DNA of 64,000 nucleotides from Aquisphaera giovannonii. GTDB lineage: Bacteria > Planctomycetota > Planctomycetia > Isosphaerales > Isosphaeraceae. The stretch covers positions 6,510,001-6,574,000 of the forward strand of contig NZ_CP042997.1 in the NCBI RefSeq assembly GCF_008087625.1. Direction: 5' to 3'. Positions 1 to 64,000 of the stretch are shown here, one piece after another. The position numbers were made by a program, and so were the translations under genes. A model generated the notes under the pieces. The model saw nothing but the letters and a program-made list of their open reading frames with translations. It was not told the DNA's origin and searched no databases. Within the stretch, counting starts at the first letter, position 1, and each line of letters opens with the position of its first letter.

Positions 1-984
1 CACACCTACAACGTGGCCGAGATGGTCGCCTCGCTGGACGCCGCGCGGAGGTACTACTCCGAATGGTTCTACCCGTTCCCCTGGAAGGAGCTGAAGCTCA
101 GCGAGTTCCCCAACCTGGCGACCTACGCCCAGGGCTTCCCGACGAACATCACGTTCTCCGAGGGGATCGGCTTCCTCACCGAGGACAGCGCGGAGATCCA
201 CGCCCCGTTCGAGATCACCGCGCACGAGGCCGCGCACCAGTGGTGGGGCAACATCGTCTCGCCCGGCAAGGGTCCGGGCGGGAACGTCGTCTCCGAGGGG
301 ACGTCGCACTTCTCGATGATCCTGCTCGTGGAGCAGGCCAAGGGCCTGAACGCGCGGATCGACCTGTGCAAGCGCCTGGAGGCGAGCTACGCGAAGTCTC
401 GCCGGCCGGACTCGGAGAAGCCGCTGGTCAAGACCGACGGCTCCCGCCCGGGCGACACGACCGTGACGTATGACAAGGGCGGCTGGGCCTTCTGGATGCT
501 CATGAACCGGATGGGCCGCGACCGGGCGTTGCAGGGGCTGCGGGCCTTCTTCAAGGCCTACCACAACAACCCCGATCATCCGGTGATCCAGGACCTCCTC
601 GCGGCGATGCGCCCGTTCGCCGCCGACCCGGGGGACTTCGACCGCTTCACCCGCCAGTGGTTCCGCGAGGTGGTCCTCCCCGAGTACCGCCTGCACGAGC
701 CCAAGAAGGCGGCCGACGGGGACAGATGGAAGGTGACCGTCCGCCTCGAGAACGCCGGGAGCGGCACGATGCCGGTCGAGGTCGCCGCCACCCGCGGCAA
801 GCGATTCGACGCCAAGGGCCAGCGCTCGCCCGACTACCGCGAGGCCCGCGCCACGGCCTCGCCCGGCAAGGGCGAGTCGAAGGAGATCGCCATCACGTGC
901 CCCTTCGAGCCGGAGGGGCTCGTCGTCGACCCCGACGCGATGGTCCTCCAGCTCCAGCGGAAGACGGCGGCGGCGAAATTCTGA
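1..984 (+). CDS. M1 family aminopeptidase, C-terminal part (5' end outside window)
   Basis: The frame is open from the first base of the window, so the gene begins upstream and only its last 327 codons are here. It carries the gluzincin zinc motif HEAAHQWW, with a Glu in VVSEG 19 residues after the second His. Classical M1 enzymes have 18 intervening residues, so there is a one-residue insertion. A Tyr-containing segment TVTYDKGGW follows, as expected for the transition-state Tyr of M1 enzymes. The C-terminal 100 residues look like a beta-sandwich. Family knowledge: these zinc enzymes remove N-terminal residues from peptides. In planctomycetes and Bacteroidetes, forms like this are often fused to, or next to, ABC permease genes, so the missing part could be a permease domain. 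The family call is solid; the substrate is unknown. Confidence 0.85.
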   Translation, partial: HTYNVAEMVASLDAARRYYSEWFYPFPWKELKLSEFPNLATYAQGFPTNITFSEGIGFLTEDSAEIHAPFEITAHEAAHQWWGNIVSPGKGPGGNVVSEGTSHFSMILLVEQAKGLNARIDLCKRLEASYAKSRRPDSEKPLVKTDGSRPGDTTVTYDKGGWAFWMLMNRMGRDRALQGLRAFFKAYHNNPDHPVIQDLLAAMRPFAADPGDFDRFTRQWFREVVLPEYRLHEPKKAADGDRWKVTVRLENAGSGTMPVEVAATRGKRFDAKGQRSPDYREARATASPGKGESKEIAITCPFEPEGLVVDPDAMVLQLQRKTAAAKF

Positions 985-1011
985 GATCCACTGGCCGGTG
1001 GCGTGGATCTC
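983..1011. terminator. Hairpin between convergent genes
   Basis: A perfect 9-bp inverted repeat (GAGATCCAC ... GTGGATCTC) with an 11-nt loop begins at the stop codon of the M1 peptidase gene. It sits 17 bp from the stop of the convergent gene at 1028. There is no T-tract on either side, so an intrinsic terminator is only inferred from position and symmetry. Confidence 0.4.
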
Positions 1012-1027
1012 CAGATCATCCCGATCG

Positions 1028-1939
1028 CTATTTCGACCCTCGGCGCCGCGATGGGGGGCCGAGCTCGTCGCGGAAGTCTTTGAGGCTCGTGCAGGTGGCC
1101 GCAACCTTGACCAGGGCGTCCAGCCGCGACTCGTCGTCGATGCTGTCGAGCCTGTTGCGGAGGGAAGTGGCCCGATCGCCGAAGCGAGCGGAGAGGAAAT
1201 CGACGATCATTCGGACCTGCGCGGAATGGGTGGCCTCCCGCCTGGCCTGAGTCGCCGCCTCGCGGGTCCATTGTTCCTTCAGTTCCTGGAGTAGTGGCGA
1301 TTCGATCACGGCGGCACTCCCTCCGAGCAATTGCAAGAGCCCTTCGTCATTATACCGAAGGCTGGCGAGCACCTGTGCCACGGCGATCAGATTCTCCTTC
1401 TCCCCCGTGGCCGCTTCGCGGTCGATCCTCTCCTTGCAGCGGCGGAAGACCGGCTCGGGCGGCCCGTCGATGCGGGCCAGGGTGACCCATGGGACGAGGC
1501 CGACGTCGCCGGCATCGAGCAGCTCCGCGGCCGGTATGTTGGCAAGCTCCACGGTATGCCAACGCAGGTGCAGGACCGTCTCGCCCCGCGAGCCGCGGAG
1601 CTCGATGGATCGAGGGATCCGGCGGCCGCCCCGGGGCCGCAGGACCAGGACGACGACCTCCGGCAAGATGCCGCGGTCGAGGTAGACCAGGGCGGCGTCT
1701 CGCAGGGCCTGCTCGGCGATCCGGGGCTCGGGATACGTGGCGATCTCGAGGATGAACAGCTCCGGCTCGCCCGGCGTCGCCCTCCGGACCTCGATCAGCC
1801 CGTCGGGGAACCTCCGGGGCAGGACGAGCTCGGCCTGGAGCGGCCGCCACTCGGCGATGTCGGTGATGCCCGCCAGGCGGAGGATCGAATCGCCGTGGTG
1901 CTGGATCAGCCACTTGCTGCTCTTGTCGTACTCGTGCAT
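1028..1939 (-). CDS. Rpn/PD-(D/E)XK nuclease-like family protein with DUF4351-type tail
   Basis: A 303-residue protein with no signal peptide or membrane segment. The N-terminal half has the pattern of Rpn/PD-(D/E)XK-type proteins that are abundant in planctomycetes and cyanobacteria: WRPLQAELVLPRRFPDGLIE, then ELFILEIATYPE, where the Asp and Glu could be metal ligands. A helical middle contains ASLRYNDEGLL. The last 60 residues (MIVDFLSARFGD...SLRNRLDSI) resemble the DUF4351 tail found in such proteins. Family knowledge: Rpn proteins are DNA nucleases linked to recombination and to transposase-like repeats. The usual final Lys of the nuclease motif is replaced in LEIA, so activity is uncertain. 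The gene stands alone and faces the M1 peptidase. Confidence 0.6.
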   Translation of the reverse strand: MHEYDKSSKWLIQHHGDSILRLAGITDIAEWRPLQAELVLPRRFPDGLIEVRRATPGEPELFILEIATYPEPRIAEQALRDAALVYLDRGILPEVVVLVLRPRGGRRIPRSIELRGSRGETVLHLRWHTVELANIPAAELLDAGDVGLVPWVTLARIDGPPEPVFRRCKERIDREAATGEKENLIAVAQVLASLRYNDEGLLQLLGGSAAVIESPLLQELKEQWTREAATQARREATHSAQVRMIVDFLSARFGDRATSLRNRLDSIDDESRLDALVKVAATCTSLKDFRDELGPPSRRRGSK

Positions 1940-1977
1940 CGCGAGATCGATCCCGCCGGACGGCTACCGGGAAGGGC

Positions 1978-2754
1978 CTAATCTTCCATCCTGTACGACC
2001 ACCCGCCCCACAGGGGCACGAGCAGGCGGTCCCCCGCGATGATCGGCCGGCCACCGGCGCCTGTCTTGTCGCCCGGGCGGAGGCGGACGAAGCCGGCCGG
2101 GCCCGCCGGGTGCGGATCGGTGATGAGCGCCACTCCGTCAGCGTCCGAAGACATCCTCGTCGCGACGACGCGGAAAGGGCCTATCCAGGCCGGCATCGAC
2201 AGGGCTCCCCAGGGGCCGGCGGCGGCCTGATCGGCCATCCGGTCCATCGCCGGCCTGGCCATCAGGAAGAACGCATGGAGGGGCCACAGCGTCGTGAGCG
2301 TGAAGAGGGGGACGCCCAGCAGCACGCCCATCGTCAGCCAGGGCGGGGAGGGGCTGTGCCGCGAATCCTCGCCGTGCCGGCGCTCGAGCGTCGCCCATGC
2401 CGACCCGAATCCGAAGATCAACGGCAGGGCGGCGACGAAGTATCCCACGTAGAAGGCCGGCTGGAACTCCAGGCCGATCGGGATCAGCGTTGAGGCGATG
2501 AAGAGCCCATTGAAGCCGAGGCCAAGCCCCAGGGCGAGCTGCTTCGCGAGCCGGAGACGCCCCGTCCGGACCAGGAACGCCGATCCGGCGTACGCCGCGG
2601 CCGTCGGCGCCATGCCGAGCGCGACGACGCCGAGCGGCGGGGCGGCGATCCCGATCGCCACCGTCGCGATCAGGAGCATGATGACCCACAGCGGGAACTG
2701 AACCCGGGCCGGGGCCCCTGCCGCTGCGGTTCGGAGCGGGGACGGCGGACCCAT
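1978..2754 (-). CDS. Hypothetical integral membrane protein
   Basis: Start chosen at the ATG of MGPPSPLRT, just before the first hydrophobic stretch, giving 258 residues. An upstream extension in the same frame is Arg/Pro-rich and looks non-coding. About five hydrophobic segments are visible: FPLWVIMLLIATVAIGI, then LGVVALGMAPTAAAYAGSA, LALGLGLGFNGLFIAS, FYVGYFVAALPLIFGFG and WLTMGVLLGVPLFTLTTLW. A soluble C-terminal tail of about 85 residues contains short beta-like stretches (FRVVATRM, DRLLVPLWGGWSYR). I do not recognise the family. It has no obvious operon partner, because the Thg1 gene ends 132 bp upstream. Confidence 0.55.
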   Translation of the reverse strand: MGPPSPLRTAAAGAPARVQFPLWVIMLLIATVAIGIAAPPLGVVALGMAPTAAAYAGSAFLVRTGRLRLAKQLALGLGLGFNGLFIASTLIPIGLEFQPAFYVGYFVAALPLIFGFGSAWATLERRHGEDSRHSPSPPWLTMGVLLGVPLFTLTTLWPLHAFFLMARPAMDRMADQAAAGPWGALSMPAWIGPFRVVATRMSSDADGVALITDPHPAGPAGFVRLRPGDKTGAGGRPIIAGDRLLVPLWGGWSYRMED

Positions 2755-2885
2755 CGGTGAGACTCCTTCCGCGAGGGGACGGGGTTGGACCGCCGGTTCG
2801 TATCCCGGCCGAACCGGTCTACGCCATCCCCCCTCGCCGTGCAAGGGGAGGGTGTGGTCCGCGCTGACCTCCCCCGACGCCCCGC

Positions 2886-3665
2886 TCAGGCAGTCCGCCT
2901 CGAATCCCCCGATCCCGCGCCGTCCATGAGCCGCCCCACGAGCAGGCCGTATTCCCGCTTCATCGGCAGCTCCCGATCGACCTTCAGCCGCCTCCGGATC
3001 GTGCTCACGGCGACGCCGCGGATCGGGTCGAAGCCTTCCTTCGCGAATCGCTCCCAGTAGAGGCCGGTACCCCGACGCTGCCAGAGGGGGAGGTCGTTGA
3101 AGTAAATGCCGTGTGCGCGGAGCAGGTCGTGCTTGAATCCGACGGGCTTGCCGTGGAGGGCGGCCGTGGCCTCGGCCGCGTTCCGGCCGGCCTTCCGGAG
3201 GGTCCAGTAGCTCCACCCGTTGAGGGCGCAGCGGGTCGCGTCGGCCTGCCGCCAGCGGAAGTAGTCCACGACGTCCTCGTCCCGGGCTCCCAGCCAGACG
3301 CGGCTATCGAACTGGACCGGCTCGCCGCAGGCGATCGAGAAGACGGACCCAGCGAGGGACGCCGACAGGCTCGCCGCCTTCTCCAGCTCCCGGTCGAAGA
3401 GGTCCCAGCCGCGGGGCAGGAGGATCGAGATCTCGTCGCTCTCGGTGTAGGCGTAGAGTCCCTGGAACCGCTCGAGGAGCCGCCCGGCGGCGGCGATCAT
3501 CTGGTCGTGGAACGCGGCGTCGAACGGCTTCTCGTAGCGGCGGCCGGTGAACCGCGTGAAGCCGTGGCCGTCCAGCCGCAGCACGGCCCAGGCGGCCGGG
3601 AGCATCCGGACGTCGTGGAAGCACTCGCCGGCTCGCATCCGCGCCTCGAAGTCGGGCGGTCTCAC
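2886..3665 (-). CDS. thg1: Thg1-family 3'-5' RNA polymerase (tRNAHis guanylyltransferase-like protein)
   Basis: Thg1-like proteins add nucleotides to the 5' end of RNA in the 3'-5' direction; bacterial members repair or edit tRNA 5' ends. The catalytic palm motifs are present: RLDGHGFTRF with the metal-binding Asp, and YTESDEISIL with the Asp-Glu pair. The family block VDYFRWRQADATRCALNGWS replaces the eukaryotic HINNLYN motif, which fits a bacterial TLP. Conserved FNDLPLWQRRGTGLYWE follows. The GTG start at 3665 gives 259 residues, normal for bacterial members, and overlaps the stop of the upstream kinase gene by 4 bp (GTGA). This implies translational coupling. An in-frame extension further upstream has no homology-like content. 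Confidence 0.88.
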   Translation of the reverse strand: MRPPDFEARMRAGECFHDVRMLPAAWAVLRLDGHGFTRFTGRRYEKPFDAAFHDQMIAAAGRLLERFQGLYAYTESDEISILLPRGWDLFDRELEKAASLSASLAGSVFSIACGEPVQFDSRVWLGARDEDVVDYFRWRQADATRCALNGWSYWTLRKAGRNAAEATAALHGKPVGFKHDLLRAHGIYFNDLPLWQRRGTGLYWERFAKEGFDPIRGVAVSTIRRRLKVDRELPMKREYGLLVGRLMDGAGSGDSRRTA

Positions 3666-4126
3666 GGCAAGGACTCCTCGATGAACGCGAACGTGGCGTC
3701 GCCCCTCCGCTCCAGGCGGACGCGCCGGAGCTGATCGAAACCCTCGGCCATCGTCGGCGGCCGGAGCCGCTTGCGCGTCGCGAAGATCGCCGCGTCCGGG
3801 ACCCGCTGCTTGCCGGCCCGCCGGCCGTTCCGCTCGAGGCAATCTGCGAGTGGGGCCTCGAAGACGATGCCGATCACCGACGCGCCATGGGCCCTCGCCG
3901 CGGCGATGATCGCGGCCCGGTCCTCGACCGTCGCGTTGGTGTTGTCGACGACCACGGACCGCCCCTCGTCCAGCGCCCCCTCGATGAGGGCCATCTGCCG
4001 GCGATGCGGCCGGCGGTTGCTCCGGAAGTTGTCCTTGCTCACGTGGACATGAGTCCCGGCGAATCGTTCCCGGTAGAACGTGCTCTTCCCGGATCCCTGA
4101 AGCCCCACGAACAGGACGACTTCCAT
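3662..4126 (-). CDS. P-loop polynucleotide kinase-like ATPase (PNKP kinase fold)
   Basis: A 154-residue kinase. Walker A is GLQGSGKST near residue 8. The DNTNAT motif near residue 60 matches the acceptor-side signature of the polynucleotide 5'-kinase (T4 Pnk/PNKP) family. The C-terminal PPTMAEGFDQL is also typical of that family. The ATG at 4126 places Walker A at the normal distance from the N-terminus and is preceded by GAGGGA about 9 nt upstream. Longer in-frame starts have no support. The 3' end overlaps thg1 by 4 bp. Phosphorylation of RNA 5' ends would supply or compete with Thg1 substrates, so a shared RNA end-healing role is inferred. It could instead phosphorylate a small molecule. 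Confidence 0.75.
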   Translation of the reverse strand: MEVVLFVGLQGSGKSTFYRERFAGTHVHVSKDNFRSNRRPHRRQMALIEGALDEGRSVVVDNTNATVEDRAAIIAAARAHGASVIGIVFEAPLADCLERNGRRAGKQRVPDAAIFATRKRLRPPTMAEGFDQLRRVRLERRGDATFAFIEESLP

Positions 4127-4470
4127 CGGACCATCCCTCGTGCCCACGGTCTCAAGCCGGACACCCTCCCGCCGCCCCGGGTTCATGTCGGCAGGCGTCT
4201 TGACGGAGGTCCTGAATTTAATCGCTGCGCAGATTAGGGTTTGTGTGAAGGTGCGGATCAATAACGCGAAATATAGCGCAAGGTCTATAGAGGGGGATGG
4301 TGCGCCCACGAAATTTCGAGGTCTTCGCGGCTGGCGTATCGGTCTCGCGACCGGCGGCTCGCCCGCGGGGATCGGGAACGTGTCGCCTCGATGTACTCAG
4401 TCAGGAAGAGGTCAGGGGAATCGAACGGATGGGCCTGCCGGTTCGCGAAAATGAGCCTCGAACGAGGGAT
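4127..4470. other. Leader of the kinase-thg1 operon; AT-richer stretch
   Basis: I see no convincing gene here. Around 4210-4300 the sequence becomes clearly AT-richer than its surroundings (for example cgaaatatagcgc and gaatttaatcg), as expected for a promoter region serving the leftward kinase-thg1 operon. I could not assign -35/-10 boxes with confidence. Confidence 0.35.
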
Positions 4471-4808
4471 GGCGAAGCGGCACCGTCCCAACTGCTGGAG
4501 TCCCAACTTGACACTTCGCCGGGGAACCCATGGACACGTGACCACCCGCGTGAGCGGGTGGTTCGGACGGGCGAAGCCTCCAGCCTCCGGCGTCAGCCGG
4601 ATCTGGGGGCCGGCCTCGGCCCGCGGGATGAGGCTGGTCCTCGCCTCGATGCCCCGGCGTCCCGGGTCGCACGGACGTGCGAGGCTGGAGGCTTCGCCCG
4701 TCCGAACCACGATCCGACGATCGTGGTCACCCGTGTATGCGAGGCGGTGCCAACTGTCAATCTCCCGGTGATGGCTCCCCGGTCATTCGGGACGATGCCG
4801 GCGAAGCC
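4471..4808 (+). repeat. Structured palindromic repeat element, copy A
   Basis: About 338 bp that recur, inverted, at 30594-30932. Two 27-bp arms, 4560-4586 and 4682-4708, are exact inverted copies. Each arm is flanked by hairpins. An 8-bp stem with GTGA loop is at 4542-4561, and an 8-bp stem with CGAC loop at 4707-4726. A 6-bp stem with GTCA loop is at 4586-4601, and a 6-bp stem with GGAC loop at 4667-4682. Inner ends read TTGACACTT at 4508 and, inverted, TGTCAA at 4755-4760. Outer ends share GGCGAAGC-like sequence and ATTCGGGACGAT. No protein is encoded. It resembles a REP/MITE-like non-coding element; I know no name for it. Confidence 0.8.
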
Positions 4809-4911
4809 GCTTCGAAACCGGGGTTGACCGCTTACCGGCCAAGGACTTGCGGCGAGGGGCGTGCGCACGCTGCCGGCGACGAGTGAACCCACCAACCGCG
4901 GCTCGCGAGGT

Positions 4912-5712
4912 TCAGGCGGCGGGGGGCCTCGGCCGCTCCCGAGGTGAGTCGGCGGCCCATGCGAGGGCTCGCTCGACGAGCCGGTCGGCCAGGTCCGGCC
5001 CGGGGGCCAGCGTCTCGGCGGGGTGGCCGGGGCGCACGAGGTGGACGGTGTGTCGTCCGGCGACGAGGGTCTGGAGGTCGTTGGCGACGGTCAGGTCGGC
5101 GCGATTGGTCTCGCAGGCGGAGCCCGCCGCGGCGATCAACTCCTCGGTCGAAGCCCGGGAGAGGAGCTTGAAGCCGACCAGGTACGTTGAGGGCGACCAG
5201 TCGCGGACCGAGCGGATCACCTTGGGCGTGCGATGGCAGCGGATGAGCAGCTCGTCCGGGCTAGAGGAGAGCTTGCCGGAGTGGGGATCGGGCTCGAAGT
5301 CGGAGACGGCCATGGCCAGGAACGCGACGTCGATGGGTTGCGTGCGGAGGAGACGCTCCAGGTTGGATGCATAGTCGGCGACGGTGCCGGAACTCAAAGG
5401 GATGAGATGGAGGCGGTCCCTCCGGGCCATCCAGGCCAGGCGGAGATCCTCGAGACGCCGCCGCTCGGCGGCCGGGTCGGGGGCGTCGAGGTCGAGGCGG
5501 GCGTGGCGGAGTAGGGGGAGGGCCGCGTTCGGGGCGTGGAGGTGCCAGACCTCGGCGCCGAGAGCCAGGGCGGCCTCGGAGATGGACGCGGCGAAACGCC
5601 CGGTGGAGACGTTGGTTATGGTCCGGACGTCGTCGATGGGGGCGACGGTCCCGCCGCCGGTCACCAGGACCCTCACGGGAGGCCCGCCCGGGGCAGGAGG
5701 CTTGCACGCCAC
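4912..5712 (-). CDS. coaB: Stand-alone CoaB-type phosphopantothenoylcysteine synthetase
   Basis: A 266-residue protein matching the CoaB half of the bifunctional CoaBC flavoprotein. It joins phosphopantothenate to cysteine in CoA synthesis. Near the N-terminus is VLVTGGGTVAPIDDVRTITN with NVSTGRFA next. That is the nucleotide-binding loop and the family signature in which the substrate-binding Asn and the helix-capping TG lie. Later come FLAMAVSDFEPD and VANDL, which correspond to the AAVSDF and ND motifs of CoaB. No decarboxylase (CoaC) domain is present, so it acts alone or with a separate CoaC encoded elsewhere. It is divergent from the next gene with a 100-bp gap. A GTG a few codons inside (VRVLV) is an alternative start. 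Confidence 0.8.
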   Translation of the reverse strand: MACKPPAPGGPPVRVLVTGGGTVAPIDDVRTITNVSTGRFAASISEAALALGAEVWHLHAPNAALPLLRHARLDLDAPDPAAERRRLEDLRLAWMARRDRLHLIPLSSGTVADYASNLERLLRTQPIDVAFLAMAVSDFEPDPHSGKLSSSPDELLIRCHRTPKVIRSVRDWSPSTYLVGFKLLSRASTEELIAAAGSACETNRADLTVANDLQTLVAGRHTVHLVRPGHPAETLAPGPDLADRLVERALAWAADSPRERPRPPAA

Positions 5713-5814
5713 GGCCGGGCCGGGCTAGCTTGGCCGCATGGCAAGGCGCGGGATCCGGGCCGGATCGAGCCCGGCCGTGGGCCGTTGGCCGCCTCCCCGA
5801 CCGGGTTGACCACG

Positions 5815-7146
5815 ATGACGCTGGCTCGCAACACGATGATCCCCACCGACCCTCAGGCGCGAGCCCTGTTCGAGGAAATCTCGACCTGGCCGATCGTCGA
5901 TCCCCACTCGCACATCGACCCGCACCGGCCCGCGGCGCGGAACCTCGACGAAGTGCTGGGCTACCACTACTATACCGAGCTCGCCCACTCCTCGGGCATG
6001 CCCGCCGCGGAGGCCGATCCGGGGCTGGACCCTCGCACCCGCGCCGGGAACGTGGCCGGGTACCTGGAGCGGCTCGACAACACGGTCCAGCACTCCTGGC
6101 TGATGGAGATCGCCCGGACCTTCCACGGCTTCCAGGACGAGCGGATCACGCCGTCGAACCTGGGGGCCCTCTACGACCGGGCGGAGCACGGGCGGGACGG
6201 CGAGGACTGGGACCGCCAAGTCTGGAAGGCGTCGAACCTCGAATCGGTCTGCCTGACGAACGACTTCGACGACCCGCTGGAGGGGTGGGATACCTCGAGG
6301 TACGTCCCGTGCCTGCGGACCGACGACCTCGTCCTGAAGCTGCACGAGAGGACCACCGTCGAGCGGCTCCGCCGCTGCACCGGCGAGGACGTGCAGGACC
6401 TGGCGAGCCTCCGCGAGGCGATCGGGAAGCTGTTCGGCCGTTTCGTGAGTCAAGGCGCGTGCGCCTGCGCCATCAGCCTGCCGCCGGACTTCGTGCCGAG
6501 GCCGGGCGCCCCGAAGCGGGCGGTGACGCCGGTGCGGAGGGCGATCCAGGGGCTCGACCTGCGTCCCGACGAGCACGCGGAGATCCGCGCCACGGTCTTC
6601 TGGATGCTGGCCGAGTTCGCGGCCGAGTTCCGCCTGCCGTTCGACCTGATGATCGGCCCGGTCCGGAACGCCTATGCGGCGGGCGTCGCGGGCGGGCGGG
6701 ACCTCTTCGACCGGCGGGTCAGCCTGCACGACTATTGCGAGCTGTTCAACCACTTCGCCGGGGTGACGTTCCCCGTGTCCACCCTCTCGCCGGACGCCTC
6801 GGCGGAGCTGGTCGCCTATTCCTGGATCTTCCCCAACGTGCTGCCGCACGGGCACTGGTGGTACTCGAACATCCCGGCCTTCATCCGCGCCGACCTGGCG
6901 GCGCGGATCCAGGCCGTGCCCAGGGTCAAGCTGCTGGGCTACTACTCGGACGCGTACAAGCTGGAGTTCGTCCTGCCCAAGTTCAACATGTATCGGCGGG
7001 TGCTGGCCGAGACCCTGGCCGAGGCGTGCGTGCGGGGCCAGGGGTGGGGCGAGGATCGCGCGCTCCAGCTTGCCCGAGCGGTCCTGCTGGACAATCCGCG
7101 ACGGGTGTTCGGCGGAAACGGTCGAGGATCGGCCGGGCCGATTTGA
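5815..7146 (+). CDS. Uronate isomerase-like amidohydrolase-fold protein
   Basis: A 443-residue protein of the glucuronate isomerase (UxaC-like) branch of the amidohydrolase superfamily. The N-terminal metal site motif is VDPHSHIDPH (HxH). The C-terminal part has GYYSDAYKLEFVLPKFNMYR, matching the conserved region before the last strands of the barrel. Length is close to the 450-470 of UxaC, but the classical DHYKWR-type substrate segment near the N-terminus is different, so it may act on another uronic acid or sugar acid. The ATG at 5815 (MTLARNT) is used because the open frame upstream is Arg/Pro-rich antisense-type sequence; MIPTD 21 bp later is an alternative. Cytoplasmic, probably single-gene. 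Confidence 0.72.
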   Translation: MTLARNTMIPTDPQARALFEEISTWPIVDPHSHIDPHRPAARNLDEVLGYHYYTELAHSSGMPAAEADPGLDPRTRAGNVAGYLERLDNTVQHSWLMEIARTFHGFQDERITPSNLGALYDRAEHGRDGEDWDRQVWKASNLESVCLTNDFDDPLEGWDTSRYVPCLRTDDLVLKLHERTTVERLRRCTGEDVQDLASLREAIGKLFGRFVSQGACACAISLPPDFVPRPGAPKRAVTPVRRAIQGLDLRPDEHAEIRATVFWMLAEFAAEFRLPFDLMIGPVRNAYAAGVAGGRDLFDRRVSLHDYCELFNHFAGVTFPVSTLSPDASAELVAYSWIFPNVLPHGHWWYSNIPAFIRADLAARIQAVPRVKLLGYYSDAYKLEFVLPKFNMYRRVLAETLAEACVRGQGWGEDRALQLARAVLLDNPRRVFGGNGRGSAGPI

Positions 7147-7283
7147 CCGGCCGCGGATCGAAGGGCATGCTTTGGGGTACGACCACCGTCCCCATGCGTC
7201 CGGGGTCCGCGGGGCGCGGCGAATCGAGCCGGGCGCCGCGGGCCTCGCCGGCCCCGTCCGTACGAATTCAAGGATCCACCCCC

Positions 7284-8657
7284 ATGCGGCGACCACTTCG
7301 GCAACGGCATCCGCGTTCGCAAGGGCCCCGGCGCCTCGCCGTCGCCCTTTCGGCAGGCCTGGCGTTGGCCGCCCCTTGCGCGTCGCGCGGGCAGTCGGAC
7401 CGGCCGCCCGCGGCATTCTCCCGGCCAGGCGCCATCCAGAGGACGCCGGGCCCCGGTCCGGGGGCGGGGGTCCGATTCCCGGACGACCCGTCGCTGACGC
7501 CCCTGCTGCAGGACCAGCCCTTGCAGGAGGGAGGGCCCCCGCGGGCCCAGGTCACCCCGTCGTTCCTGGAGTCGATCAAGCTGATCACCTCCAGCTACGA
7601 CCGCTGCCGGGCGCTGATGCAGACGACCCGGGAGGCGATCCTGAGCAACCAGCTCGTGCTGGCGCACCGGACCCTGGAGGAGGCCTCGCAGGCCGCCCTG
7701 GCGGAGCCCCCGGGGCTGCCCCACGACCAGCTGCTCATCGAGGCGATCACGATCACCGGCCTGCTCACCGACGCGGTGATCCGCGAGGGGCGGGTGCAGA
7801 CGGTGGCCGCGGACGACGGCGATCGCCCGGCCGCCCTGCCGAGGTCGCGGGACCCCAGGCAGATGGCGCAGCTCGTCGTCCTGGAGTGGAAGCGTGCCGG
7901 CGTGCTCGCCGACAGCATCACCAATCCCACGTACCGCAATGAGTTCGAGGCGAGGGTCGCGGAGGGGATGAGCCGCGACAGCTCGAAGATCATCGGCGAG
8001 GTCGTCCGCCGGAGCGAGGCGGCCGCGGCCCTGGGCGAGTCGGAGAAGATCGACGCCAGGAACGTGAAGTTCTACGAGCAGAGCGCCGGCTCCCTGCTCG
8101 AGGAGGCGGCCCGGATCGCGACGGCGATCGAGCGGCCGATCTGGAGGTTCGCGGCGCTGGAGCGGGTGGCGATCTCGGCGGGCGAATCCCGGCAGTTCGC
8201 CATGGGGATGGACATCGCCTCGCGGATCAACAACGCCGAGGCCCGCGCGCAGGCGTTCGTCCTGCTGGCGGAGTCCGAGACCCGGGCGAACCGGGCGGAG
8301 GAGGCGTCGGAGTCCTACTCCCAGGCCGCCGAGGCGATCGCCCGGGTGGAGCAGGGGGGCCTCCGCGGCGTGCTCACCGGCTACCTGGTGGACAGCCTGA
8401 TCACCTCGGGACGATTCGAGGACGCCAGGGCCAGCCTGGTCCTGTATCCGACCGAGGGCGAGAAGTTCGTCGCCATGGGCGCCATCGCCGAGTCCCAGGG
8501 CCGCCGCGGCGGCGCCGACCGGGCCCGCGAGTGGATCGCCCGCGAGGCCCCGCCCTCTTACCGCTCCGCCCTCTATCGTCGCGTGAACGACGGCGTCCTC
8601 GAGTCCGTCGGCAACGAGCGGCAGAACCAGTACTACACGCCCCCCGGGGCGCGCTGA
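7284..8657 (+). CDS. Secreted alpha-helical repeat protein of unknown function
   Basis: A 457-residue protein. Residues 1-36 look like an Arg-rich signal peptide (RRLAVALSAGLALAAPCASRG). After a Pro-rich spacer the chain is almost entirely amphipathic helix. Spacings such as AEARAQAFVLLAESETRANR and RAEEASESYSQAAEAIARV are typical of tetratricopeptide-like solenoids, though I cannot place canonical TPR residues. The ATG at 7284 is the first start next to the signal peptide; the open frame runs much further upstream but there lies across the uronate-isomerase gene. A periplasmic scaffold role is only a guess. No partner gene is adjacent. Confidence 0.6.
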   Translation: MRRPLRQRHPRSQGPRRLAVALSAGLALAAPCASRGQSDRPPAAFSRPGAIQRTPGPGPGAGVRFPDDPSLTPLLQDQPLQEGGPPRAQVTPSFLESIKLITSSYDRCRALMQTTREAILSNQLVLAHRTLEEASQAALAEPPGLPHDQLLIEAITITGLLTDAVIREGRVQTVAADDGDRPAALPRSRDPRQMAQLVVLEWKRAGVLADSITNPTYRNEFEARVAEGMSRDSSKIIGEVVRRSEAAAALGESEKIDARNVKFYEQSAGSLLEEAARIATAIERPIWRFAALERVAISAGESRQFAMGMDIASRINNAEARAQAFVLLAESETRANRAEEASESYSQAAEAIARVEQGGLRGVLTGYLVDSLITSGRFEDARASLVLYPTEGEKFVAMGAIAESQGRRGGADRAREWIAREAPPSYRSALYRRVNDGVLESVGNERQNQYYTPPGAR

Positions 8658-8830
8658 CGCATCGCCCGGGAGGAGGGCCCGCCGGATCGCGAACGGCCCC
8701 CCCCTGTCCCCCGCCGGCCGGCCTCGCGGATTCCGCTTCCGGGGCACGGCCCCGGAGGGCATACTGGCCGTTGCGGTGGGTGACGCCCTCGGTCGCGTCG
8801 CCCTCCGGTGGTCCTCCGCGGGGCTCGATC

Positions 8831-9733
8831 ATGGCACGCGTTCTCCTCGTCGACGATAGCCCGACGCAGGCCTCCGAAGCCCGCTTCCTCCTCGAGGACG
8901 CGGGCTTCGACGTGGACGTGGCCGGCGACGGGCTGGAAGCCCTGGAGTCGCTCGGGCGATGCCCCCCCGACGTCATCGTGACCGACCTCATGATGCCGCG
9001 GATGGACGGCCTGGCGCTCGTCGAGGCCGTCCGGCGGGACCACCCCACGGTCCCGGTTGTGCTCGTCACGGCGCACGGCAGCGAGGACATCGCGGCGAAG
9101 GCCCTCGTGGCCGGCGCGGCGAGCTATGTCCCCAAGCGGAACCTCGCCCAGGACCTCGCCAGGGTCCTGCGGCCGATCATCGCCATGGCCGCACCGGACC
9201 CGGACCAGGTGCGCGTCCTGGGGAGCCTGGAGGAGATCCGGCTCAGATACTGCCTGGACAACGACGACTCCCTGGTCGCCCCGCTCATCCGCCGGCTCGA
9301 GGGGCTCGTCCTCGAGATGGGCGTCTGCGAGCGGCCGGACCTGGTCCGCCTGGGCGTGGCGCTCCAGGAGGCCGTCGTCAACGCGATCGACCACGGGAAC
9401 CTCGAGCTCGATTCCGAGCTCCGGCAGGACGACGAGCGGGTCTATCACGAGCTCGGCGAGCGGCGGAAGTCCCAGCCACCCTACCGCGATCGGCGGGTGC
9501 GCCTCGACGCGGGCATCACCCGCGATGAGGCGTCCTTCACGGTCCGGGACGAAGGGCCGGGCTTCGACCCCTCGAAGCTCCCCGACCCGACCGACCCCGC
9601 GAACCTCTTCCGGATCGGCGGCCGCGGCCTGCTCCTGATCCGCACGCTGATGGACGAGGTTCGCTTCAATGCGACCGGCAACGAAATCGTCCTGATCAAG
9701 CGGCGCGGGAGGCCGGCCTCGACGGGGGCCTGA
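8831..9733 (+). CDS. Response regulator receiver fused to an RsbW-type HATPase
   Basis: A 300-residue protein in two parts. Residues 1-125 form a receiver domain: acidic VDDS at 7-10, phospho-acceptor D52 in IVTDLMMPRMDG, Thr in VLVTAHG and Lys in YVPKRN. From about residue 140 comes an anti-sigma-factor-kinase-type ATPase. Its N-box is LQEAVVNAIDHGN, G1 is DEGPGFDP, and G2-like is GRGLLLI. Family knowledge: REC-HATPase_c_2 proteins couple two-component signalling to partner-switching control of sigma factors or output phosphatases. Between the N-box and G1 the loop is about 50 residues longer than in RsbW, rich in charged residues. The convergent hybrid kinase next door (9767-12271) is a plausible phosphodonor. 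Confidence 0.85.
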   Translation: MARVLLVDDSPTQASEARFLLEDAGFDVDVAGDGLEALESLGRCPPDVIVTDLMMPRMDGLALVEAVRRDHPTVPVVLVTAHGSEDIAAKALVAGAASYVPKRNLAQDLARVLRPIIAMAAPDPDQVRVLGSLEEIRLRYCLDNDDSLVAPLIRRLEGLVLEMGVCERPDLVRLGVALQEAVVNAIDHGNLELDSELRQDDERVYHELGERRKSQPPYRDRRVRLDAGITRDEASFTVRDEGPGFDPSKLPDPTDPANLFRIGGRGLLLIRTLMDEVRFNATGNEIVLIKRRGRPASTGA

Positions 9734-9744
9734 GAGTGAGCCGC

Positions 9745-9768
9745 GACGGCCGGCCGGGAGCGGCCGTC
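9745..9768. terminator. Hairpin between convergent signalling genes
   Basis: An 8-bp perfect stem (GACGGCCG / CGGCCGTC) with an 8-nt GC-rich loop lies between the stops of the REC-HATPase gene and the convergent hybrid kinase, and touches the latter's stop codon. No T-tract; a bidirectional stop is inferred. Confidence 0.4.
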
Positions 9769-12271
9769 AAGGGCCCCCCGGCGCCTGGGCCAGGGGGGCG
9801 ATCGCGGCCGCGAGGCGGCCGGCCTCGTCGCGGAGGCGGAGATAGGCGTCGCCCGCGCCGGAGAGGTCGCCGGACCGGCCCATCGACTCCAGGACGACGG
9901 CGGCCTGGACGAGGTCGGGGGCCTCGAAGAGCCCCGCCGCCCCCTTGAGGGAGTGGGCCGAACGGCCGAGGGAGCCTGCGTCGCCGGCGTCGATGGCGGC
10001 CTGCATCTCGGCCAACAACTTGGAGGACTCGTCGAGGAAGACTCGCACGATCGTCCGCAGGCGGTCCTCGCGGCCGCCGACGCGGGCCAGGAGCGCGGCG
10101 CGGTCGACGGCCGAGGCGGCCGGCGTCGACGGCCCCGGGCCGGGGCTCGACGGCTCCCCGATCCCGGCCGGGACCACCTCCTCCAGGGCCCGCCGGAGAT
10201 CGGCGGCCCGGATCGGCTTGGCGACGTAGCCGTCCATGCCGGACTCGAGGCAGCGTTCGCGGTCGCCCTTCATGGCGTGGGCGGTCATGGCGATGATCGG
10301 GACGTGGCCGCCGGACCGACCCTCGCGTTCGCGGATGAGGGCCGTGGCCTCGAAGCCGTCCATGACGGGCATCTGGATGTCCATGAGGACCACGTCGAAC
10401 GGCCTCGCCGCCAGGGCGTCCAGCGCCTCCTTGCCGTTGGGGGCGACCTCGACGAGGTGCCCGTCGCGTTCGAGGAGGGAGATGGCCAGCACCTGGTTCG
10501 TCGCGTTGTCCTCGGCGAGGAGGACGCGGAGGGCCCGCGCGGGGCCCGGTGCCGCCGGGCCCTCGGGGCCAACGGGCCGCGAGCCGGCCGGCCTCGCCTC
10601 GCGGGGCAAGGCGCTGACCGCCGTCATGATGGCGTCCAGCAGCTCCGACTGCTTCGCGGGCTTGGTCAGGAAGGCCGCCGCGCCGCAGCGACGGCCGCGG
10701 GCGTCGTCGTCGCGGGCCCCGGCCGACGAGAGGAGGATGACCGCCGCGCCGGACAGCTCGGGCCGGTCCCGGATCCGCTCGGCCAGCTCGAACCCGTCCA
10801 TGCCCGGCATCATCACGTCCGAGACGACCACCGCGAAGGGGGAGCCGGCGGCCGCGGCGAGGGCCATCATCCGTAGCGCGGTCTCGGCGTCGGGGGCGAG
10901 CTTCGGGGACATCCCCCAGTGCGAGAGGACCTCGCGGAGGATCGCGCGGTTGGTCTCGTTGTCGTCCACCGCCAGCACGGGCAGGTCGCGGAGGCTGACC
11001 GTCTCCTCGACCGCGACGGCACCCTCGGCCCGGGCGCTCAGGCGGGCCGTGAAGCGGAATATGCTGCCGCGGCCGGGCTCGCTCTCGAGGACGATGCGGC
11101 CGCCCATCATCTCCACGATTCGCCTGGCTATGGTGAGCCCCAGGCCGGTGCCGCCGTATCGACGGGTGGTCGAGGAGTCGGCCTGGGTGAACGGCTGGAA
11201 GAGGCGGCACTGCGTCTCCGCGGGGATCCCCGGGCCGGTGTCGCGGACCTCGAAGGCGAGGGAGACCTCCCGATCCCCGTCGCCCCCCGCCGGCCCGCCC
11301 GAGTGCGAGTCGGCGCGGCGGATGGAGACGACGACCTCGCCGTGCTCGGTGAACTTGATCGCGTTGCCGACCAGGTTGATGAGCACCTGGCCGAGCCGCC
11401 CGGGGTCGCCGACGACGGCGTCGGGCACGTCGGCGGCGACGTCGCAGGCCACCTCCAGCCCCTTGCGGTGGGCCCGCATCGCCAGGGCCTTCAGGGTGTC
11501 GCCGATGCGGTCGCGGAGCGAGAACGGGATCTGCTCGAGCTCGAGCTTGCCGGCCTCGATCTTCGAGAAGTCCAGGATGTCGTTGACGACCGAGAGGAGC
11601 GCGTCCGCGGAGTTCTTGACCAGCTCCAGGTAGCGGCGCTGCTGGGGCGTCAGCTCGGTGTCCAGCGCCAGCTCGGTCATCCCGAGGACGCCGTTCATGG
11701 GCGTGCGGATCTCGTGCGACATGTTGGCCAGGAACTCGCTCTTGGCCCGGCTGGCGGACTCGGCCAGGAGCCTGGCCTCGCGGAGGGCGGACTCCGCCTC
11801 CTTCTGCGTCGTGACGTCGGTGTGCACGCCGATCCACTCGCGGATCTTCCCCGCGTCGTCGAGGATGGGCACGGCGCGGACCTGCATGTGGCGGTAGATG
11901 CCGTCGCGGCGGCGGAGCCGATGCTCCACGAGGTACAGCAGGCGGTCGGCCACGGCCGTGGACCAGACGCGCGCGGTCTCGGCGCGGTCGTCGGGGTGGA
12001 CCGCGTCCAGCCAGCCCCAGCCCCGGAGCTGCTCGAACGACTGGCCGGTGAACTCGCTCCAGCGCGGCTGCGGGACCTCGAAGTCGCCCGAGGCCGGCGT
12101 GTTCCAGACGATGGCGGTGGTCGCCTCGACCAGGGAGCGGAAGCGGAGCTCGCCGAAGCGGAGCGTCTCGACCTCCCGCCGCAGGACGTCGACCTGCCGC
12201 CTCAGGCGTTCGTTGGCCGCCTCGAGCTCCCGGATCCGCTCGCCGGGCCGTTCCTCCTCGTCCGGGCCCAT
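9767..12271 (-). CDS. Hybrid sensor histidine kinase (PAS-HisKA-HATPase-REC-REC-Hpt)
   Basis: An 834-residue multidomain kinase with no membrane segment, so a cytoplasmic sensor. A coiled coil (residues 10-40) is followed by a PAS domain (about 43-155, with [12 protein letters not shown] and the PAC-like IGVHTDVT). HisKA has H186 in [15 protein letters not shown]. The HATPase has [17 protein letters not shown] and GGTGLGLTI. Two receivers follow, with phospho-Asp in [12 protein letters not shown] and [12 protein letters not shown], then a C-terminal Hpt domain with HSLKGAAG. This is a complete internal phosphorelay, like the BarA/ArcB type. The ATG at 12271 follows GGGAGAG 8 nt upstream and lies 23 bp after the aldolase stop. 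The two genes are therefore probably co-transcribed. Confidence 0.93.
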
Positions 12272-12294
12272 CGGCCGTCTCTCCCGAAAGGCGG

Positions 12295-13074
12295 TCACGA
12301 GGCGGGGAAGAAGCCGGGATACCACTGCTTGGCGGCGCGGATGCCGAGGTGGACCATCTGGATGTCCGCGGCCAGGACGAAGAGCCGGCAGCCCATCGAG
12401 CGCATCCGCTCGGCGTACTCGGGCCCGCGCGACCAGACGCCCCACGGCTTGCCCGCGGCCTCGCAGGCGCGGGCGATGCCGGCGATCGCCTCCAGGCAGC
12501 GCGGGTTCTCGAAGTCGCCCGGCACGCCGAGCACCTGGCTGAGGTCCGACGGGCCCACGAAGAGCAGGTCCACGCCGGGGATCGCCGCGATCGCGGCCGC
12601 CTCGGCCAGCGCCCCGGCGGTCTCGACCTGGACGCCCAGGAAGGTGCTGGCGTTGGCCGCGGCGATGTACTCCGGGATGGGCGTCAGCCCGAAGCGGCCG
12701 TCCCGATTGCCGCCGTTCAGCCCGCGCTCGCCGCGGGGGAAGAACTTGGCCCAGCGGACGGCCTGCTCGGCCTGGGCGGCGGACTGGACCATGCTGAACA
12801 TCAGGCCCCCCGCGCCGGCCTCGAGGGGCCGCATCACCGAGGCGTAGTCGGTGGGCGGCAGGCGGACGAAGGAGTCCATCCCGTACGGGCGGGCGGCCAG
12901 CGTCGCGAGCTCGACGTCCCGCATCGTGATGCCCGCGTGCTCCGCGTCCAGCCAGAGGGCGTCGAAGCCGCCGTGCTCGCCGGCGACCTGGATGAGCTTG
13001 GGGCTGATGAGCTGGCCGGCGGCGAAGACCCGGACGGCCCGGCCCTCGGCCAGCAATTCCTTCAATCGGGGCAT
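12295..13074 (-). CDS. HpcH/HpaI family aldolase
   Basis: A 259-residue class II pyruvate aldolase of the HpcH/HpaI (RhmA, GarL) family. Members cleave 2-keto-3-deoxy sugar acids or related hydroxy-oxo acids to pyruvate and an aldehyde, with a divalent metal. Visible landmarks are DALWLDAEHAGI (catalytic His region), VRLPPTD with the conserved Arg, VQVETAGAL (metal-binding Glu) and LFVGPSDLSQ (metal-binding Asp). Length matches the family. It is the first gene of a leftward pair with the hybrid kinase and is divergent, by 158 bp, from a D-2-hydroxyacid dehydrogenase gene. That suggests a shared sugar-acid or oxo-acid pathway. Confidence 0.88.
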   Translation of the reverse strand: MPRLKELLAEGRAVRVFAAGQLISPKLIQVAGEHGGFDALWLDAEHAGITMRDVELATLAARPYGMDSFVRLPPTDYASVMRPLEAGAGGLMFSMVQSAAQAEQAVRWAKFFPRGERGLNGGNRDGRFGLTPIPEYIAAANASTFLGVQVETAGALAEAAAIAAIPGVDLLFVGPSDLSQVLGVPGDFENPRCLEAIAGIARACEAAGKPWGVWSRGPEYAERMRSMGCRLFVLAADIQMVHLGIRAAKQWYPGFFPAS

Positions 13075-13232
13075 TGGCGACTTCCTCGCGCCCTGTCCAT
13101 GAGTCAGAATCCGTGGGATGGGCCGGCCGCCCGGGGTCGGGCGATCGCAGGAGGCCCCACTACAGTACCCGCGCGGCGGCCCCCGGGGTAGCGGCGACGT
13201 CGGGCGTCCCGGGGCCGGCCAGGGAGCAAGGC

Positions 13233-14219
13233 ATGTCGGATACGCGTCGCCACCGCGTCCTGTTCGCGGACTTCCTCGACGAGAACACGGTGGAGATGCC
13301 CGTGCTCTCGGACGTCGCCGACCTGGTCCTCGGCCGCGCCTTCGACGAGAGAGACCTGGAGGGGCTCCTCCCCGAGGCCGACGCGGTCGTCCTCTACCAC
13401 GACGTCCCGCACTTCGGCGAGGCGAGCTTCGCCAGGGCCGCGAGGTGCAAGTGCGTCGTCCGCGCGGGCGTCGGGTACAACAACATCGACCTGGACGCCG
13501 CGGCGAGGCACGGGGTCCTCGTCTGCAACGTGCCCGACTACGGGACCGAGGAGGTGGCCGATCACACGATCCTCTTCCTGCTGGCCCTGGCGAGGCGGCT
13601 CGTGACGTGCCACGAGGAGATCCGGGCCGGGACCTGGCACTACCGCTCGGCGGTCGGCACGCCCCGGCTGCGGGGGAAGACGCTCGGCCTGATCGGCTGC
13701 GGGCGGATCGGCACGGCCGTGGCCGTCCGGGCGAAGGCCCTGGGACTGGACGTCGTCTTCTACGACCCGCACCTCCGCCAGGGGATGGACAAGGCGCTCG
13801 GCATCCGCCGCGCCTTCCGGCTGGAGGACCTGCTGGGTCAGAGCCACTTCGTCAGCCTGCACTGCTACCTCGACGAGTCCACCCGGCACATCATCGACCG
13901 GGAGGCCGTCGCCGCGATGCGGCCCGGCGCCTACCTCATCAACACGGCACGCGGCCCCTGCATCGACGAGCCGGCGCTCCTCGAGGGCCTCGATTCGGGC
14001 AAGATCGCCGCCGCGGCGCTGGACGTGGTGGAGCGAGAGCCGCTCGAGGACGCGCGGCTCCGCGAGCATCCCGGCATCCTGTTCACCCCGCATTCCGCCT
14101 TCTACAGCGTGGAAGGCTTCGTCGAGCTGCGGACCAAGGCCGTCGAGGAGGTCCGCCGCGTGCTCCTGGGCGAGGCCCCGCGGAACCCGGTGCGGCACCC
14201 GCCCGCCGGCCTGGCTTGA
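13233..14219 (+). CDS. D-isomer-specific 2-hydroxyacid dehydrogenase (C-terminal-binding-protein-like)
   Basis: A 328-residue NAD-dependent dehydrogenase reducing 2-oxo acids or oxidising D-2-hydroxy acids. The Rossmann fingerprint is LGLIGCGRIGTAVAVRAKAL, followed by the acidic FYDPH. Catalytic Arg lies in INTARGPCIDE and the catalytic His in FTPHSAFYS. The substrate-domain segment is VRAGVGYNNIDLDAAARHG. The pattern is close to C-terminal binding protein/phosphoglycerate-dehydrogenase-like members. The ATG at 13233 follows AGGGAG at a normal distance; the longer open frame starts inside the divergent promoter region. It is divergent from the aldolase gene, and coordinated control from the 158-bp intergenic region is likely. 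Confidence 0.9.
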   Translation: MSDTRRHRVLFADFLDENTVEMPVLSDVADLVLGRAFDERDLEGLLPEADAVVLYHDVPHFGEASFARAARCKCVVRAGVGYNNIDLDAAARHGVLVCNVPDYGTEEVADHTILFLLALARRLVTCHEEIRAGTWHYRSAVGTPRLRGKTLGLIGCGRIGTAVAVRAKALGLDVVFYDPHLRQGMDKALGIRRAFRLEDLLGQSHFVSLHCYLDESTRHIIDREAVAAMRPGAYLINTARGPCIDEPALLEGLDSGKIAAAALDVVEREPLEDARLREHPGILFTPHSAFYSVEGFVELRTKAVEEVRRVLLGEAPRNPVRHPPAGLA

Positions 14220-15487
14220 GCGGCCCGGGGGCCTTTCGAGGGGTTCGCGGACCGATTTTCGAATTTTTCCCGATTCCGCGCGAACATCCGGAGGCGATAG
14301 ACTGTCTCAAGGGCAGACTCGCGATCGTCCCGCGTCCCGGCGTACCGGTTCGCGGTGTTTTTCGAGCCTGCCCGACGCCTCGTCGGCGGGATGCCGCGTG
14401 GGTATACGGCATCCCGGTCAGGAACTGGAGCTCTCCTCTAACCCATGAATCCTTGATCGATCTCAGGGCGTCCAGGAGGCGCCCTTCCCCCGTGAGGTCG
14501 CGCCCCGCAATCCGTCCCCCCGCCGTCTCATCCACCGCGGGGACAGGAGGATCCGCCGAGGGCGTCGAAACGACCTCACCCATGTGACCCGCCCGTGCGG
14601 CGGATGCGAGGGTCTCGCCATGTTGAACCGCAAGAACCTGACTCTGTCGGCTCTTTCTCTCGGGAACCTTCTCGGGACGCGGTCGCTCGTCCTCAACGCG
14701 AGCGTCAATCATGGCGGTCTGGCCCTGCGCATCTCCGATCTCGATTCGATTTGGATGCGCGAAGGCATGCGAGGAGATGTCGTTACCTACTTTGAGGTAG
14801 GCGAATTCGACGTCCCGAGCGTGCCCGGCCCGATCGTCCCAGGCGTCTCGCAGCAACCCGCGAGGGGCGTCCAGGGTCCGGGCCAGCCTGCCGGCAGGTC
14901 CTGCCACGGTCATTCGTCCGGTTCCTCGACGTGCGGTACGTCCGCGGAGACGGCCACGGCCGCGCGAAAGCGTCGGCCCGGTCGAGCTACGCGGGCGGCC
15001 GGCCTCGGGAGCTGGCGGACCGTCGCGAGACGAGCGGCAGAGGGGATATCGGCGAGCACCAGCCTGGTGCTAGCCGAGTCCTGAGCCGGGCCGGCGAAGG
15101 CCGGGAGCCGTCGCGACGCAGCTCGCTTGCTCGACCGGGCAGACCCGCCCGACGTGGAGTCGGGGTCGGGGACCGCGCCCGGGGCCGAGGGAGCAGGCCG
15201 CCGTCCGGGATGCTTCCGGGCCCGGGATAGGCCTGACGCGGAAGCCCGAGCAGCCGGGGAGGACCCGGCCAGGGCCGCCGCACACGCGCATCAGCATCGT
15301 CGCCGCCGCGGGGTGATGGCCCCAGGCTCGCCGCGAACCACGGGGGGACCGTGGCCGGGCGAGCGGCCCGCCCCGACGGCCGCGAAACGTTCGACGATCG
15401 AGATCCATCCCGTGAGCCTCCCGGGTTGACGGCGCCGCGGACGCGGCGTGTGCGGGGGGCTCCGGGCGAATCCCCGGGTCGGGGAAG
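14220..15487. other. 1.27-kb spacer without a recognisable gene
   Basis: Several frames are open on both strands, as expected at this GC content, but none gives a recognisable domain, start signal or composition like the neighbouring genes. Directly after the dehydrogenase stop there is ggcccgggggcc. Around 14265 a short AT-rich run (gaatttttcc) could be part of a terminator. A small leftover gene around 14620-14830 (starting MLNRKNLTLS) is possible but unsupported. No RNA gene was evident. Confidence 0.4.
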
Positions 15488-16174
15488 GTGGGATACGTGG
15501 TTACCCTGGAGATGGATGAGACGCGGACTCGGGGCTGGTCGGCCGTCGCGGAGCTGGTCCGGCTGGCCCAGGACGGGGACCGGGGGGCGTTCGGCCGGCT
15601 CGTGGAGCAGTTCCAGCCGACCGTGCATGCGATCGCCGTGCGGCGGCTGGGGAACCCGAGCGAGGCCCTCGAGCTGACGCAGGAGGTCTTCCTGCACGTC
15701 CTCCGGCGGATCCACCAGCTCCGCGAGCCCGAGCGGTTCGCCGGCTGGCTGCGGCAGGTGGCCGTCCGCATGGCCATCAACCGGGCGACCCGGCGCGTGG
15801 CCCCTCCGACCGTGGAGGACTCGGTCCTGGAGGGGGCCTACGAGGCCGCCGATCAGCCGATCGACGAGCTGATCGCCCGGGAGCGGGCCGAGCGGCTCTG
15901 GGAGGCCATGGCCCGGCTCAAGGAGCTGGACCGGGAGACCCTGATCGCCTTCTACATCCGGGGCCTCTCCCTCCTAGAGATGGCCGACGAGCTGACCGTC
16001 CCCCTGGGCACCATCAAGCGGCGGCTCCACACCGCCCGCAAGCGGCTGCGGCAGGAGCTCGAGGCCTCCGTCGCCGACGCGGACGAGTGGACCGAGGGTA
16101 TGGGGGCCGACGACGAGGATGACGAGGGCGAGCCCGAGCTCCTCGGCGTCATCCGAGACTCCGCCCGCTGGTGA
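15488..16174 (+). CDS. ECF-family RNA polymerase sigma factor
   Basis: A 228-residue sigma-70-family factor. Region 2 spans about residues 20-90 (LVRLAQDGDRGAFGRLVEQ, ALELTQEVFLHVLRRI). Region 4 spans about 130-190, with the helix-turn-helix LSLLEMADELTVPLGTIKRR and LHTARKRLRQEL. A strongly acidic C-terminal tail of about 35 residues (EWTEGMGADDEDDEGEPE) follows. No anti-sigma gene is adjacent, so its control is unknown; the acidic tail could be regulatory. A second Met at residue 9 (MDETRTRG) is an alternative start. It is divergent in function from, and 0.65 kb from, a second ECF gene at 16828. Confidence 0.9.
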   Translation: MGYVVTLEMDETRTRGWSAVAELVRLAQDGDRGAFGRLVEQFQPTVHAIAVRRLGNPSEALELTQEVFLHVLRRIHQLREPERFAGWLRQVAVRMAINRATRRVAPPTVEDSVLEGAYEAADQPIDELIARERAERLWEAMARLKELDRETLIAFYIRGLSLLEMADELTVPLGTIKRRLHTARKRLRQELEASVADADEWTEGMGADDEDDEGEPELLGVIRDSARW

Positions 16175-16229
16175 GGCGATCGCCGGAGACTGAAGCCCAC
16201 GGCCTCGTGGAGGGCGCAGCGTCGCCCGC

Positions 16230-16616
16230 TCACGGGGCCGTGGCCTTTTCGGCGCCGCCCGCAAGCCTCCTCCGCTCCTCGTGATACGCGGCGAGCTCCC
16301 CCAGGTAGCCACGCGCCCGGCGCCTCAGGCGGGCATATCCGATCCACGAGCCGAGGACGACCGGGGCGAAGAGCAGCCCGGCCACCACGAGCCCGACGTC
16401 AGGGCGGTCGAACGCGGCGAAGAGCGTCACGAAGAAGGCGGCGATCGCCGCGGGCACGATCGTCAAGGCCCACGTCGCGCCCCGGTAGCGGGCGAGCTGC
16501 TCGGCCAGCGGCTCCGCGCCGAGCCTCAGCCGGCCGAGCTTCCGCGCCCATGCCTCCTCGCGCAGCCGCCAGTGCCGGTCCAGATCCTCGACCGAGTCGG
16601 TCCCCGTCGTAGCCAT
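16230..16616 (-). CDS. Small two-helix membrane protein, hypothetical
   Basis: A 128-residue protein with a charged N-terminus and two adjacent hydrophobic segments (TWALTIVPAAIAAFFVTLFAA and VGLVVAGLLFAPVVLGSWIG). An Arg-rich helix follows (YARLRRRARGYLGELAAYHEERRR). Topology is likely in-in. The gene lies between two ECF sigma genes but on the opposite strand, so it is not a simple operon partner. It has no zinc-finger anti-sigma signature (HxxxCxxC). Family not recognised. Confidence 0.5.
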   Translation of the reverse strand: MATTGTDSVEDLDRHWRLREEAWARKLGRLRLGAEPLAEQLARYRGATWALTIVPAAIAAFFVTLFAAFDRPDVGLVVAGLLFAPVVLGSWIGYARLRRRARGYLGELAAYHEERRRLAGGAEKATAP

Positions 16617-16768
16617 CCGCGTCCTCCCCTCCCGGACCCCTTCACCTCCTCCGTCGGATTTGGCTTGCCCGTGATTCTAAGCCCGGGGCACGCGGGACGG
16701 TAGAGACGGCCTGCCGCAACGCCTTTTATCGAGGAGTGTTGCGAGAAAACTGTATGATCGGGGTCGAT

Positions 16769-16790
16769 CCCGTGCATTATCCTGCACGGG
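16769..16790 (+). promoter_or_regulatory. Perfect hairpin in the leader of the membrane-anchored ECF gene
   Basis: CCCGTGCA and TGCACGGG form an 8-bp perfect stem with a TTATCC loop, 37 bp upstream of the ATG at 16828. A TATGAT hexamer at 16753-16758 just upstream could be a -10 box, putting the hairpin at the start of the transcript or as an operator. Function inferred only. Confidence 0.35.
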
Positions 16791-16827
16791 CGACGAAACG
16801 AAGACCCTCTCGGGAGACCCGGGCGTG

Positions 16828-18177
16828 ATGGCCTCGGCACCGAACGACGTTGCGGCTGCGGACCTGGGCCGGCTCTTCGGGGCGGGCACGGCGTCCGGGA
16901 TGACGGACCGCCAGCTCATCGACCGCCTCGCCCGCAAGGGCGGGGATCGGGACGAGGTCGACCTCGCCTTGCGGGCGATCCTCGATCGCCACGGCTCGCT
17001 CGTCTGGGGGACGTGCCGGCAGGTGCTCGGGAACGTCCCGGACGCGGAGGACGCGTTCCAGGCGACGTTCCTGGTGCTGCTCCGCAAGGCGGGATCGCTC
17101 TCCGTGTCCGATTCGCTGGGCCCCTGGCTCCACCAGGTCGCCTCGCGGGTCTCGCGCAGGGCGAGTTCGGTCAGGGCGAGGGATCGGGCCAGGCTGGCGG
17201 CGGCGGCCGGACAGCCGGGATCCCCCGGCGGCGATCCGGCGCCCGCTACCGATCGGCTGCTCGTGCTGCACGGGGAGCTCGATCGGCTGCCGGACAAGTA
17301 CCGGATGCCGCTGGTCCTCTGCCACCTCCAGGGGAAGACCCACGAGGAGGCCGCCCGCGCCCTGCGATGGCCGGTCGGGACCCTCAGCGGCCGGCTCTCC
17401 CGCGCCCGATCGCTGCTCCGCTCCCGGCTGGAACGGCGGGGGTGGCGATCATCGGGGGACATCGTCGGGGTCCTCACGCCCGTGTGTTCGCGGACCATCG
17501 TCCCACCGGATCTCGTTGCGAGGGCCGCCGGGCTAACCGCCTCCTTCCAGGCTGGCTTACCGGCCCCGCTCGCGATCGAGGGCCTCACGAGAGGAGTGCT
17601 GATGACCATGCTATGGAATCGTTGCAAGGGACCCGCGGCCGCCCTCTTCACCGTCGTTGCGATGGCCGGGGCCTCGTCGCTCTCGGTCCGGGCCCTGGGG
17701 GCGGGCCGGGCCGGCGGGCCGTCGCCGGACAGGCCGGGGCCCGCCGACGCCCCGGTCCTCGTCGCGTCGGCCGCCCCGCAGACCCCGTCGCCCGGGCCGC
17801 AACCCGAGGCGGCGAGGCCGGACGGCGTTTCCAATGAAGACGTGACGATCGCTGGCTCCCCGGCCGTCGTCGTCCGGACCGTCCCCGAGGCGGGCACGGG
17901 CGACGTCGATCCGGCCCTCAAGCAGATCAAGGTCACCTTCTCCAAGGAGATGCGCGACGGCAACTGGTCCTGGGTCACGATCTCCAAGCCCAGCTTCCCC
18001 GAGATCACCGGGAAGATCCATTACCTGGACGACCACAGGACCTGCGTGCTCCCGGTGAAGCTCGAGCCCGGCCGCACGTACGCGATCTGGCTCAACACGA
18101 CGAAGTTCACCAACTTCAAGGACCGGGATCGGCGCCCGGCCGTCCCCTACCTGCTGGTCTTCAGGACGAAGGCCTGA
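16828..18177 (+). CDS. ECF sigma factor fused to a membrane segment and an Ig-like domain
   Basis: A 449-residue protein. Residues 25-200 are a sigma-70 ECF core: region 2 with QVLGNVPDAEDAFQATFLVLL, region 4 with LPDKYRMPLVLCHLQGKTHEEAA and WPVGTLSGRLSRARSLLR. Residues about 266-290 form one hydrophobic segment (GPAAALFTVVAMAGASSLSV). After a Pro-rich linker, residues about 345-449 form a SbsA/Big-type Ig-like domain (VPEAGTGDVDPALKQIKVTF, VLPVKLEPGRTYAIWLN). Family knowledge: planctomycetes have many ECF factors with C-terminal extensions of this kind. The layout predicts a membrane-tethered sigma factor with an outside sensor, perhaps released by proteolysis. ATG 16828 was preferred over the adjacent GTG 16825. 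Confidence 0.85.
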   Translation: MASAPNDVAAADLGRLFGAGTASGMTDRQLIDRLARKGGDRDEVDLALRAILDRHGSLVWGTCRQVLGNVPDAEDAFQATFLVLLRKAGSLSVSDSLGPWLHQVASRVSRRASSVRARDRARLAAAAGQPGSPGGDPAPATDRLLVLHGELDRLPDKYRMPLVLCHLQGKTHEEAARALRWPVGTLSGRLSRARSLLRSRLERRGWRSSGDIVGVLTPVCSRTIVPPDLVARAAGLTASFQAGLPAPLAIEGLTRGVLMTMLWNRCKGPAAALFTVVAMAGASSLSVRALGAGRAGGPSPDRPGPADAPVLVASAAPQTPSPGPQPEAARPDGVSNEDVTIAGSPAVVVRTVPEAGTGDVDPALKQIKVTFSKEMRDGNWSWVTISKPSFPEITGKIHYLDDHRTCVLPVKLEPGRTYAIWLNTTKFTNFKDRDRRPAVPYLLVFRTKA

Positions 18178-18246
18178 GCGACGTGCCGGGAGGGGTGGGG
18201 GGTGAACCTCGGCGGATGACGCCTATTACAATGGCCAGTCCGGCCC

Positions 18247-20589
18247 ATGAGTCATCCCCCGCCCCCAGGCACCCCGAGCACGAGAATGCCGAGACCACCG
18301 ATCGCCCGCCTCGCCGCGTCCCTCCTCGCCGCCATCCTGCTCCACGAAATCCCGGGCCCGCCCGCCTTCGCCCAGGGCACCAAGGCCGACTACGAACGTT
18401 CCGCGAGCTTCGGGCAGCGGATGGCGGGCAAGGTCTTCAAGGCCCGCGTCCAGGCCCACTGGTTCTCCGACGGGCACCGCTTCTGGTATCGCAACGACCT
18501 GGCCGACGGCGCCCGCGAGTTCGTCCTCGTGGACGCCGAGAAGGCGGAGCGGAAGCCCCTCTTCGATCACGCGAAGCTGGCCGAGGCGCTCCAGAAGGCC
18601 TCCGGCAAGCCCCAGGATAAGGCCAAGCTGACGCTGGAGCGCGTCGCGGTCCTGGACGACCTCACGATCCACTTCGGGGCCGACGGAAAGACCTGGCGGT
18701 TCGACCCGAAGGCCGGCACGGTGGCCGAGGCGCCCATGCCCGCCGACTCCGTGCCCTCAGCGAGGCAGGGCGCCTCGCCGTCGCCGGGGCAGGGGCCCGG
18801 GCGGCGGTCCCGCCGCGAGGGGGCCCGCCAGCCGGGGAGCCGTCGCACCGAGGACTCGCCGGACGGCAAGTTCCGCACCTTCATCCGGGACTTCGACGTG
18901 AACCTCGAGGAGAAGGGGACCGGCGGCAAGTCGCCGCTCAGCTTCGAGGGCGCGGAGACCGACGGCTACGAGGGCGGCGTCTTCTGGTCGCCCGACTCCA
19001 AGCGGTTCGTCGCCCTGCGGACGGCGAAGGGCGACACCCACATGGTCCACATGGTCTCGTCGTCGCCTGCCGACCAGCTCCAGCCCAAGCTCATCTCCCA
19101 CGAGTACCCCAAGCCGGGCGACCGGCTCCCGGTCAGCCGGCCGCACCTGTTCGACGCCGCGGCCCGCCGCGAGATCCCGATCGACGACGACCACGCGCCC
19201 AACCCGTTCTCGATCGACGACGTCCGCTGGTCGCCGGACTCGAAGCGGTTCACCTTCGTCTACAACCAGCGCGGGCACCAGTCGCTCCGGGTCGTCTCGG
19301 TGGACGCCGCGAGCGGGCACGCCGCGGTCCTCGTGGACGAGGCGAGCCCGACCTTCGTGGACTACGCCCACAAGCAGTTCCTCCACTTCCTCGACGCGAA
19401 GAATGAGCTCATCTGGATGTCCGAGCGCAGCGGATGGAACCACCTCTACCTGATGGACGCGACGACCGGCACCATCAAGAACCCGATCACCCGCGGCGAG
19501 TGGCTCGTCCGCGAGGTGGAGCGGGTGGACGAGGACGCCCGCCAGCTCTGGCTCCGCGTCCGCGGCATCCATCCCGGGCAGGACCCGTATCACGAGCACT
19601 TCGCCCGGGTCAACTTCGACGGCACGGGGCTGGTCGTCCTGACCGAGGGCGACGGGACGCACGAGGTCGAGCACTCGCCGGACCGGAAGTACCTCATCGA
19701 CACCTATTCGCGCGTGGACCTGCCCCCGGTGACGGAGCTGCGGCGGGCGGGCGACGGCAAGCTCGTGCTGGGCCTCGAGAAGGCCGACGCCTCGGGCCTG
19801 ATCGCCGCCGGCTGGAAGGCCCCCGAGCGGTTCGTCGCGAAGGGGCGGGACGGGAAGACGGACATCTTCGGCATCATCTGCCGCCCGAGCACCTTCCGGG
19901 CGGACCGGAAGTACCCGGTCCTGGAGGACATCTACGCCGGGCCGCAGGACGCCTTCGTGCCCAAGCGGTTCGCGCCCACGCAGCCCGGCCAGGCGATGGC
20001 GGAGCTCGGGTTCATCGTCGTGAAGATCGACGGCATGGGGACGAACTGGCGGTCCAAGGCCTTCCACGACGTCTGCTGGAAGAACCTCGCGGACGCCGGC
20101 TTCCCGGACCGGATCCTGTGGATGAAGGCCGCCGCCGCGAAGGAGCCGGCGATGGACCTCTCGCGGGTCGGCCTCTACGGCGGGTCGGCCGGCGGCCAGA
20201 ACGCGCTGGGGGGCCTCCTGACCCATCCCGAGTTCTACAAGGCGGGCGCCGCGGACTGCGGCTGCCACGACAACCGGATGGACAAGGTCTGGTGGAACGA
20301 GCTCTGGATGGGCTGGCCGCTCGGGCCGCACTACGACGAGCAGTCGAACGTGACGATGGCCCACAAGCTCCAGGGCAAGCTCCTGCTGACCGTCGGCGAG
20401 CTCGACACCAACGTCGATCCGGCCTCGACGATGCAGGTCGTGAACGCCCTGATCAAGGCCGACAAGGACTTCGAGCTGGTCGTCTTCCCCGGCGCCAATC
20501 ACGGGGCCGGCGGCTCGCCCTACGGACGCCGGCGGCTCCAGGACTTCTTCGTGAAGAACCTGCTGGACGTCGAGCCGAGGGCCCGCTGA
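18247..20589 (+). CDS. S9 family serine peptidase (DPP-IV-like)
   Basis: A 780-residue exported peptidase. A signal peptide ([19 protein letters not shown]...AFAQ) is followed by a beta-propeller with repeated SPDSKRF motifs ([26 protein letters not shown]). The C-terminal alpha/beta-hydrolase has the triad Ser647 in GLYGGSAGG, Asp720 in GELDTNVDP and His752 in GANHGAGG. Family knowledge: such enzymes release dipeptides, often X-Pro, from peptides in the periplasm. An Arg/Gly/Pro-rich insertion near residues 175-200 is unusual. The Met at codon 14 (MPRPPIARL) is a likely alternative start with a more compact signal peptide. The serpin gene starts 90 bp downstream. Confidence 0.9.
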
Positions 20590-20679
20590 GGCCCGCTTCC
20601 GCGGGCGGAGTCCGCCGTGGTACGTTCGAACCGGGCGGGTCGTCGCGGCCCGCCCGGTCGATCGAAGGGGACCAGTGCC

Positions 20680-21900
20680 ATGAGCGAGCGGCGATCGGCG
20701 GTGTTCGGCCTGATCCTGATGCTGGCCGGGACGGCCTCGGCGGCGGGCCCTGCGCGGGAGGAGACCATGAGTTCCGTCGTGGACGGGAGCAATGCGTTCG
20801 CCCTGGACCTGTACGCCAGGCTCCGGGATAAGCCCGGCAACCTCTTCTTCTCGCCGAGCAGCATCTCCACGGCCCTGGCCATGACCTACGCCGGGGCCCG
20901 GGGGGATACGGCCGGGCAGATGGCCCGCGTCCTCCATTTCGGCGACGACCGCGCCGCCCTCGACCGGGGATACCGGGCGCTGCTGGAGGCGACGCGCCCG
21001 GCGGGGGACAGGCCCGGGTTCCGGCTCTCGGTGGCGAACCGCCTCTGGGGGCAGAAGGACTTCCGCTTCCTGCCGGATTTCCTGGCCCTGACCCGCGACG
21101 CCTATCACGCGGAGCTGGGCGTGGTCGACTTCGCGGCGGAGCCGGAGCCCTCCCGCGAGCGGATCAACGCCTGGATCGAGGAGCAGACCGAGGGCAAGAT
21201 CAAGGAGCTGCTGGGCACCGGGACGATCGACCGGCTGACGCGCCTCGTCCTCACGAATGCCATCTACTTCAAGGGCGACTGGGCCGAGCCGTTCAAGCGG
21301 GACTTCACGAAGGAGGAGCCGTTCCACGTCACCGGCGACAAGACCACCCGGGCCCCGATGATGCACAAGGTCCACGAGTTCCGGACGGGCGCGGCGGACG
21401 GCTTGAAGTTCGTCGAGCTGCCCTACGGCAGGGGGGACCTCTCCGCCGTCGTGCTGCTCGCCGATCAGGTCGACGGCCTCCCCGCCGTCGAGGCGAGGCT
21501 TTCGGCCGCCTCGCTGGATCGATGGCTCACGGTGGGGGCGATGAGGCAGGTGGACCTGGCGCTTCCCCGATTCAAGGTGGAGTCGGAGTTCTCGCTGGCG
21601 GACACCCTCGCGGCCATGGGCATGCCGCTGGCATTCGACCGGCGGAAGGCGGACTTCTCCGGGATGAGCAGCGAGGATGAGCTGCACATCTCCGCCGTCG
21701 TGCACAAGGCCTACGTCGACCTCAACGAGGAGGGCACCGAGGCGGCCGCCGCGACCGGGGTCGTCATGACGCTCCGCGCCATGGCGAGGCCGGCGCCCCC
21801 CGTCGTCTTCCACGCGGACCACCCGTTCCTCTTCCTGATCCGGGACAACCGGACGAAGGCGGTCCTCTTCCTGGGGCGCGTCGTCAACCCGGCCGCCTGA
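20680..21900 (+). CDS. Exported serpin (serine protease inhibitor) with predicted Arg P1 site
   Basis: A 406-residue serpin with an N-terminal signal peptide (SAVFGLILMLAGTASAAG). The fold signatures are clear: FFSPSSISTALAMTYAGARG, LVLTNAIYFKGDWAEPF, and the C-terminal HPFLFLIRDNRTKAVLFLGRV. The reactive-centre hinge EEGTEAAAATG has the small residues needed for loop insertion, so it should be inhibitory. Counting from the hinge Gly (P15) puts P1 at Arg366, predicting trypsin-like targets. The loop after P1 is about five residues longer than in alpha-1-antitrypsin and contains a second Arg. The ATG at 20680 follows GAAGGGGA. It may share transcription with the S9 peptidase gene upstream. Confidence 0.92.
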   Translation: MSERRSAVFGLILMLAGTASAAGPAREETMSSVVDGSNAFALDLYARLRDKPGNLFFSPSSISTALAMTYAGARGDTAGQMARVLHFGDDRAALDRGYRALLEATRPAGDRPGFRLSVANRLWGQKDFRFLPDFLALTRDAYHAELGVVDFAAEPEPSRERINAWIEEQTEGKIKELLGTGTIDRLTRLVLTNAIYFKGDWAEPFKRDFTKEEPFHVTGDKTTRAPMMHKVHEFRTGAADGLKFVELPYGRGDLSAVVLLADQVDGLPAVEARLSAASLDRWLTVGAMRQVDLALPRFKVESEFSLADTLAAMGMPLAFDRRKADFSGMSSEDELHISAVVHKAYVDLNEEGTEAAAATGVVMTLRAMARPAPPVVFHADHPFLFLIRDNRTKAVLFLGRVVNPAA

Positions 21901-22011
21901 CCGAGGCCGCGGCGAGGGCGGCCCGGCCCGGGCCGCCCGCCGAAACACCCGTCGCCGGGGTGAACCGACGATTGCATGAGGCGACAACCGCACGATAAGA
22001 TAATCTCCGTC

Positions 22012-22030
22012 GGGCGGGGCCACCCCGCCC
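22012..22030. repeat. GC-rich hairpin between serpin and STAS genes
   Basis: GGGCGGGG and CCCCGCCC pair perfectly around a 3-nt loop in the 250-bp spacer. No T-tract follows. It could end the serpin transcript or be a leader structure of the STAS gene; I cannot decide. Confidence 0.3.
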
Positions 22031-22150
22031 CGGCAGGACGTCCCAGCCCGAATCGATCCGAGGCGAGAGGCTCCAGCCCACCCCCTTCGCGATCCGCGTC
22101 GCGGGGCCGGGCCCGGCGCCGTTGCAGTATCAGCGCAGAGGTTCCACGGC

Positions 22151-22516
22151 ATGTCGACGACCTTCACCGCCCGCGATGACGGCGACGCCCTCATCATCCA
22201 CTTCGATAGCCCTGCCGGCCTCAACGACTTCCGGAATAGCAGCCTCCGCGATTCGCTGTATGCCGCCGTCCAGGAGCGGGAAACCCCCCAGGTCGCGCTC
22301 GACCTCGAGCAGATCGATTACCTCTCGAGCTCCGGCGTCGCCATCCTCGTCGGCCTCAAGCGCCGGATCGACACCCGCAACGGGAAGCTCGTCCTCTTCC
22401 GCGTCCAGCCGGTCGTCAGCGACCTCCTGAAGGTCATGAAGCTCGACCGCTATTTCCCGATCACGGCGGATGAGCCGTCGGCGCTGGCCGCGCTCCGTCC
22501 GGTCCCCACGAACTAA
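22151..22516 (+). CDS. STAS-domain anti-sigma factor antagonist
   Basis: A 121-residue single STAS domain, like SpoIIAA/RsbV. The signature strand-loop-helix is DLEQIDYLSSSGVAILVGL. By alignment with SpoIIAA, the phosphorylatable serine is the one before Gly, Ser61. In partner switching, the unphosphorylated antagonist binds an RsbW-type kinase and frees a sigma factor or other client. No kinase gene is adjacent; the nearest RsbW-type ATPase in the window is the REC-HATPase at 8831-9733. The gene is flanked by long spacers, so it appears monocistronic. AGAGG precedes the ATG. Confidence 0.88.
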   Translation: MSTTFTARDDGDALIIHFDSPAGLNDFRNSSLRDSLYAAVQERETPQVALDLEQIDYLSSSGVAILVGLKRRIDTRNGKLVLFRVQPVVSDLLKVMKLDRYFPITADEPSALAALRPVPTN

Positions 22517-22806
22517 TCGGACCGTTCGCTTTCCTCGGTACCCAGCCCTTCCCATCCCTCCTTGTCATCTGAAGTTGCCTCTCGAGGCGGGCCGAATTCT
22601 AGAGTCGTAAACGACCGGCGTCGCCGGGGGCGGATATCCGCGCGGGGACCTCGCGAGGGGGCCTCTCGTCGTCCGCCCGGGGCGTGCGGTCGCGCCTCCT
22701 CACTTGGCCGGCAAGGCAACTGTAACAGGGAAAGCGGCCTGACAGGCGAGCTCCAAGGGTCGATGCCCAGGGGGGCCTGAATCGTCGCCGGGGAAGGGAG
22801 TCTTCC

Positions 22807-24681
22807 ATGAGCTTTAGGCAGCAACGGTCTGACCGGCCCGCATCGGCCCGGCGCAGGCGAGTCGACGCCCCCGAGGCGTTGGAGAACCGGCAGGTCCTCT
22901 CCTCCGGGGGCATGTTCCACGCCCTCTACACGCCGAGCGACGTGTTCGTCACCAATCCGATCACGCATCAGCGCATACCGACGTCGAATCGCAGCCTGAT
23001 GCAGCACAACAACCCCGACAGCCCGCTGCTGAGCAACCAGGGCAAGATCGTCTCCGGCGTCGATCGGCAGGGCAACCAGTGGACGATCACCGTCCACGGG
23101 CCCGGCCAGGTCATCGTCACGGACACCTCGCCCAACGACGGCTCGCTGGACGACGACATCTCCACGATCCAGATCATCAACTCGAACCCCAGGACGACGT
23201 ACGTCACCGGCAACACGGTGTCGTCGAACCGCGTCCTCGGCGACGGGACGGTGCTGTTCAACCGCCTCATCGCGCTGGGCGGGGTGAAGTCGATCGAGCT
23301 CAACGGCTTCGACCTCAGCGCCAACGTCACGCCGGCCGTCGCCCAGAGCCCGGGCGTCTTCCTGTACGGCGGCGTGCAGACGCTGAAGTTCCACGACATC
23401 GCCGCGCTCATCGACACCTCGGTCAGCGAGCCGGTCTATCAGATCGTCATCGGCGACCCGTCGATCCCGCTCAAGGTCCAGCCGTCGATCTACCTGGACT
23501 CGATCTACAACTCGGTCTTCGACAGCACGTCCACGTCGGTGCCGTCCACGCCGCTGACGACGCCGAGCGTCCAGTTCAGCGTCAACGGCACGATCCAGAA
23601 CTTCAGCGTGGTCTCCGTCACCCAGTCGGCGATCAGCCCCAACCAAGTCGCCGCCTCGCAGAGGGGGACGTTCCAGAACTGGACCGGCGTGCCCGCGGCC
23701 GGGCCGATCAGCGGGGCCTATCAGTTCTTCTACAACGTCGTCGGGACGACCGGCCGGACCTCCCTCCAGGCCGACGCCATCAACAACCTCAACGTCCGCG
23801 GCAAGGCCACCAACTTCACGGCCCAGCGCGACACGACGCCCTTCACGAACAACCTCAGCGGGCTGAGGTACCTGAGGCGGGCCAGCTTCGGCGCCAATGC
23901 GGACGCCGTGGCGCTGGACGTCCGCGGGAACATCGGCTCGTTGAAGTTCAAGAAGGGGCTGGGCGACCCGACCTACACCTTCACGAGCACCAAGACTACG
24001 ACCAACTCGATCACCGGCGAGACCACGGCGGTCTACCTGCCGGCCTCGAATTACGGCACGCCGGCCGGCTCCGAGGGCTATCCGGCCCACGGCCTCCTCG
24101 GCGGCGCCGTGCGGGCCCGGCAGATCGGCTCGCTCCAGGCCGGGCCGGCGAACCTGATCACCCTCACGGCCCAGAATCCCCGGTTCGTCCAGAGGACGCC
24201 GGGCCGGACGGTCTACTACCTGGCCAACCCGGGCACGGCGATGACCAACGCGGCGGTCACGGCCGAGGGCTCGATCGGCAAGGTGGCCGTCACGGGCAAC
24301 CAGCAGAACACCGAGATCAAGACCGGCTTCAACTACCAGTCGTACCTCGCCGGCCTGGAGGGGACTCGCGCGGCGAGCCGCATCGCCAGGCTCCGCCAGC
24401 GGGGCGACCTCGTCAACAGCGTGGACTCGGCGACCTTCCGCCCGGGCGCCGACTCGTCGGGGAATTTCGTCTACACCACCGCGACCGGCACGGCCGGCAA
24501 CGGGTCGATCACGGGCACGACCACGCAAGCGGTCGGCTACGGGGTCAACGCCGGCAGCTACGCCAGGCGAATTGCCGACGGCGGTGCCTTCGCGACCGGC
24601 GGCCGCACGGCCCTGGGCAACTTCGGCGCGGGCTATTACGCCAGGCGCGTCCGCGGCAACATCCGCCGCCTGCACTCCTGA
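22807..24681 (+). CDS. Planctomycete secreted/surface protein with N-terminal LExR-type motif
   Basis: A 624-residue protein, acidic-neutral, rich in Thr, Ser, Asn, Gly and beta structure, unlike cytoplasmic neighbours. The N-terminus is Arg-rich followed by EALENRQVLSSG. This matches the LExRxLLS motif that in many planctomycetes marks large secreted proteins with a short Arg-rich leader instead of a clear hydrophobic signal. The rest repeats phrases such as VRGNIGSLKF, AEGSIGKVAV and RGNIRRL, suggesting a beta-solenoid. The C-terminus ends in a basic YYARRVRGNIRRLHS. A similar Arg/Tyr phrase (SYARRIADGG) occurs shortly before. Function unknown; a surface role is inferred. Confidence 0.7.
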   Translation: MSFRQQRSDRPASARRRRVDAPEALENRQVLSSGGMFHALYTPSDVFVTNPITHQRIPTSNRSLMQHNNPDSPLLSNQGKIVSGVDRQGNQWTITVHGPGQVIVTDTSPNDGSLDDDISTIQIINSNPRTTYVTGNTVSSNRVLGDGTVLFNRLIALGGVKSIELNGFDLSANVTPAVAQSPGVFLYGGVQTLKFHDIAALIDTSVSEPVYQIVIGDPSIPLKVQPSIYLDSIYNSVFDSTSTSVPSTPLTTPSVQFSVNGTIQNFSVVSVTQSAISPNQVAASQRGTFQNWTGVPAAGPISGAYQFFYNVVGTTGRTSLQADAINNLNVRGKATNFTAQRDTTPFTNNLSGLRYLRRASFGANADAVALDVRGNIGSLKFKKGLGDPTYTFTSTKTTTNSITGETTAVYLPASNYGTPAGSEGYPAHGLLGGAVRARQIGSLQAGPANLITLTAQNPRFVQRTPGRTVYYLANPGTAMTNAAVTAEGSIGKVAVTGNQQNTEIKTGFNYQSYLAGLEGTRAASRIARLRQRGDLVNSVDSATFRPGADSSGNFVYTTATGTAGNGSITGTTTQAVGYGVNAGSYARRIADGGAFATGGRTALGNFGAGYYARRVRGNIRRLHS

Positions 24682-24734
24682 TCCGGCCCGACCTCACTCC
24701 CGTGCCGGCCATGGGCCGGCGGCGATCGGCCTCC

Positions 24735-24789
24735 GGGCTCGGTCGTCGTCGGCCCCTCGCCGTGGCGGCGCGGGGCCTGGACCGAGCCC
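24735..24789. terminator. Hairpin between convergent genes
   Basis: GGGCTCGGTC (24735-24744) is perfectly complementary to GACCGAGCCC (24780-24789), enclosing a GC-rich loop that itself can fold. A second hairpin with a 7-bp stem and ATG loop is at 24704-24720. Both lie between the stops of the surface-protein gene and the convergent KAS III gene. No T-tracts. Confidence 0.35.
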
Positions 24790-24815
24790 GACGACTGGCC
24801 AGCTCCGCCCCGGGC

Positions 24816-25901
24816 TCACCAACGCCAGAGCACGGTGCCCCAGTTGAGGCCGGAGCCGAAGCCGGAGAAGAGGACCTGGTCGCCGTGGCGGATCGTGCCG
24901 GTGGCGTGGACCTCGTCGAGGGCGATCGGCACGGAGCCGGCGGAGGTATTGCCGTACCTCTCCAGGTTCTTGAAGACCGCCTCCCTGGGGAAGCCGAGGA
25001 CGTCGCTGGCGGCGTGGATGATCCGCACGTTCGCCTGGTGGGGGATGAACCAGCGGACGTCCGGCACCTTGCTGCCGGCGTGGCCCAGGACCGCGAGCGT
25101 CGAATCGGCCAGGATGCGGACGGCCCACTTGAAGATGGCCCGCCCGTCCATGGTCAGGTAATGCAGACCCTGCTCGACGGTCTCGCAGCTGGGGGGCATG
25201 CGGCTGCCGCCGGCCGGCCGGGTCAGCAGGTCGCTGCCCGAACCGTCGGAGCCGAGCTGGTAGGCGATCATCCCCTGCTCCTTCGTGCCGGGGCCCAGCA
25301 GCACCGCGCCGGCCCCGTCGCCGAAGAGCGGGAAGCTCTTCTGGTCGCCCGGGTTGATCACCCGGCTGTTGCAGTCGCCTCCGACCACGAGCACCCGCTT
25401 GCAGTTGCCCGTGGCGACGAACTGCGAGCCGATCACCAGCGCGAAGACGAACCCCGCGCAGGCGGCCTGGATGTCGAAAGCGGGGCAGTTCAGCTTGAGC
25501 CGGTCCTGGACCAGGTTCCCCGTCGAGGGGAAGGCCATGTCGGGGGTGAACGTCGCCAGGACGAGCAGGTCCACGTCCGAGGGCCGGCAATCCGCGGCCT
25601 TCAGGCAGCGGCTCGCCGCCTGGGCGCAGAGGTCGCTCGTGGCCTGGTGCGGCAGCGCGAATCGCCGCTCGTGGATGCCCGTCCGGTTGACGATCCACTC
25701 GGGGTCGAACCCGAGGGAATCCTGCAGGTCGACGTTGCTGACGACGTTCTCGGGGACATAGCTCCCCGTCCCCAGCACCTGCACGCCCGTCAGGGTCAAC
25801 GTCCGGGGGACGATGTGCGACTGGCCGTTGCTGATCGGCAGGACGCGACGCTCTTCGTGTGCGACTGGAGAGGCCGCTGTATTGACGAACGGTTCCGACA
25901 T
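24816..25901 (-). CDS. fabH: Beta-ketoacyl-ACP synthase III (KAS III)
   Basis: A 361-residue thiolase-fold condensing enzyme that starts fatty acid synthesis from acetyl-CoA and malonyl-ACP. The triad is complete: Cys148 in DIQAACAGF, His288 in WFIPHQANVRI and Asn318 in ERYGNTSAGS. GDGAGAVLLG and SDGSGSD are other conserved blocks. The N-terminus is extended by about 35 residues compared with E. coli FabH (first strand LTGVQVLGTGSYVPENVV). The start could therefore lie inside, but ATG 25901 has a GGGGAA-type Shine-Dalgarno. It stands alone rather than in a fab cluster. Some planctomycete KAS III-like enzymes serve secondary pathways, so the fabH role is likely but not certain. Confidence 0.88.
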   Translation of the reverse strand: MSEPFVNTAASPVAHEERRVLPISNGQSHIVPRTLTLTGVQVLGTGSYVPENVVSNVDLQDSLGFDPEWIVNRTGIHERRFALPHQATSDLCAQAASRCLKAADCRPSDVDLLVLATFTPDMAFPSTGNLVQDRLKLNCPAFDIQAACAGFVFALVIGSQFVATGNCKRVLVVGGDCNSRVINPGDQKSFPLFGDGAGAVLLGPGTKEQGMIAYQLGSDGSGSDLLTRPAGGSRMPPSCETVEQGLHYLTMDGRAIFKWAVRILADSTLAVLGHAGSKVPDVRWFIPHQANVRIIHAASDVLGFPREAVFKNLERYGNTSAGSVPIALDEVHATGTIRHGDQVLFSGFGSGLNWGTVLWRW

Positions 25902-26186
25902 TCCGCCGTGACTTCCCCATGCACGAGGGATACTGGCGAGTTCGGCTACGATTCGCCAGGAGATGGATGGATCCCGCGCCCGCCGGATGCCCATGAGGCC
26001 CGCCGCCCGAGGCTCGCGACCCACGTTCCAGAGACGGCTGCACGCGGAGGAGGCTGTTTCGGGAGGAACCCGACTATAATTCGTGGGCCGGATCATGGCC
26101 AGAGCAAAGGCCGTGATTCCGGGGCCGCGGCCCCATCGCGGCCCCGGCCGGCGGCGGGCCCCGCGGGGCGGGGAGGGAGGGCGGCG

Positions 26187-26597
26187 TTGGCCGAGCATCG
26201 GATCCGGCTCCGTGGCGGGTGGGACTGCATCGATCCGGCGAGCGGGGCGGACGTCCCGGTGCGGCTGGCCCTGCCCGCGCCCCGCGACGCCTTCCCGGCC
26301 CGCCGCGTCCGCCTGGTCCGCCGCTTCGGGCGACCCCCGAAGGAGACGCTCGAGGCCGGCGGCCCGGCCTTCCTCCGCCTGGATCGCGTGCCGGGGCTGG
26401 TCGGCCTCTCCTTCAACGGGGCGGCCCTGGATGTCGGCGAAGGCCGGGGCGGGTCCGCGGAGGTCCCCTTGCCCCGGCTCGAGGAACGCAACGTCCTCGA
26501 ATTGACCGTGGAGCTCGACGCCGAGGAGGCCGAGGACGCCGGGTCGTGGGGCGAGGTCGCCCTGGTCCTCCCATCGGGCGACGGCCCCCCGGGCTGA
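26187..26597 (+). CDS. Small beta-rich hypothetical protein
   Basis: A 136-residue protein reading EHRIRLRGGWDC, then VRLVRRFGRPPKETLEAG, FLRLDRVPGLVGLSFNGAAL, NVLELTVELDAEE and WGEVALVL. Alternating hydrophobic residues suggest a beta-sandwich, like the N-terminal jelly-roll domain of glycosidases. The start is inferred as TTG 26187 because of the strong GGGAGGGAGG just upstream and because the frame before it is Arg/Pro-rich. I recall this as a recurrent planctomycete hypothetical but cannot name it. It lies 92 bp before a membrane protein gene. Confidence 0.55.
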   Translation: MAEHRIRLRGGWDCIDPASGADVPVRLALPAPRDAFPARRVRLVRRFGRPPKETLEAGGPAFLRLDRVPGLVGLSFNGAALDVGEGRGGSAEVPLPRLEERNVLELTVELDAEEAEDAGSWGEVALVLPSGDGPPG

Positions 26598-26688
26598 CCG
26601 CTTCGCCCCTTGGCCGCGGGGCATCCGGTCGCTACCATGATCAAGGGAGAAGGCACCTGCGACCCATCATACCGGGGCCCCGCCGCGC

Positions 26689-27477
26689 ATGATCGACGTC
26701 GAACGCGAGCCGCTGCGCAAGACCTATCAGCTCTGCCGGATCAGCTTCTTCTTCCTCTCGCTCTGCCTGGTGCCGGCCTGCCTCCACTCGATCCTCAACA
26801 TGGCCGGCCTCCTGGGCGACCCCCGGCTGCTCTTCTGGCTCGCGGCCACACCGATCGACGATTGGGTCGGCACCATCACCGTCTGGTCCAGCCTCATCGG
26901 CACGATGCTCCTCTGGGGGCGGTGGGGCCAGAAGGGCTGGCAACGCCGGGTCGCGCTGCTGCTCGTGATGTGCCTCGCCGACCTGGTCCTCTGGTTCATG
27001 GAACGGGGCGCGGCGCAGGTCCACGGGCGGCTCGGCTGGTTCCCGCAGAACCTCGGCCGCGCGCTCGGCTGGGCCGAATTCGCGCTGCTCGCCGGCCTCA
27101 TGGGGGATTACCTGGTCCACCTGGGCGTCGAGCGGGCGGACGAATCCGCGCGGTCCATCCGCTCCCTGGCCGCCACCGGCGCCGTGGTCTGGATGCTGCA
27201 CTTCTGCGAGTCGACGAACTGGAACGGGGGATGGCCCCTCCAGGGGCGCATGCCCGGGCGGCAGGGGATCCTGCTGTACCTCGGGTGGAACATGATCTGG
27301 ACGATCTGCCTCATCCAGGTCTCCGCCCTGGCCGTCGCCGCCCTCCGCCACTCCAGCCGGGTCCTCGGCGAGATGGAGAAGGAGGACATGCAGGACGACC
27401 CCTTCGCCATGACGCCCGATTCGACCCGCCACGATTTCTATGCGAGCATGCCGACTCACGGCGCCGACCCGTTCTGA
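26689..27477 (+). CDS. Hypothetical polytopic membrane protein
   Basis: A 262-residue protein with about six hydrophobic helices (ISFFFLSLCLVPACLHSIL, LLFWLAATPI, WSSLIGTMLLWG, VALLLVMCLADLVLWFM, LGWAEFALLAGLMGDYL, ILLYLGWNMIWTICLIQVSALAVAAL). It ends in a soluble acidic tail (LGEMEKEDMQDDPF). No transporter or enzyme signature seen. The small beta-rich gene upstream may be co-transcribed. Confidence 0.6.
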   Translation: MIDVEREPLRKTYQLCRISFFFLSLCLVPACLHSILNMAGLLGDPRLLFWLAATPIDDWVGTITVWSSLIGTMLLWGRWGQKGWQRRVALLLVMCLADLVLWFMERGAAQVHGRLGWFPQNLGRALGWAEFALLAGLMGDYLVHLGVERADESARSIRSLAATGAVVWMLHFCESTNWNGGWPLQGRMPGRQGILLYLGWNMIWTICLIQVSALAVAALRHSSRVLGEMEKEDMQDDPFAMTPDSTRHDFYASMPTHGADPF

Positions 27478-27604
27478 CGCGGCCGGAGGGACGAGCCGGC
27501 CACTCCCCCGCGGGCAGGCGCGGAGCAAGCAAGGTCGGGCGTCGAGGCGACCTTCCGGGGGCCGTCGCCTGCCCGGGTGGTCCGTCGGGAGTTCCAGGTC
27601 AAGC

Positions 27605-27633
27605 TTGCCCCACCCGTCTGCGGGATATATAAC
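27605..27633 (+). promoter_or_regulatory. Sigma-70-type promoter candidate
   Basis: TTGCCC (27605) and TATAAC (27628) are separated by exactly 17 bp, in a rare AT-rich patch (gggatatataacg) of the 392-bp spacer. It points at the methyltransferase gene, leaving a leader of roughly 230 nt. The rest of the spacer shows no gene. Confidence 0.4.
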
Positions 27634-27869
27634 GACGCCCGAAGATGGCCGACCTCCATTTCGTCCCGTCCGGGCCGGCGAGGGCCGGGGGTTGCACGGC
27701 CGTGTAGCAGGGAGGCAGGGCCGGCGGCGTCCGGATGACCCGACCGGCTGAGCATCGTTGCGGCGTGAGGGCCGGAGGACGAGCTCGTCCGGGGCCCGCG
27801 GCAAGGCCGCGCGTCGTCGGATCGACCCGCACCGGGCTCCATGCGCCGCCGGAGGCGAAGGGACATCGC

Positions 27870-29258
27870 ATGCACGCGTCGTCGATGGAAAACATGGTCA
27901 AGCTTTACAACAACTACCTCGACCCGGTGTTCGCGGATGGCCTGGACTCCGTCCGCGTGCTGGACGTGGGCGGCGCGAGGATCAACGGCTCGTACCGGGA
28001 CGTCTTCGGGCCGGGCGTCACCTACATGGCGGCCGACCTGTCCGCGGGCGAGGGCGTGGACATCGTCCTCGACGATCCCTATCGCATCCCCGTGCCGGAC
28101 GGCTCCTTCGACGTCGTCCTGTCGGGCCAGATGTTCGAGCACTGCGAGTTCTTCTGGCTGGCCTTCCAGGAGATGATGCGGGTGGTGAATGACCGCGGCG
28201 TCGTCTGCCTGATCGCGCCGTCCGGCGGCCCGATCCACCGCTACCCGGTGGACTGCTATCGCTTCTATCCCGACTCCTACGCGGCCCTCGCCCGCTACGC
28301 GGGCTGCCACCTGGAGGCGAGCTGGCTGGACGAGCGGGGCCCCTGGTACGACCTGGTTGGCGTCTTCCGCAAACAAGCCCCGGATGCGGCACCGCGCCCG
28401 GGGCTCCGCGTCGACGGCCCGCACCGGCGATCGCGCCGGCCGGCCCTGGCGATCGCCGCGCCGGCCGACCCTGCCCCGAGCTCGATTGCGGCCGATTCTC
28501 CCGACCAGGAGGCGACGTCGGGAATCGAGGATAGTGTGGCCACTCTCGGACGCATCCACGCGGCGATCCGCCCGGAGCTCTATGTCGAGATCGGCGTCGG
28601 CCATGGCCGGAGCCTCGCGCTGGCGTCTCGCCCCGCGATCGGCATCGACCCCGACATGCAGCCTTCCGGCCTGGGCCCGCACGTGGCCCTGTACCACGAG
28701 ACCAGCGACGAGTTCTTCGAGCGGCACGCGACCGAGGCGATCGGCCGGCCGATTGACCTGGCCTTCATCGACGGGCTCCACCTGTTCGAGTTCGCGCTCC
28801 GGGACTTCATGAACCTGGAGCGACGGGCGTCCCGCCGCGGGCTCGTCGTCATCGACGGCGTCTTCCCCAACGACGCGACACAGGGGAGCCGGCATCGCAC
28901 GACCCGCACCTGGTGCGGCGACGTCTGGCGGATCGTGCCGTGCCTCCAAGAAGCCCGCCCGGACCTCCTCCTGCTCCCGCTGGACTGCGCCCCCGCCGGG
29001 ATGCTGCTCGTCGCCGGGCTCAACCCCGAGGACCGCACGCTCTGGGACCAGTACAACCCGATCGTGCGACGCCACCTGCTCCAGGCCCCCGACGCGCCGC
29101 CTCCTCAGGCGGTCCTGGACCGCACCGGCGCGTTGGCCCCCTCGCATCCCCTGGTCGTAGGACTGCTCGAGGGGCTCGGCGGATGCGGCGAGCCCGAGTC
29201 CATCCGGGGCCTCGTGGAGTCGACGCGCATGCGATGTCGCGAGCGGACCGGCCCCTGA
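27870..29258 (+). CDS. Tandem methyltransferase-fold protein
   Basis: A 462-residue protein with two Rossmann-like halves joined by a Pro/Ala-rich linker (about 185-215). The first (1-180) is a class I SAM-dependent methyltransferase. It has motif I VRVLDVGGARINGSY, acidic YMAADLSAGEGVDIV, and post-motif SFDVVLSGQMFEHCE. The second (215-400) has LYVEIGVGHGRSLALA, IDLAFIDGLHLFEFALRDF and a final VVIDGVFPN. That is the pattern of Methyltransf_24-type enzymes that modify glycans or secondary metabolites. The combination resembles proteins in polysaccharide or glycosyltransferase clusters, though no such genes are adjacent. ATG 27870 follows AAGGGA. Confidence 0.75.
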   Translation: MHASSMENMVKLYNNYLDPVFADGLDSVRVLDVGGARINGSYRDVFGPGVTYMAADLSAGEGVDIVLDDPYRIPVPDGSFDVVLSGQMFEHCEFFWLAFQEMMRVVNDRGVVCLIAPSGGPIHRYPVDCYRFYPDSYAALARYAGCHLEASWLDERGPWYDLVGVFRKQAPDAAPRPGLRVDGPHRRSRRPALAIAAPADPAPSSIAADSPDQEATSGIEDSVATLGRIHAAIRPELYVEIGVGHGRSLALASRPAIGIDPDMQPSGLGPHVALYHETSDEFFERHATEAIGRPIDLAFIDGLHLFEFALRDFMNLERRASRRGLVVIDGVFPNDATQGSRHRTTRTWCGDVWRIVPCLQEARPDLLLLPLDCAPAGMLLVAGLNPEDRTLWDQYNPIVRRHLLQAPDAPPPQAVLDRTGALAPSHPLVVGLLEGLGGCGEPESIRGLVESTRMRCRERTGP

Positions 29259-29310
29259 TGCGTGCCGCGTCCGCTCGACTTATGAGTGTACGCTTTCCGA
29301 AGGCTATCTT

Positions 29311-29338
29311 GATCCCACCTGGATGTGGATCTTTCCTT
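29311..29338 (+). terminator. Probable intrinsic terminator after the methyltransferase gene
   Basis: GATCCCAC and GTGGATC pair (one bulge) and are followed by tttccttt, the nearest thing to a T-tract in this GC-rich region. It lies between the convergent methyltransferase and ispH genes. Confidence 0.4.
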
Positions 29339-29344
29339 TGCCCG

Positions 29345-30289
29345 TCATCTCTGCCCGGCCGGGAGCAGCTCGCGGAGCGACTTCGGCAGGGGGAAGTGGA
29401 CGTTCTCCTCGCGGACGTAGGCCTCCTCGAGCGTCGCGCCGTGGTTCCGCACCAGGTAGTCGATGCACTCCTGGACGACGTCCTCCGGGGCCGAGGCGCC
29501 GGCGGTGATCAGGACGCCGTCGACGCCGTCGAACCACTCCGGGCGGATCTCGGAGACGCCGTCGATCAGGTGGGCCGGGACGCCGAGCGAGTCGGCGATC
29601 TCCGCGAGCCGCCGGCTGTTCGAGCTGTTCTGGCTCCCCAGCACGAGGACCAGGTCGGACCGCGAGGCGAGCTCGCGGACGGCCTCCTGGCGGTTCTGGG
29701 TGGCGTAGCAGATGTCGTCCTTGGGCGGGTTGGCGATCTGCGGGAACCGCTCCCGGAGCGCCCCGATGACGAGGTTGGCGTCGTCCACGCTGAGGGTGGT
29801 CTGCGTCAGGTAGGCCACCTTCTCCGGGTCGCCGATCTCCAGCTTCCGGACGTCCTCGGCCGTCTCCACGAGGATCATCTGCCCCGGGGCCTCGCCCATC
29901 GTGCCGATGACCTCGTCGTGCCCCTCGTGGCCGATCAGGAAGATGGTGTAGCCCTCCCTCGCGTACTTGATCGCCTCCAGGTGCACCTTGGTGACCAGCG
30001 GGCAGGTGGCGTCGATGGCCAGGAGCCGCCGGCCGCGGGCCTGCTCGCGGATCTGCGGCGAGACGCCGTGCGCGCTGTAGAGCAGGGGGGAGCCCTCCGG
30101 CACCTCCTCGAGCGACTCCACGAAGACCGTCCCGCGCTTCTTGAAGCGGTCCACCACGTACTTGTTGTGGACGATCTCGTGGTACACATAGACCGGCGCC
30201 CCGAAGAAGTCCAGGGCACGCTCCAGGCACTCAATCGCCATGTTCACCCCCGCGCAGAAGCCTCGGGGGTTGGCCAGGATGATTCGCAT
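29345..30289 (-). CDS. ispH: 4-hydroxy-3-methylbut-2-enyl diphosphate reductase (IspH)
   Basis: A 314-residue iron-sulfur enzyme for the last step of the MEP isoprenoid pathway, giving IPP and DMAPP. The three cluster cysteines are visible: NPRGFCAGV, DATCPLVTKVH and DDICYATQNRQ. The substrate-binding region SQNSSNSRRL and the catalytic THGV-like segment (SAHGVSP) are also there. SAHG instead of TxHG is common in this branch. ATG 30289 is preceded by GGAGGAGG about 13 nt upstream, which supports a separate gene. The same frame is nevertheless open, without a stop, for a further 2.5 kb upstream into another gene. Length is normal. Confidence 0.95.
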   Translation of the reverse strand: MRIILANPRGFCAGVNMAIECLERALDFFGAPVYVYHEIVHNKYVVDRFKKRGTVFVESLEEVPEGSPLLYSAHGVSPQIREQARGRRLLAIDATCPLVTKVHLEAIKYAREGYTIFLIGHEGHDEVIGTMGEAPGQMILVETAEDVRKLEIGDPEKVAYLTQTTLSVDDANLVIGALRERFPQIANPPKDDICYATQNRQEAVRELASRSDLVLVLGSQNSSNSRRLAEIADSLGVPAHLIDGVSEIRPEWFDGVDGVLITAGASAPEDVVQECIDYLVRNHGATLEEAYVREENVHFPLPKSLRELLPAGQR

Positions 30290-30593
30290 CGGGGACGCAG
30301 CTCCTCCTCCGTTCCGGTCATCGTCGATTGCTCCCATCGTAGGCGACCCGCCCCCGCCTGGGAAGCCGAGTGGCCGCCACGCCGGCCCCCCGGCGTCCCC
30401 GGCCTCCTCCGGCCATGCCTCCCGACGCCGTTGCCGGCGATCCGACGAGCGGGCCCCGGGCTGCCCCCTCGGCAGCCGACCCCGCCCGACGCCCTCGCCC
30501 CGCGCTCCGCCTGGCTCCAGTCGTCGCGCCGCCTGCTTCGAAACGCTCGACGCAAGTCGGGCTCTCGATGGACGTTGACCTCGGTTTTCGAAC

Positions 30594-30932
30594 GGCTTCG
30601 CCGGGTTCGTCCCGAATGACCGGGGGGCCATCACGGGGAGGTTGACACTTGGCACCGCCCCGCATGCGCGGGTGACCACGATCGTCGGATCGTGGTTCGG
30701 ACGGGCGAAGTCCCCAGCCTCGCACGTCAGTGCGACCCGGGACGCCGGGGCATCGAGGCGGAGACGAGGCTCCTGCCGCGGGCCGAGGCCGGCCCCCCAG
30801 ATCCGGCTGACGCCGGAGGCTGGAGGCTTCGCCCGTCCGAACCACCCGCTCACGCGGGTGGTCACGTGTCCATGCATCCCCCGGCGAAGTGTCAAGGTGG
30901 GGCTCGAGCATTCGGGACGATCCCGCTTCGCC
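30594..30932 (-). repeat. Structured palindromic repeat element, copy B (inverted relative to copy A)
   Basis: On the minus strand it matches the element at 4471-4808 over its whole length, at roughly 85-90% by eye. The hairpin order is the same. Inner TTGACACTT is at 30642 and inverted TGTCAA at 30890-30895, with the same outer GGC(T)TCGCC/TCGTCCCGAAT ends. One 27-bp arm has two changes relative to the other. The stem of the hairpin equivalent to 4667-4682 in copy A is kept while its loop changes from GGAC to TGAC. It lies inside the long open frame upstream of ispH. Confidence 0.8.
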
Positions 30933-31749
30933 GGTGTCGTCCCAAGACGGGCCATCCTGGCCTTGGGCGGCTTGACAACCGGCATGGCCGTGCAAGCAGG
31001 CCCCGGCGGCCGGGAGCCTCGTCTCCCGCCGTGAGCCGGCAACGGGGTGGCCGTGGCGGAAGCGCGTCGACGCCTCGGGTGAGCGGGCCTTCGCCTGCGG
31101 CGGCGGCCGTCCCCGAGCCGTGGCGATCCCGCGGCGTCGCTGCGCTTCCTCCACGGCCACCCGGGGGGGCGAGGATCGCGACCGGTCTCGCGCCGTCGCT
31201 GAAGGGGCCGGTCACAGCCCGTGGACCCGGGACGTTGCCGCTTCGCCGGTGCCTCGCAGGTGGGTCGTGCGGCTCCTCCCGACGACCCGACGGCCGCCAC
31301 GCCGCCGCCCGCAGGCGCCAGCGGCCCCGCATCCGGCAGGTCGGCGCCCGTCCGACCGGGATCGACCGCGCGCTTCGCGGAAGGGGCCTCCGCGCCCCCG
31401 TGCCGCTCGCCGCCCGCCGGCTTCGGCTCGCCCGGTTGCCGCACGGAGTCGGCTGCGATCCCCCCGGCGAGGGAGACGCTCACGCCGCCCGGGGCTGGGC
31501 CTCGCTCTCCGCGGAGTGAAGCGCGGAGGCAGGAGTCGATTCCCTCCTCACGAAGCGGGGATACAGGCGGGTTCTTCGATCGCCTCGGCTCGCGCGATGC
31601 ATCCCCTCCGACTCCCCCTTCGCAAGGGGGAGAGACGGATCGGCCCGCCCCGCAACGGGGGATGAACGGTGCCTCGGAGGGCGGGGAGCCTGATGTTCTT
31701 TCGGGCGAGGGTAATACGAGGGCATCCGCCGGCCGGGGCTCGCCCGGTT
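30933..31749. other. Spacer without a supported gene (GC-rich, low complexity)
   Basis: All frames are Arg/Pro/Gly/Ala-rich, and the minus frame continuing towards ispH is open by composition only. It contains common intergenic phrases such as ccccttcgcaagggggag (around 31618), typical of planctomycete spacers. No start with a ribosome binding site was found. Confidence 0.45.
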
Positions 31750-32794
31750 CACGACGGGAGGCGCCGGCTTCGTCGGAAGGCTCGATCCCCCGCGGCGTCG
31801 CGGGCTCGCCCTCCTTCGCCTCCGGCCGGGCCTTCCGGACCCGCCGGAGCTCCTCCAGGACCCGGAAGAACTCCCGGCTCATCGCCGACGCCTCCCGCCG
31901 CAGCCGCTCCACCGCCGCGCTCGCGGCGAGGGCCTCGCGGTCGGCCCGATCGGCGTCGGTCTCGCCCTGGAGCATCTCCAGCCGGCCGACCCGCTCGTCC
32001 GCCAGCCCCACCAGGAAGGCGCGGGCCTCCTCCGCCGACGCGAACGGCCCGGCCAGGTCGCGCCAGGCCAGCGACGCGCGTATCATCGGGTGGCACGCCC
32101 CGGCCAGGTCCCTGGCCCGCGCGAAGAACGCCTCGCAGTCGGCCCGGCCGTTCGCGTCCAGGGCGTTGAGCGCCCGGAAGACCTCGTTGACCTTCGGGAA
32201 GGTGTCCACGTCGATCGGGTCGTACCCGAGCATTCGCACGAGCCGGTATCGGCCCGTCGGCTGGAACCGGCTCGACCGCCCGACCCAGTCGCGGACCCAT
32301 CGCCAGAGCCGGATCAGCCATGCCCGCCCCGCACGCGAGCCCTCCAGCTCGCCGAGGATCTCCCGGGCCCTGCCCCCGAGGCTGTCGCCGGTGGCCTCCC
32401 CCCACTCCAGCAGCCGCCGGACCAGCTCCTCCGCCCGCTCGCCCGCCCCCGCCTCGGCCGCCTCGTGCCGCTCCTCCGCCGCGCGGACGGCCCGCTCGAG
32501 GTAGGCGCATTCCGCCCGCTCGGCCTCTTCGATCTTCCAGGACAGCTCGCCGGCCTTCCTCAGCAGCGCCCTCTCCTCCTCGCTGTCGGCCAGGACCGCC
32601 GACTCGAGGAACCCCGCCACCCGCTCCTCGAGTCCCCGCCCGTTCGCCTCGCGGACCTTCGGCCCCGCCTCCTTCCTCCGCCCCCCCGGCCCGTACCCGT
32701 TCCGCCGCGACCGGGCCTTCCCGCGCTTCGTCCTCGGGCCGGTCGAGAGCCTGGCATTCCGCCGGTTCGCCTGGATCTGGGCCTCCGTCGCCAT
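31750..32794 (-). CDS. Planctomycete hypothetical protein with N-terminal STGPRT..GK motif; 3' end undefined
   Basis: Starts MATEAQIQANRRNARLSTGP, then RTKRGKARSRRNG, the N-terminus of a hypothetical family present in many copies in planctomycetes. In those, the motif ends in NALKHGL; here it diverges after RRNG. About 340 residues look like real protein: charged helices (EEERALLRKAGELSWKIEEAER, YLERAVRAAEERHEAAE) and a hydrophobic patch (AWLIRLWRWVRDWVG). After that the composition becomes Arg/Pro/Gly-rich and there is no stop in this frame until the end of ispH at 29345. The end given is the approximate end of believable coding sequence. Missing stop means decay or a sequencing frameshift. 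Function unknown. Confidence 0.5.
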
Positions 32795-32975
32795 CGTCGG
32801 GTGCCTCCGCGTCGAGGATGAGGGTCGGTCCGCCGCGAGCGCGCAATCTCGCAGCTTTTACCCAACACGATCCCCTGACGGTGGCCGACGGTTTCACGGC
32901 TGCGCAGAAAAGGCGACCCGGAAATCTGCCGTACTTCCTCAGCCCGGGCCGTCGCGCGCGAGGGGGCCAAGTTCT

Positions 32976-33243
32976 CTATCTCAGCGAAAAGCTCGTCTAC
33001 GGTCGCGGACGGGGTCGTCAGCGTTCCTCGAAAGGTGGATGGCCCCGATTGGCCCCCTCGAAAGGTGGATGGCCCCGATTGGCCCCCCCTCGAAAGGTGG
33101 ATGGCCCCGATTGGCCCGCCCCGATTGGCCCCCCTATCTCAGCGAAAAGCTCGTCTGCGGTCGCGGACGGGGTCGTCAGGGTTCCTCGAAAGGTGGATGG
33201 CCCCGAGTGGCCCCCTCGAAAGGTGGATGGCCCCGAGTGGCCC
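32976..33243. repeat. 158-bp direct duplication containing short tandem units
   Basis: ctatctcagcgaaaagctcg occurs at 32976 and again at 33134, each followed by ggtcgcggacggggtcgtca and copies of tcgaaaggtggatggcccc. The first duplication unit holds three roughly 30-bp copies of that motif, the second two. Copy-specific changes (gattgg versus gagtgg) show later divergence. The array replaces the end of the transposase remnant. It starts within the 180 bp upstream of the hypothetical gene at 32794. Confidence 0.8.
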
Positions 33244-34056
33244 CCACCCGGGCCGGCCCTTGGGCTTGGGCCAGGCGACCACCTGGTCCTGCGGCCCGTG
33301 GGCCAGCACCCAGCGGGAGCTCGGCAGGCCCTGCGGCCGAGGGTACGGGCCCTTCCTTCGGGCCGTCGGCCGCCCCGGCGCGAAGTCGACGTTCACCTGC
33401 TGGTGCATGCGGAACACCGCCGAAATACCGCGTCCGAGCAACATCGCCATGTGAGCATAAGAGCAGAAGCCGCGATCTCCGAGGAGTACGTCGCCCGGCT
33501 CCAGGCCCCCCGAGATCGCGCCCGCCCCGGACATGTCGTGGGACCGCAGCGGCGCCGCCGTGACCCGCAGCAGCATGCCGGTGCCGACGTGGAAGAGCAT
33601 CAGCAGCTTGGCCACCGGGAAGCCGCATCCGGGGCGCTGACCGCCGGGCTGGCCGAAGTGCCCCTGCAGCTCCGGGGCGTCGGGCATCGAGACGCTGGAG
33701 CCGTCGACGACCCAGACGCGGTGGCCATGCCAGCGGGAGTCCTCCGAGGCGCCGCGGACCGCCGCGGCGACCCGCCGGACGAGCTCGAGGAAGACGGCCA
33801 GGGGCAGCCGCGAGCGGGCCTTGCAATAGGCCGTGTCGGTGAACTCGCGGCCGCCGATCCGGACGACGTGCCGGCAGGATGTGTCCTCCAGGAGGACCTG
33901 CACGAGGAACAGATAGATGGTCTCCACCGGCCCGAGCTTGCGCCGGCGCCAGCGGTAGCCGACCTCCTTGCAGGCGGCCTCGATCGTCTCCGCGGAGATC
34001 GCGGCGGCCACGTCTTGGCGCAGGCGGCCGAGGATGGAGATCATGCGGTTCGGCAT
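33244..34056 (-). pseudogene. IS4-like transposase, C-terminally truncated
   Basis: About 271 codons remain from ATG 34056 (MPNRMISI). The DDE domain is recognisable: first Asp in VVDGSSVSMPDAPE, second in LLGDRGFCSYAHM. The N-terminal helical part has YRWRRRKLGPVETIYLFLVQ and FTDTAYCKARSRLP. Typical members continue for about 100-150 residues with the YxxRWxxE block that carries the catalytic Glu. Here, after VVAWPKPKGRPGW, the sequence runs into the tcgaaaggtggatgg repeats and reads GPLGAIHLSRGP. The enzyme therefore lacks its third catalytic residue and should be dead. No clear terminal inverted repeats were found. Confidence 0.8.
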
Positions 34057-34187
34057 GGGGGGGCTCCGTGCGGCCTCTCGGTGCGTCCTAGACAAACCGC
34101 CAGGATGTCCGCGGGCCCCCTCGGCCATCAAGAAGCGACAAGTCGTTCACGCCGAAGGCTTTGTGCACTAAGTTCGTGGCATTCTAG

Positions 34188-34300
34188 AATGACCCCCTTT
34201 GCGTTCCCCCCTTTGCGTTCTCTTTGCGTTCTGCCTTTGCGTTCCTTTGCGTTACCCAGAATGACCCCTTTGCGTTACCTATGCCCGAGAATGTCCCCGT
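34188..34300 (+). repeat. GAATGACCCC / CTTTGCGTT micro-repeat cluster, left of the toxin-antitoxin pair
   Basis: Six copies of CTTTGCGTT lie between 34197 and 34276, two of them introduced by (A)GAATGACCCC. A variant is gagaatgtccccg. The 399 bp between the transposase remnant and the antitoxin gene hold nothing else I can name. Copies of the same words recur at 35400-35490 on the other side of the toxin gene. Confidence 0.7.
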
Positions 34301-34455
34301 GGTATGCCCCAGACGGTGCCGATCCCCGGGAGTCAATCGAACGGAACCGGCTGCGTCTCCGTGTGGTCCTCGTCCATCATAGGCCGAGATCCGACGACGT
34401 CTCCCGGGGCTCGGATTGGTACAGTGAGGGGAAGGTCCAAGAAAGGAGGACGATC

Positions 34456-34746
34456 ATGAGCACCATCAGGGGCGTCGTCCGGGACGGCCGCATCGAGATC
34501 GAGGAACCGCTCGACCTGCCCGAGGGGACCGAACTCCTGATCCCCATCCCGGATCCTCCCGGTGACGAGGAACCCGGCTGGGACAACAGCCCGGAGGGCA
34601 TCGCGGCCTGGCTGGGCTGGGCCGACTCGCTCGAGCCCCTCCTCTTCAATGAGAAGGAGGAGGCCGAGGCCGAAGACTGGCTGAAGCGTTGCGACCATCG
34701 CGCCGCCGAGACGTTGGGTCGAGACGTCGAGGGGCTGTTCCGATGA
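34456..34746 (+). CDS. AF2212/DUF104-like antitoxin
   Basis: A 96-residue protein. Residues 1-32 (STIRGVVRDGRIEIEEPLDL, then PEGTELLIPI) match the small beta-rich antitoxin family AF2212-like/DUF104, which pairs with VapC toxins. The remaining residues are acidic and include a Trp-rich segment (AAWLGWADSLEPLL) likely to bind the toxin. A perfect AAGGAGG precedes the ATG. The stop overlaps the start of the PIN toxin gene (ATGA), the usual order of antitoxin first. Binding to its own promoter is expected from the family but not visible here. Confidence 0.8.
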   Translation: MSTIRGVVRDGRIEIEEPLDLPEGTELLIPIPDPPGDEEPGWDNSPEGIAAWLGWADSLEPLLFNEKEEAEAEDWLKRCDHRAAETLGRDVEGLFR

Positions 34747-35153
34747 GGCGCTATCTGCTCGACACCAATGCGGTTGGCGACTGGATCAATCGGCGGCACG
34801 GGGTGGACCTCCGGGTCCGCGAGGCCCGCGGCCGCGGCGCGGTCATCGGGACTTGCGAACCGGTGGTCGCCGAGTTGTTCTTCGGCGTCGAGAACAGCGA
34901 GACGCGCGACGAGAACGCCGAGCGTCTGCAGCGGGCGCTGGCAGGGCTGAAGTGCTGGCCCTTGACGCGGGGGGCGTCCCGCGAGTTCGGCCGCATCATG
35001 GCGATGCTGAAGCGCTCGGGGACCATGATCGGCCCGATGGACGTCCTCATCGCCGCCATCGCCCGCACGCTCCAGGACTGCGTCGTCGTCTCCAGGGATG
35101 CCGACCTCCTCCACATCCCCGGACTGGCCGTCGAGAACTGGACGGCGCCGTGA
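34743..35153 (+). CDS. vapC: PIN-domain toxin VapC
   Basis: A 136-residue PIN-domain ribonuclease. Acidic residues are in place: Asp7 in YLLDTNAVGDW, Glu in VVAELFFGVEN, Asp in GPMDVLIAAIA, and the terminal VSRDADLLHIPGL. VapC toxins cut tRNA or rRNA and are neutralised by the antitoxin. It overlaps the antitoxin by 4 bp. The pair is bracketed by the same micro-repeats on both sides, which suggests it moved as a cassette. Confidence 0.92.
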   Translation: MRRYLLDTNAVGDWINRRHGVDLRVREARGRGAVIGTCEPVVAELFFGVENSETRDENAERLQRALAGLKCWPLTRGASREFGRIMAMLKRSGTMIGPMDVLIAAIARTLQDCVVVSRDADLLHIPGLAVENWTAP

Positions 35154-35176
35154 GACCGCAACGGTTGACCGCTGGG

Positions 35177-35555
35177 GAGTTCAAAATGGGAGGAGCCGAC
35201 GGGGTCAAGGAGCCGACGGGGAAGCAGCCGACGGGGTCATTCCGGAAGGAGCCGACGGGGTCATCCTGAATCCCCGCAGAAGGAGCCGACGGGGTCATCC
35301 TGAATCCCCGCAGCAGTCTGGGGAATCCCGGGGAGGTCCCTGGCCGGCTGCATCTCCGTCATGGGTCAGATAATCCTCTAGATTTTCCCGACCACCGTCT
35401 TGAACCAGAATGACCCCGTTGGCTCCCTCTGACCCCTTTGCGTTACCTAGACCAGAATGACCCCTTTGCGTTACCCCTTTGCGTTACCTCAGAGGTCCCA
35501 GAGGTCCTCATGACCCCAGAGGTCCTCATGGCCGTGACCCCAGAGGTCCTCATGG
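35177..35555. repeat. Mosaic of micro-repeats right of the toxin gene
   Basis: Several layers are present. GAGCCGACGGGG occurs several times from 35192 on, including a 34-bp unit repeated exactly in tandem (35246-35313). agaatgaccccgttggctcc around 35408 is the inverted complement of the same word. Then three copies of CCTTTGCGTTAC lie at about 35440-35487, and three to four copies of cagaggtcctcatg at about 35490-35550. I see no gene in the 426 bp between the toxin and the next gene. Confidence 0.7.
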
Positions 35556-35579
35556 CCGCAGATGCGACTTTGTGGCGGC

Positions 35580-36359
35580 TCATGACGGCGTCTCTTCCAA
35601 ATAGAGGAAATAGGCCTCGATCAAACGCCGGGCAAATCCCATGGCAGCGAGTTTCTCTTCTTCGGAAGCCGGGCGAAGCTCAATATGCGTCCCGCGATGG
35701 CGGCTCTCACTGACCGGGGCGTCGTTCGCGAGTTGTCCGAACCGGCTCCATTCAGCTCGCGTAACCCCCAACTTCTCGCGGACTCCCTTCTCGCCTCCGA
35801 AGAATTGGCCAACTGCGTCTCGTATCTCGTACAGATGGACGAGAAGATTGGACGGGTCCTTCCTTGCGCGAGAAAAGCTCCTGATCAGTTTGCCAGCCAA
35901 TTCGTTGCTCACATGTCTCAGTCCCCGCTCCATGAACGTTCTGTGTGCTACACGCTCCATTTCACGAGGGTCTTCAGCCTGTGGTGAGCCAGGAATGAGG
36001 GTGACCCCCGTCGCCATGACGCGAGGTCTTACGATGATTCGTGTTTCCGCTGACACATCATGCACTCGGTGGCCGTCAGCAAAGACCTTTACTTTCGCGA
36101 GACCGTTGAACGTATAGAGCGCGGTCGAGATCACCTGGCGAAGCTCGAGCATGTAGTTAATTCTGGCGATCCAAGCTCTTATTGCGTCGTGGTCATAATC
36201 GCACGATTTGACATTTGGCGATATCCGCACCTTGCCATTCTCGAACGTCACAACGGCATCTGACTCATGGAACACCTGCGGCCCATCGAAATAGTCGGAT
36301 GGTATGTAGTCCCCTTCTAAGTAGATTTCAACTTCGCCGCTCGCCTGCAAGTCACTCAC
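35580..36359 (-). CDS. Unknown protein with possible HEPN-like C-terminal domain
   Basis: A 259-residue protein of clearly lower GC than the neighbours, without signal peptide or membrane helices. Residues 1-125 look beta-rich (EVEIYLEGDYIPSDYF, AVVTFENGKVRISPNV, RIIVRPRVMATGVTLI). From about 135 it is helical, with LLVHLYEIRDAVGQFF, then GVTRAEWSRFGQLAN and finally RRLIEAYFLYLEE. Between these helices lies SESRHRGTHIELRP, giving R220-x4-H225, the spacing of the HEPN ribonuclease motif. I do not recognise the family. It is 46 bp downstream of a DUF4145 gene on the same strand, so the two are likely one operon. Confidence 0.6.
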   Translation of the reverse strand: MSDLQASGEVEIYLEGDYIPSDYFDGPQVFHESDAVVTFENGKVRISPNVKSCDYDHDAIRAWIARINYMLELRQVISTALYTFNGLAKVKVFADGHRVHDVSAETRIIVRPRVMATGVTLIPGSPQAEDPREMERVAHRTFMERGLRHVSNELAGKLIRSFSRARKDPSNLLVHLYEIRDAVGQFFGGEKGVREKLGVTRAEWSRFGQLANDAPVSESRHRGTHIELRPASEEEKLAAMGFARRLIEAYFLYLEETPS

Positions 36360-36405
36360 TTCTCTGCCCCCTATCGTCTAGCAGCTATATTGAAGTGTGA
36401 TAGTC

Positions 36406-37176
36406 CTACGGGCGCGTCCATTTCGATTTCCGAGGCCCTTTGCGCCGGTTGATCTCTTTCACCGCCTTGGCCAGCTCTCCGGGATGCTCGGAGTACATGT
36501 CTTCGAGAACCCGCTCCAGAATATCGAAGCCGTCGAACACGTCGTCGTGCGTGACCTTATCCCCGGGATGGCTGCCAGCATTCCCGAGGTTCTTGACGGC
36601 CATCATGCGCTCGCATATCGGCTTGAGCTTTGGTTTCTTCTTCTCGAGCTTCTCGATCCGGTGATGGAGTGAGAGACGGTTCCTCTTCCTTCTTGCCTTA
36701 TCCAGGCCTGACCGAGCTACTTTGAAGTCATCGAGCACTAGTTCAAGGGCATTGCGGATGCGATTGAGGCAGGCCGGTAGATCGCACCAATAGAGAGTGA
36801 ATGCAGCACGGACCTCGGCGATGGCAGGTGCGGGACACGCCTCCGGAATCTTTATCATCTGCGGCGCCGGATTAACTGATCGAGGCCATCCTCGCTCGAT
36901 GGGGTTACGATCTTGGTCGCAAGTGTCAAAATCGTAATTGCCGGAAACCGCGCAAGACTCCTTGCAGCGTGAACAACGCAATAGACAGACGAACCGTCCG
37001 CTCATACATTCTGGGTCGCATTCATCGTAGGGCGTACAAGCGGTGTCCCTGTCGAAGATTGTCCGGAAGCTGTCCTTTACGACCTCCAGAGCAGGCACAC
37101 CGCAGCAGGGGCATGGCCATTCCGGCACGCTGGTCGCTCTGATGCTCCATCGCCACAGCGGACGGTCGATCGACAT
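36406..37176 (-). CDS. DUF4145 family protein
   Basis: A 256-residue protein taken from ATG 37176. The N-terminal half is a zinc-ribbon-like segment, with Cys pairs at WPCPCCG (22-25) and CLLRCSRCKESC (64-75). The C-terminal half matches DUF4145: APAIAEVRAAFTLYWCDLPA, LNRIRNALELVLDD, then LHHRIEKLEKK and VKNLGNAGSHPGD. The last has Lys195 and His203 where HEPN-type domains usually have Arg and His. From memory, DUF4145 is placed near the HEPN superfamily and often accompanies restriction or other conflict genes. Base composition is lower in GC than the chromosome, pointing to transfer. It is the first gene of a two-gene operon. Confidence 0.75.
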   Translation of the reverse strand: MSIDRPLWRWSIRATSVPEWPCPCCGVPALEVVKDSFRTIFDRDTACTPYDECDPECMSGRFVCLLRCSRCKESCAVSGNYDFDTCDQDRNPIERGWPRSVNPAPQMIKIPEACPAPAIAEVRAAFTLYWCDLPACLNRIRNALELVLDDFKVARSGLDKARRKRNRLSLHHRIEKLEKKKPKLKPICERMMAVKNLGNAGSHPGDKVTHDDVFDGFDILERVLEDMYSEHPGELAKAVKEINRRKGPRKSKWTRP

Positions 37177-37559
37177 TACTGACCCCGAAAACCCCGGGTG
37201 AGGCGTGCACTGATCAACTGAGGCCAAGCACTCATTATACCGGTGTGGGGGAGACTTGACCAACCGGGAAGACATCCCCGCAGCCTAAAACACTTCGCGG
37301 TTTATCTCGCCACGCCCGCATTACGAAACATTTGGGCGAGAAAACAGGGACAGGCGAGAAAACAGGGCCGGGCGAGAAAACAGGGACAAGAAAACATGGA
37401 CATATCTACAAGAAAAAAGGAACATGGCGCTTTTAGAGATTCTTATGCGGCCGCCTCCGGAGTACTCGATCGGTGTCAGCGGTCATCCTTCGATCCTCAA
37501 GGCAGTTCATCCGATGAAAACTTGGGCGCAGCAAGGACTTCGGTAGAGGGGATTGAGAA
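37177..37559. other. AT-richer spacer upstream of the DUF4145 operon
   Basis: No gene. It probably holds the promoter for the leftward DUF4145 operon, the GAGAAAACAGGG tandem repeat, and an unusually AT-rich patch around 37395-37440 (catatctacaagaaaaaagg). Confidence 0.4.
37335..37402 (+). repeat. Tandem repeat of about 18 bp (GGCGAGAAAACAGGGACA)
   Basis: Three near-exact units and a partial fourth (agaaaacatggaca) at 37335-37402. They are A-rich in an otherwise GC-rich chromosome. No hairpin symmetry and no spacers, so not a CRISPR. It marks the right edge of the low-GC segment. Confidence 0.75.
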
Positions 37560-37757
37560 TGTCCGGGGATCGAGGTCGCGGGCGAGGGGCACGTCGTCGC
37601 CCACAACCGCATCCGCGGCTCCGTCGACGCGATCGACGCGTTCTCTTCGGCCCGGCGCGAGGCCGTCGACATCCACAACGACGACCCGGGCGAGCTGACC
37701 GCCGACGCGATCGGGATGGAAGACTCGGGGCGGGACGCCCGCTGCATCCACATGGGC
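37560..37757 (+). pseudogene. Fragment of a right-handed parallel beta-helix protein
   Basis: The frame reads IEVAGEGHVVAHNRIRG, then SVDAIDAF, EAVDIHNDDPGELTADAIGM and RDARCIHMG. This is the repeat pattern of pectate-lyase-like beta-helix proteins (…HVIAYNRI…DIYNND…DDAIE.D…N.R…). An in-frame TGA (37554-37556) lies immediately upstream and there is no start. The similarity stops where the frame enters the 3' end of the sulfatase gene on the other strand. It is a remnant of about 65 codons of a larger secreted protein, cut off by whatever event placed the low-GC segment here. Confidence 0.6.
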
Positions 37758-37763
37758 TCTGCC

Positions 37764-39317
37764 TCAAGGGTCCCGCGGCGAGAGGCACCATTCGATCGCG
37801 TCCCTGGGGGGGAGGCCGGCGGGGATGGGGTCCGGGCCCGTCCAGGACCGTGCGAAGCGGTCGTGCATCGCGCCGATCAAATCCCGGCGCAGGGCTTCCA
37901 GCGCGGGGTCCGCACCGAGATCGACCTTCTCCTCCGGGTCGCTCTCCAGGTCGAAGAGGCGGACATACGGGCCGGCGGCGGGGGCGTCGGCCTCGAGGTG
38001 ATCCCGGCGGGCCCGGCGGCCGGTCCCCAGGATGAGCTTGTGGCGAGGGGTCCGGATCATGGCCTCCTCGCTCTCGTTGTACTCGCTGAAGACGGCGGGC
38101 CTGCCCGAGGCCCCGGGCGCGCCGCGGGCGAGGGTCGACAGGTCCATCCCCTGGAGGCCGGCCGGCTCGGGGATGTCGATGAGCCGGCAGAGCGTCGGGA
38201 AGAGGTCCACGAGCTCGACGAGGTCCGCGACCTTCCGGCCGGCCGGGAGCTTGCCGGGCCATCGCAGCATCAGCGGCACGCGCACGGCCGGCTCGTAGAA
38301 GCAGTTCTTCTCGACGCGGCCGTGCTGCCCCAGCAGGTAGCCGTTGTCGCTCAGGAAGACGACGAGGGTCTTCTCGCCGAGCCCGCCCTCGTCCAGGCCC
38401 CGGAGCAGGCGGCCGACCTGGTGGTCCATGAACGACAGGGACGTGTAGTAGGCGGCCTGGATGCCCCGCAGGTCGTCGCCGGTGAGCTGCCGGAAAACCC
38501 TGGGGGCGTCGCGGCGTTCGGCCTCGGTGGCGGGCGGGACCGGGAACTGGTCGGGGCGGTAGCGGCCCCGCCATTCCCTGGGGAAGCGGAACGGGGCGTG
38601 CGGCTCGTAGAGGCTGACGACCATGGCGAAGGGCCGCTCGTCCTCGCGGCGGGCGAACTCCAGGGCCCGATCGATGAAGAAGGTGGAGGCCGTGGAGCCC
38701 TCGGGCAGGCCCTCGTCCCGGCACCTCGCATTCAGCCACGCGTCCGGCGGATCGACGAACGGCCGCCAGGGCCGCCGATGGTCGCCGCCCGGCGGGGGAG
38801 ACTCCCGGAGGTGTCGCAGCCACTCGCCGACGTCGATGCGGGCGTCGAACCCGTGGTGCGACGGCCCGTTGAAGTGCATCTTGCCGATGGCCGCCGTCCG
38901 GTAGCCGTTCTCCCCGAGCCAGGTCCCCAGCGTCCGGGCATCGTCGGGGAGGGGAGTCCCCAGCCGGGTCACGCCGACGGCGTGGGGGAGCTTCCCCGTG
39001 ATGAAGGACTGCCGGCTCGCCGTGCACACGGGCGCGTTGCAGAAGGCCCGCGCGAAGAAGACCCCCTGGGCCGCCAGCCGGTCGAGGTTGGGCGTCGCCC
39101 CGCGCGGGTCCCCCGCGGCCCCGAGGCAGAGCCCGGACTGGTCATCCGAGACGATGATCAGCAGGTTGGGCCGCTCCTCCGCCGGGCCCTGCGCGACGCG
39201 GCGCTGGCCGGAGGTCGGGCAGCCGCTGGCGGCGAGCACCGCCGCCGCGAGGCCCAGCGCCGCCACGCACGCGGACGGCCCGCTCGACCGCGAGGAACCC
39301 TGGCGAACCGGCCCCAA
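37764..39317 (-). CDS. Lipoprotein sulfatase
   Basis: A 517-residue type I sulfatase that hydrolyses sulfate esters, most likely on algal-type polysaccharides. Metal-site Asp58-Asp59 lie in LLIIVSDDQSG. Cys98 in CTASRQSFITG is the residue expected to become formylglycine. It has Ala where C-x-P-S-R is more common; CxASR still fits the modification rule. KMHFNGPSHHGFD and SDNGYLLGQHG provide further active-site residues. The N-terminus has a hydrophobic stretch ending AASGC (Cys33), an imperfect lipobox. Gene ends next to a beta-helix remnant, so a polysaccharide-use locus may once have been larger. A gene for a canonical formylglycine enzyme is not adjacent. Confidence 0.9.
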   Translation of the reverse strand: MGPVRQGSSRSSGPSACVAALGLAAAVLAASGCPTSGQRRVAQGPAEERPNLLIIVSDDQSGLCLGAAGDPRGATPNLDRLAAQGVFFARAFCNAPVCTASRQSFITGKLPHAVGVTRLGTPLPDDARTLGTWLGENGYRTAAIGKMHFNGPSHHGFDARIDVGEWLRHLRESPPPGGDHRRPWRPFVDPPDAWLNARCRDEGLPEGSTASTFFIDRALEFARREDERPFAMVVSLYEPHAPFRFPREWRGRYRPDQFPVPPATEAERRDAPRVFRQLTGDDLRGIQAAYYTSLSFMDHQVGRLLRGLDEGGLGEKTLVVFLSDNGYLLGQHGRVEKNCFYEPAVRVPLMLRWPGKLPAGRKVADLVELVDLFPTLCRLIDIPEPAGLQGMDLSTLARGAPGASGRPAVFSEYNESEEAMIRTPRHKLILGTGRRARRDHLEADAPAAGPYVRLFDLESDPEEKVDLGADPALEALRRDLIGAMHDRFARSWTGPDPIPAGLPPRDAIEWCLSPRDP

Positions 39318-39390
39318 ATCGGCTCCTCCGTGCGGCGGCGCCCCGCTGTCCCGGGGGCGAGGGGGATGCGGGGCCGCCCTCGGCCCCGCG

Positions 39391-42036
39391 TCAGGCTGGA
39401 TGATCCGGATCGCCGCGGCGAGAGTCTATCGCCTTCTTGCCGGGCGGGCGACGGGCCGGCGTCCCCTTCGGCCGGTCCGGCACGGCCGGGGCGATCCCTC
39501 GGAGCCGGAGGTAGCGGCCGGTGTGGCTCTGTTCGGACCGGGACACGTCCTCGGGGGTGCCCATGGCGACGACGCGGCCGCCGGCCGAGCCGGCCTCCGG
39601 GCCCAGGTCGATCACCCAGTCGGCGGCGGCGATGACGTCCAGGCTGTGCTCGATGACGACGAGCGTGTTGCCGAGGTCCGCCAGCCGCCGGAGGATGCCG
39701 AGCAGCCGGTCGATGTCGGCGAAGTGCAGGCCCGTCGTCGGCTCATCGAGGACGTACAGGTGCCGCCCGTGCGACTCGCGCCCGAGCTCCGCCGCGAGCT
39801 TGATGCGCTGGGCCTCGCCGCCGGAGAGCGTCGTGCTCGACTGGCCCAGCGTCAGGTAGCCGACGCCGACCTCGTGGAGCGCGTTGAGCCCGGGGAGGAC
39901 GCGGGGCTGCGACGCGAAGAACTCCCGCGCCTCGTCCACGCGCAGCTCCAGCGCCTCGCCGATCGACTTCCCCTTGAAGCGGACCTCCAGCGTCTGGCGG
40001 TTGAACCGCAGGCCGCGGCATTCCTCGCAGGTGACGTACAGGTCCGGCAGGAATTGCATGGGCACGCGGCGGCGGCCCTGGCCCTCGCAGGCCTCGCAAC
40101 GCCCGCCCGGGGCGTTGAAGCTGAACCGGGACGCCTTGTAGCCGCGGACCTTCGCGAGCCGCGTCGCGGCGTAGACCCGGCGGATCTCGTCGAACGTGCC
40201 CGTGAACGTCGCCGGCGTCGACCGCGGGCTGCGGCCGATCGGGCCCTGGTCCACGACGACCATCGCCTCGATCGCGTCGAGCCCCTCCACCCGGACGGCG
40301 GGCGAGGCCGGCGGGCCGGGGTTGGGGCCCGGGCCGGCGTGGTGGCGCCTCCAGTGGCCGGCGAGGACGTCGTGGACCAGCGTGCTCTTGCCCGAGCCGC
40401 TGACGCCCGTCACGCAGGTCAGCGTGCCGACCGGGATCCTCGCCGAGACGTCCCGGAGGTTGTGCGCCGAGGCGTGGCGGATCTCGATCCATCGCGAGTC
40501 CTCGCGGATGCGGCCGGGCCCGCCGGCCTCCTTCGCCGGGCCGCTTTTCAGGTATCGCCCGGTGATCGAATCCGGCGACCGCGCGACGTCCTCGGGGGTG
40601 CCGGCCGCGACGACGAGCCCGCCGTCCGGGCCGGCGCCGGGGCCGAGGTCCACGACCCAGTCGGCGGCGCGGATCACGCCCTCGTCGTGCTCCACGACGA
40701 GGACGCTGTTGCCCGCCTCCTGGAGCCGGCGGAGGGCCTCGACGAGGCGGTCGGTGTCGCGGGGGTGCAGGCCCGCGGTCGGCTCGTCCAGGACGTAGCA
40801 GACCCCGACGAGCCCCGCGCCGAGCTGCGTGGCGAGCCGGGCGCGCTGGAGCTCGCCGCCGGAGAGCGTCGGCGAGCCGCGGTCCAGGCTCAGGTAGCCG
40901 AGCCCGACCTCGCGGAGGAACCGCAGCCGGCCGCCGATCTCGCGGACGATCGGCGCGGCGATCGGCTCGCGGGCGGGGTCGAACCTCAGCTCGTCGAAGA
41001 ATCGGATCGAGTCCTCGACGGCGAGGGCCGAGACCTCCGCGATCGACCGCCCGCCGACCTTGACGGCGAGGGCCTCGGGCCCGAGCCTCGCGCCGCGGCA
41101 GGCGGGGCAGGGGACCTTCTCCCCCGTCCCCGGGTCCGGCCCGTCCACGACGCCCAGCCCCTGGCAGGTGGGGCAGGCCCCGTAGGGGCTGTTGAAGCTG
41201 AACCCGCGGGGCTCGGGCGTCCTCAGCCCGGAACCGCAGTTCGGGCAGGCGAGGTGGACGCTCCGGACGTGGTCCTCCCACTTGCCGGCCGACTCGGCGG
41301 CGAGGATGACCACGCCCTCGGACAGCTTGAGCGCCAGGTCGATGCTCTCCGCCAGCCGCGGCCGGATGCCCTCGCGGATCACGAGGCGATCGACGACGGC
41401 CTCGATGTCGTGGGGCTTCGCCTTGCCGAGCTTCGGCGGCTGGTCCGTGACCTCGATCATCTCGCCGTCCACGCGGGCCCGGATGAGCCCGGCGCGGCGG
41501 ATCGCCGGGAAGACCTCGGCGTGCTGCCCCTTGCGGCCGCGGACGAGCGGGGCCAGGACCATGACCTTCGTGCCGGCCGGGAAGGCGAGGGCCCCGTCGG
41601 TCATCTGCTCGGGCGTCTGCCGGTGGATCGGCAGCCCGCAATTCGGGCAGTGGGGGATGCCCACCCTGGCGAACAGCAGGCGGAGGTGGTCGTGGATCTC
41701 CGTGAGCGTCCCGACCGTGCTCCTCGGGCTCGCCTGCCCGGCCCGCTGGTCGATGGCCACCGTCGGCGGCAGGCCCTCGATCTCGTCCACGTCCGGCCGC
41801 TGGAGCTGGTCCAGGAACTGCCGGGCGTACCCCGAGAGGCACTCGATGTACCGCCGCTGCCCCTCGGCGAAGATCGTGTCGAACGCCAGCGAGCTCTTCC
41901 CCGACCCGCTCACCCCCGTCAGCACGACGAGCCGGTCCCGGGGCAGGTCCACCTCGATCCCGCGCAGGTTGTGCGTGCGTGCGCCGCGGACGACGATCGA
42001 GGCTGGCGGGGCGGGGGACTCACCGGCGTTGCTCAT
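39391..42036 (-). CDS. uvrA: UvrABC system protein A
   Basis: An ABC-type DNA damage sensor of nucleotide excision repair, 881 residues from ATG 42036 (MSNAGESP). A start at 42108 would add 24 residues without family support. Both ATPase modules are complete. The first has VLTGVSGSGKSSLAFDT, signature TLSGGELQRARLAT and VLDEPTAGLHP. The second has VTGVSGSGKSTLVHDV, TLSGGEAQRIKLA and VLDEPTTGLHFAD. Zinc modules show CPNCG, then CPTCQGLG, and CEACEGQG with CEECRGLRF. It is somewhat shorter than the 940 residues of E. coli UvrA, mostly in the first insertion. A dyad lies upstream (42106-42134). uvrB/uvrC are not nearby. Confidence 0.95.
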   Translation of the reverse strand: MSNAGESPAPPASIVVRGARTHNLRGIEVDLPRDRLVVLTGVSGSGKSSLAFDTIFAEGQRRYIECLSGYARQFLDQLQRPDVDEIEGLPPTVAIDQRAGQASPRSTVGTLTEIHDHLRLLFARVGIPHCPNCGLPIHRQTPEQMTDGALAFPAGTKVMVLAPLVRGRKGQHAEVFPAIRRAGLIRARVDGEMIEVTDQPPKLGKAKPHDIEAVVDRLVIREGIRPRLAESIDLALKLSEGVVILAAESAGKWEDHVRSVHLACPNCGSGLRTPEPRGFSFNSPYGACPTCQGLGVVDGPDPGTGEKVPCPACRGARLGPEALAVKVGGRSIAEVSALAVEDSIRFFDELRFDPAREPIAAPIVREIGGRLRFLREVGLGYLSLDRGSPTLSGGELQRARLATQLGAGLVGVCYVLDEPTAGLHPRDTDRLVEALRRLQEAGNSVLVVEHDEGVIRAADWVVDLGPGAGPDGGLVVAAGTPEDVARSPDSITGRYLKSGPAKEAGGPGRIREDSRWIEIRHASAHNLRDVSARIPVGTLTCVTGVSGSGKSTLVHDVLAGHWRRHHAGPGPNPGPPASPAVRVEGLDAIEAMVVVDQGPIGRSPRSTPATFTGTFDEIRRVYAATRLAKVRGYKASRFSFNAPGGRCEACEGQGRRRVPMQFLPDLYVTCEECRGLRFNRQTLEVRFKGKSIGEALELRVDEAREFFASQPRVLPGLNALHEVGVGYLTLGQSSTTLSGGEAQRIKLAAELGRESHGRHLYVLDEPTTGLHFADIDRLLGILRRLADLGNTLVVIEHSLDVIAAADWVIDLGPEAGSAGGRVVAMGTPEDVSRSEQSHTGRYLRLRGIAPAVPDRPKGTPARRPPGKKAIDSRRGDPDHPA

Positions 42037-42105
42037 CGCGGCATTCTCGCCGGATGGGCGGTCCGATGGCAAGGCGGGCCGGTCGGGCGGTCGCGAGACG
42101 CCCGC

Positions 42106-42134
42106 CATGTCCAGGACAATATCGCTTGGACATG
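42106..42134. promoter_or_regulatory. Inverted repeat upstream of uvrA
   Basis: CATGTCCA and TGGACATG form an exact 8-bp dyad with 13 bp between (acaatat in the middle), 70 bp upstream of the uvrA ATG. It looks like a transcription factor operator in the right place for DNA-damage control. It does not match the E. coli or Bacillus LexA boxes, and no regulator is evident here. Confidence 0.4.
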
Positions 42135-42180
42135 CGTTGACTCAGGAATGACGATTGCACCGCGCCTCCGGCCGGATCGA

Positions 42181-42606
42181 TCACGGCGATGCGTCCCAGG
42201 GATTCACCAAGGGCACGCCGGTCGCGGCGAAGTCCGCGAGGTTGCGGGTCACGACCGTCATGCCATGAACGATCCCCGTGGCGGCGATGAAGGCGTCACG
42301 GAACGGCCCTGGATTCGGGACATGCAGCGCCGCGCCCCGCCGGGGGACAGCAATATCGACGGGCAGGATGCGGTCGACGAAGCTTGGCAGGACATGATCG
42401 TCCAGCCAGACGCGCAGGATGGCACCCTGATGTGCGTCGCGACGGTCCAACTGCAGGACGCCGATTTCCAGCTCCTGCACGACGATGGTCGACAGGAAGA
42501 GGCTGCCCGCGGACACCGACCTGGCCCATGACGTGACGTTGGGATCCGCCTTGCCGGCCGCCGCCTTGCGCAGCTCGGAGATGACTTCGGTGTCGAGCAG
42601 GAACAT
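42181..42606 (-). CDS. vapC: PIN-domain toxin VapC (second system)
   Basis: A 141-residue PIN ribonuclease with Asp5 and Glu11 in MFLLDTEVISELRK, Glu in VVQELEIGVLQL, and Asp residues in PFRDAFIAATG and VTRNLADFAATG. The last block, VVTRNxxDF, is typical of VapC/FitB-type toxins. The ATG at 42606 overlaps the antitoxin stop by one base (TGATG). A GTG three bases earlier is possible. It is unrelated in detail to the VapC at 34743, and its antitoxin is of another family. Confidence 0.9.
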   Translation of the reverse strand: MFLLDTEVISELRKAAAGKADPNVTSWARSVSAGSLFLSTIVVQELEIGVLQLDRRDAHQGAILRVWLDDHVLPSFVDRILPVDIAVPRRGAALHVPNPGPFRDAFIAATGIVHGMTVVTRNLADFAATGVPLVNPWDASP

Positions 42607-42863
42607 CACGAGAAGTCCGCCGGCCGGTGCCGCTCTCGCGGTCGCGGAAACTCAACCTCGATGTCCTCGACTCCGGGGGGCAGCCCGAGTGCGTCGACGA
42701 TGCTCCCCTGACCCCCGGTGAGCCGCTGGTATTCCTCGATGCTGAGCAGGACGTGTGCCGGCTTTCCCCGGTCGGTGATGAAGACCGGGCCCAGCGCGGC
42801 CGCCTTCTTCGCCCGGCCGGTGTCCTGGTTGAATTCGCGGCTGGTCAGGGTCGTTGTCTTCAT
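42606..42863 (-). CDS. Phd/YefM-type antitoxin
   Basis: An 85-residue protein. The N-terminal half matches Phd/YefM DNA-binding antitoxins: TLTSREFNQDTGRAKKAA, then GPVFITDRGKPAHVLLS and IEEYQRL. The C-terminal tail is Pro-rich (EDIEVEFPRPRERHRPADFS) and should wrap the toxin. It is first in the operon and overlaps the toxin gene. Family knowledge: these antitoxins bind operator palindromes at their own promoter. A strong dyad at 42887-42924 lies just upstream. Confidence 0.9.
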   Translation of the reverse strand: MKTTTLTSREFNQDTGRAKKAAALGPVFITDRGKPAHVLLSIEEYQRLTGGQGSIVDALGLPPGVEDIEVEFPRPRERHRPADFS

Positions 42864-42886
42864 GACAGGCCTTGGTCAAGCAATGC

Positions 42887-42924
42887 GGGACCGGATAGTA
42901 GCAACGTGACTACAAGTCGGTCCC
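42887..42924. promoter_or_regulatory. Dyad symmetry at the antitoxin promoter
   Basis: GGGACCG (42887-42893) and CGGTCCC (42918-42924) are exact inverted copies. Between them GTAG and CTAC form a second inner inverted pair. It ends 24 bp upstream of the antitoxin start, where autoregulatory Phd/YefM operators usually lie. The alternative is a hairpin. Confidence 0.45.
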
Positions 42925-43184
42925 GGCGTCAACGGTCCTATTGAGTTGCCCGAGCGGCAGTCCCGCATCTGGGCGACGGCTGCTACTCCCTCCATGTGTG
43001 GAACGTTCCGAAGATGGTCCCCAGGTATGAAGGACCTCCTGTGCGACCGTGGACCGGATCGAAGTCGCGTCCATCCTGCGCTGGTGGGCGGCGCCTCGGC
43101 CGGGGGCGTCGCGGGCGGGCGCGGAATCTTCCGGCGCGAGAACTTCACGCGGGGAATCGGCATGACCGTCAGGCCGGAGGACCC

Positions 43185-43352
43185 TCAAGACTTCTTCGAG
43201 GTCCTCACCTCGACGGGCGTGATGACCGGCTCCACGTCCTTGCTCCCGCAGTGGGGACATTTCAGCTCGGGATGCTTGTCGTGCTCGGCGAAGGTCTCCT
43301 TGTCGTCGAAGGTCTTCGAGCACGACTTGCAGCGGAATTCGTACAGAGGCAT
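43185..43352 (-). CDS. FmdB-family zinc-ribbon protein
   Basis: A 55-residue protein: MPLYEFRCKSCSKTFDD, followed by LKCPHCGSKDVEPVI. It has the two CxxC knuckles (C8, C11, and the CPHC pair) of a rubredoxin-like zinc ribbon, as in FmdB/small putative regulatory proteins. Start ATG 43352 is preceded by GGAGGA at 8 nt. The function of the family is not established. It stands alone on this strand between two spacers. Confidence 0.85.
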   Translation of the reverse strand: MPLYEFRCKSCSKTFDDKETFAEHDKHPELKCPHCGSKDVEPVITPVEVRTSKKS

Positions 43353-43900
43353 GGCTGGTCCTCCGTTCGAGCGGGCCCCGGTTTTCGGGGTGTTGTCCCG
43401 ATGCGGGACACGGGGCCTCTCCGGTTTCGCCGCATCGGACGCGGCCCCCGCGGCATCATTGCGGGGGCCAGGTTCGATCGTAAATCTTTGGAAACCATCC
43501 AGCAAGTCGCCACCCGCCGGCATGGACAGCAGGGGCGTCATGACCGCTGGACGGCTCGTCCATCGAGGACGGGCTCGGATTTTCTCCCATTCGAACCGCG
43601 TGAACCGGCTCGCGTCGGCTCGCTCTCCATGGCGCGGCGGTCCGGCGCGTCCGCGGCGTCGCTTGACGCCTGGGCATCGGGTTGAGCCGCCGATCGCCCC
43701 TCCCCGTGGGAGCCGGCTCCCACGGCGGGCGTCTCGATCCGCCGCGATTGGCTCGAAATTGGCCTCACCCCGAGGCCTGGACGTCCGCGCCGCCGCTTGA
43801 CGCCCCCTTCCAATCTGGTACGCAATATGCTGACTGATACGCCCACGGGCCACGCGGGCCAGCGACGTAGACCGCAGAGGAGTTTCGCCGGGGTATCATC
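43353..43900. other. Spacer with two strong palindromes, no gene
   Basis: The first hairpin at 43443-43469 pairs GGCCCCCGC with GCGGGGGCC (9 bp, 9-nt loop). The second at 43704-43725 is a perfect 22-bp palindrome centred on gagccggctc. Neither is followed by a T-tract. Nothing coding-like was recognised in the 548 bp. Confidence 0.5.
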
Positions 43901-44404
43901 ATGGCAGAGCATCGTCTCGCGACGTACCTGAACGACCACCTCTCGGGCTCCGTTGCGGCCATTGAGCTCCTGGATCATCTCCGTCGCCTGCCGTTGGCCG
44001 AGGCGATCACCCGGTTCGCGACGGGCCTGAAGGCCGAGATCGAGGCGGATCGGGGGGAGCTGGAAACGCTCATGTCCCGGCTCGAGGTCGCCGAGAGCCG
44101 GCCGCGCCAGGCGGCCGCCTGGGTGTCGGAGAAGCTGACCCGGCTGAAGCTCAGCCTGGACGACCGCAAGGACGGGCCGCTCCGCCAGCTCGAGGTCTGG
44201 GAGGCCGTCTCGCTCGGGATCGAGGGGAAGCGGCTGCTCTGGCGGTCGCTGGCCGCGGCCGCGGAGACCGAGCCCGGCCTCGGCATCCTCGATTACGCCC
44301 GCCTGATCCGGAGGGCCGAGGAGCAACGCGACGCGGTCGAGCCCTTCCGCGTCGAGGCGGCCCGGATGACACTCGCCGGCGATGGGCCCGTGCCGGAATA
44401 TTGA
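43901..44404 (+). CDS. Helical hypothetical protein
   Basis: A 167-residue, almost wholly alpha-helical protein without signal or membrane segment. It contains LNDHLSGSVAAIELLDHL, TGLKAEIEADRGELETLMSR, LEVWEAVSLGIEGKRLLW and YARLIRRAEEQRDAVEPF. The pattern of charged heptads suggests a four-helix bundle, like ferritin-like or DUF892-type proteins, but no metal-binding ExxH is seen. I recall similar conserved hypotheticals in planctomycetes and proteobacteria. It precedes a YaiI/YqxD gene by 65 bp. Confidence 0.6.
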   Translation: MAEHRLATYLNDHLSGSVAAIELLDHLRRLPLAEAITRFATGLKAEIEADRGELETLMSRLEVAESRPRQAAAWVSEKLTRLKLSLDDRKDGPLRQLEVWEAVSLGIEGKRLLWRSLAAAAETEPGLGILDYARLIRRAEEQRDAVEPFRVEAARMTLAGDGPVPEY

Positions 44405-44468
44405 TGGGGGAGGGGGCCGGGCCGAGGGGGTCGGACCCCGGTCTCCACCGCCAGCGGGATGCCGAGCG

Positions 44469-44921
44469 ATGGCCATCTACGTCGACGCCGATGCGTGCCC
44501 GGTCAAGGACGAGATCTATCGCGTCGCGCGCCGCCACGCGGCGAAGGTCCTCGTCGTGTCGAATTCTTCCCTGTACGTGCCCAGGGAGGACCTGATCGAG
44601 ATGATCGTGGTGCCTGGCGGCTTCGACGCCGCCGACGACTGGATCGCCGCGCGGGCGGGCGGCGAGGACGTCGTGATCACCTCGGATATCCCGCTGGCGT
44701 CGCGGTGCCTGGCCGCCGGGGCCAGGGTCCTCGGGCCGACCGGCCGGGTGTTCTCCGAGGATTCCATCGGCGACGCGCTGGCGACCCGCGCCCTTCATGA
44801 CATGCTCCGCCAGTCGGGCGAATTCGGCGGCGGCCCCCGGCCATTCGCGAAGGTGGATCGGTCCCGATTCCTCTCCAAGCTGGACGAGACGCTCCACGCG
44901 CTCGGTCGAAGGCGGAAGTAG
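44469..44921 (+). CDS. YaiI/YqxD family protein (DUF188, PIN-like)
   Basis: A 150-residue protein that starts AIYVDADACPVKDEIYR, the hallmark of the family. GGFDAADDWIAARAG, then DVVITSDIPLASRCLAAGA and RFLSKLDETL follow. These place conserved Asp residues (YVDADACP, DAADDW, TSDIPLA) in the arrangement of PIN-like nucleases. No activity is established for the family. ATG 44469 is the start directly before the conserved block. It is probably co-transcribed with the helical gene upstream and faces a convergent gene 30 bp away. Confidence 0.88.
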   Translation: MAIYVDADACPVKDEIYRVARRHAAKVLVVSNSSLYVPREDLIEMIVVPGGFDAADDWIAARAGGEDVVITSDIPLASRCLAAGARVLGPTGRVFSEDSIGDALATRALHDMLRQSGEFGGGPRPFAKVDRSRFLSKLDETLHALGRRRK

Positions 44922-44951
44922 GCGAGGGGGATCGTGCTTCGCCCCGGCCCC

Positions 44952-46148
44952 TCAGCGGCCCGCCGGCTTCTTCCGTGCCTTCGTCCTCGCCTCCTCGACG
45001 ATCCGGGACCATTCCTCCCGCGTCATCGCCGCCTTGTGGCGATACCGGACGGGCGGGTCGATGGTCTGGTCCGTGATCCATTCCCCCTCCCGGAACGTGA
45101 CGGCGAAGAGGGAATCGGGCAGAGGCTCGTTGACCTTGACCTCCACGATGCGCGTCTCCTCCTTCTGGGCCTCGAAGGCGACGCCGTCGTCGTCCACCTC
45201 GAAGAATCGAGTCTCCTGGACGAGCGGCAGGACGCAGCCCGGGGCGACCTCCTTGTTGAGCGACAGGCGGTATTCGAAGACCGGGTCGATGAGCCGGGTC
45301 ATCCGCGCGGCGCCCAACCGCTGCAGCCGGCCCGACTCCGCCGCGGTGAACGTCGGCGCCTGCCGCTCCAGGTCCCGCTCGTCGGCGACCTGGCGGCCGG
45401 CCTCGCGGAGGAGCTCGACCAGGGACCGCTTGAATTTCCGGCTCGACGACGCCCCCGACCGGATGCCGTGCAGTCGCCCGTCGTCCACGCCGACGAACAG
45501 GGTGGTCCACGAGCCCCAGTGGCTCACGACGTGGCACGGGATGCCGTGGAAGTCCGCCTTTCCCTCGTAGGCGAAGTCCTCGGGCTTCGCCGCCATCCGC
45601 TCGATCTCGGCCCTCTCCTTCGGCCCGTGCCACCAGAATACGTGCGGGCCGCCGCGGAAGCAGGCGAAGTTCGTCCAGACCAGCCAGTACAGCCAACGGC
45701 CGGGGTCTTCGCTGATCAGCGAGCCCTCCTGGTCGGGCGCCAGGCCGGGCCAGGGGTCATAGCGGTTCTGGAGGACGAACCGCGAGCCGTCCCAGATCCG
45801 CAGGTCATCCGAGTAGCCCTCGTCCTTGACCCGGAGCCGGATCCGCTTCCGGTCGAACGCCTGCTCGACGACGGTCCGGTGCCGGGGCCGCGTGTTGGGG
45901 TCCTGCTCGGGCGGGCTCCCGGGAAACTGCTTCCGGGCCGCACGTCGCCGGTGCTCGAGCCCCTTCGGCGTGAGCTCCCAATCCTGGATGGCCCGGATCC
46001 GGAGGCTGTCCACCCTCTCGACCCAGGCCTCGCGCTCGCGGACCTGCCGCACCAGCGCGGCGGGGTCCGGCGACTCGCCCCGCGCGACGGGACACGTCGC
46101 GAGGGCCGTCGCCGCGTACGCCAGGACGGCCAAAAGCCTGTGCTGCAT
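44952..46148 (-). CDS. Exported hypothetical protein, LolA/LolB-like beta fold suspected
   Basis: A 398-residue protein with a signal peptide (LLAVLAYAATALATCPVARG). The mature part has long antiparallel strand patterns: SLRIRAIQDWELTPKG, RIRLRVKDEGYSDDLRIWD, GRLHGIRSGASS, then EAQKEETRIVEVKVNEPL and DSLFAVTFREGEW. This resembles the LolA-like half-barrels used in many planctomycete exported proteins. The C-terminus is basic (EEARTKARKKPAGR). Function unknown. It is divergent by 312 bp from the large membrane protein gene; that spacer shows no feature I can name. Confidence 0.6.
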   Translation of the reverse strand: MQHRLLAVLAYAATALATCPVARGESPDPAALVRQVREREAWVERVDSLRIRAIQDWELTPKGLEHRRRAARKQFPGSPPEQDPNTRPRHRTVVEQAFDRKRIRLRVKDEGYSDDLRIWDGSRFVLQNRYDPWPGLAPDQEGSLISEDPGRWLYWLVWTNFACFRGGPHVFWWHGPKERAEIERMAAKPEDFAYEGKADFHGIPCHVVSHWGSWTTLFVGVDDGRLHGIRSGASSSRKFKRSLVELLREAGRQVADERDLERQAPTFTAAESGRLQRLGAARMTRLIDPVFEYRLSLNKEVAPGCVLPLVQETRFFEVDDDGVAFEAQKEETRIVEVKVNEPLPDSLFAVTFREGEWITDQTIDPPVRYRHKAAMTREEWSRIVEEARTKARKKPAGR

Positions 46149-46460
46149 CGGTGATGCCCTCGGTTCACGGACAATTGTCTGGGACACTTCCATGGTAACG
46201 GCGACGGGGGCGGCGCGGGAGGGCGTCGCGAGCCCGGGACCGGGGTGGACGGCAAGGTGCCAACGCGCGGTCCTCCGCGGGCCGAGTCCCGCGCGACCCG
46301 CGGTGGGGCCGAGTCGGGACAGGGGAGGGAGGGTTGGAGTCGCATGCGGCCCTTCCGACGAAGGTCGGAGGATGCTAGACTCGGTGCGACCGGGGGCCCG
46401 GCCGATTCCGCCGGGCCGGGCCCCGTGTCGGTCCTCTCCGAGGTTCCCATCCACGTGAAG

Positions 46461-49067
46461 ATGCCCGTACGCCTCGTCCCGGCGATGGTCGCCGCGATCG
46501 TCGTGGTCGCCGCGGCGGGGGACCGCGCGGCCCTGGGCCAGCTCTCGGCGACCGACGAGGAGCGGCTCCAGATCCTCTCCGACCCGGAGGCGGCGAAGGC
46601 CAAGGCGAAGGACGAGAAGGCGAAGCCGCCGTTCGAGCTCTTCCGATCGCAGTTCGCGCCCTTCGACGTCCTGCCGTTCCTCAAGCCGTGGTCGTGGAGC
46701 ACGGTCACGCTGGAGGTCCGGGCCAACGACGTCGATTACGAGGGCGGCCTCCAGTTCCAGCCCATCGCCCTACCCGGGATGCCGCAGGAGGTGGTGTACG
46801 CCCGGGACGCCCGGCTCCCCAAGGAGCAGCGGTCCCGGCTCAACCTCCAGGTCCTGGTCCCCCACAGGGCCGGCGTGAAGCTGCCCAAGGAGCTGGCCGC
46901 GGAGCTGATCCGGCCCGGCGCGATCCGCGCGGACGACGCCTGGACGGTGCCCATGAAGCTGATCCCGCCGACGCAGATGCTCGTCGTGGTCATGAGCAAG
47001 GAGTCGTCCGGCCAGTACGCGGCCTGGAACCGCTATCCGTGCTTCGTCCCGTCCTCGGCGGACCCGGCGGACGCGATCGCGGTGGACCTGGCCCGCTATT
47101 ACCGGCTGGTCCTGCCGGAGCACGCGGACAAGCCGTTCCTCTCGCCCCATCCCCTGACCTGGGGGCCGATCAGCCACGTCATCTGGGACGGCCTGCCGCC
47201 GGATTCCGTCGCGGTCTCCCACCAGCAGGCGATGCTCGACTGGTTGCACTGGGGGGGGCAGCTCGTCCTGATCGGGGGCGCGGGGCCCGCGTTCTCGATC
47301 TTCCGGGACAGCTTCCTCCAGCCCTACCTGCCGGCGGACCCCTCGGGCGACGACGCCCTGCTGGGCGAGGCCGAGCTGAGGCCGCTCTCCGAGGCCTATC
47401 CGCCCGGGGCGACCCCGCCGCCCCCTCCCCAGGAGGGCGAAGAGCCCGCGCCCCCGCCGCCCAAGTTGGAGAAGCTCCCCGACGGCCGGCCCTACCGCCC
47501 CCCCGTGGCGATCCGCCCCCCGGCCAAGCGCCCCGTCCTGCTCAGCGGCCTGCGGCCGAGGCCGGGGGCGTCGAAGATCCCGCTGGGGCCGGGCAGCTCG
47601 CGCCTGCTCGCGGCCGAGGCCCGCGTGGGGCGGGGCCGCATCACGATGCTCGCCCTGAACCCGACCGAGCCGACGCTGGCCGCCTGGCCCGGCATCGACA
47701 CGATGATCCGTCGCGTGGTCCTCAGGCGCCCCGAGGAGCCGCTCGCCGACCGATCGGGCCTGAACCCGCAGGACCTCGCCCCCCCGCCCAGGGGCCAGCT
47801 CGATGCGGTCGACCTGAGCTGGTATCGGATCGCCAGCCGCGACCACGGCGGCCCGGTCCAGGCCGAGGCCGACCGGGTCCGAGCGGCGGAGCTCGCGAAG
47901 GCCCAGGTCGGCGGCCCGCCGAGGTCCATCTCCCGCACCCCTTCGGAGGCGGCCGAGCTCGCCGCCAGCCCCACGAACACCGAGGCCGAGGAGGCCGCGA
48001 TGGCCCGCCCCGGGGTCGCCGAGTGGCGCGACGCGGCGCCGATCCCTCGGCTCTGCCGCGACGCGCTGGAGAAGGCGTCCGGCATCACCGTCCCGGGCTC
48101 CGCGTTCGTCCTTAAGGTGATCTTCGCCTACATCCTGGCGATCGTCCCGCTCAACTGGCTGGTCTTCCGGCTGCTCCTGGGCCGGCGGGAGTGGGCCTGG
48201 GCGACGATCCCGGTGCTGGCGCTCGGCTTCGCCTTCGTCGTCGAGAGGATGGCCGCCTACGACATGGGCTACGACTCGGCCTGCGACGAGCTGGACCTCA
48301 TGGAGGTGCAGGCGGGATATCCGCGGGCGCACCTCAGCCGGTTCGCCTCGCTCTACACGACGGGACGGGCCCGGTACACCGTCGCCTACCCCGACGATCC
48401 CGCGGCGCTCGCCCTGCCGTTCAACAACCAGCGCTCGATCGGCGGCGAGGAGACGACGACGGCGGCCTTCCGCTGCTATCCCGTTCCCGCCCTGGAGGAT
48501 TACGCCGTCCAGCCGAGGAGCCTGTCCATGTACCGGGCCGAGCAGTACCTGGACCTGCCCTCGTCGTCCGGCCTGGAGGCCTCGCCGTCGGGCGGCCGGA
48601 CGCTGACCAACGGGACGGGCCTGGAGCTCCGCGACGCGGTCCTCGTGGAGGACGGTCCCGACGGGCCGATCGAGTCGTACGTGGGGACGATCGGGCCGAA
48701 CGCGACGATCGAGCTGGACGGGGGCCGCCCCCCCGCGGCGGTGCCGGAGGCGGTCGAGGGATTCGACGGGCCGGACCCCTCGCCGCTGATGGGCGTGCTC
48801 CGCAAGGCGTCGCCCGACAGGGGGCCCGAGAACGCGGGGGAGATGCGGCTCGTCGCCTGGTCGCCCGGGCCGCGCGACGGCCAGTCCTTCGAGCCGGCCC
48901 TCGACCGGCATCGCGGCACGACGATCGTCCTGGTCCACCTGCGCCGGGGCCCGCCCCCGCCCCCCGACGGCCGCCGCTACAACCTCCTGGCCGACGCGGC
49001 ACGACGGCGGGTGCCGGAGGCCCCGGCCGCCGCCACGGACCCGCCGGCGCGGCGGTCTCGGCGGTGA
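46461..49067 (+). CDS. Large membrane-anchored protein of an ABC export locus
   Basis: An 868-residue protein. It has a signal peptide (LVPAMVAAIVVVAAAGDRAALG), then a long extracytoplasmic part with a region resembling a glutamine-amidotransferase/ThuA fold (LDWLHWGGQLVLIGGAGPAF). A Pro/Glu-rich linker (about residues 315-345) follows. Two membrane helices near residues 550-600 (VIFAYILAIVPLNWLVFRLLL and WATIPVLALGFAFVVERMA) precede another beta-rich domain. The layout resembles the GldG-type/DUF4350-type proteins next to ABC exporters in gliding or surface-organelle loci. The next two genes encode an ABC ATPase and permease, supporting a joint role. Substrate unknown. Confidence 0.6.
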   Translation: MPVRLVPAMVAAIVVVAAAGDRAALGQLSATDEERLQILSDPEAAKAKAKDEKAKPPFELFRSQFAPFDVLPFLKPWSWSTVTLEVRANDVDYEGGLQFQPIALPGMPQEVVYARDARLPKEQRSRLNLQVLVPHRAGVKLPKELAAELIRPGAIRADDAWTVPMKLIPPTQMLVVVMSKESSGQYAAWNRYPCFVPSSADPADAIAVDLARYYRLVLPEHADKPFLSPHPLTWGPISHVIWDGLPPDSVAVSHQQAMLDWLHWGGQLVLIGGAGPAFSIFRDSFLQPYLPADPSGDDALLGEAELRPLSEAYPPGATPPPPPQEGEEPAPPPPKLEKLPDGRPYRPPVAIRPPAKRPVLLSGLRPRPGASKIPLGPGSSRLLAAEARVGRGRITMLALNPTEPTLAAWPGIDTMIRRVVLRRPEEPLADRSGLNPQDLAPPPRGQLDAVDLSWYRIASRDHGGPVQAEADRVRAAELAKAQVGGPPRSISRTPSEAAELAASPTNTEAEEAAMARPGVAEWRDAAPIPRLCRDALEKASGITVPGSAFVLKVIFAYILAIVPLNWLVFRLLLGRREWAWATIPVLALGFAFVVERMAAYDMGYDSACDELDLMEVQAGYPRAHLSRFASLYTTGRARYTVAYPDDPAALALPFNNQRSIGGEETTTAAFRCYPVPALEDYAVQPRSLSMYRAEQYLDLPSSSGLEASPSGGRTLTNGTGLELRDAVLVEDGPDGPIESYVGTIGPNATIELDGGRPPAAVPEAVEGFDGPDPSPLMGVLRKASPDRGPENAGEMRLVAWSPGPRDGQSFEPALDRHRGTTIVLVHLRRGPPPPPDGRRYNLLADAARRRVPEAPAAATDPPARRSRR

Positions 49068-49157
49068 GTTCCAGGCCCCGCCAGGAGGCGGCGGAGCTTG
49101 CTGCAACGGGCGTTGGCGAGGTCCCTGTACTCGAACGACGGGCGGAACGGACTCTCC

Positions 49158-49178
49158 CTCTCCCGCTCGGCGGGAGAG
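49158..49178. repeat. GC-rich hairpin in spacer
   Basis: CTCTCCCG and CGGGAGAG pair perfectly around CTCGG. The phrase ctctcccgctcggcgggagag followed by gtgggggtgagg is a common intergenic motif of GC-rich bacteria. It may attenuate transcription between the membrane protein and ABC genes. Confidence 0.35.
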
Positions 49179-49288
49179 CGGTGGGGGTGAGGTCGGAAGA
49201 AGGCTCGGATGACGAATGGCCCGATGACCCAGGTTGAACTCTCCCCCAGGACGACGGCCCGTCGCGTCGAGCCGAGAAGAGGGCTGGC

Positions 49289-50218
49289 ATGATCGAGGTG
49301 ATCCACTTCACGAAACGCTACGGGGAGTTCGTGGCGGTCGATGACCTGAGCTTCGCGATCGGCAAGGGGGAGATCTTCGGCTTCATCGGCCCCAACGGGG
49401 CGGGGAAGAGCACGACGATCCGGTTCCTGGCCACGCTGCTCCGGCCGACCTCCGGCGAGGGGCGGATCGCCGGGCACTCGGTGACCGCGGATCCGATGGC
49501 GGTCCGCCGGGTGATCGGGTTCATGCCGGATGACTTCGGCGTGTACGACGGCATGAAGGTCTGGGAGTTCCTCGACTTCTTCGCCGTGGCGTACGAGATC
49601 CCCCGGTCCGCCCGCAAGAAGATCATCGGCGAGGTGCTCGAGCTGCTGGACCTGTCTCACAAGCGGGACGACTACGTCAACGGCCTGTCGAAGGGGATGA
49701 AGCAGCGGCTCTGCCTGGCCAAGACGCTGGTGCACGACCCGCCGGTCCTGATCCTCGACGAGCCCGCCTCCGGCCTCGACCCCCGCGCGCGGCTCGAGAT
49801 GAAGGCGCTGCTCAACGAGCTCCGGCGGATGGGCAAGACGATCCTGATCTCCAGCCACATCCTCTCCGAGCTGGCCGATTTCTGCACGTCGATCGGGATC
49901 ATCGAGCGGGGCAAGCTGCTGGCCGCCGGCAGCATCCAGACGATCCAGCAGCAGATCCGGTCCCACCGCGTGATCAAGGTCGAGCTCGCGGACGACGCGA
50001 CCGACCGCGCGGCGGGGATGCTCCGCGACGACCCGTCGATCCGGATGGTGGAGTCGTTCGACCACACGGTGACGGCCGAGTTCGAGGGGCAGGACGCGGA
50101 CATGGCCCGGATCCTCGGCCGGCTCGTCAGCTCGGGGATCGCGGTCCAGTCGTTCGCCGAGGAGCCGCTGAGCCTCGAGGAGGTCTTCATGATGATCACC
50201 AAGGGCATCGTGAGCTGA
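49289..50218 (+). CDS. ABC transporter ATP-binding protein
   Basis: A 309-residue ATPase of an ABC-2 export system. Walker A is GPNGAGKST, Q-loop region FMPDDFGVYDGM, signature LSKGMKQRL (a degenerate LSGGQ), Walker B VLILDEPASGLDP, and H-loop ISSHIL. The C-terminal 80 residues (HRVIKVELADDATDRA and on) form the small regulatory domain seen in NatA/GldA-type subunits. It overlaps in operon sense with the permease gene 16 bp downstream. GldA-like assignment is inferred from neighbours. Confidence 0.93.
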   Translation: MIEVIHFTKRYGEFVAVDDLSFAIGKGEIFGFIGPNGAGKSTTIRFLATLLRPTSGEGRIAGHSVTADPMAVRRVIGFMPDDFGVYDGMKVWEFLDFFAVAYEIPRSARKKIIGEVLELLDLSHKRDDYVNGLSKGMKQRLCLAKTLVHDPPVLILDEPASGLDPRARLEMKALLNELRRMGKTILISSHILSELADFCTSIGIIERGKLLAAGSIQTIQQQIRSHRVIKVELADDATDRAAGMLRDDPSIRMVESFDHTVTAEFEGQDADMARILGRLVSSGIAVQSFAEEPLSLEEVFMMITKGIVS

Positions 50219-50234
50219 GCGAGGCAGGGGCGCC

Positions 50235-51905
50235 ATGCTGATCCGCGACAATCCCGTGCTCTCCCGCGAGCTCCTCGTCACGCTGCGCTCCCCCCGCTCG
50301 TTCGCGCTCCAGTTCCTGTACGTCGCGGCGCTGGGGGCGCTCGTGTACTTCTACTGGCCGGCCGGCGAGGGCGGCACCCGGCAGGTCGGCCCGGGCGTGG
50401 CCCGCCGGCTGTTCGACATCTTCTTCCTGGGCCAGTTCTTCCTGGTCGCGATCCTGGCCCCCACGTTCGCGGCCGGGAGCATCACGGGGGAGAAGGAGCG
50501 GAAGACCTACGAGATGCTCCTGGCCAGCCCGCTGCGGCCGGGGACGATCCTGGTGGGCAAGCTGCTCAGCTCGCTGACGTTCCTCGTGATCCTGATCCTC
50601 TCCAGCGTCCCGTTGATGATCCTCTGCTACCTGCTGGGCGGGCTCCTGCTCTCGGAGATCGCGCGGAGCTACCTCGTGCTGATCCTGGCCGCGGGGACCT
50701 TCGGCCTGCTCAGCGTGGCCTGCTCCAGCTACTTCCGCCGCACGTCCTCGGCGCTCGTCGTGAGCTACCTGGTGACGCTGCCCCTCGCGGTGGTCTGCGT
50801 CCTGATGACGCGGGCCGAGGACCCGGCGACGCGCGACTTCATCTCGATCGCCGTCCTGCCGCCGTGGTGCCTGGCGACGTGGACGGTCCTCCAGATCCTG
50901 ATCAACCGCCGCCTGCTCCGCCCGCCGGACGTGGGCAGCGAGGGCAAGGACGTCGTGGACGAGGAGGAGGAGATGAAGTACGCCATCGGCGTGGTCATCG
51001 ACCGCGACCTCTTCCCCGACAAGCTGTTCGCGCCGGCCAAGCGGGCGGACCTCATGCCCGACGGGACCAACCCCGTCCTCGACAAGGAGCTGCGGAGCGA
51101 GATCTTCAGCCAGGGGACGCTCATGCTCCGCGTGGTGATCCAGGTGAGCATGCTGCTGTCCATCCCCCTGATGGCCGCCCTGCTGTTCCTCCGGTCCGAC
51201 AAGGCGCCCTGGTATGTTGCCTACGTCCTGACGTTCAACCTCCTGGTCGGCCCGGTCTTCTCCGCCGGCAGCGTCACCCAGGAGCGGGAGCGGCAGACGC
51301 TGGCCCTGCTGCTGACGACGCTCCTCACCCCGGGGCGGATCATCTTCGCCAAGCTGATCGCCGCGCTGCGGGTCTCGACCGTGCTGACGTTCCTGCTCAC
51401 CGAGCAGCTCCTGCTCGCCTACATCATGCTGCCGGAGCTGCGCTACCGGTACTGGACTCTGATCGTCTTCTTCCTGATCATCGCCGCGACGTGCCTGACG
51501 ACGTCCACGGTCGGGCTCATGTGCTCCTCGCTCGCCCGCCGCACGGCGTCGGCGATGGTGCTGACCTACATGACCCTGATGGTCCTGTTCGTCCTGCCGA
51601 TGGGCGTGAAATGGTACCTGGAGGGCCTGACGCCCCAGCCGTTCTCGGCCGAGCGCCTCGCGTCGCTGACGGTCTCGAGCCCGTTCTCCGCCGCGCTCGG
51701 CGTGCCCATGCACGTCAGCAAGGGGGACAACTGGAACGCGCAGACGATCCAGGTCGAGCCGACCCTCTACGTGCCCATCACCGACCAGTTGCGCCTGCCG
51801 CTCTGGATGGTGTACCTGATCCTCTCGCCGCCCCTGAGCCTCGTCTTCTTCGCCGTCGCCTACCTGGCGTTCCGCTACCGGTGGTGGCGGGCCGGCGGCT
51901 CCTGA
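50235..51905 (+). CDS. ABC-2 type permease, duplicated
   Basis: A 556-residue permease with two similar halves. Each begins with an ITGEKERKTYEMLLASPLRP- or VTQERERQTLALLLTTLLTP-type motif, the coupling/elbow element of ABC-2 permeases (about residues 78 and 350). About 12 membrane helices can be traced. An acidic cytoplasmic loop (EGKDVVDEEEEMKYA) lies between the halves. Fusion of two permease copies means the transporter could work with one gene plus the ATPase dimer. Spacing of 16 bp from the ATPase gene supports an operon. Confidence 0.9.
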   Translation: MLIRDNPVLSRELLVTLRSPRSFALQFLYVAALGALVYFYWPAGEGGTRQVGPGVARRLFDIFFLGQFFLVAILAPTFAAGSITGEKERKTYEMLLASPLRPGTILVGKLLSSLTFLVILILSSVPLMILCYLLGGLLLSEIARSYLVLILAAGTFGLLSVACSSYFRRTSSALVVSYLVTLPLAVVCVLMTRAEDPATRDFISIAVLPPWCLATWTVLQILINRRLLRPPDVGSEGKDVVDEEEEMKYAIGVVIDRDLFPDKLFAPAKRADLMPDGTNPVLDKELRSEIFSQGTLMLRVVIQVSMLLSIPLMAALLFLRSDKAPWYVAYVLTFNLLVGPVFSAGSVTQERERQTLALLLTTLLTPGRIIFAKLIAALRVSTVLTFLLTEQLLLAYIMLPELRYRYWTLIVFFLIIAATCLTTSTVGLMCSSLARRTASAMVLTYMTLMVLFVLPMGVKWYLEGLTPQPFSAERLASLTVSSPFSAALGVPMHVSKGDNWNAQTIQVEPTLYVPITDQLRLPLWMVYLILSPPLSLVFFAVAYLAFRYRWWRAGGS

Positions 51906-52042
51906 CCTCGCCTCCGCGGGGCGTCCGCGGGCGGAGCCCGGAAGGGCGACGCCCCGGCCGGGGCCCGCGGGGACCGGCCCGGGCCTCGCGCCCGGAGGGC
52001 CGGCCCGTGGCGTCCACTCGTCCGCGAGGAGGGGCGCCGCGA

Positions 52043-52933
52043 TCAGCCCTCGACGTCGTCCCGGTGGTCGTGGCGGGGCGACTCGAGCGTGCCGTCGTTG
52101 AGGTACCACATCTTGTCCGGGCCCCGCACGAAGCTCCGGCTGAGGGGGATCAGGCCGAGCGTCTCGTGGCCGCCCTGGCCCGGCATCCGGATCCGGACCT
52201 TGAACTTGGCGTCGATCTCGGTCTTGCCCGCGCTCTTGTCGGCGGCCCGAAATTCGTCGAGGTGGAAGGCGAGCGGGCGGAAGAACCCGGCCCTGCCCCC
52301 GGACAGCTCGCGACGGCGCGCGTCCCAGTACCGGGCGAACTCGCCGAAGGTCGCATACCGGGGCGAGCTGCGGCCGTCCTCGCTCAGGAGGAGCCACATC
52401 CGGCGATAGTGGGGGACGCGGTGGGAGAGGGCGTTGAAGAAGTCCCTGGCCGCCTGCTCCGGGGTGACCCGGACCGGCCGCTCGAGCGTGATGAAGATCG
52501 GGTAGCAGAGCGCCAGGACGGCCAGGCCGCCGAGCAGGAAGGCGAGCACGCCCAGCCCGTACTGCCCGGCGGAGAAGGCGAAGTAGACGAGGCCGAGGAC
52601 GACGGCCAGGGCGAGGGCGATCCGCGCCAGGGTCGGGCCCCACTCCGCCCCCCGGGACCAGGCCTGCTCGACCCTCGGCGTCCGCGGGGCCTGGGCGGGC
52701 CCGGATTCCCGCCGCGTCCGTTCCGGCCGGGCCGCGGCGTGCCCCGCGCCCGGAGCCCGGGGCGCGGGGGCCGGCGACTCCGCTTCCGGGGGGATGTCCA
52801 CCAGCTTGAACTCGGCCGAGTCGCCGTCGGCGACCAGCCGCGAATCCGGGCCCCCGGCCGCAGCCCCTCCGAGCAGCCAGTCCGCCGCGGCGATCTCCAG
52901 CTCGTGTTCAGACCTGGGGGGAGGTTCGGCCAT
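52043..52933 (-). CDS. Membrane-anchored hypothetical protein
   Basis: A 296-residue protein. Residues 1-95 are Pro/Ala/Arg-rich and start EHELEIAAADWLLGG. Two adjacent membrane helices (IALALAVVLGLVYFAF and LGVLAFLLGGLAVLALCYPIF) are followed by a cytoplasmic-like part with TPEQAARDFFNALSHRVPHYR. A carboxy region follows with strands (KFKVRIRMPGQGGHETLGLI). The start overlaps the 3' end of the upstream FG-GAP gene by 26 bp, so the two are translationally linked. Family not recognised. Confidence 0.6.
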   Translation of the reverse strand: MAEPPPRSEHELEIAAADWLLGGAAAGGPDSRLVADGDSAEFKLVDIPPEAESPAPAPRAPGAGHAAARPERTRRESGPAQAPRTPRVEQAWSRGAEWGPTLARIALALAVVLGLVYFAFSAGQYGLGVLAFLLGGLAVLALCYPIFITLERPVRVTPEQAARDFFNALSHRVPHYRRMWLLLSEDGRSSPRYATFGEFARYWDARRRELSGGRAGFFRPLAFHLDEFRAADKSAGKTEIDAKFKVRIRMPGQGGHETLGLIPLSRSFVRGPDKMWYLNDGTLESPRHDHRDDVEG

Positions 52934-54959
52934 CCGGGGGACCCTTCGGGTGCTCGCGAGGCGAATCGACGTCGAGTTCGCTGCGCTCGATCCACGTGAC
53001 GACGCCATCATCCCCGCAGACCAGCAGGTCGGGCAAGCCCTTTCCCGCCCGCGGGACCGCCTGGACGGAGCAGCCCTCGTACCCCGCGACGACCGGGCCG
53101 CCGCGGCGGAATGTCAGGGCGTGCGGCGAGACGACGTCGCGGCCGAGGTCCTCGATCCAGAGCGCGGTCGGGGCCTCGTCCAGGTCCGCGAACGACCGGC
53201 CGAGGATGCCGCCCACGATCTGCCGGTTCTCGCGAGGGAGCCCGACGAGCAGGTCCACCCGGTCGGGCGAGGACCAGGGCCCGGCCCAGAGGGAGCAGCG
53301 CCCGGACAGGCCGAAGCCGCCGTCCAGGCGGATCAGCCGGCCGAGGTGATCGACGAGGGGGATCGGCGGGTCCACCTCCGCCGCGCCGACGACGGGGTAG
53401 CGGCAGAGGAACCCCTGGAGGTCGATCGCGATCAGGTCCAGCCCGTCGCCGTCGCCCCAGCTCGCGACCGCCGGCCGGACGCGGGGGGGGAGGATCAGCG
53501 GGGCTCCCTCGCAGCGGACCACCATGGGCGAGCCGAAGCGGGGCTGGCGCGGGCTGCCGTCGTTCGGCAGCAGCAGGACGTCCCCGCCGGCCCCGGAGAC
53601 GACGAGGTCCGGTCGGCCGTGGCCCAGCCAGTCGGCCAGTGTCGGCCGTGCGAACCCCAGCGGCCGGCCGGCCGGCCCGTGCATCATGCCGTCGGGGCCG
53701 GGCTCCATCCGGAACGGGGCGCCGCCGGCCTCCAGCGCGACGGGCAGGGCATAGCGATGATCGTCCGCATCCCCGAGGTCCTCGACCAGGTGGAGCCCCC
53801 CGAAGGCGTCGCCGTAGACGAGGTCCAGGTCGCCGTCGTAGTCGAGGTCCGCCGCGATCGGCGAGGCGAAACCGCCGAGGATCAGCGCGGAGGGCCGCTG
53901 GAGGAGCGGCGCGGGGTTCGTGGCGTCGTCGCGCGAGGACGCCGCGTGGATCGCGAAGAGGCGCCCGCGCGACGTGCCGTAGACGACCCCGGCGCGGCCG
54001 TCGCCGTCCAGGTCTGCCGCCGTCAGCGTGGTCCGGTCGTCGGGCATCAGCAGCGGGGCGCCGCCGCACCGCAGGCTCCGCGGCTCCATGAGGACGGGGG
54101 GGAGCTGGCCGCCGAAGTTGCGGTGGATCTTCAGGAGCCCGCGGTGGTCCGTGACCAGGACCTCGATCCCGCTCCGCCCGCCCCAGGAGATCGCGAGCGG
54201 GGCCGGTCGGAAGCCCAGGTCCAGGGGCCCGGCTTCGCCGGAGATCTCCGCCCCGACCTCGAGGCGCAGGCCGTCCGCGTCGCCGACGTTCCTCAGCCAG
54301 AAGAGTCGCCCGACCGGCAGCCGGCCCCGCCAGAGGCCGTCGAGATCGTAGCACGGATTGCCCGCCTGCTGGTTCAGGCCCGACTGCTGCTCGACCGGCA
54401 GCCGGCCCGAGTCGGGCCAGTAATCCGTCAGGTCGTCCATGCCCAGGAGGACGTCCACGCGGCCGTCGCCGTCCCAGTCCACGGCCGCCATCTGGACGAC
54501 ATGCCCCTCCGGGAGGGCCCGGCCGGGATCGGCCTCGATCGCCGCCTCCGCGTCGAACCTCGGCGAGCCGGCCCCGCCCTCGTTCCGAAGGATCGCGACC
54601 CGGCCCCGATCGACGACCGCCAGGTCGAAGAGGCCCGCCCCCGCGCGGGGGATCGGGCAGGGGCACCGGAGGCCGTCCAACTCGGGGAGGTGACGCCCCT
54701 CGTTGTAGGTCGGCGGACGCCCGGGCGCGGCGGCCTCGACGGGCCGATGGAGCCACGACGACCAGCCGGCATCGCCGCCCCGGCAAGTCCGGAGCAGTTC
54801 GACGACGCCGTCCCCGTCCCAGTCCACGAAGCACGCCTCGGCATCCCAGCCCCGCTCGAGCGGGACGCGGGCGATCTCCGGGTCCCACCGCAGCGGCGGA
54901 CGCCCCTCGGATCGCGGCTCGACCACGACAGCCGATTCGTCCGTCCCCTGGTCCGCCAT
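52908..54959 (-). CDS. FG-GAP/VCBS repeat protein without an evident signal peptide
   Basis: A 683-residue beta-propeller-type protein with repeated DWDGDGVVELL, DWDGDGRVDVLLG, DLDGDGRAGVVYG and DLDYDGDLDLVYG motifs. These are calcium-binding DxDxDG loops of FG-GAP/VCBS repeats, roughly every 40-60 residues. Family knowledge: such propellers usually sit outside the cell and bind ligands or calcium. The N-terminus (MADQGTDESAVVVEP) has no hydrophobic signal and the frame gives no better start, which is odd. Export might depend on the following membrane protein, whose gene overlaps by 26 bp. Confidence 0.85.
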   Translation of the reverse strand: MADQGTDESAVVVEPRSEGRPPLRWDPEIARVPLERGWDAEACFVDWDGDGVVELLRTCRGGDAGWSSWLHRPVEAAAPGRPPTYNEGRHLPELDGLRCPCPIPRAGAGLFDLAVVDRGRVAILRNEGGAGSPRFDAEAAIEADPGRALPEGHVVQMAAVDWDGDGRVDVLLGMDDLTDYWPDSGRLPVEQQSGLNQQAGNPCYDLDGLWRGRLPVGRLFWLRNVGDADGLRLEVGAEISGEAGPLDLGFRPAPLAISWGGRSGIEVLVTDHRGLLKIHRNFGGQLPPVLMEPRSLRCGGAPLLMPDDRTTLTAADLDGDGRAGVVYGTSRGRLFAIHAASSRDDATNPAPLLQRPSALILGGFASPIAADLDYDGDLDLVYGDAFGGLHLVEDLGDADDHRYALPVALEAGGAPFRMEPGPDGMMHGPAGRPLGFARPTLADWLGHGRPDLVVSGAGGDVLLLPNDGSPRQPRFGSPMVVRCEGAPLILPPRVRPAVASWGDGDGLDLIAIDLQGFLCRYPVVGAAEVDPPIPLVDHLGRLIRLDGGFGLSGRCSLWAGPWSSPDRVDLLVGLPRENRQIVGGILGRSFADLDEAPTALWIEDLGRDVVSPHALTFRRGGPVVAGYEGCSVQAVPRAGKGLPDLLVCGDDGVVTWIERSELDVDSPREHPKGPPDGRTSPQV

Positions 54960-55362
54960 GGCTGGTCACTCCTGGCAAGGCCTCATGCCGGCCCCGACCG
55001 CGACTCGCCGGCCGCCCCCGCGATCGCGCGTATCGCGGCCGGTCGAGGGCGCCCGCTCGCCCGGCCCGACGTCTCCCCGCCCCGCTCGGCGGCGGAACCC
55101 CGCAGCACGTCGGCCGTCGCCGGGACTCGAATCGCCCATTGTGGGACCCGCGACGACCGCGGGCAAGGCACGGGAACCGGAATATCCGCTGTGATCGTGT
55201 TAAGCCGCACGGTCGAAAAAGCCGAATTATGCGTCAGAACGACATGGATTGCGCCTACCCACGCCGACGTCGACGTCGGCCGGACCGGGGTAGGGCGTCC
55301 CCCAGGGGAATCCGGCGTAAGGCCCAGGTGCCTGGTTCGTTACGCCGAAGTGGAGCGGGGCG
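54960..55362. other. Divergent promoter region with an 18-bp palindrome
   Basis: 403 bp between the leftward FG-GAP gene and the rightward secretin gene. A perfect palindrome, GCCGACGTCGACGTCGGC, lies at 55263-55280, 83 bp before the secretin start. An AT-richer stretch (ggaatatccgctgtgatcg, gccgaattatgcg) is at 55178-55232. These are candidate promoter and operator elements; no gene. Confidence 0.35.
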
Positions 55363-57384
55363 GTGACCAACCATTACCAGATCTGGAGGCGTCGGGACGT
55401 CCGATCTCGGCGGGCTGCCCCGGCCGCCATCCGCGTGGCCGGTTGGCTGCTCATCGCGGTCGGTTCCGCCCGCGCCCAGGGGACCGTCCAGCCGCCCGAC
55501 GTCGGGTCGACGATCCCCTTGCCTCCCCTGCCGCAGCTCGAGGCGGACGAGGCGGCCCCCGCCCCCGACGCGGCCGCGCCCAAGGTCCTCACGCCCTCGC
55601 GCGAAGGCAATCGGGGGGCGGTGCCCCCTCCGCCCGCCCCGGCGGGGGAGGCCCCCCGGGGCGGCCCGCCGGAGCCGATCCGGCCCGGGGACCTCGGGGC
55701 GACGGCGGGCGGCCTGAGGGTGATCCCGTCCGCCCGCGACGCCACCGGGCTGGTGCCCGGACGCCCGCCGGGCACGCCAGCCGGGCGTCCCGCCGACGTC
55801 GTCCGGGATGATCTCAACGGGATGGTGAAGCTCATCCAGGTCCCGGAGGCCGAGATCTCCGTCGTGCTGGGCGAATCCCGGATCGTCCAGACGAGGAAGG
55901 ACCTCGTCCGGGTCGTCATGACGAACCCCAACGTGGCCGACGTGGAGATCCTGGCCGAGGACAACGCCGGGAAGACCGGGACGCTCCTGAACATCTCGGG
56001 GAAGCAGTTCGGCAACACGACGCTCACGATCTGGGACGATCCGGACCATGCGGTCTCGTTCCTCGTCCGGGTGACGCTCGACGCGAAGGAGCTGGAGGGC
56101 CGCATCAACCAGGCCTTCCCGGGGGCCCAGGTCAAGGTCCGGCAGATCGGCATGCAGCTCATCCTGGAGGGCCAGGTCCCGGACTCCAAGATGATGAGCG
56201 ACATCCTCCAGGTGGCCCAGTCCGCCCTCATGACGAGCCGGATGGCGAGGGGCGGCGCGGGCGGGATGTCGATGGCGGGCATGCAGGGCGGGGGCATGGC
56301 CGGAGGGGCTTCGGGCGGGATGGCCGGGGGCGCCCCGGGGGGCATAAGCGGCATGACGATCGTCAACCGCGTGATCGTGCCCGGCCCGCGCCAGGTCCTG
56401 CTCCATTGCAAGATCGCCGAGCTCAACCGCCAGGCGATCCGCCAGCTCGGCATCAGCTGGCTGAACACGAAGGGCAAGTCGATCATCGGCTCCAGCGCGG
56501 GGGGCGTCGGCGGCGTCTCCGCGACCGCCGCCGGCTCCCATTCGACCTCGGCGGCCAACCCGATCGGGTTCCTGGCCCCGATCAGCTCCACCTTCAGCGG
56601 CACGGGCAGCGCGACCAGCGGCGGCCAGCTCTTCGGGGTCTTCGACGCCGGGCATTTCTCGCTGTTCATCAACGCCCTGCGCAACAACAGCCTGGCCAAG
56701 ATCCTGGCCGAGCCGAACCTGGTGGCGCTCGACGGCCAGCCGGCGCGGTTCCTGGTCGGCGGCCGGTTCCCGTTCCCGGTCCCCCAGAGCTCGTCGATCC
56801 CCGGCGGCACCGCCGTCGTCACGGTCCAGCTCCAGCAATTCGGGACGATCCTGAACTTCCTGCCCCAGGTCCTGGCCAACGACGTGATCCGCCTGGACGT
56901 CGAGCCGGAGATCAGCAACCTGGACTTCTCTCAGGGCACCTTCGTCAACGGCGGGCAGGTGCCGGCGATCATCGAGCGGAGCGCCCGGACGGTCGTCGAG
57001 CTGCGGGAGGGCCAGACGCTGGCGATCGCGGGGCTGCTCCAGCTCCGCACCACGGCCGACTCGTCGCGGATCCCGGGGCTCGGCGACCTGCCGCTGGTCG
57101 GCCCCTGGTTCAGCAGCAACCAGATCACGACGATCGAGACCGAGACGATCATCCTGGTCACGCCCGAGCTCGTCTCGCCGCTCGAGAAGAACGAGGTCAC
57201 CGAGGCGCCCGGGGACCGGGTCTATCAGCCGAGCGACGCCGAGTTCTACTTCCTCGGCCGCATCGAGGGGAAGCTCGGCCGCGAGTTCCGGGCCACGGTG
57301 GCGGACAAGGACCCGCTCAACCTGATGAAGCACTTCCAGAGCGAGCAGCGATGGGTCAGCGGGCCGCACGGCTATGCGGACTAG
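55363..57384 (+). CDS. cpaC: CpaC/RcpA-type secretin of a Tad-like pilus
   Basis: A 673-residue outer-membrane secretin. A hydrophobic signal (IRVAGWLLIAVGSARAQG) is followed by a Pro/Ala-rich linker to about 145. The pilus N-terminal domain covers about 155-240 (IQVPEAEISVVLGESRIVQT, GNTTLTIWDD). A BON-like segment (245-290) follows, then a Gly/Met-rich insertion (296-330). The secretin core from 335 to about 620 includes VALDGQPARFLVGGRFPFPV, VELREGQTLAIAGLL, PGLGDLPLVGPWF and ETIILVTPELVSPL. The start is GTG 55363. The following two genes are in the same direction and probably the same operon. No pilin, TadA or TadB genes are in the window, so the rest lies elsewhere. Confidence 0.9.
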   Translation: MTNHYQIWRRRDVRSRRAAPAAIRVAGWLLIAVGSARAQGTVQPPDVGSTIPLPPLPQLEADEAAPAPDAAAPKVLTPSREGNRGAVPPPPAPAGEAPRGGPPEPIRPGDLGATAGGLRVIPSARDATGLVPGRPPGTPAGRPADVVRDDLNGMVKLIQVPEAEISVVLGESRIVQTRKDLVRVVMTNPNVADVEILAEDNAGKTGTLLNISGKQFGNTTLTIWDDPDHAVSFLVRVTLDAKELEGRINQAFPGAQVKVRQIGMQLILEGQVPDSKMMSDILQVAQSALMTSRMARGGAGGMSMAGMQGGGMAGGASGGMAGGAPGGISGMTIVNRVIVPGPRQVLLHCKIAELNRQAIRQLGISWLNTKGKSIIGSSAGGVGGVSATAAGSHSTSAANPIGFLAPISSTFSGTGSATSGGQLFGVFDAGHFSLFINALRNNSLAKILAEPNLVALDGQPARFLVGGRFPFPVPQSSSIPGGTAVVTVQLQQFGTILNFLPQVLANDVIRLDVEPEISNLDFSQGTFVNGGQVPAIIERSARTVVELREGQTLAIAGLLQLRTTADSSRIPGLGDLPLVGPWFSSNQITTIETETIILVTPELVSPLEKNEVTEAPGDRVYQPSDAEFYFLGRIEGKLGREFRATVADKDPLNLMKHFQSEQRWVSGPHGYAD

Positions 57385-57519
57385 TGCACGGGAATCCGGA
57401 TGGGCCCCGCCCCCGCGTGCGGATGCGAGCGGAGGCCGCCCGCCCCGCCCGGGCCCGGAGCGCGGGCGAGGCGCGGGCCGGGGCGAGGCGTTCGCGAGAC
57501 GGCCAGATCGAGGGAGACG

Positions 57520-58176
57520 ATGATGACCAAGGATCGAAATCGGTTCGCCTGGTGGGCCGCCGCGGCCACGGTCTCCGGGCTCATCGCCGGCGGGGTCGCG
57601 GCCCAGCCCCCGGAGGTGCCCTCGCCGCCGGGCGGGAAGGCCGGCTGCCAGTGCAATCGGCCCTTGCACCGGATGTTCCACCACACCGCCCACACCCTGC
57701 ACGACCGGTTCATCGGCTACCCGGACGCGTTCATCGAGCCGCCCCTCGGGGCATACATGCACGAGCAGATGGCGATGCAGGTGGCCAAGGCGGATGCCCA
57801 CCGCTTCACGCTCTACCGCAGCGACTTCCTGCCGGGGACCGACCGGTTCTCGCCGACCGGGGCGTCCCGGTTCAACCTCATGTTCGCCCGCACGGAATCC
57901 GCGCTCAGCCCGATCCTGATCGAATGGACGCCGGACCAGCCGGGCCTGGCCGATGCGAGGAGGCAGGCCGTCCTGGCCACCTACCAGCGGGCCGGGCGGC
58001 CCATAGACCCGTCCCGCGTGGTCCTCGGACCCTCGCCGTACCCCGGCGGCATGGGCACCGAGGCGTCCCAGACGTTCGGGAGCGTCCTGATGCGGTCGCA
58101 GCAGGGCCAGTACACGTATCCGCTCTCGCCCTCGGTGGGGGCGAACTCCGTCGCCGGAGGAGGGGCCACGCGCTGA
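57520..58176 (+). CDS. Exported protein of the secretin operon, function unknown
   Basis: A 218-residue exported protein with a signal peptide (WWAAAATVSGLIAGGVAAQP). Then come CQCNRPLHRMFHHTAHTLHD (a Cys/His-rich patch), ALSPILIEWTPDQPGL and LATYQRAGRPIDPSRVVLG. It resembles small periplasmic partners that sit between secretin and TPR genes in planctomycetal pilus loci. That is from memory and unverified. The Cys/His cluster might bind metal. It is two bases from the next gene's start and 135 bp after the secretin. Confidence 0.55.
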   Translation: MMTKDRNRFAWWAAAATVSGLIAGGVAAQPPEVPSPPGGKAGCQCNRPLHRMFHHTAHTLHDRFIGYPDAFIEPPLGAYMHEQMAMQVAKADAHRFTLYRSDFLPGTDRFSPTGASRFNLMFARTESALSPILIEWTPDQPGLADARRQAVLATYQRAGRPIDPSRVVLGPSPYPGGMGTEASQTFGSVLMRSQQGQYTYPLSPSVGANSVAGGGATR

Positions 58177-58177
58177 C

Positions 58178-59212
58178 ATGAGGGACTCAACGACGATCGC
58201 CGATCCGCCCGCCTCCCCGACGAATCGCGTCCGCGGCCCGGGCGCCGCCCTGCTCGCCGCCCTGGCGGCCTGCGTCGCCGTCGCGGCCCCGCCTTCGGTC
58301 GCCGGGCCGCCGGGCCGGAAGGACGCCCAGGCGGGACCGCCCGCATCGACCGAGGCGGGCGAGCCGAGGACCGTCTCGGTGGACGTCGGCCGGCTCCAGG
58401 ACCCCGACGCGTTCAAGAAGGATGTGACGCCCGCGCAACGGGTCCACACCCACATGGACCTCGGCCGGGCCCTGGAGATCAGCGGCGAGCCCGAGGCCGC
58501 TCTGTCCGAGTATCAGCAGGCGCTGGCCGCCTGCGAGCCCAGGGGCCTGGGCCGCTCGCGGTCGGCCGAGGAGGCCCTGGCCCACCGCCGGATCGCGGGC
58601 GTGCTCGGCCGGCTGGGCCGGTTCGCCCAGGCCGAGGTCCACTACAAGAAGGCCCTCGGGCTCAGCCCCAAGGACCCCAAGATCTGGAACGACGCCGGCT
58701 ACAGCTACTACCTCCAGGGCCGCTACGCCGACGCCGAGCGGGCCCTCAAGGCGGCGCTGAAGCTCGCCCCCGAGGACGAGCGGGCCTCCACGAACCTCGG
58801 CCTGACCCTGGCCGCGTCCGGCCGGATCGGCGAGGCCATGCCGCTGCTGAGCCGCTACTCGGGCGACGCCATCGGCCACGCCAACCTCGGCTACCTGCTC
58901 GCCGCCACCGGACGGGTGGAGCTGGCGCGGCAGCAGTACCTCCAGGCGCTCGCCCTCCGGCCGAACCTCGCCGTCGCCCACCAGGCACTCGCGAAGCTCG
59001 ATCGCATGGCGGACGGCAGCCCGGTGGCCGCCGCGACGGCGCCTGCCGCGGATCCGGCCGTGACCAGGACGGCGGCGGCGAGGCCGAGCATCCCGCCCCC
59101 CGTCCGCTTCGCGGACCCGGCCGCGGGCTCGCCCCCGGCGACGGCCCCAATCTCGACACCGTCGAGGACCCCGCCGCGTCGATTCACCCTCCGGCGGCCT
59201 GCGTCCCGTTGA
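58178..59212 (+). CDS. TadD-like TPR protein
   Basis: A 344-residue exported protein with an N-terminal hydrophobic segment (GAALLAALAACVAVAAP). At least four tetratricopeptide repeats cover about residues 85-270, for example HMDLGRALEISGEPEAALSE, then IWNDAGYSYYLQGRYADAER, STNLGLTLAASGRIGEA and HANLGYLLAATGRVELARQQ. The C-terminus is Pro/Ala-rich. In Tad systems, TadD is the TPR lipoprotein acting with the secretin. Here the N-terminus lacks a Cys lipobox at the expected place. Starts one base after the previous stop, implying coupling. Confidence 0.8.
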   Translation: MRDSTTIADPPASPTNRVRGPGAALLAALAACVAVAAPPSVAGPPGRKDAQAGPPASTEAGEPRTVSVDVGRLQDPDAFKKDVTPAQRVHTHMDLGRALEISGEPEAALSEYQQALAACEPRGLGRSRSAEEALAHRRIAGVLGRLGRFAQAEVHYKKALGLSPKDPKIWNDAGYSYYLQGRYADAERALKAALKLAPEDERASTNLGLTLAASGRIGEAMPLLSRYSGDAIGHANLGYLLAATGRVELARQQYLQALALRPNLAVAHQALAKLDRMADGSPVAAATAPAADPAVTRTAAARPSIPPPVRFADPAAGSPPATAPISTPSRTPPRRFTLRRPASR

Positions 59213-59218
59213 GAGGCC

Positions 59219-59242
59219 GCCGCGAGGCGACCTCCTCGCGGC
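59219..59242. terminator. Hairpin between convergent genes
   Basis: GCCGCGAGG and CCTCGCGGC pair perfectly (9 bp) around 6 nt, exactly between the stop of the TPR gene and the stop of the convergent FGE-like gene. No T-tract. Confidence 0.45.
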
Positions 59243-60265
59243 TCACCCCAGGTCCAGGACCCGGCGGCCCACCGTGTAGCCCTGGGAGATCGGCTCGGCC
59301 GGGTCGTGCCGGCACGAGTGCTCCTCGAAGTAGGCGGTGGCGAGGGTCAGCCAACCGAGGAAGAAGCCCACGCCCCCGCAGATCGTGCAGCCGCCGTCGC
59401 CGCCCCGGGTCGTCCCGGCCTCGGCGACGAGCTCCCATTTGTAAGGATCCGCCGCGATCGAGAGCCCGAAGGCGTTGGGGCGGCCGTGCGCGTCCCAGTC
59501 CGACCGGAAGCCCTCGGCGGGGGGCTCGAGCTTGCCCCCGGACAGGGCCCATCGCCGCCGCCATGCGGCCTCGGCGGGGCTCACGTCCGTGGGGTATCGG
59601 TCGCAGGGGGCGTGATCGCCCCACCGGAACAGGGTCGAGGTGCCGGCCCCGCAGGCATATTCCCACTCGTCCGAGGTCGGGAAGCGATAGCCCCCTGCCG
59701 CGAGCCGCGCCGAGAGCTCCGCATGGGTCGCCACCAGGGATCGCTCGGCGATCAGCTGGCCGTCGTCGCCCGGGCGAACCCTCGTGCTGGTGCCGCCCCG
59801 GCTCATCTCTACCCGGCGCTTCGTGCCGTGCTCGCGGACGATCTCCCGCACCACGGGATCATCCAGCCCGACGGGCGACCAGCCCACCTCCTTCGCTTCC
59901 ACCTCGATCAGGAGGGGCGGGAGCTGCACCCGCCGCGGCCTCAGGGTGACTTCGGCGATGTACTCCCGGATCGTCCTGTCGATCTCGTATTCCTCCGCGG
60001 TCGCTTCCCAGCTCTCGAGCTCGTCCGGGTTCGGCTCCCAGGGCCGGTCGGGGTCGAAACCGAGCGTGACCTCCGCGGAGGGGATGAGCGCGAAGACGGC
60101 CCCGTCTTTCCGGAACAGGGCGACGTGATGGCTGGCATCGCCGAGCTCGAAGCGTGCGACGGCCTCGAAATGGAAGCCGGTAGGGAGGTCCTTCGCCAGT
60201 GCCCTGGCGATCGTCTCCCGCTCGAACGACGTCACGGCCTCCCACCGCTCGCCGGACAGGTCCAT
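59243..60265 (-). CDS. Divergent formylglycine-generating-enzyme-like (SUMF1) protein
   Basis: A 340-residue protein. Residues about 200-260 match the SUMF1/FGE-sulfatase fold: HAELSARLAAGGYRFPTSDE, then WEYACGAGTSTLFRWGD, HGRPNAFGLSIAADPYKWEL. The family's last part normally carries two copper-binding Cys and a RGGSW..GFR block. Here the end is GGVGFFLGWLTLATAYFEEHS with only CTICGG and HSC. Copper-dependent Cys oxidation is therefore unlikely; a different role (EgtB/PvdO-like or binding) fits better. The N-terminal 190 residues are unassigned. No signal peptide, so cytoplasmic. Confidence 0.7.
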   Translation of the reverse strand: MDLSGERWEAVTSFERETIARALAKDLPTGFHFEAVARFELGDASHHVALFRKDGAVFALIPSAEVTLGFDPDRPWEPNPDELESWEATAEEYEIDRTIREYIAEVTLRPRRVQLPPLLIEVEAKEVGWSPVGLDDPVVREIVREHGTKRRVEMSRGGTSTRVRPGDDGQLIAERSLVATHAELSARLAAGGYRFPTSDEWEYACGAGTSTLFRWGDHAPCDRYPTDVSPAEAAWRRRWALSGGKLEPPAEGFRSDWDAHGRPNAFGLSIAADPYKWELVAEAGTTRGGDGGCTICGGVGFFLGWLTLATAYFEEHSCRHDPAEPISQGYTVGRRVLDLG

Positions 60266-60559
60266 ACCGCACCCCTTTCGCGTGCGACCCGTGCGTAGAC
60301 TTGCCGCGATAGCATACCTGTCGGCGGATCCGATCGCAGCCGGGAGCCGAGCCGTCCCTGACGGGATGGCCGGGCGGTCGGCTCGGAGTTTCTGCGGGAG
60401 TCCGGAGGAGTCGCTCTGCCTTCGCCCGGGATACGCCGGCCATCGCGGCGACGCGAGACGGGCCCGGCCGCGGGGCTTGGTTCCGGGCGGGCGGGACTTT
60501 ACCATGTCTCCGATCGCGTCGCGGCGAGCCTCGACATCCCCGGACAGGACACCCTGGAT

Positions 60560-63013
60560 ATGGATCTGAAGCGGTCGGCAGTCAGGACGGCGCAGCAGAG
60601 TGCGAGGCGGGCCGTCACGAGGGCGCTGCTCGTGGTCATCGCGGCGGCATCCGGTCTCTGCGGCGGGGCCAGGGCCGCGGACGACCGGATTGCGTTCGAT
60701 CTCACCCGCGCGATCGTGGTCACGCCCGGGACGATCTCGCCGCGAGAACGGAAGGCGGTCGAGCTCCTGGTCGAGGACGTGGCGCGGCGCTCCGGCGTCC
60801 GCTGGACGGTGGCCGACGGGCGGACCGCCCTCGACCGCCGGGCGCAGGTCGTCGCCGTGGGCAGGCTCTCCGCCGCCGCGTCGTTCCCGCCGTTCGCCGG
60901 GCTCCGCGACGAGGCCGCGAGGCCCGCGCCGGACGCCTACCGCATCCTCGCGAGGCCTAGCACCTCCGCCGTGCTGATCGCCGGCAATGACGAGCGCGGC
61001 GTCCTCTTCGGCGTGGGGCGGCTGCTCCGGGAGATCCGGACGGGGCCCGGCCGCGTCTGGCTGGACCGCCCCTTGAACATCATTACGGGCCCCGCGTTCC
61101 CGCTCCGCGGCCACCAGCTCGGCTATCGTCCCAAGACGAACTCGTACGACGCGTGGGACCTCCCCCGATGGGAGCGTTACATCCGGGACCTGGCGATCTT
61201 CGGGACGAACGCGGTCGAGCTGCTGCCGCCGCGGACCGACGACTCCGACGAGAGCCCGCATTTCCCCCGGCCGCAGATGGAGATGATGGTGGGCATGTCC
61301 CGCCTCCTCGACGAGTACGGGCTGGACGTCTGGGCGTGGTACCCGGCGCTGGAGAAGGACTACAACGACGGCCCGACCGTGGCGAGGGAGCTCGAGCAGT
61401 GGGGCGAGGTCTTCCGCCGGCTCCCTCGACTCGACGCCGTCTACGTCCCCGGCGGCGACCCCGGCCACACGCCGCCGGCCATCCTCATCCCGTTCCTGGG
61501 CCGGGTGGCGGAGGTGCTCCATCGCTACCACCCCAAGGCGACGCTGTGGGTCTCACCGCAGGGGTTCCCGCAGCCGTGGCTCGACGAGTTCCTCGGGATC
61601 CTCCGGACGCAGCCGCTCCCCTGGCTGGCCGGCGTGGTCCACGGGCCGCAGATCCGGATCTCCGCGGCCGAGCTGCGGCGGGCCCTGCCGGAACGCTACG
61701 CGCTGCGGACCTACCCGGACATCACTCACTTGCAGCAGTGCCAGTTCCCCGTCCCGGACTGGGACGTGGCCTTCTCCATGACCGAATCGCGGGAGACCAT
61801 CAATCCCCGCCCGATGGGCGAGGCGGCCATCTTCAACTATTACCAGCCCGGCACGATCGGCTTCCTCACCTACTCGGAAGGCTGCAACGACGACGTGAAC
61901 AAGTTCGTCTGGAGCGGCCTGGGCTGGGATCCCCACGCCGACGTCGAGGACATCCTCCGCCAGTACGCCCGGGCGTTCCTCGCGGACCCGCTGGCCGATC
62001 GCTTCGCGAAGGGGCTGCTCGCCCTGGAGCGCAACTGGCAAGGCCCATTGCGGACGAACGAGGGCGTGGAGCGGACGCTGTCGCTCTTCCAGGCCCTCGA
62101 GAAGGAGGCCACGCCGGACGTCCTCGGCAACTGGCGATTCCAGCAGGCCGTCTACCGCGCCTATTACGACGCCTACATCCGCCGCCGGCTGCTGGCCGAG
62201 ACGAAGATCCAGGATGAGGCCCTGGCAGCCCTGGGGACGGCCCGGGCGAAGGGCGTGGACGCGGCGATCGCGGAGGCGGAGCGGGGCCTCGCCCGGCTCT
62301 ACGAGGTCGGCCCGCTCGACGCGATCCGCGCCCGGGTACGGTCCCTGGGCGACGACCTGTTCGCGAGCGTCCGGATGCAGCTCAGCGAGCCGCTCCACGA
62401 CGCGATCGCGGTGGACCGGGGCGCGAACCTGGACACGCTCGACATGCCGCTGACGGACCGGCTCTGGCTGCGCGACCGGCTCGCCGAGGCGCGTCGGATC
62501 CGCGACGAGCCGGGCCGCCTGGCCGCCGTCGAGGCGATCCTCCATCGCACCGACCCCGGCCCGGGCGGCTTCTACGACGACCTCGGAAACCTCGAGAAGC
62601 AGCCCCACCTCGTCCGCGGGCTCGACTACGCGGCCGACCCCGACTTCCGCCGCTCCCCGTACGTGGGGTTCGGCTCGAGGGCGGGCTGGCCGATCGCCTG
62701 GTGCCAGAACGCCCAGACCCTCCACGACGCGCCGCTCTCGATGCGCTACGAGGGCCTGGACGCCTCGGCGAGGTACCGGGTGCGGATCACCTATGCCGGG
62801 GACAGCTTCCGGAACAAGATCCACCTGGACGCCGAGGGGACGCCGGTCCACGACTGGTTCCAGAAGCCGGACCCGCCAATGCCCGTCGAGTTCGACGTGC
62901 CCGCCTCGGCCACGGCCGACGGTCGCCTCGAGCTGACGTGGAGGCAGGAGCCCGGCAAGGGACGCAACGGCCGGGGATGCCAGGTCGCGGAGGTCTGGCT
63001 GCTGAGGAAGTGA
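60560..63013 (+). CDS. Exported glycoside hydrolase with GH67/GH20-type N-terminal domain
   Basis: An 817-residue exported protein with a signal peptide (LLVVIAAASGLCGGARAAD). Residues about 45-170 look like the N-terminal domain shared by GH67 alpha-glucuronidases and GH20/GH84 enzymes (LVEDVARRSGVRWTVADG, SAVLIAGNDERGVLFGVGRL). A TIM-barrel-type part follows: FPLRGHQLGYRPKTNSYDAW, IFGTNAVELLPPRTDD, DAVYVPGGDPGHTPP, ATLWVSPQGFP. The catalytic acids cannot be fixed by eye. The C-terminal end (about 730-817) is a beta-rich carbohydrate-binding-like domain. It may release glucuronic acid or hexosamine from glycans. Confidence 0.72.
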   Translation: MDLKRSAVRTAQQSARRAVTRALLVVIAAASGLCGGARAADDRIAFDLTRAIVVTPGTISPRERKAVELLVEDVARRSGVRWTVADGRTALDRRAQVVAVGRLSAAASFPPFAGLRDEAARPAPDAYRILARPSTSAVLIAGNDERGVLFGVGRLLREIRTGPGRVWLDRPLNIITGPAFPLRGHQLGYRPKTNSYDAWDLPRWERYIRDLAIFGTNAVELLPPRTDDSDESPHFPRPQMEMMVGMSRLLDEYGLDVWAWYPALEKDYNDGPTVARELEQWGEVFRRLPRLDAVYVPGGDPGHTPPAILIPFLGRVAEVLHRYHPKATLWVSPQGFPQPWLDEFLGILRTQPLPWLAGVVHGPQIRISAAELRRALPERYALRTYPDITHLQQCQFPVPDWDVAFSMTESRETINPRPMGEAAIFNYYQPGTIGFLTYSEGCNDDVNKFVWSGLGWDPHADVEDILRQYARAFLADPLADRFAKGLLALERNWQGPLRTNEGVERTLSLFQALEKEATPDVLGNWRFQQAVYRAYYDAYIRRRLLAETKIQDEALAALGTARAKGVDAAIAEAERGLARLYEVGPLDAIRARVRSLGDDLFASVRMQLSEPLHDAIAVDRGANLDTLDMPLTDRLWLRDRLAEARRIRDEPGRLAAVEAILHRTDPGPGGFYDDLGNLEKQPHLVRGLDYAADPDFRRSPYVGFGSRAGWPIAWCQNAQTLHDAPLSMRYEGLDASARYRVRITYAGDSFRNKIHLDAEGTPVHDWFQKPDPPMPVEFDVPASATADGRLELTWRQEPGKGRNGRGCQVAEVWLLRK

Positions 63014-63047
63014 TCGAGGCCGGGAACGGAGCGGGGGACCCTGCGCG

Positions 63048-64000
63048 ATGAGCACCGACGCGAAGGCCCGGGCGAGCCTGCCCGCGGACGCCCTCAGCCT
63101 GCCGGGGTGGTACTACACCGACTCGGAGCATTTCCGCCGCGAGATGGACCGGTTCTTCGCGGGGGGCTGGGTCCACGCCGGACGAGCCGAGGAGATCCCG
63201 ACTCCGGGGGACTTCGTGCTCCGCGAGGTCGCCGGCGAGAGCCTGATCCTGGTCCGCGGCGACGACAGCACGATTCGCGCCTTCTACAACGTCTGCCGCC
63301 ACCGCGGCACGCGGCTCTGCGAGGCGGCCTCCGGGAACTGCGGGGGGTTCCTCCGCTGCCCCTACCACGCGTGGGCCTTCGACCTGGCCGGCCGGCTCGT
63401 CGCCGCGCCCCAGATGGACGACCTGCCGCACTTCTGCCGCGAGGATTATCCGCTGATTGGGGCGGCGGCCTCGACCTGGGACGGCCACGTCTTCGTGAGC
63501 CTCGCGGAGTCGCCGCGGCCGCTAGAGGACGCGCTCGGCGACCTGCCCGGCCGGCTCCGTCCCTGGGGCATGGACGAGCTGCGGCTGGGCAGGCGGACGG
63601 TCTACGACGTGGCCGCGAACTGGAAGCTGATCATCCAGAACTACTCGGAGTGCCTCCATTGCCCGGGCGTCCACCCGGCGCTCCAGCGGCTCTCCCACTT
63701 CCTGAGCGGCGAGAACGACCCCGCGAACGAGAGTTACCTCGGCGGCCGGATGTCGCTCCGCGAGGGCATCGAGACCCTCTCCATGGACGGCGCGAGGCGG
63801 CGGCCCTTCCTGCCCGGACTCTCCGAGGCCGATCGCCGCCTGGTCCTCTACTACGCGATCCTGCCCAACTTGCTGCTCAGCCTGCATCCGGACTACGTCA
63901 TGACCCACACGCTCCACCCCCGGTCCGTCGGCCGGACGGAGGTCGTCTGCGAGTGGCACTTCCACCCGGAGGCGATGTCCCAGCCCGACTTCAGCCCGGA
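63048..64000 (+). CDS. Rieske-type ring-hydroxylating oxygenase, alpha subunit (3' end outside window)
   Basis: The first 317 residues of a Rieske oxygenase. The Rieske cluster ligands are C83 and H85 (NVCRHRG), then C104 and H107 (RCPYHAWAF). The mononuclear iron site shows H204 and H209 in NYSECLHCPGVHP; the third ligand lies beyond the window. Family knowledge: such enzymes hydroxylate or demethylate aromatic or quaternary-amine substrates using electrons from a reductase. It follows the glycoside hydrolase by 34 bp and could share its transcript. No reductase gene is visible. Confidence 0.92.
   Translation, partial: MSTDAKARASLPADALSLPGWYYTDSEHFRREMDRFFAGGWVHAGRAEEIPTPGDFVLREVAGESLILVRGDDSTIRAFYNVCRHRGTRLCEAASGNCGGFLRCPYHAWAFDLAGRLVAAPQMDDLPHFCREDYPLIGAAASTWDGHVFVSLAESPRPLEDALGDLPGRLRPWGMDELRLGRRTVYDVAANWKLIIQNYSECLHCPGVHPALQRLSHFLSGENDPANESYLGGRMSLREGIETLSMDGARRRPFLPGLSEADRRLVLYYAILPNLLLSLHPDYVMTHTLHPRSVGRTEVVCEWHFHPEAMSQPDFSP

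Follow-up and report, generated by a model that had tools for sequence, protein, structure and literature searches.

A probable REPIN-like dual-hairpin module carried within a MITE in Aquisphaera giovannonii

The transposases TnpA of IS200/IS605 elements and TnpA_REP recognise hairpins on single-stranded DNA. Inverted units are usual for REPINs, and the subterminal hairpins of canonical IS200/IS605 elements are not inverted to each other.

Bacterial MITEs, as listed in excerpts of two papers, include RUP, NEMIS, ERIC and Nezha (PMC3733652) as well as MITEAba12 (PMC6382973). For Y1 transposases, excerpts of PMC6006769 describe a TnpA_Y1 subclass 1.2, mostly from Cyanobacteria and Bacteroidetes, that carries the signature Y---Q--HH, is generally found without typical terminal IS200 structures and does not share IS properties, and also a planctomycete-rich group, TnpA_Y1 class 3, whose genes are flanked by atypical structures. 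IS elements that target REPs are reported in an excerpt of PMC1525189, and P. putida "TIRs", degenerate REPs joined to unrelated structures, in an excerpt of PMC3733652; the latter are the nearest printed precedent that we found for such mixing.

The window studied here is a stretch of 64,000 nucleotides within the 10.37-Mb contig of the Aquisphaera giovannonii genome (G000; 10.53 Mb in 3 contigs). Two copies of the element described below lie in it (Table 1). Like bacterial MITEs, this element is short, has terminal inverted repeats, is dispersed beside genes and has a strong secondary structure; unlike them, its interior is a conserved dual-hairpin module that has a distribution, and a candidate transposase, of its own. 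The module resembles the REPINs and BIMEs that form REPtrons with TnpA_REP (RAYT), as presented in excerpts of PMC3733652, PMC6006769 and PMC3116915, in that palindromic units lie between genes as inverted pairs and also flank a Y1/HUH gene, here at one locus of a sister species (G001) and at none in the own genome. Several features set it apart from REPINs: each unit has two hairpins over about 69 nt, the hairpin foot is not GTAG or CGTC (in most of 47 aligned units it reads GTGA on the 5' side, followed by CCAC), the Y1 protein scores as an IS200 and not a RAYT transposase, A and B units are paired in 56 of 59 palindromes, and the best-preserved copies lie inside a MITE. With IS200/IS605 elements the G001 locus shares a Y1/HUH transposase with HUH and tyrosine motifs (PF01797, DHVHL, YIGKQ), unlike them having A and B units inverted to each other. 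As in the IS-in-REP cases, an insertion element is combined with REP palindromes; unlike in those cases as excerpted, a whole REPIN-like module sits between terminal repeats and is multiplied with them.

Taken together, we consider it likely that this is a composite non-autonomous transposon, in which a REPIN-like A+B module from an IS200-like element is carried in a MITE. The original prediction for this stretch had called the repeat neither a gene nor a known IS. The repeat is a transposable element, a MITE, whose inner units are probably the two ends of an IS200-like element. Among open-licence PMC papers our searches turned up neither a MITE that holds a REPIN-like module nor an earlier description of this element family, and the excerpts of PMC5352709 contain nothing on repeats of this kind.

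Table 1. Positions in the window of the two MITE copies and their parts
Feature	Position	Strand	Evidence or remark
Left 8-bp target-site duplication GGCGAAGC	4471..4478	.	8/8 identical to 4800-4807
Whole MITE copy 1, 321 bp, A end left	4479..4799	+	Alignment of 30 copies and target duplications
Left terminal inverted repeat GGCACCGTCCCAACTG (family GGSATCGTCCCRAATG)	4479..4494	+	Alignment of copies
Subterminal TTGACACTT ("terminal repeat" of the original prediction)	4508..4516	+	Sequence, alignment
A-type dual-hairpin unit	4537..4605	+	Covariance model R1, 95.9 bits
A unit, outer hairpin	4541-4562		9-bp stem, 4-nt loop
A unit, inner hairpin	4586-4601		6-bp stem, 4-nt loop; read from sequence
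Left 30-bp exact inverted arm	4558..4587	+	
Variable palindrome centre	4606..4662	.	Corresponding position holds a transposase gene at one sister-species locus
B-type dual-hairpin unit	4663..4731	-	R1, 93.9 bits
B unit, inner hairpin	4667-4682		6-bp stem, 4-nt loop; read from sequence
B unit, outer hairpin	4706-4727		9-bp stem, 4-nt loop
Right 30-bp exact inverted arm	4681..4710	-	
Subterminal AACTGTCAA (complement TTGACAGTT)	4752..4760	-	
Right terminal inverted repeat CATTCGGGACGATGCC	4784..4799	-	Sequence, alignment of copies
Right 8-bp target-site duplication GGCGAAGC	4800..4807	.	
MITE copy 2, 322 bp, opposite orientation	30603..30924	-	
Target duplication of copy 2, GCTTCGCC	30595-30602 and 30925-30932		
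Copy 2, B-type unit	30671..30739	+	R1, 92.1 bits
Copy 2, A-type unit	30798..30866	-	R1, 95.9 bits

The outer layer is a MITE with 8-bp target duplications

Searched as DNA against the own genome, the element gave 80 matches at 40 or more distinct places (the best 40 of 227 candidates were scored), each place being matched twice since the palindrome also matches itself on the opposite strand. Identity at these places was 76-95%, the window copy itself apart, and the weakest match covered the core alone. By alignment of 30 copies with their flanks, the element ends were placed at GGSATCGTCCCRAATG and its complement, and both ends were recognisable at 28 of the 30 loci examined. The octamers that flank these 28 copies match at 8/8 positions in 13, at 7/8 in 7 and at 0 to 6 in 8, so that the check for target-site duplications proposed by the original prediction gave duplications of 8 bp, with 20 of 28 copies at 7/8 or 8/8. 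As a control, ends paired across different loci reached at least 7/8 in 38 of 756 pairings.

Copy 1 is accordingly bounded by terminal inverted repeats of 16 bp, beginning with GGCACCGTCCC (from 4479) and ending with GGGACGATGCC (to 4799), with GGCGAAGC outside both. The original interval, 4471-4808, had captured the insertion to within one base, the span including the duplications being 4471-4807, and the repeats that it named as terminal, TTGACACTT and the near-complementary AACTGTCAA, do exist; they are internal and not the element ends. What that reading had overlooked is the transposable nature of the repeat, as seen from its terminal repeats and 8-bp target duplications.

Nine of the 28 MITE copies share one target, namely GGCGAAGC at the start of another repeat. 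These copies are not independent, and 8 of the 9 have octamers at 7/8 or better; without them, 12 of 19 copies reach at least 7/8. The shared insertion place is 8 bp inside one end of this other repeat, which is about 100 bp long (GGCGAAGCCGTTCGAAAACCGAGGTCAA...), and is seen at window positions 4800-4900 and at loci L001, L003, L004, L005, L006, L011, L020, L023 and L026. As related sequence occurs at the syntenic site of Aquisphaera insulae, the ~100-bp repeat seems older, and it may be a preferred target of the MITE.

The 24 copies of 320-323 bp show a mean pairwise identity of 89.5% (75.3-97.8%), and all 28 one of 87.8%. Across the 24 copies of ~322 bp, every reading frame is interrupted by a stop in at least some; one frame stays open in 19 copies and another in 16, as GC-rich related copies can show. 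The MITE is likely without coding capacity. The plasmid collection gave no match.

An element of this kind is also present in the sister species G001, in the best case 72% identical over its whole length. Of the 15 G001 loci examined, 7 carry the terminal repeats; four of these have octamers at 8/8, two at 7/8 and one at 5/8. No credible MITE ends were seen at the other 8. The protein of a gene neighbouring copy 1 has its best named relative in A. insulae (78% identical), which may be the same species as G001. The syntenic intergenic region of that species (NZ_JAALJH010000028.1, locus L031) is shorter and contains no R1 unit; alignment is clear to the right of the insertion point, where TGCAAAGC lies near the place of the window octamer, and poor to its left. 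Sharp shared ends, a target duplication of fixed 8-bp length, multiple dispersed copies and absence from the syntenic region of A. insulae therefore identify the outer layer as a MITE.

The inner units keep pairing while their sequence changes

The interior of the MITE is made of two dual-hairpin units of about 69 nt, A and B, which are inverted to each other. The original prediction had described two exact inverted arms, each bracketed by hairpins with 4-nt loops. The arms are exact, with a length of 30 bp (4558-4587 with 4681-4710) in place of the 27 bp proposed; both kinds of hairpin are there, and the 6-bp stems were correctly read, while the other stems measure 9 bp and not 8. Folded as DNA, the element reaches z = -8.5 (0 of 100 shuffles as good), and the core folded as RNA reaches z = -11.7 (0 of 200 shuffles as good).

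For covariation, 47 of 52 diverse units, taken from 113, were aligned from both sister species, five having been dropped for register or divergence. Of the cells of the two hairpins, 93.8% pair, and the alignment scores 0.418 for covariation, where shuffles reach 0.147 (sd 0.012) and slid structures no more than 0.074. Counts of covarying pairs (7 vs 6.8 in shuffles) and of pair types (19 vs 18.5) showed no excess, because the variation falls into few inherited stem types, so that few of the changes within the two sister species are independent. G013, from another genus, provides a stronger case for paired changes: 25 of 32 outer stems pair at 9/9, with 9 different variable halves that are mostly absent from the common stem types of the own genome. 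The claim that stems differ in sequence and keep their pairing is thus borne out by both data sets. The original prediction had also named the alternative of a chance local palindrome pair, without further copies and without compensatory changes; both further copies and paired changes were found.

The two units are distinguished by their inner stems, of CCGG or CGGG type in A and of GCAC type in B. The two sister species yielded 59 palindromes, of which 56 combine an A with a B unit and 3 could be classified on one side; A+A and B+B were not seen. If units were paired at random, about 29 of the 59 should be mixed, the palindromes being related copies and not 59 independent events. In G013, a simple pattern applied to 14 cores called 11 mixed, 1 B+B and 2 unclear. 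At one MITE copy (L028, G000:C1:8351176-8351493) the centre is flipped relative to the ends, which is consistent with recombination between the inverted arms.

Units beyond the MITE and a Y1/HUH transposase locus

A covariance model (R1) was built for the dual-hairpin unit and 45 genomes of Isosphaeraceae were searched with it. This search of genome and relatives, suggested by the original prediction, yielded dispersed copies and units in 6 of the 45 genomes, from three genera of the family: at least 113 in the own genome, 30 in G001, 1 in G002, 64 in G013, 13 in G020 and 3 in G022. Among 397 genomes from the class (best 12 candidates per genome), units were found in 5 including the own, all of them Isosphaeraceae.

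In the own genome, the arm sequence with up to 3 mismatches occurs 51 times per strand, against 2 and 0 for the reversed control, and these occurrences exceed the number explained by recognised MITEs. We took 20 further unit loci with flanks of about 2 kb, where units score 41 to 62 of 64 to 66. Of their 38 flanks, 17 outscore all 30 shuffles in their likeness to MITE ends, where chance would give about 1, and 21 do not, and 10 of the 20 loci pass the MITE-end test on neither side. So some of these loci are old MITEs with decayed ends and others show no MITE ends; the core either moves alone or outlasts its surroundings.

In G013, a core was recovered from 18 of 20 loci; 16 of these cores measure 143-149 bp and two 156-157 bp, and most end in GTGACC / GGTCAC. 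Among the matches listed at 1 mismatch, no GGSAYCRTCCC-type end lies near these cores, the listed places being elsewhere. Some way out from several cores (L176-L195), on one side or on both, stand GAGAGTCTG / CAGACTCTC. By eye these GAGAGTC-type surroundings resemble a further set of terminal repeats, perhaps the ends of another MITE carrying the same module; no consistent duplication is readable in them.

Y1 gene matches number 6 in the own genome, 10 in G001, 8 in G013, 0 in G020 and 5 in G022. R1 was run on 34 sources with Y1 loci from G000, G001, G013 and G022 (some overlap) and gave confident units in two, contig 244 of G001 and the G000 stretch that holds MITE copy L028. The latter was set aside as a chance case, L028 being an ordinary MITE copy 1.7 and 3.2 kb from two Y1 genes. 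None of the 6 Y1 genes of the own genome has a unit directly adjacent, and no unit-flanked Y1 gene was found in the fragmented assemblies of G013 (64 units) and G020 (13 units).

At the G001 locus, a B unit (1277-1347, 82.5 bits) and an A unit (2036-2104, 89.5 bits), in the same inverted arrangement as in the palindromes, enclose the strongest-matching Y1 gene of that genome (224 aa, 1375-2049, minus strand of L196); the gene sits where a palindrome has its centre. Taken from its first start, the reading frame overlaps the A unit; from a later ATG the protein would be shorter. A complete palindrome (1085-1250) adjoins this A-transposase-B locus. With about 30 units found in the 10-Mb G001 genome, chance is, by our estimate, very unlikely to have placed four units so close (~600 bases) to one of the ten Y1 genes; the arrangement was seen once, in one draft genome.

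The G001 protein matches PF01797 (E 1.2e-27) and the IS200/IS605 model NF033573 (101 bits, cut-off 55) and falls below the RAYT model NF047646 REP_Tyr_transpos (29.9 bits, cut-off 80). Its relatives of solved structure (PDB) include the ISHp608 transposase, and it retains an intact HUH motif (DHVHL) and an intact tyrosine motif (YIGKQDDHH). Read from the translation, YIGKQDDHH fits the Y---Q--HH signature of subclass 1.2, and the structured ends seen here are unlike that subclass as the excerpts describe it. The protein also recalls class 3 in being encoded by a planctomycete Y1 gene with atypical flanking structures; it differs from the excerpted description of that class (NHVH, YV[VI].EQ, foot CnGA) in its DHVH, its YIGKQ and the foot GTGA. 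Two more Y1 genes with a Y---Q--HH-like motif, at L199 and L202 of G013, have quite different short repeats around them, which suggests that several Y1-plus-repeat systems exist in Isosphaeraceae.

In the composite transposon that we favour, the core would most likely be a transposase-less derivative of an IS200-like element with the A and B units as its ends, and the Y1/HUH transposase of the parent element would survive in G001. As far as one locus can indicate, this HUH enzyme most likely recognises the hairpins on single-stranded DNA, which would explain stems that change sequence yet keep pairing. The selection for structure proposed by the original prediction agrees with the paired changes and is probably best read as such single-strand recognition; its four stems do differ, and would correspond to an IS200-like element having two unlike ends, A and B. 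The module would have been captured by a MITE at some point, an order of events that we infer. In the own genome, with no Y1 gene directly beside a unit, the best-preserved copies would have spread as MITE cargo, and the single G001 locus is suggestive of independent movement of the module by the HUH enzyme. Against this composite reading stand the 8 of 28 MITE copies with duplications below 7/8, the fact that there is only one A-transposase-B locus, with no unit-flanked Y1 gene seen in the fragmented G013 and G020 assemblies, the inverted A and B units, which are unlike canonical IS200/IS605 ends, the one B+B and two unclear cores of G013, and the autonomous MITE partner that was not found.

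It is unlikely that the palindromic centre is just the own interior of a MITE, with the G001 Y1 gene between the units by coincidence, having inserted into a palindrome. Such an explanation would fit the best-matching copies, which carry MITE ends, the 10 of 20 further loci that keep an end remnant on at least one side, and the singularity of the A-transposase-B locus. However, units occur in two other genera, the G013 cores stand without a GGSAYCRTCCC-type end nearby among the matches listed, and the strongest G001 Y1 match has units on both sides although R1 finds ~30 units in the 10 Mb. Moreover, the palindromes share their A+B make-up with the Y1 locus, and a passive interior is not expected to show paired changes.

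We also weighed whether the core is kept as a structure useful to the host, a bidirectional terminator or a REP-like mRNA end that, transcribed from either strand, would end or stabilise messages between genes, and which the transposon layers only disperse. Its location would suit this role, 48 of 50 copies being clear of predicted genes (one inside a gene, one overlapping) and 9 of the 20 further loci lying within 130 nt of both neighbours, as would the very stable RNA fold of the core and the units well kept at 10 of 20 loci without recognisable MITE end. The 46 copies with both neighbours called lie in 13 convergent, 24 in-line and 9 divergent contexts; yet this convergent excess is modest (13 of 46 against 5 of the 33 intergenic gaps of the window, the others being 19 in line and 9 divergent), with genes called by a simple home-made codon model. 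Furthermore, the stems of the window copy have no T run after them, and selection against damaging insertions also yields an intergenic location. A host function is quite improbable as the main explanation. A discrete structured regulatory RNA family would account for the strong covariation but is very improbable, given a near strand-symmetric palindrome, its target duplications and high copy number, and the lack of any Rfam family at gathering threshold within the window.

Going beyond the composite transposon as such, we tentatively propose a two-vehicle transposon of 322 bp, possibly mobilised by two unrelated chemistries, a DDE enzyme acting through its terminal repeats and a Y1/HUH enzyme, with the signature of the poorly understood subclass 1.2, acting through its units, whose module might switch MITE backbones and outlive the loss of its transposase. 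The backbones would perhaps be those with GGSATCGTCCC ends in one genus and GAGAGTC-type ends in another. If the composite reading is right, MITEs and HUH/REPIN palindromes, usually separate classes, would be united in one element, and a palindromic module would be seen to persist where its transposase is missing. A Y1 transposase that carries the subclass 1.2 signature would also gain structured ends, and with them a directly testable substrate.

Candidate partners of the MITE ends and an IS4-family element

The MITE layer would be moved in trans by a DDE-type transposase. A transposase sharing the ends of the element, which the original prediction had proposed to look for, was not found in the own genome, at 30 DDE_Tnp_1 loci or among the matches listed for relatives. 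In the own genome, an end-pattern search with up to 2 mismatches gave no plausible autonomous pair, and the only long pair, of 1.44 kb, was rejected as its reading frames are unlike a transposase. At the DDE_Tnp_1 loci (30 of 32 matches), none had matching ends; one weak end pair, with 6 mismatches in total and a duplication of 2/8, was discarded. In relatives, no autonomous element with the MITE ends was seen among the end-pattern matches listed. One 1.5-kb end pair of G001 proved to be an IS4-family IS (NF033592) with its own ends, GAATGCCACGAACTTA, which sits between direct repeats such as GGGTCATTCTG or GGGACGGTCCC, and was therefore discarded as a partner.

A fragment of an IS4-family transposase is also present in the window (33226-34056, minus strand), with two full-length copies, 99% identical to each other, at G000:C1:6989495 and 4217204; its ends are GAATGCCACGAACTTA, and it stands between direct repeats of about 11 bp, of GGGTCATTCTG / GGGACNGTCCC type. 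A MITE-like copy of this IS4-family element, of about 220 bp, occurs in G029 (L141). In the window, the fragment is flanked at 33030-33250 and 34186-34300 by short repeated motifs (TCGAAAGGTGGATGGCCCCGA..., CAGAATGACCCC...).
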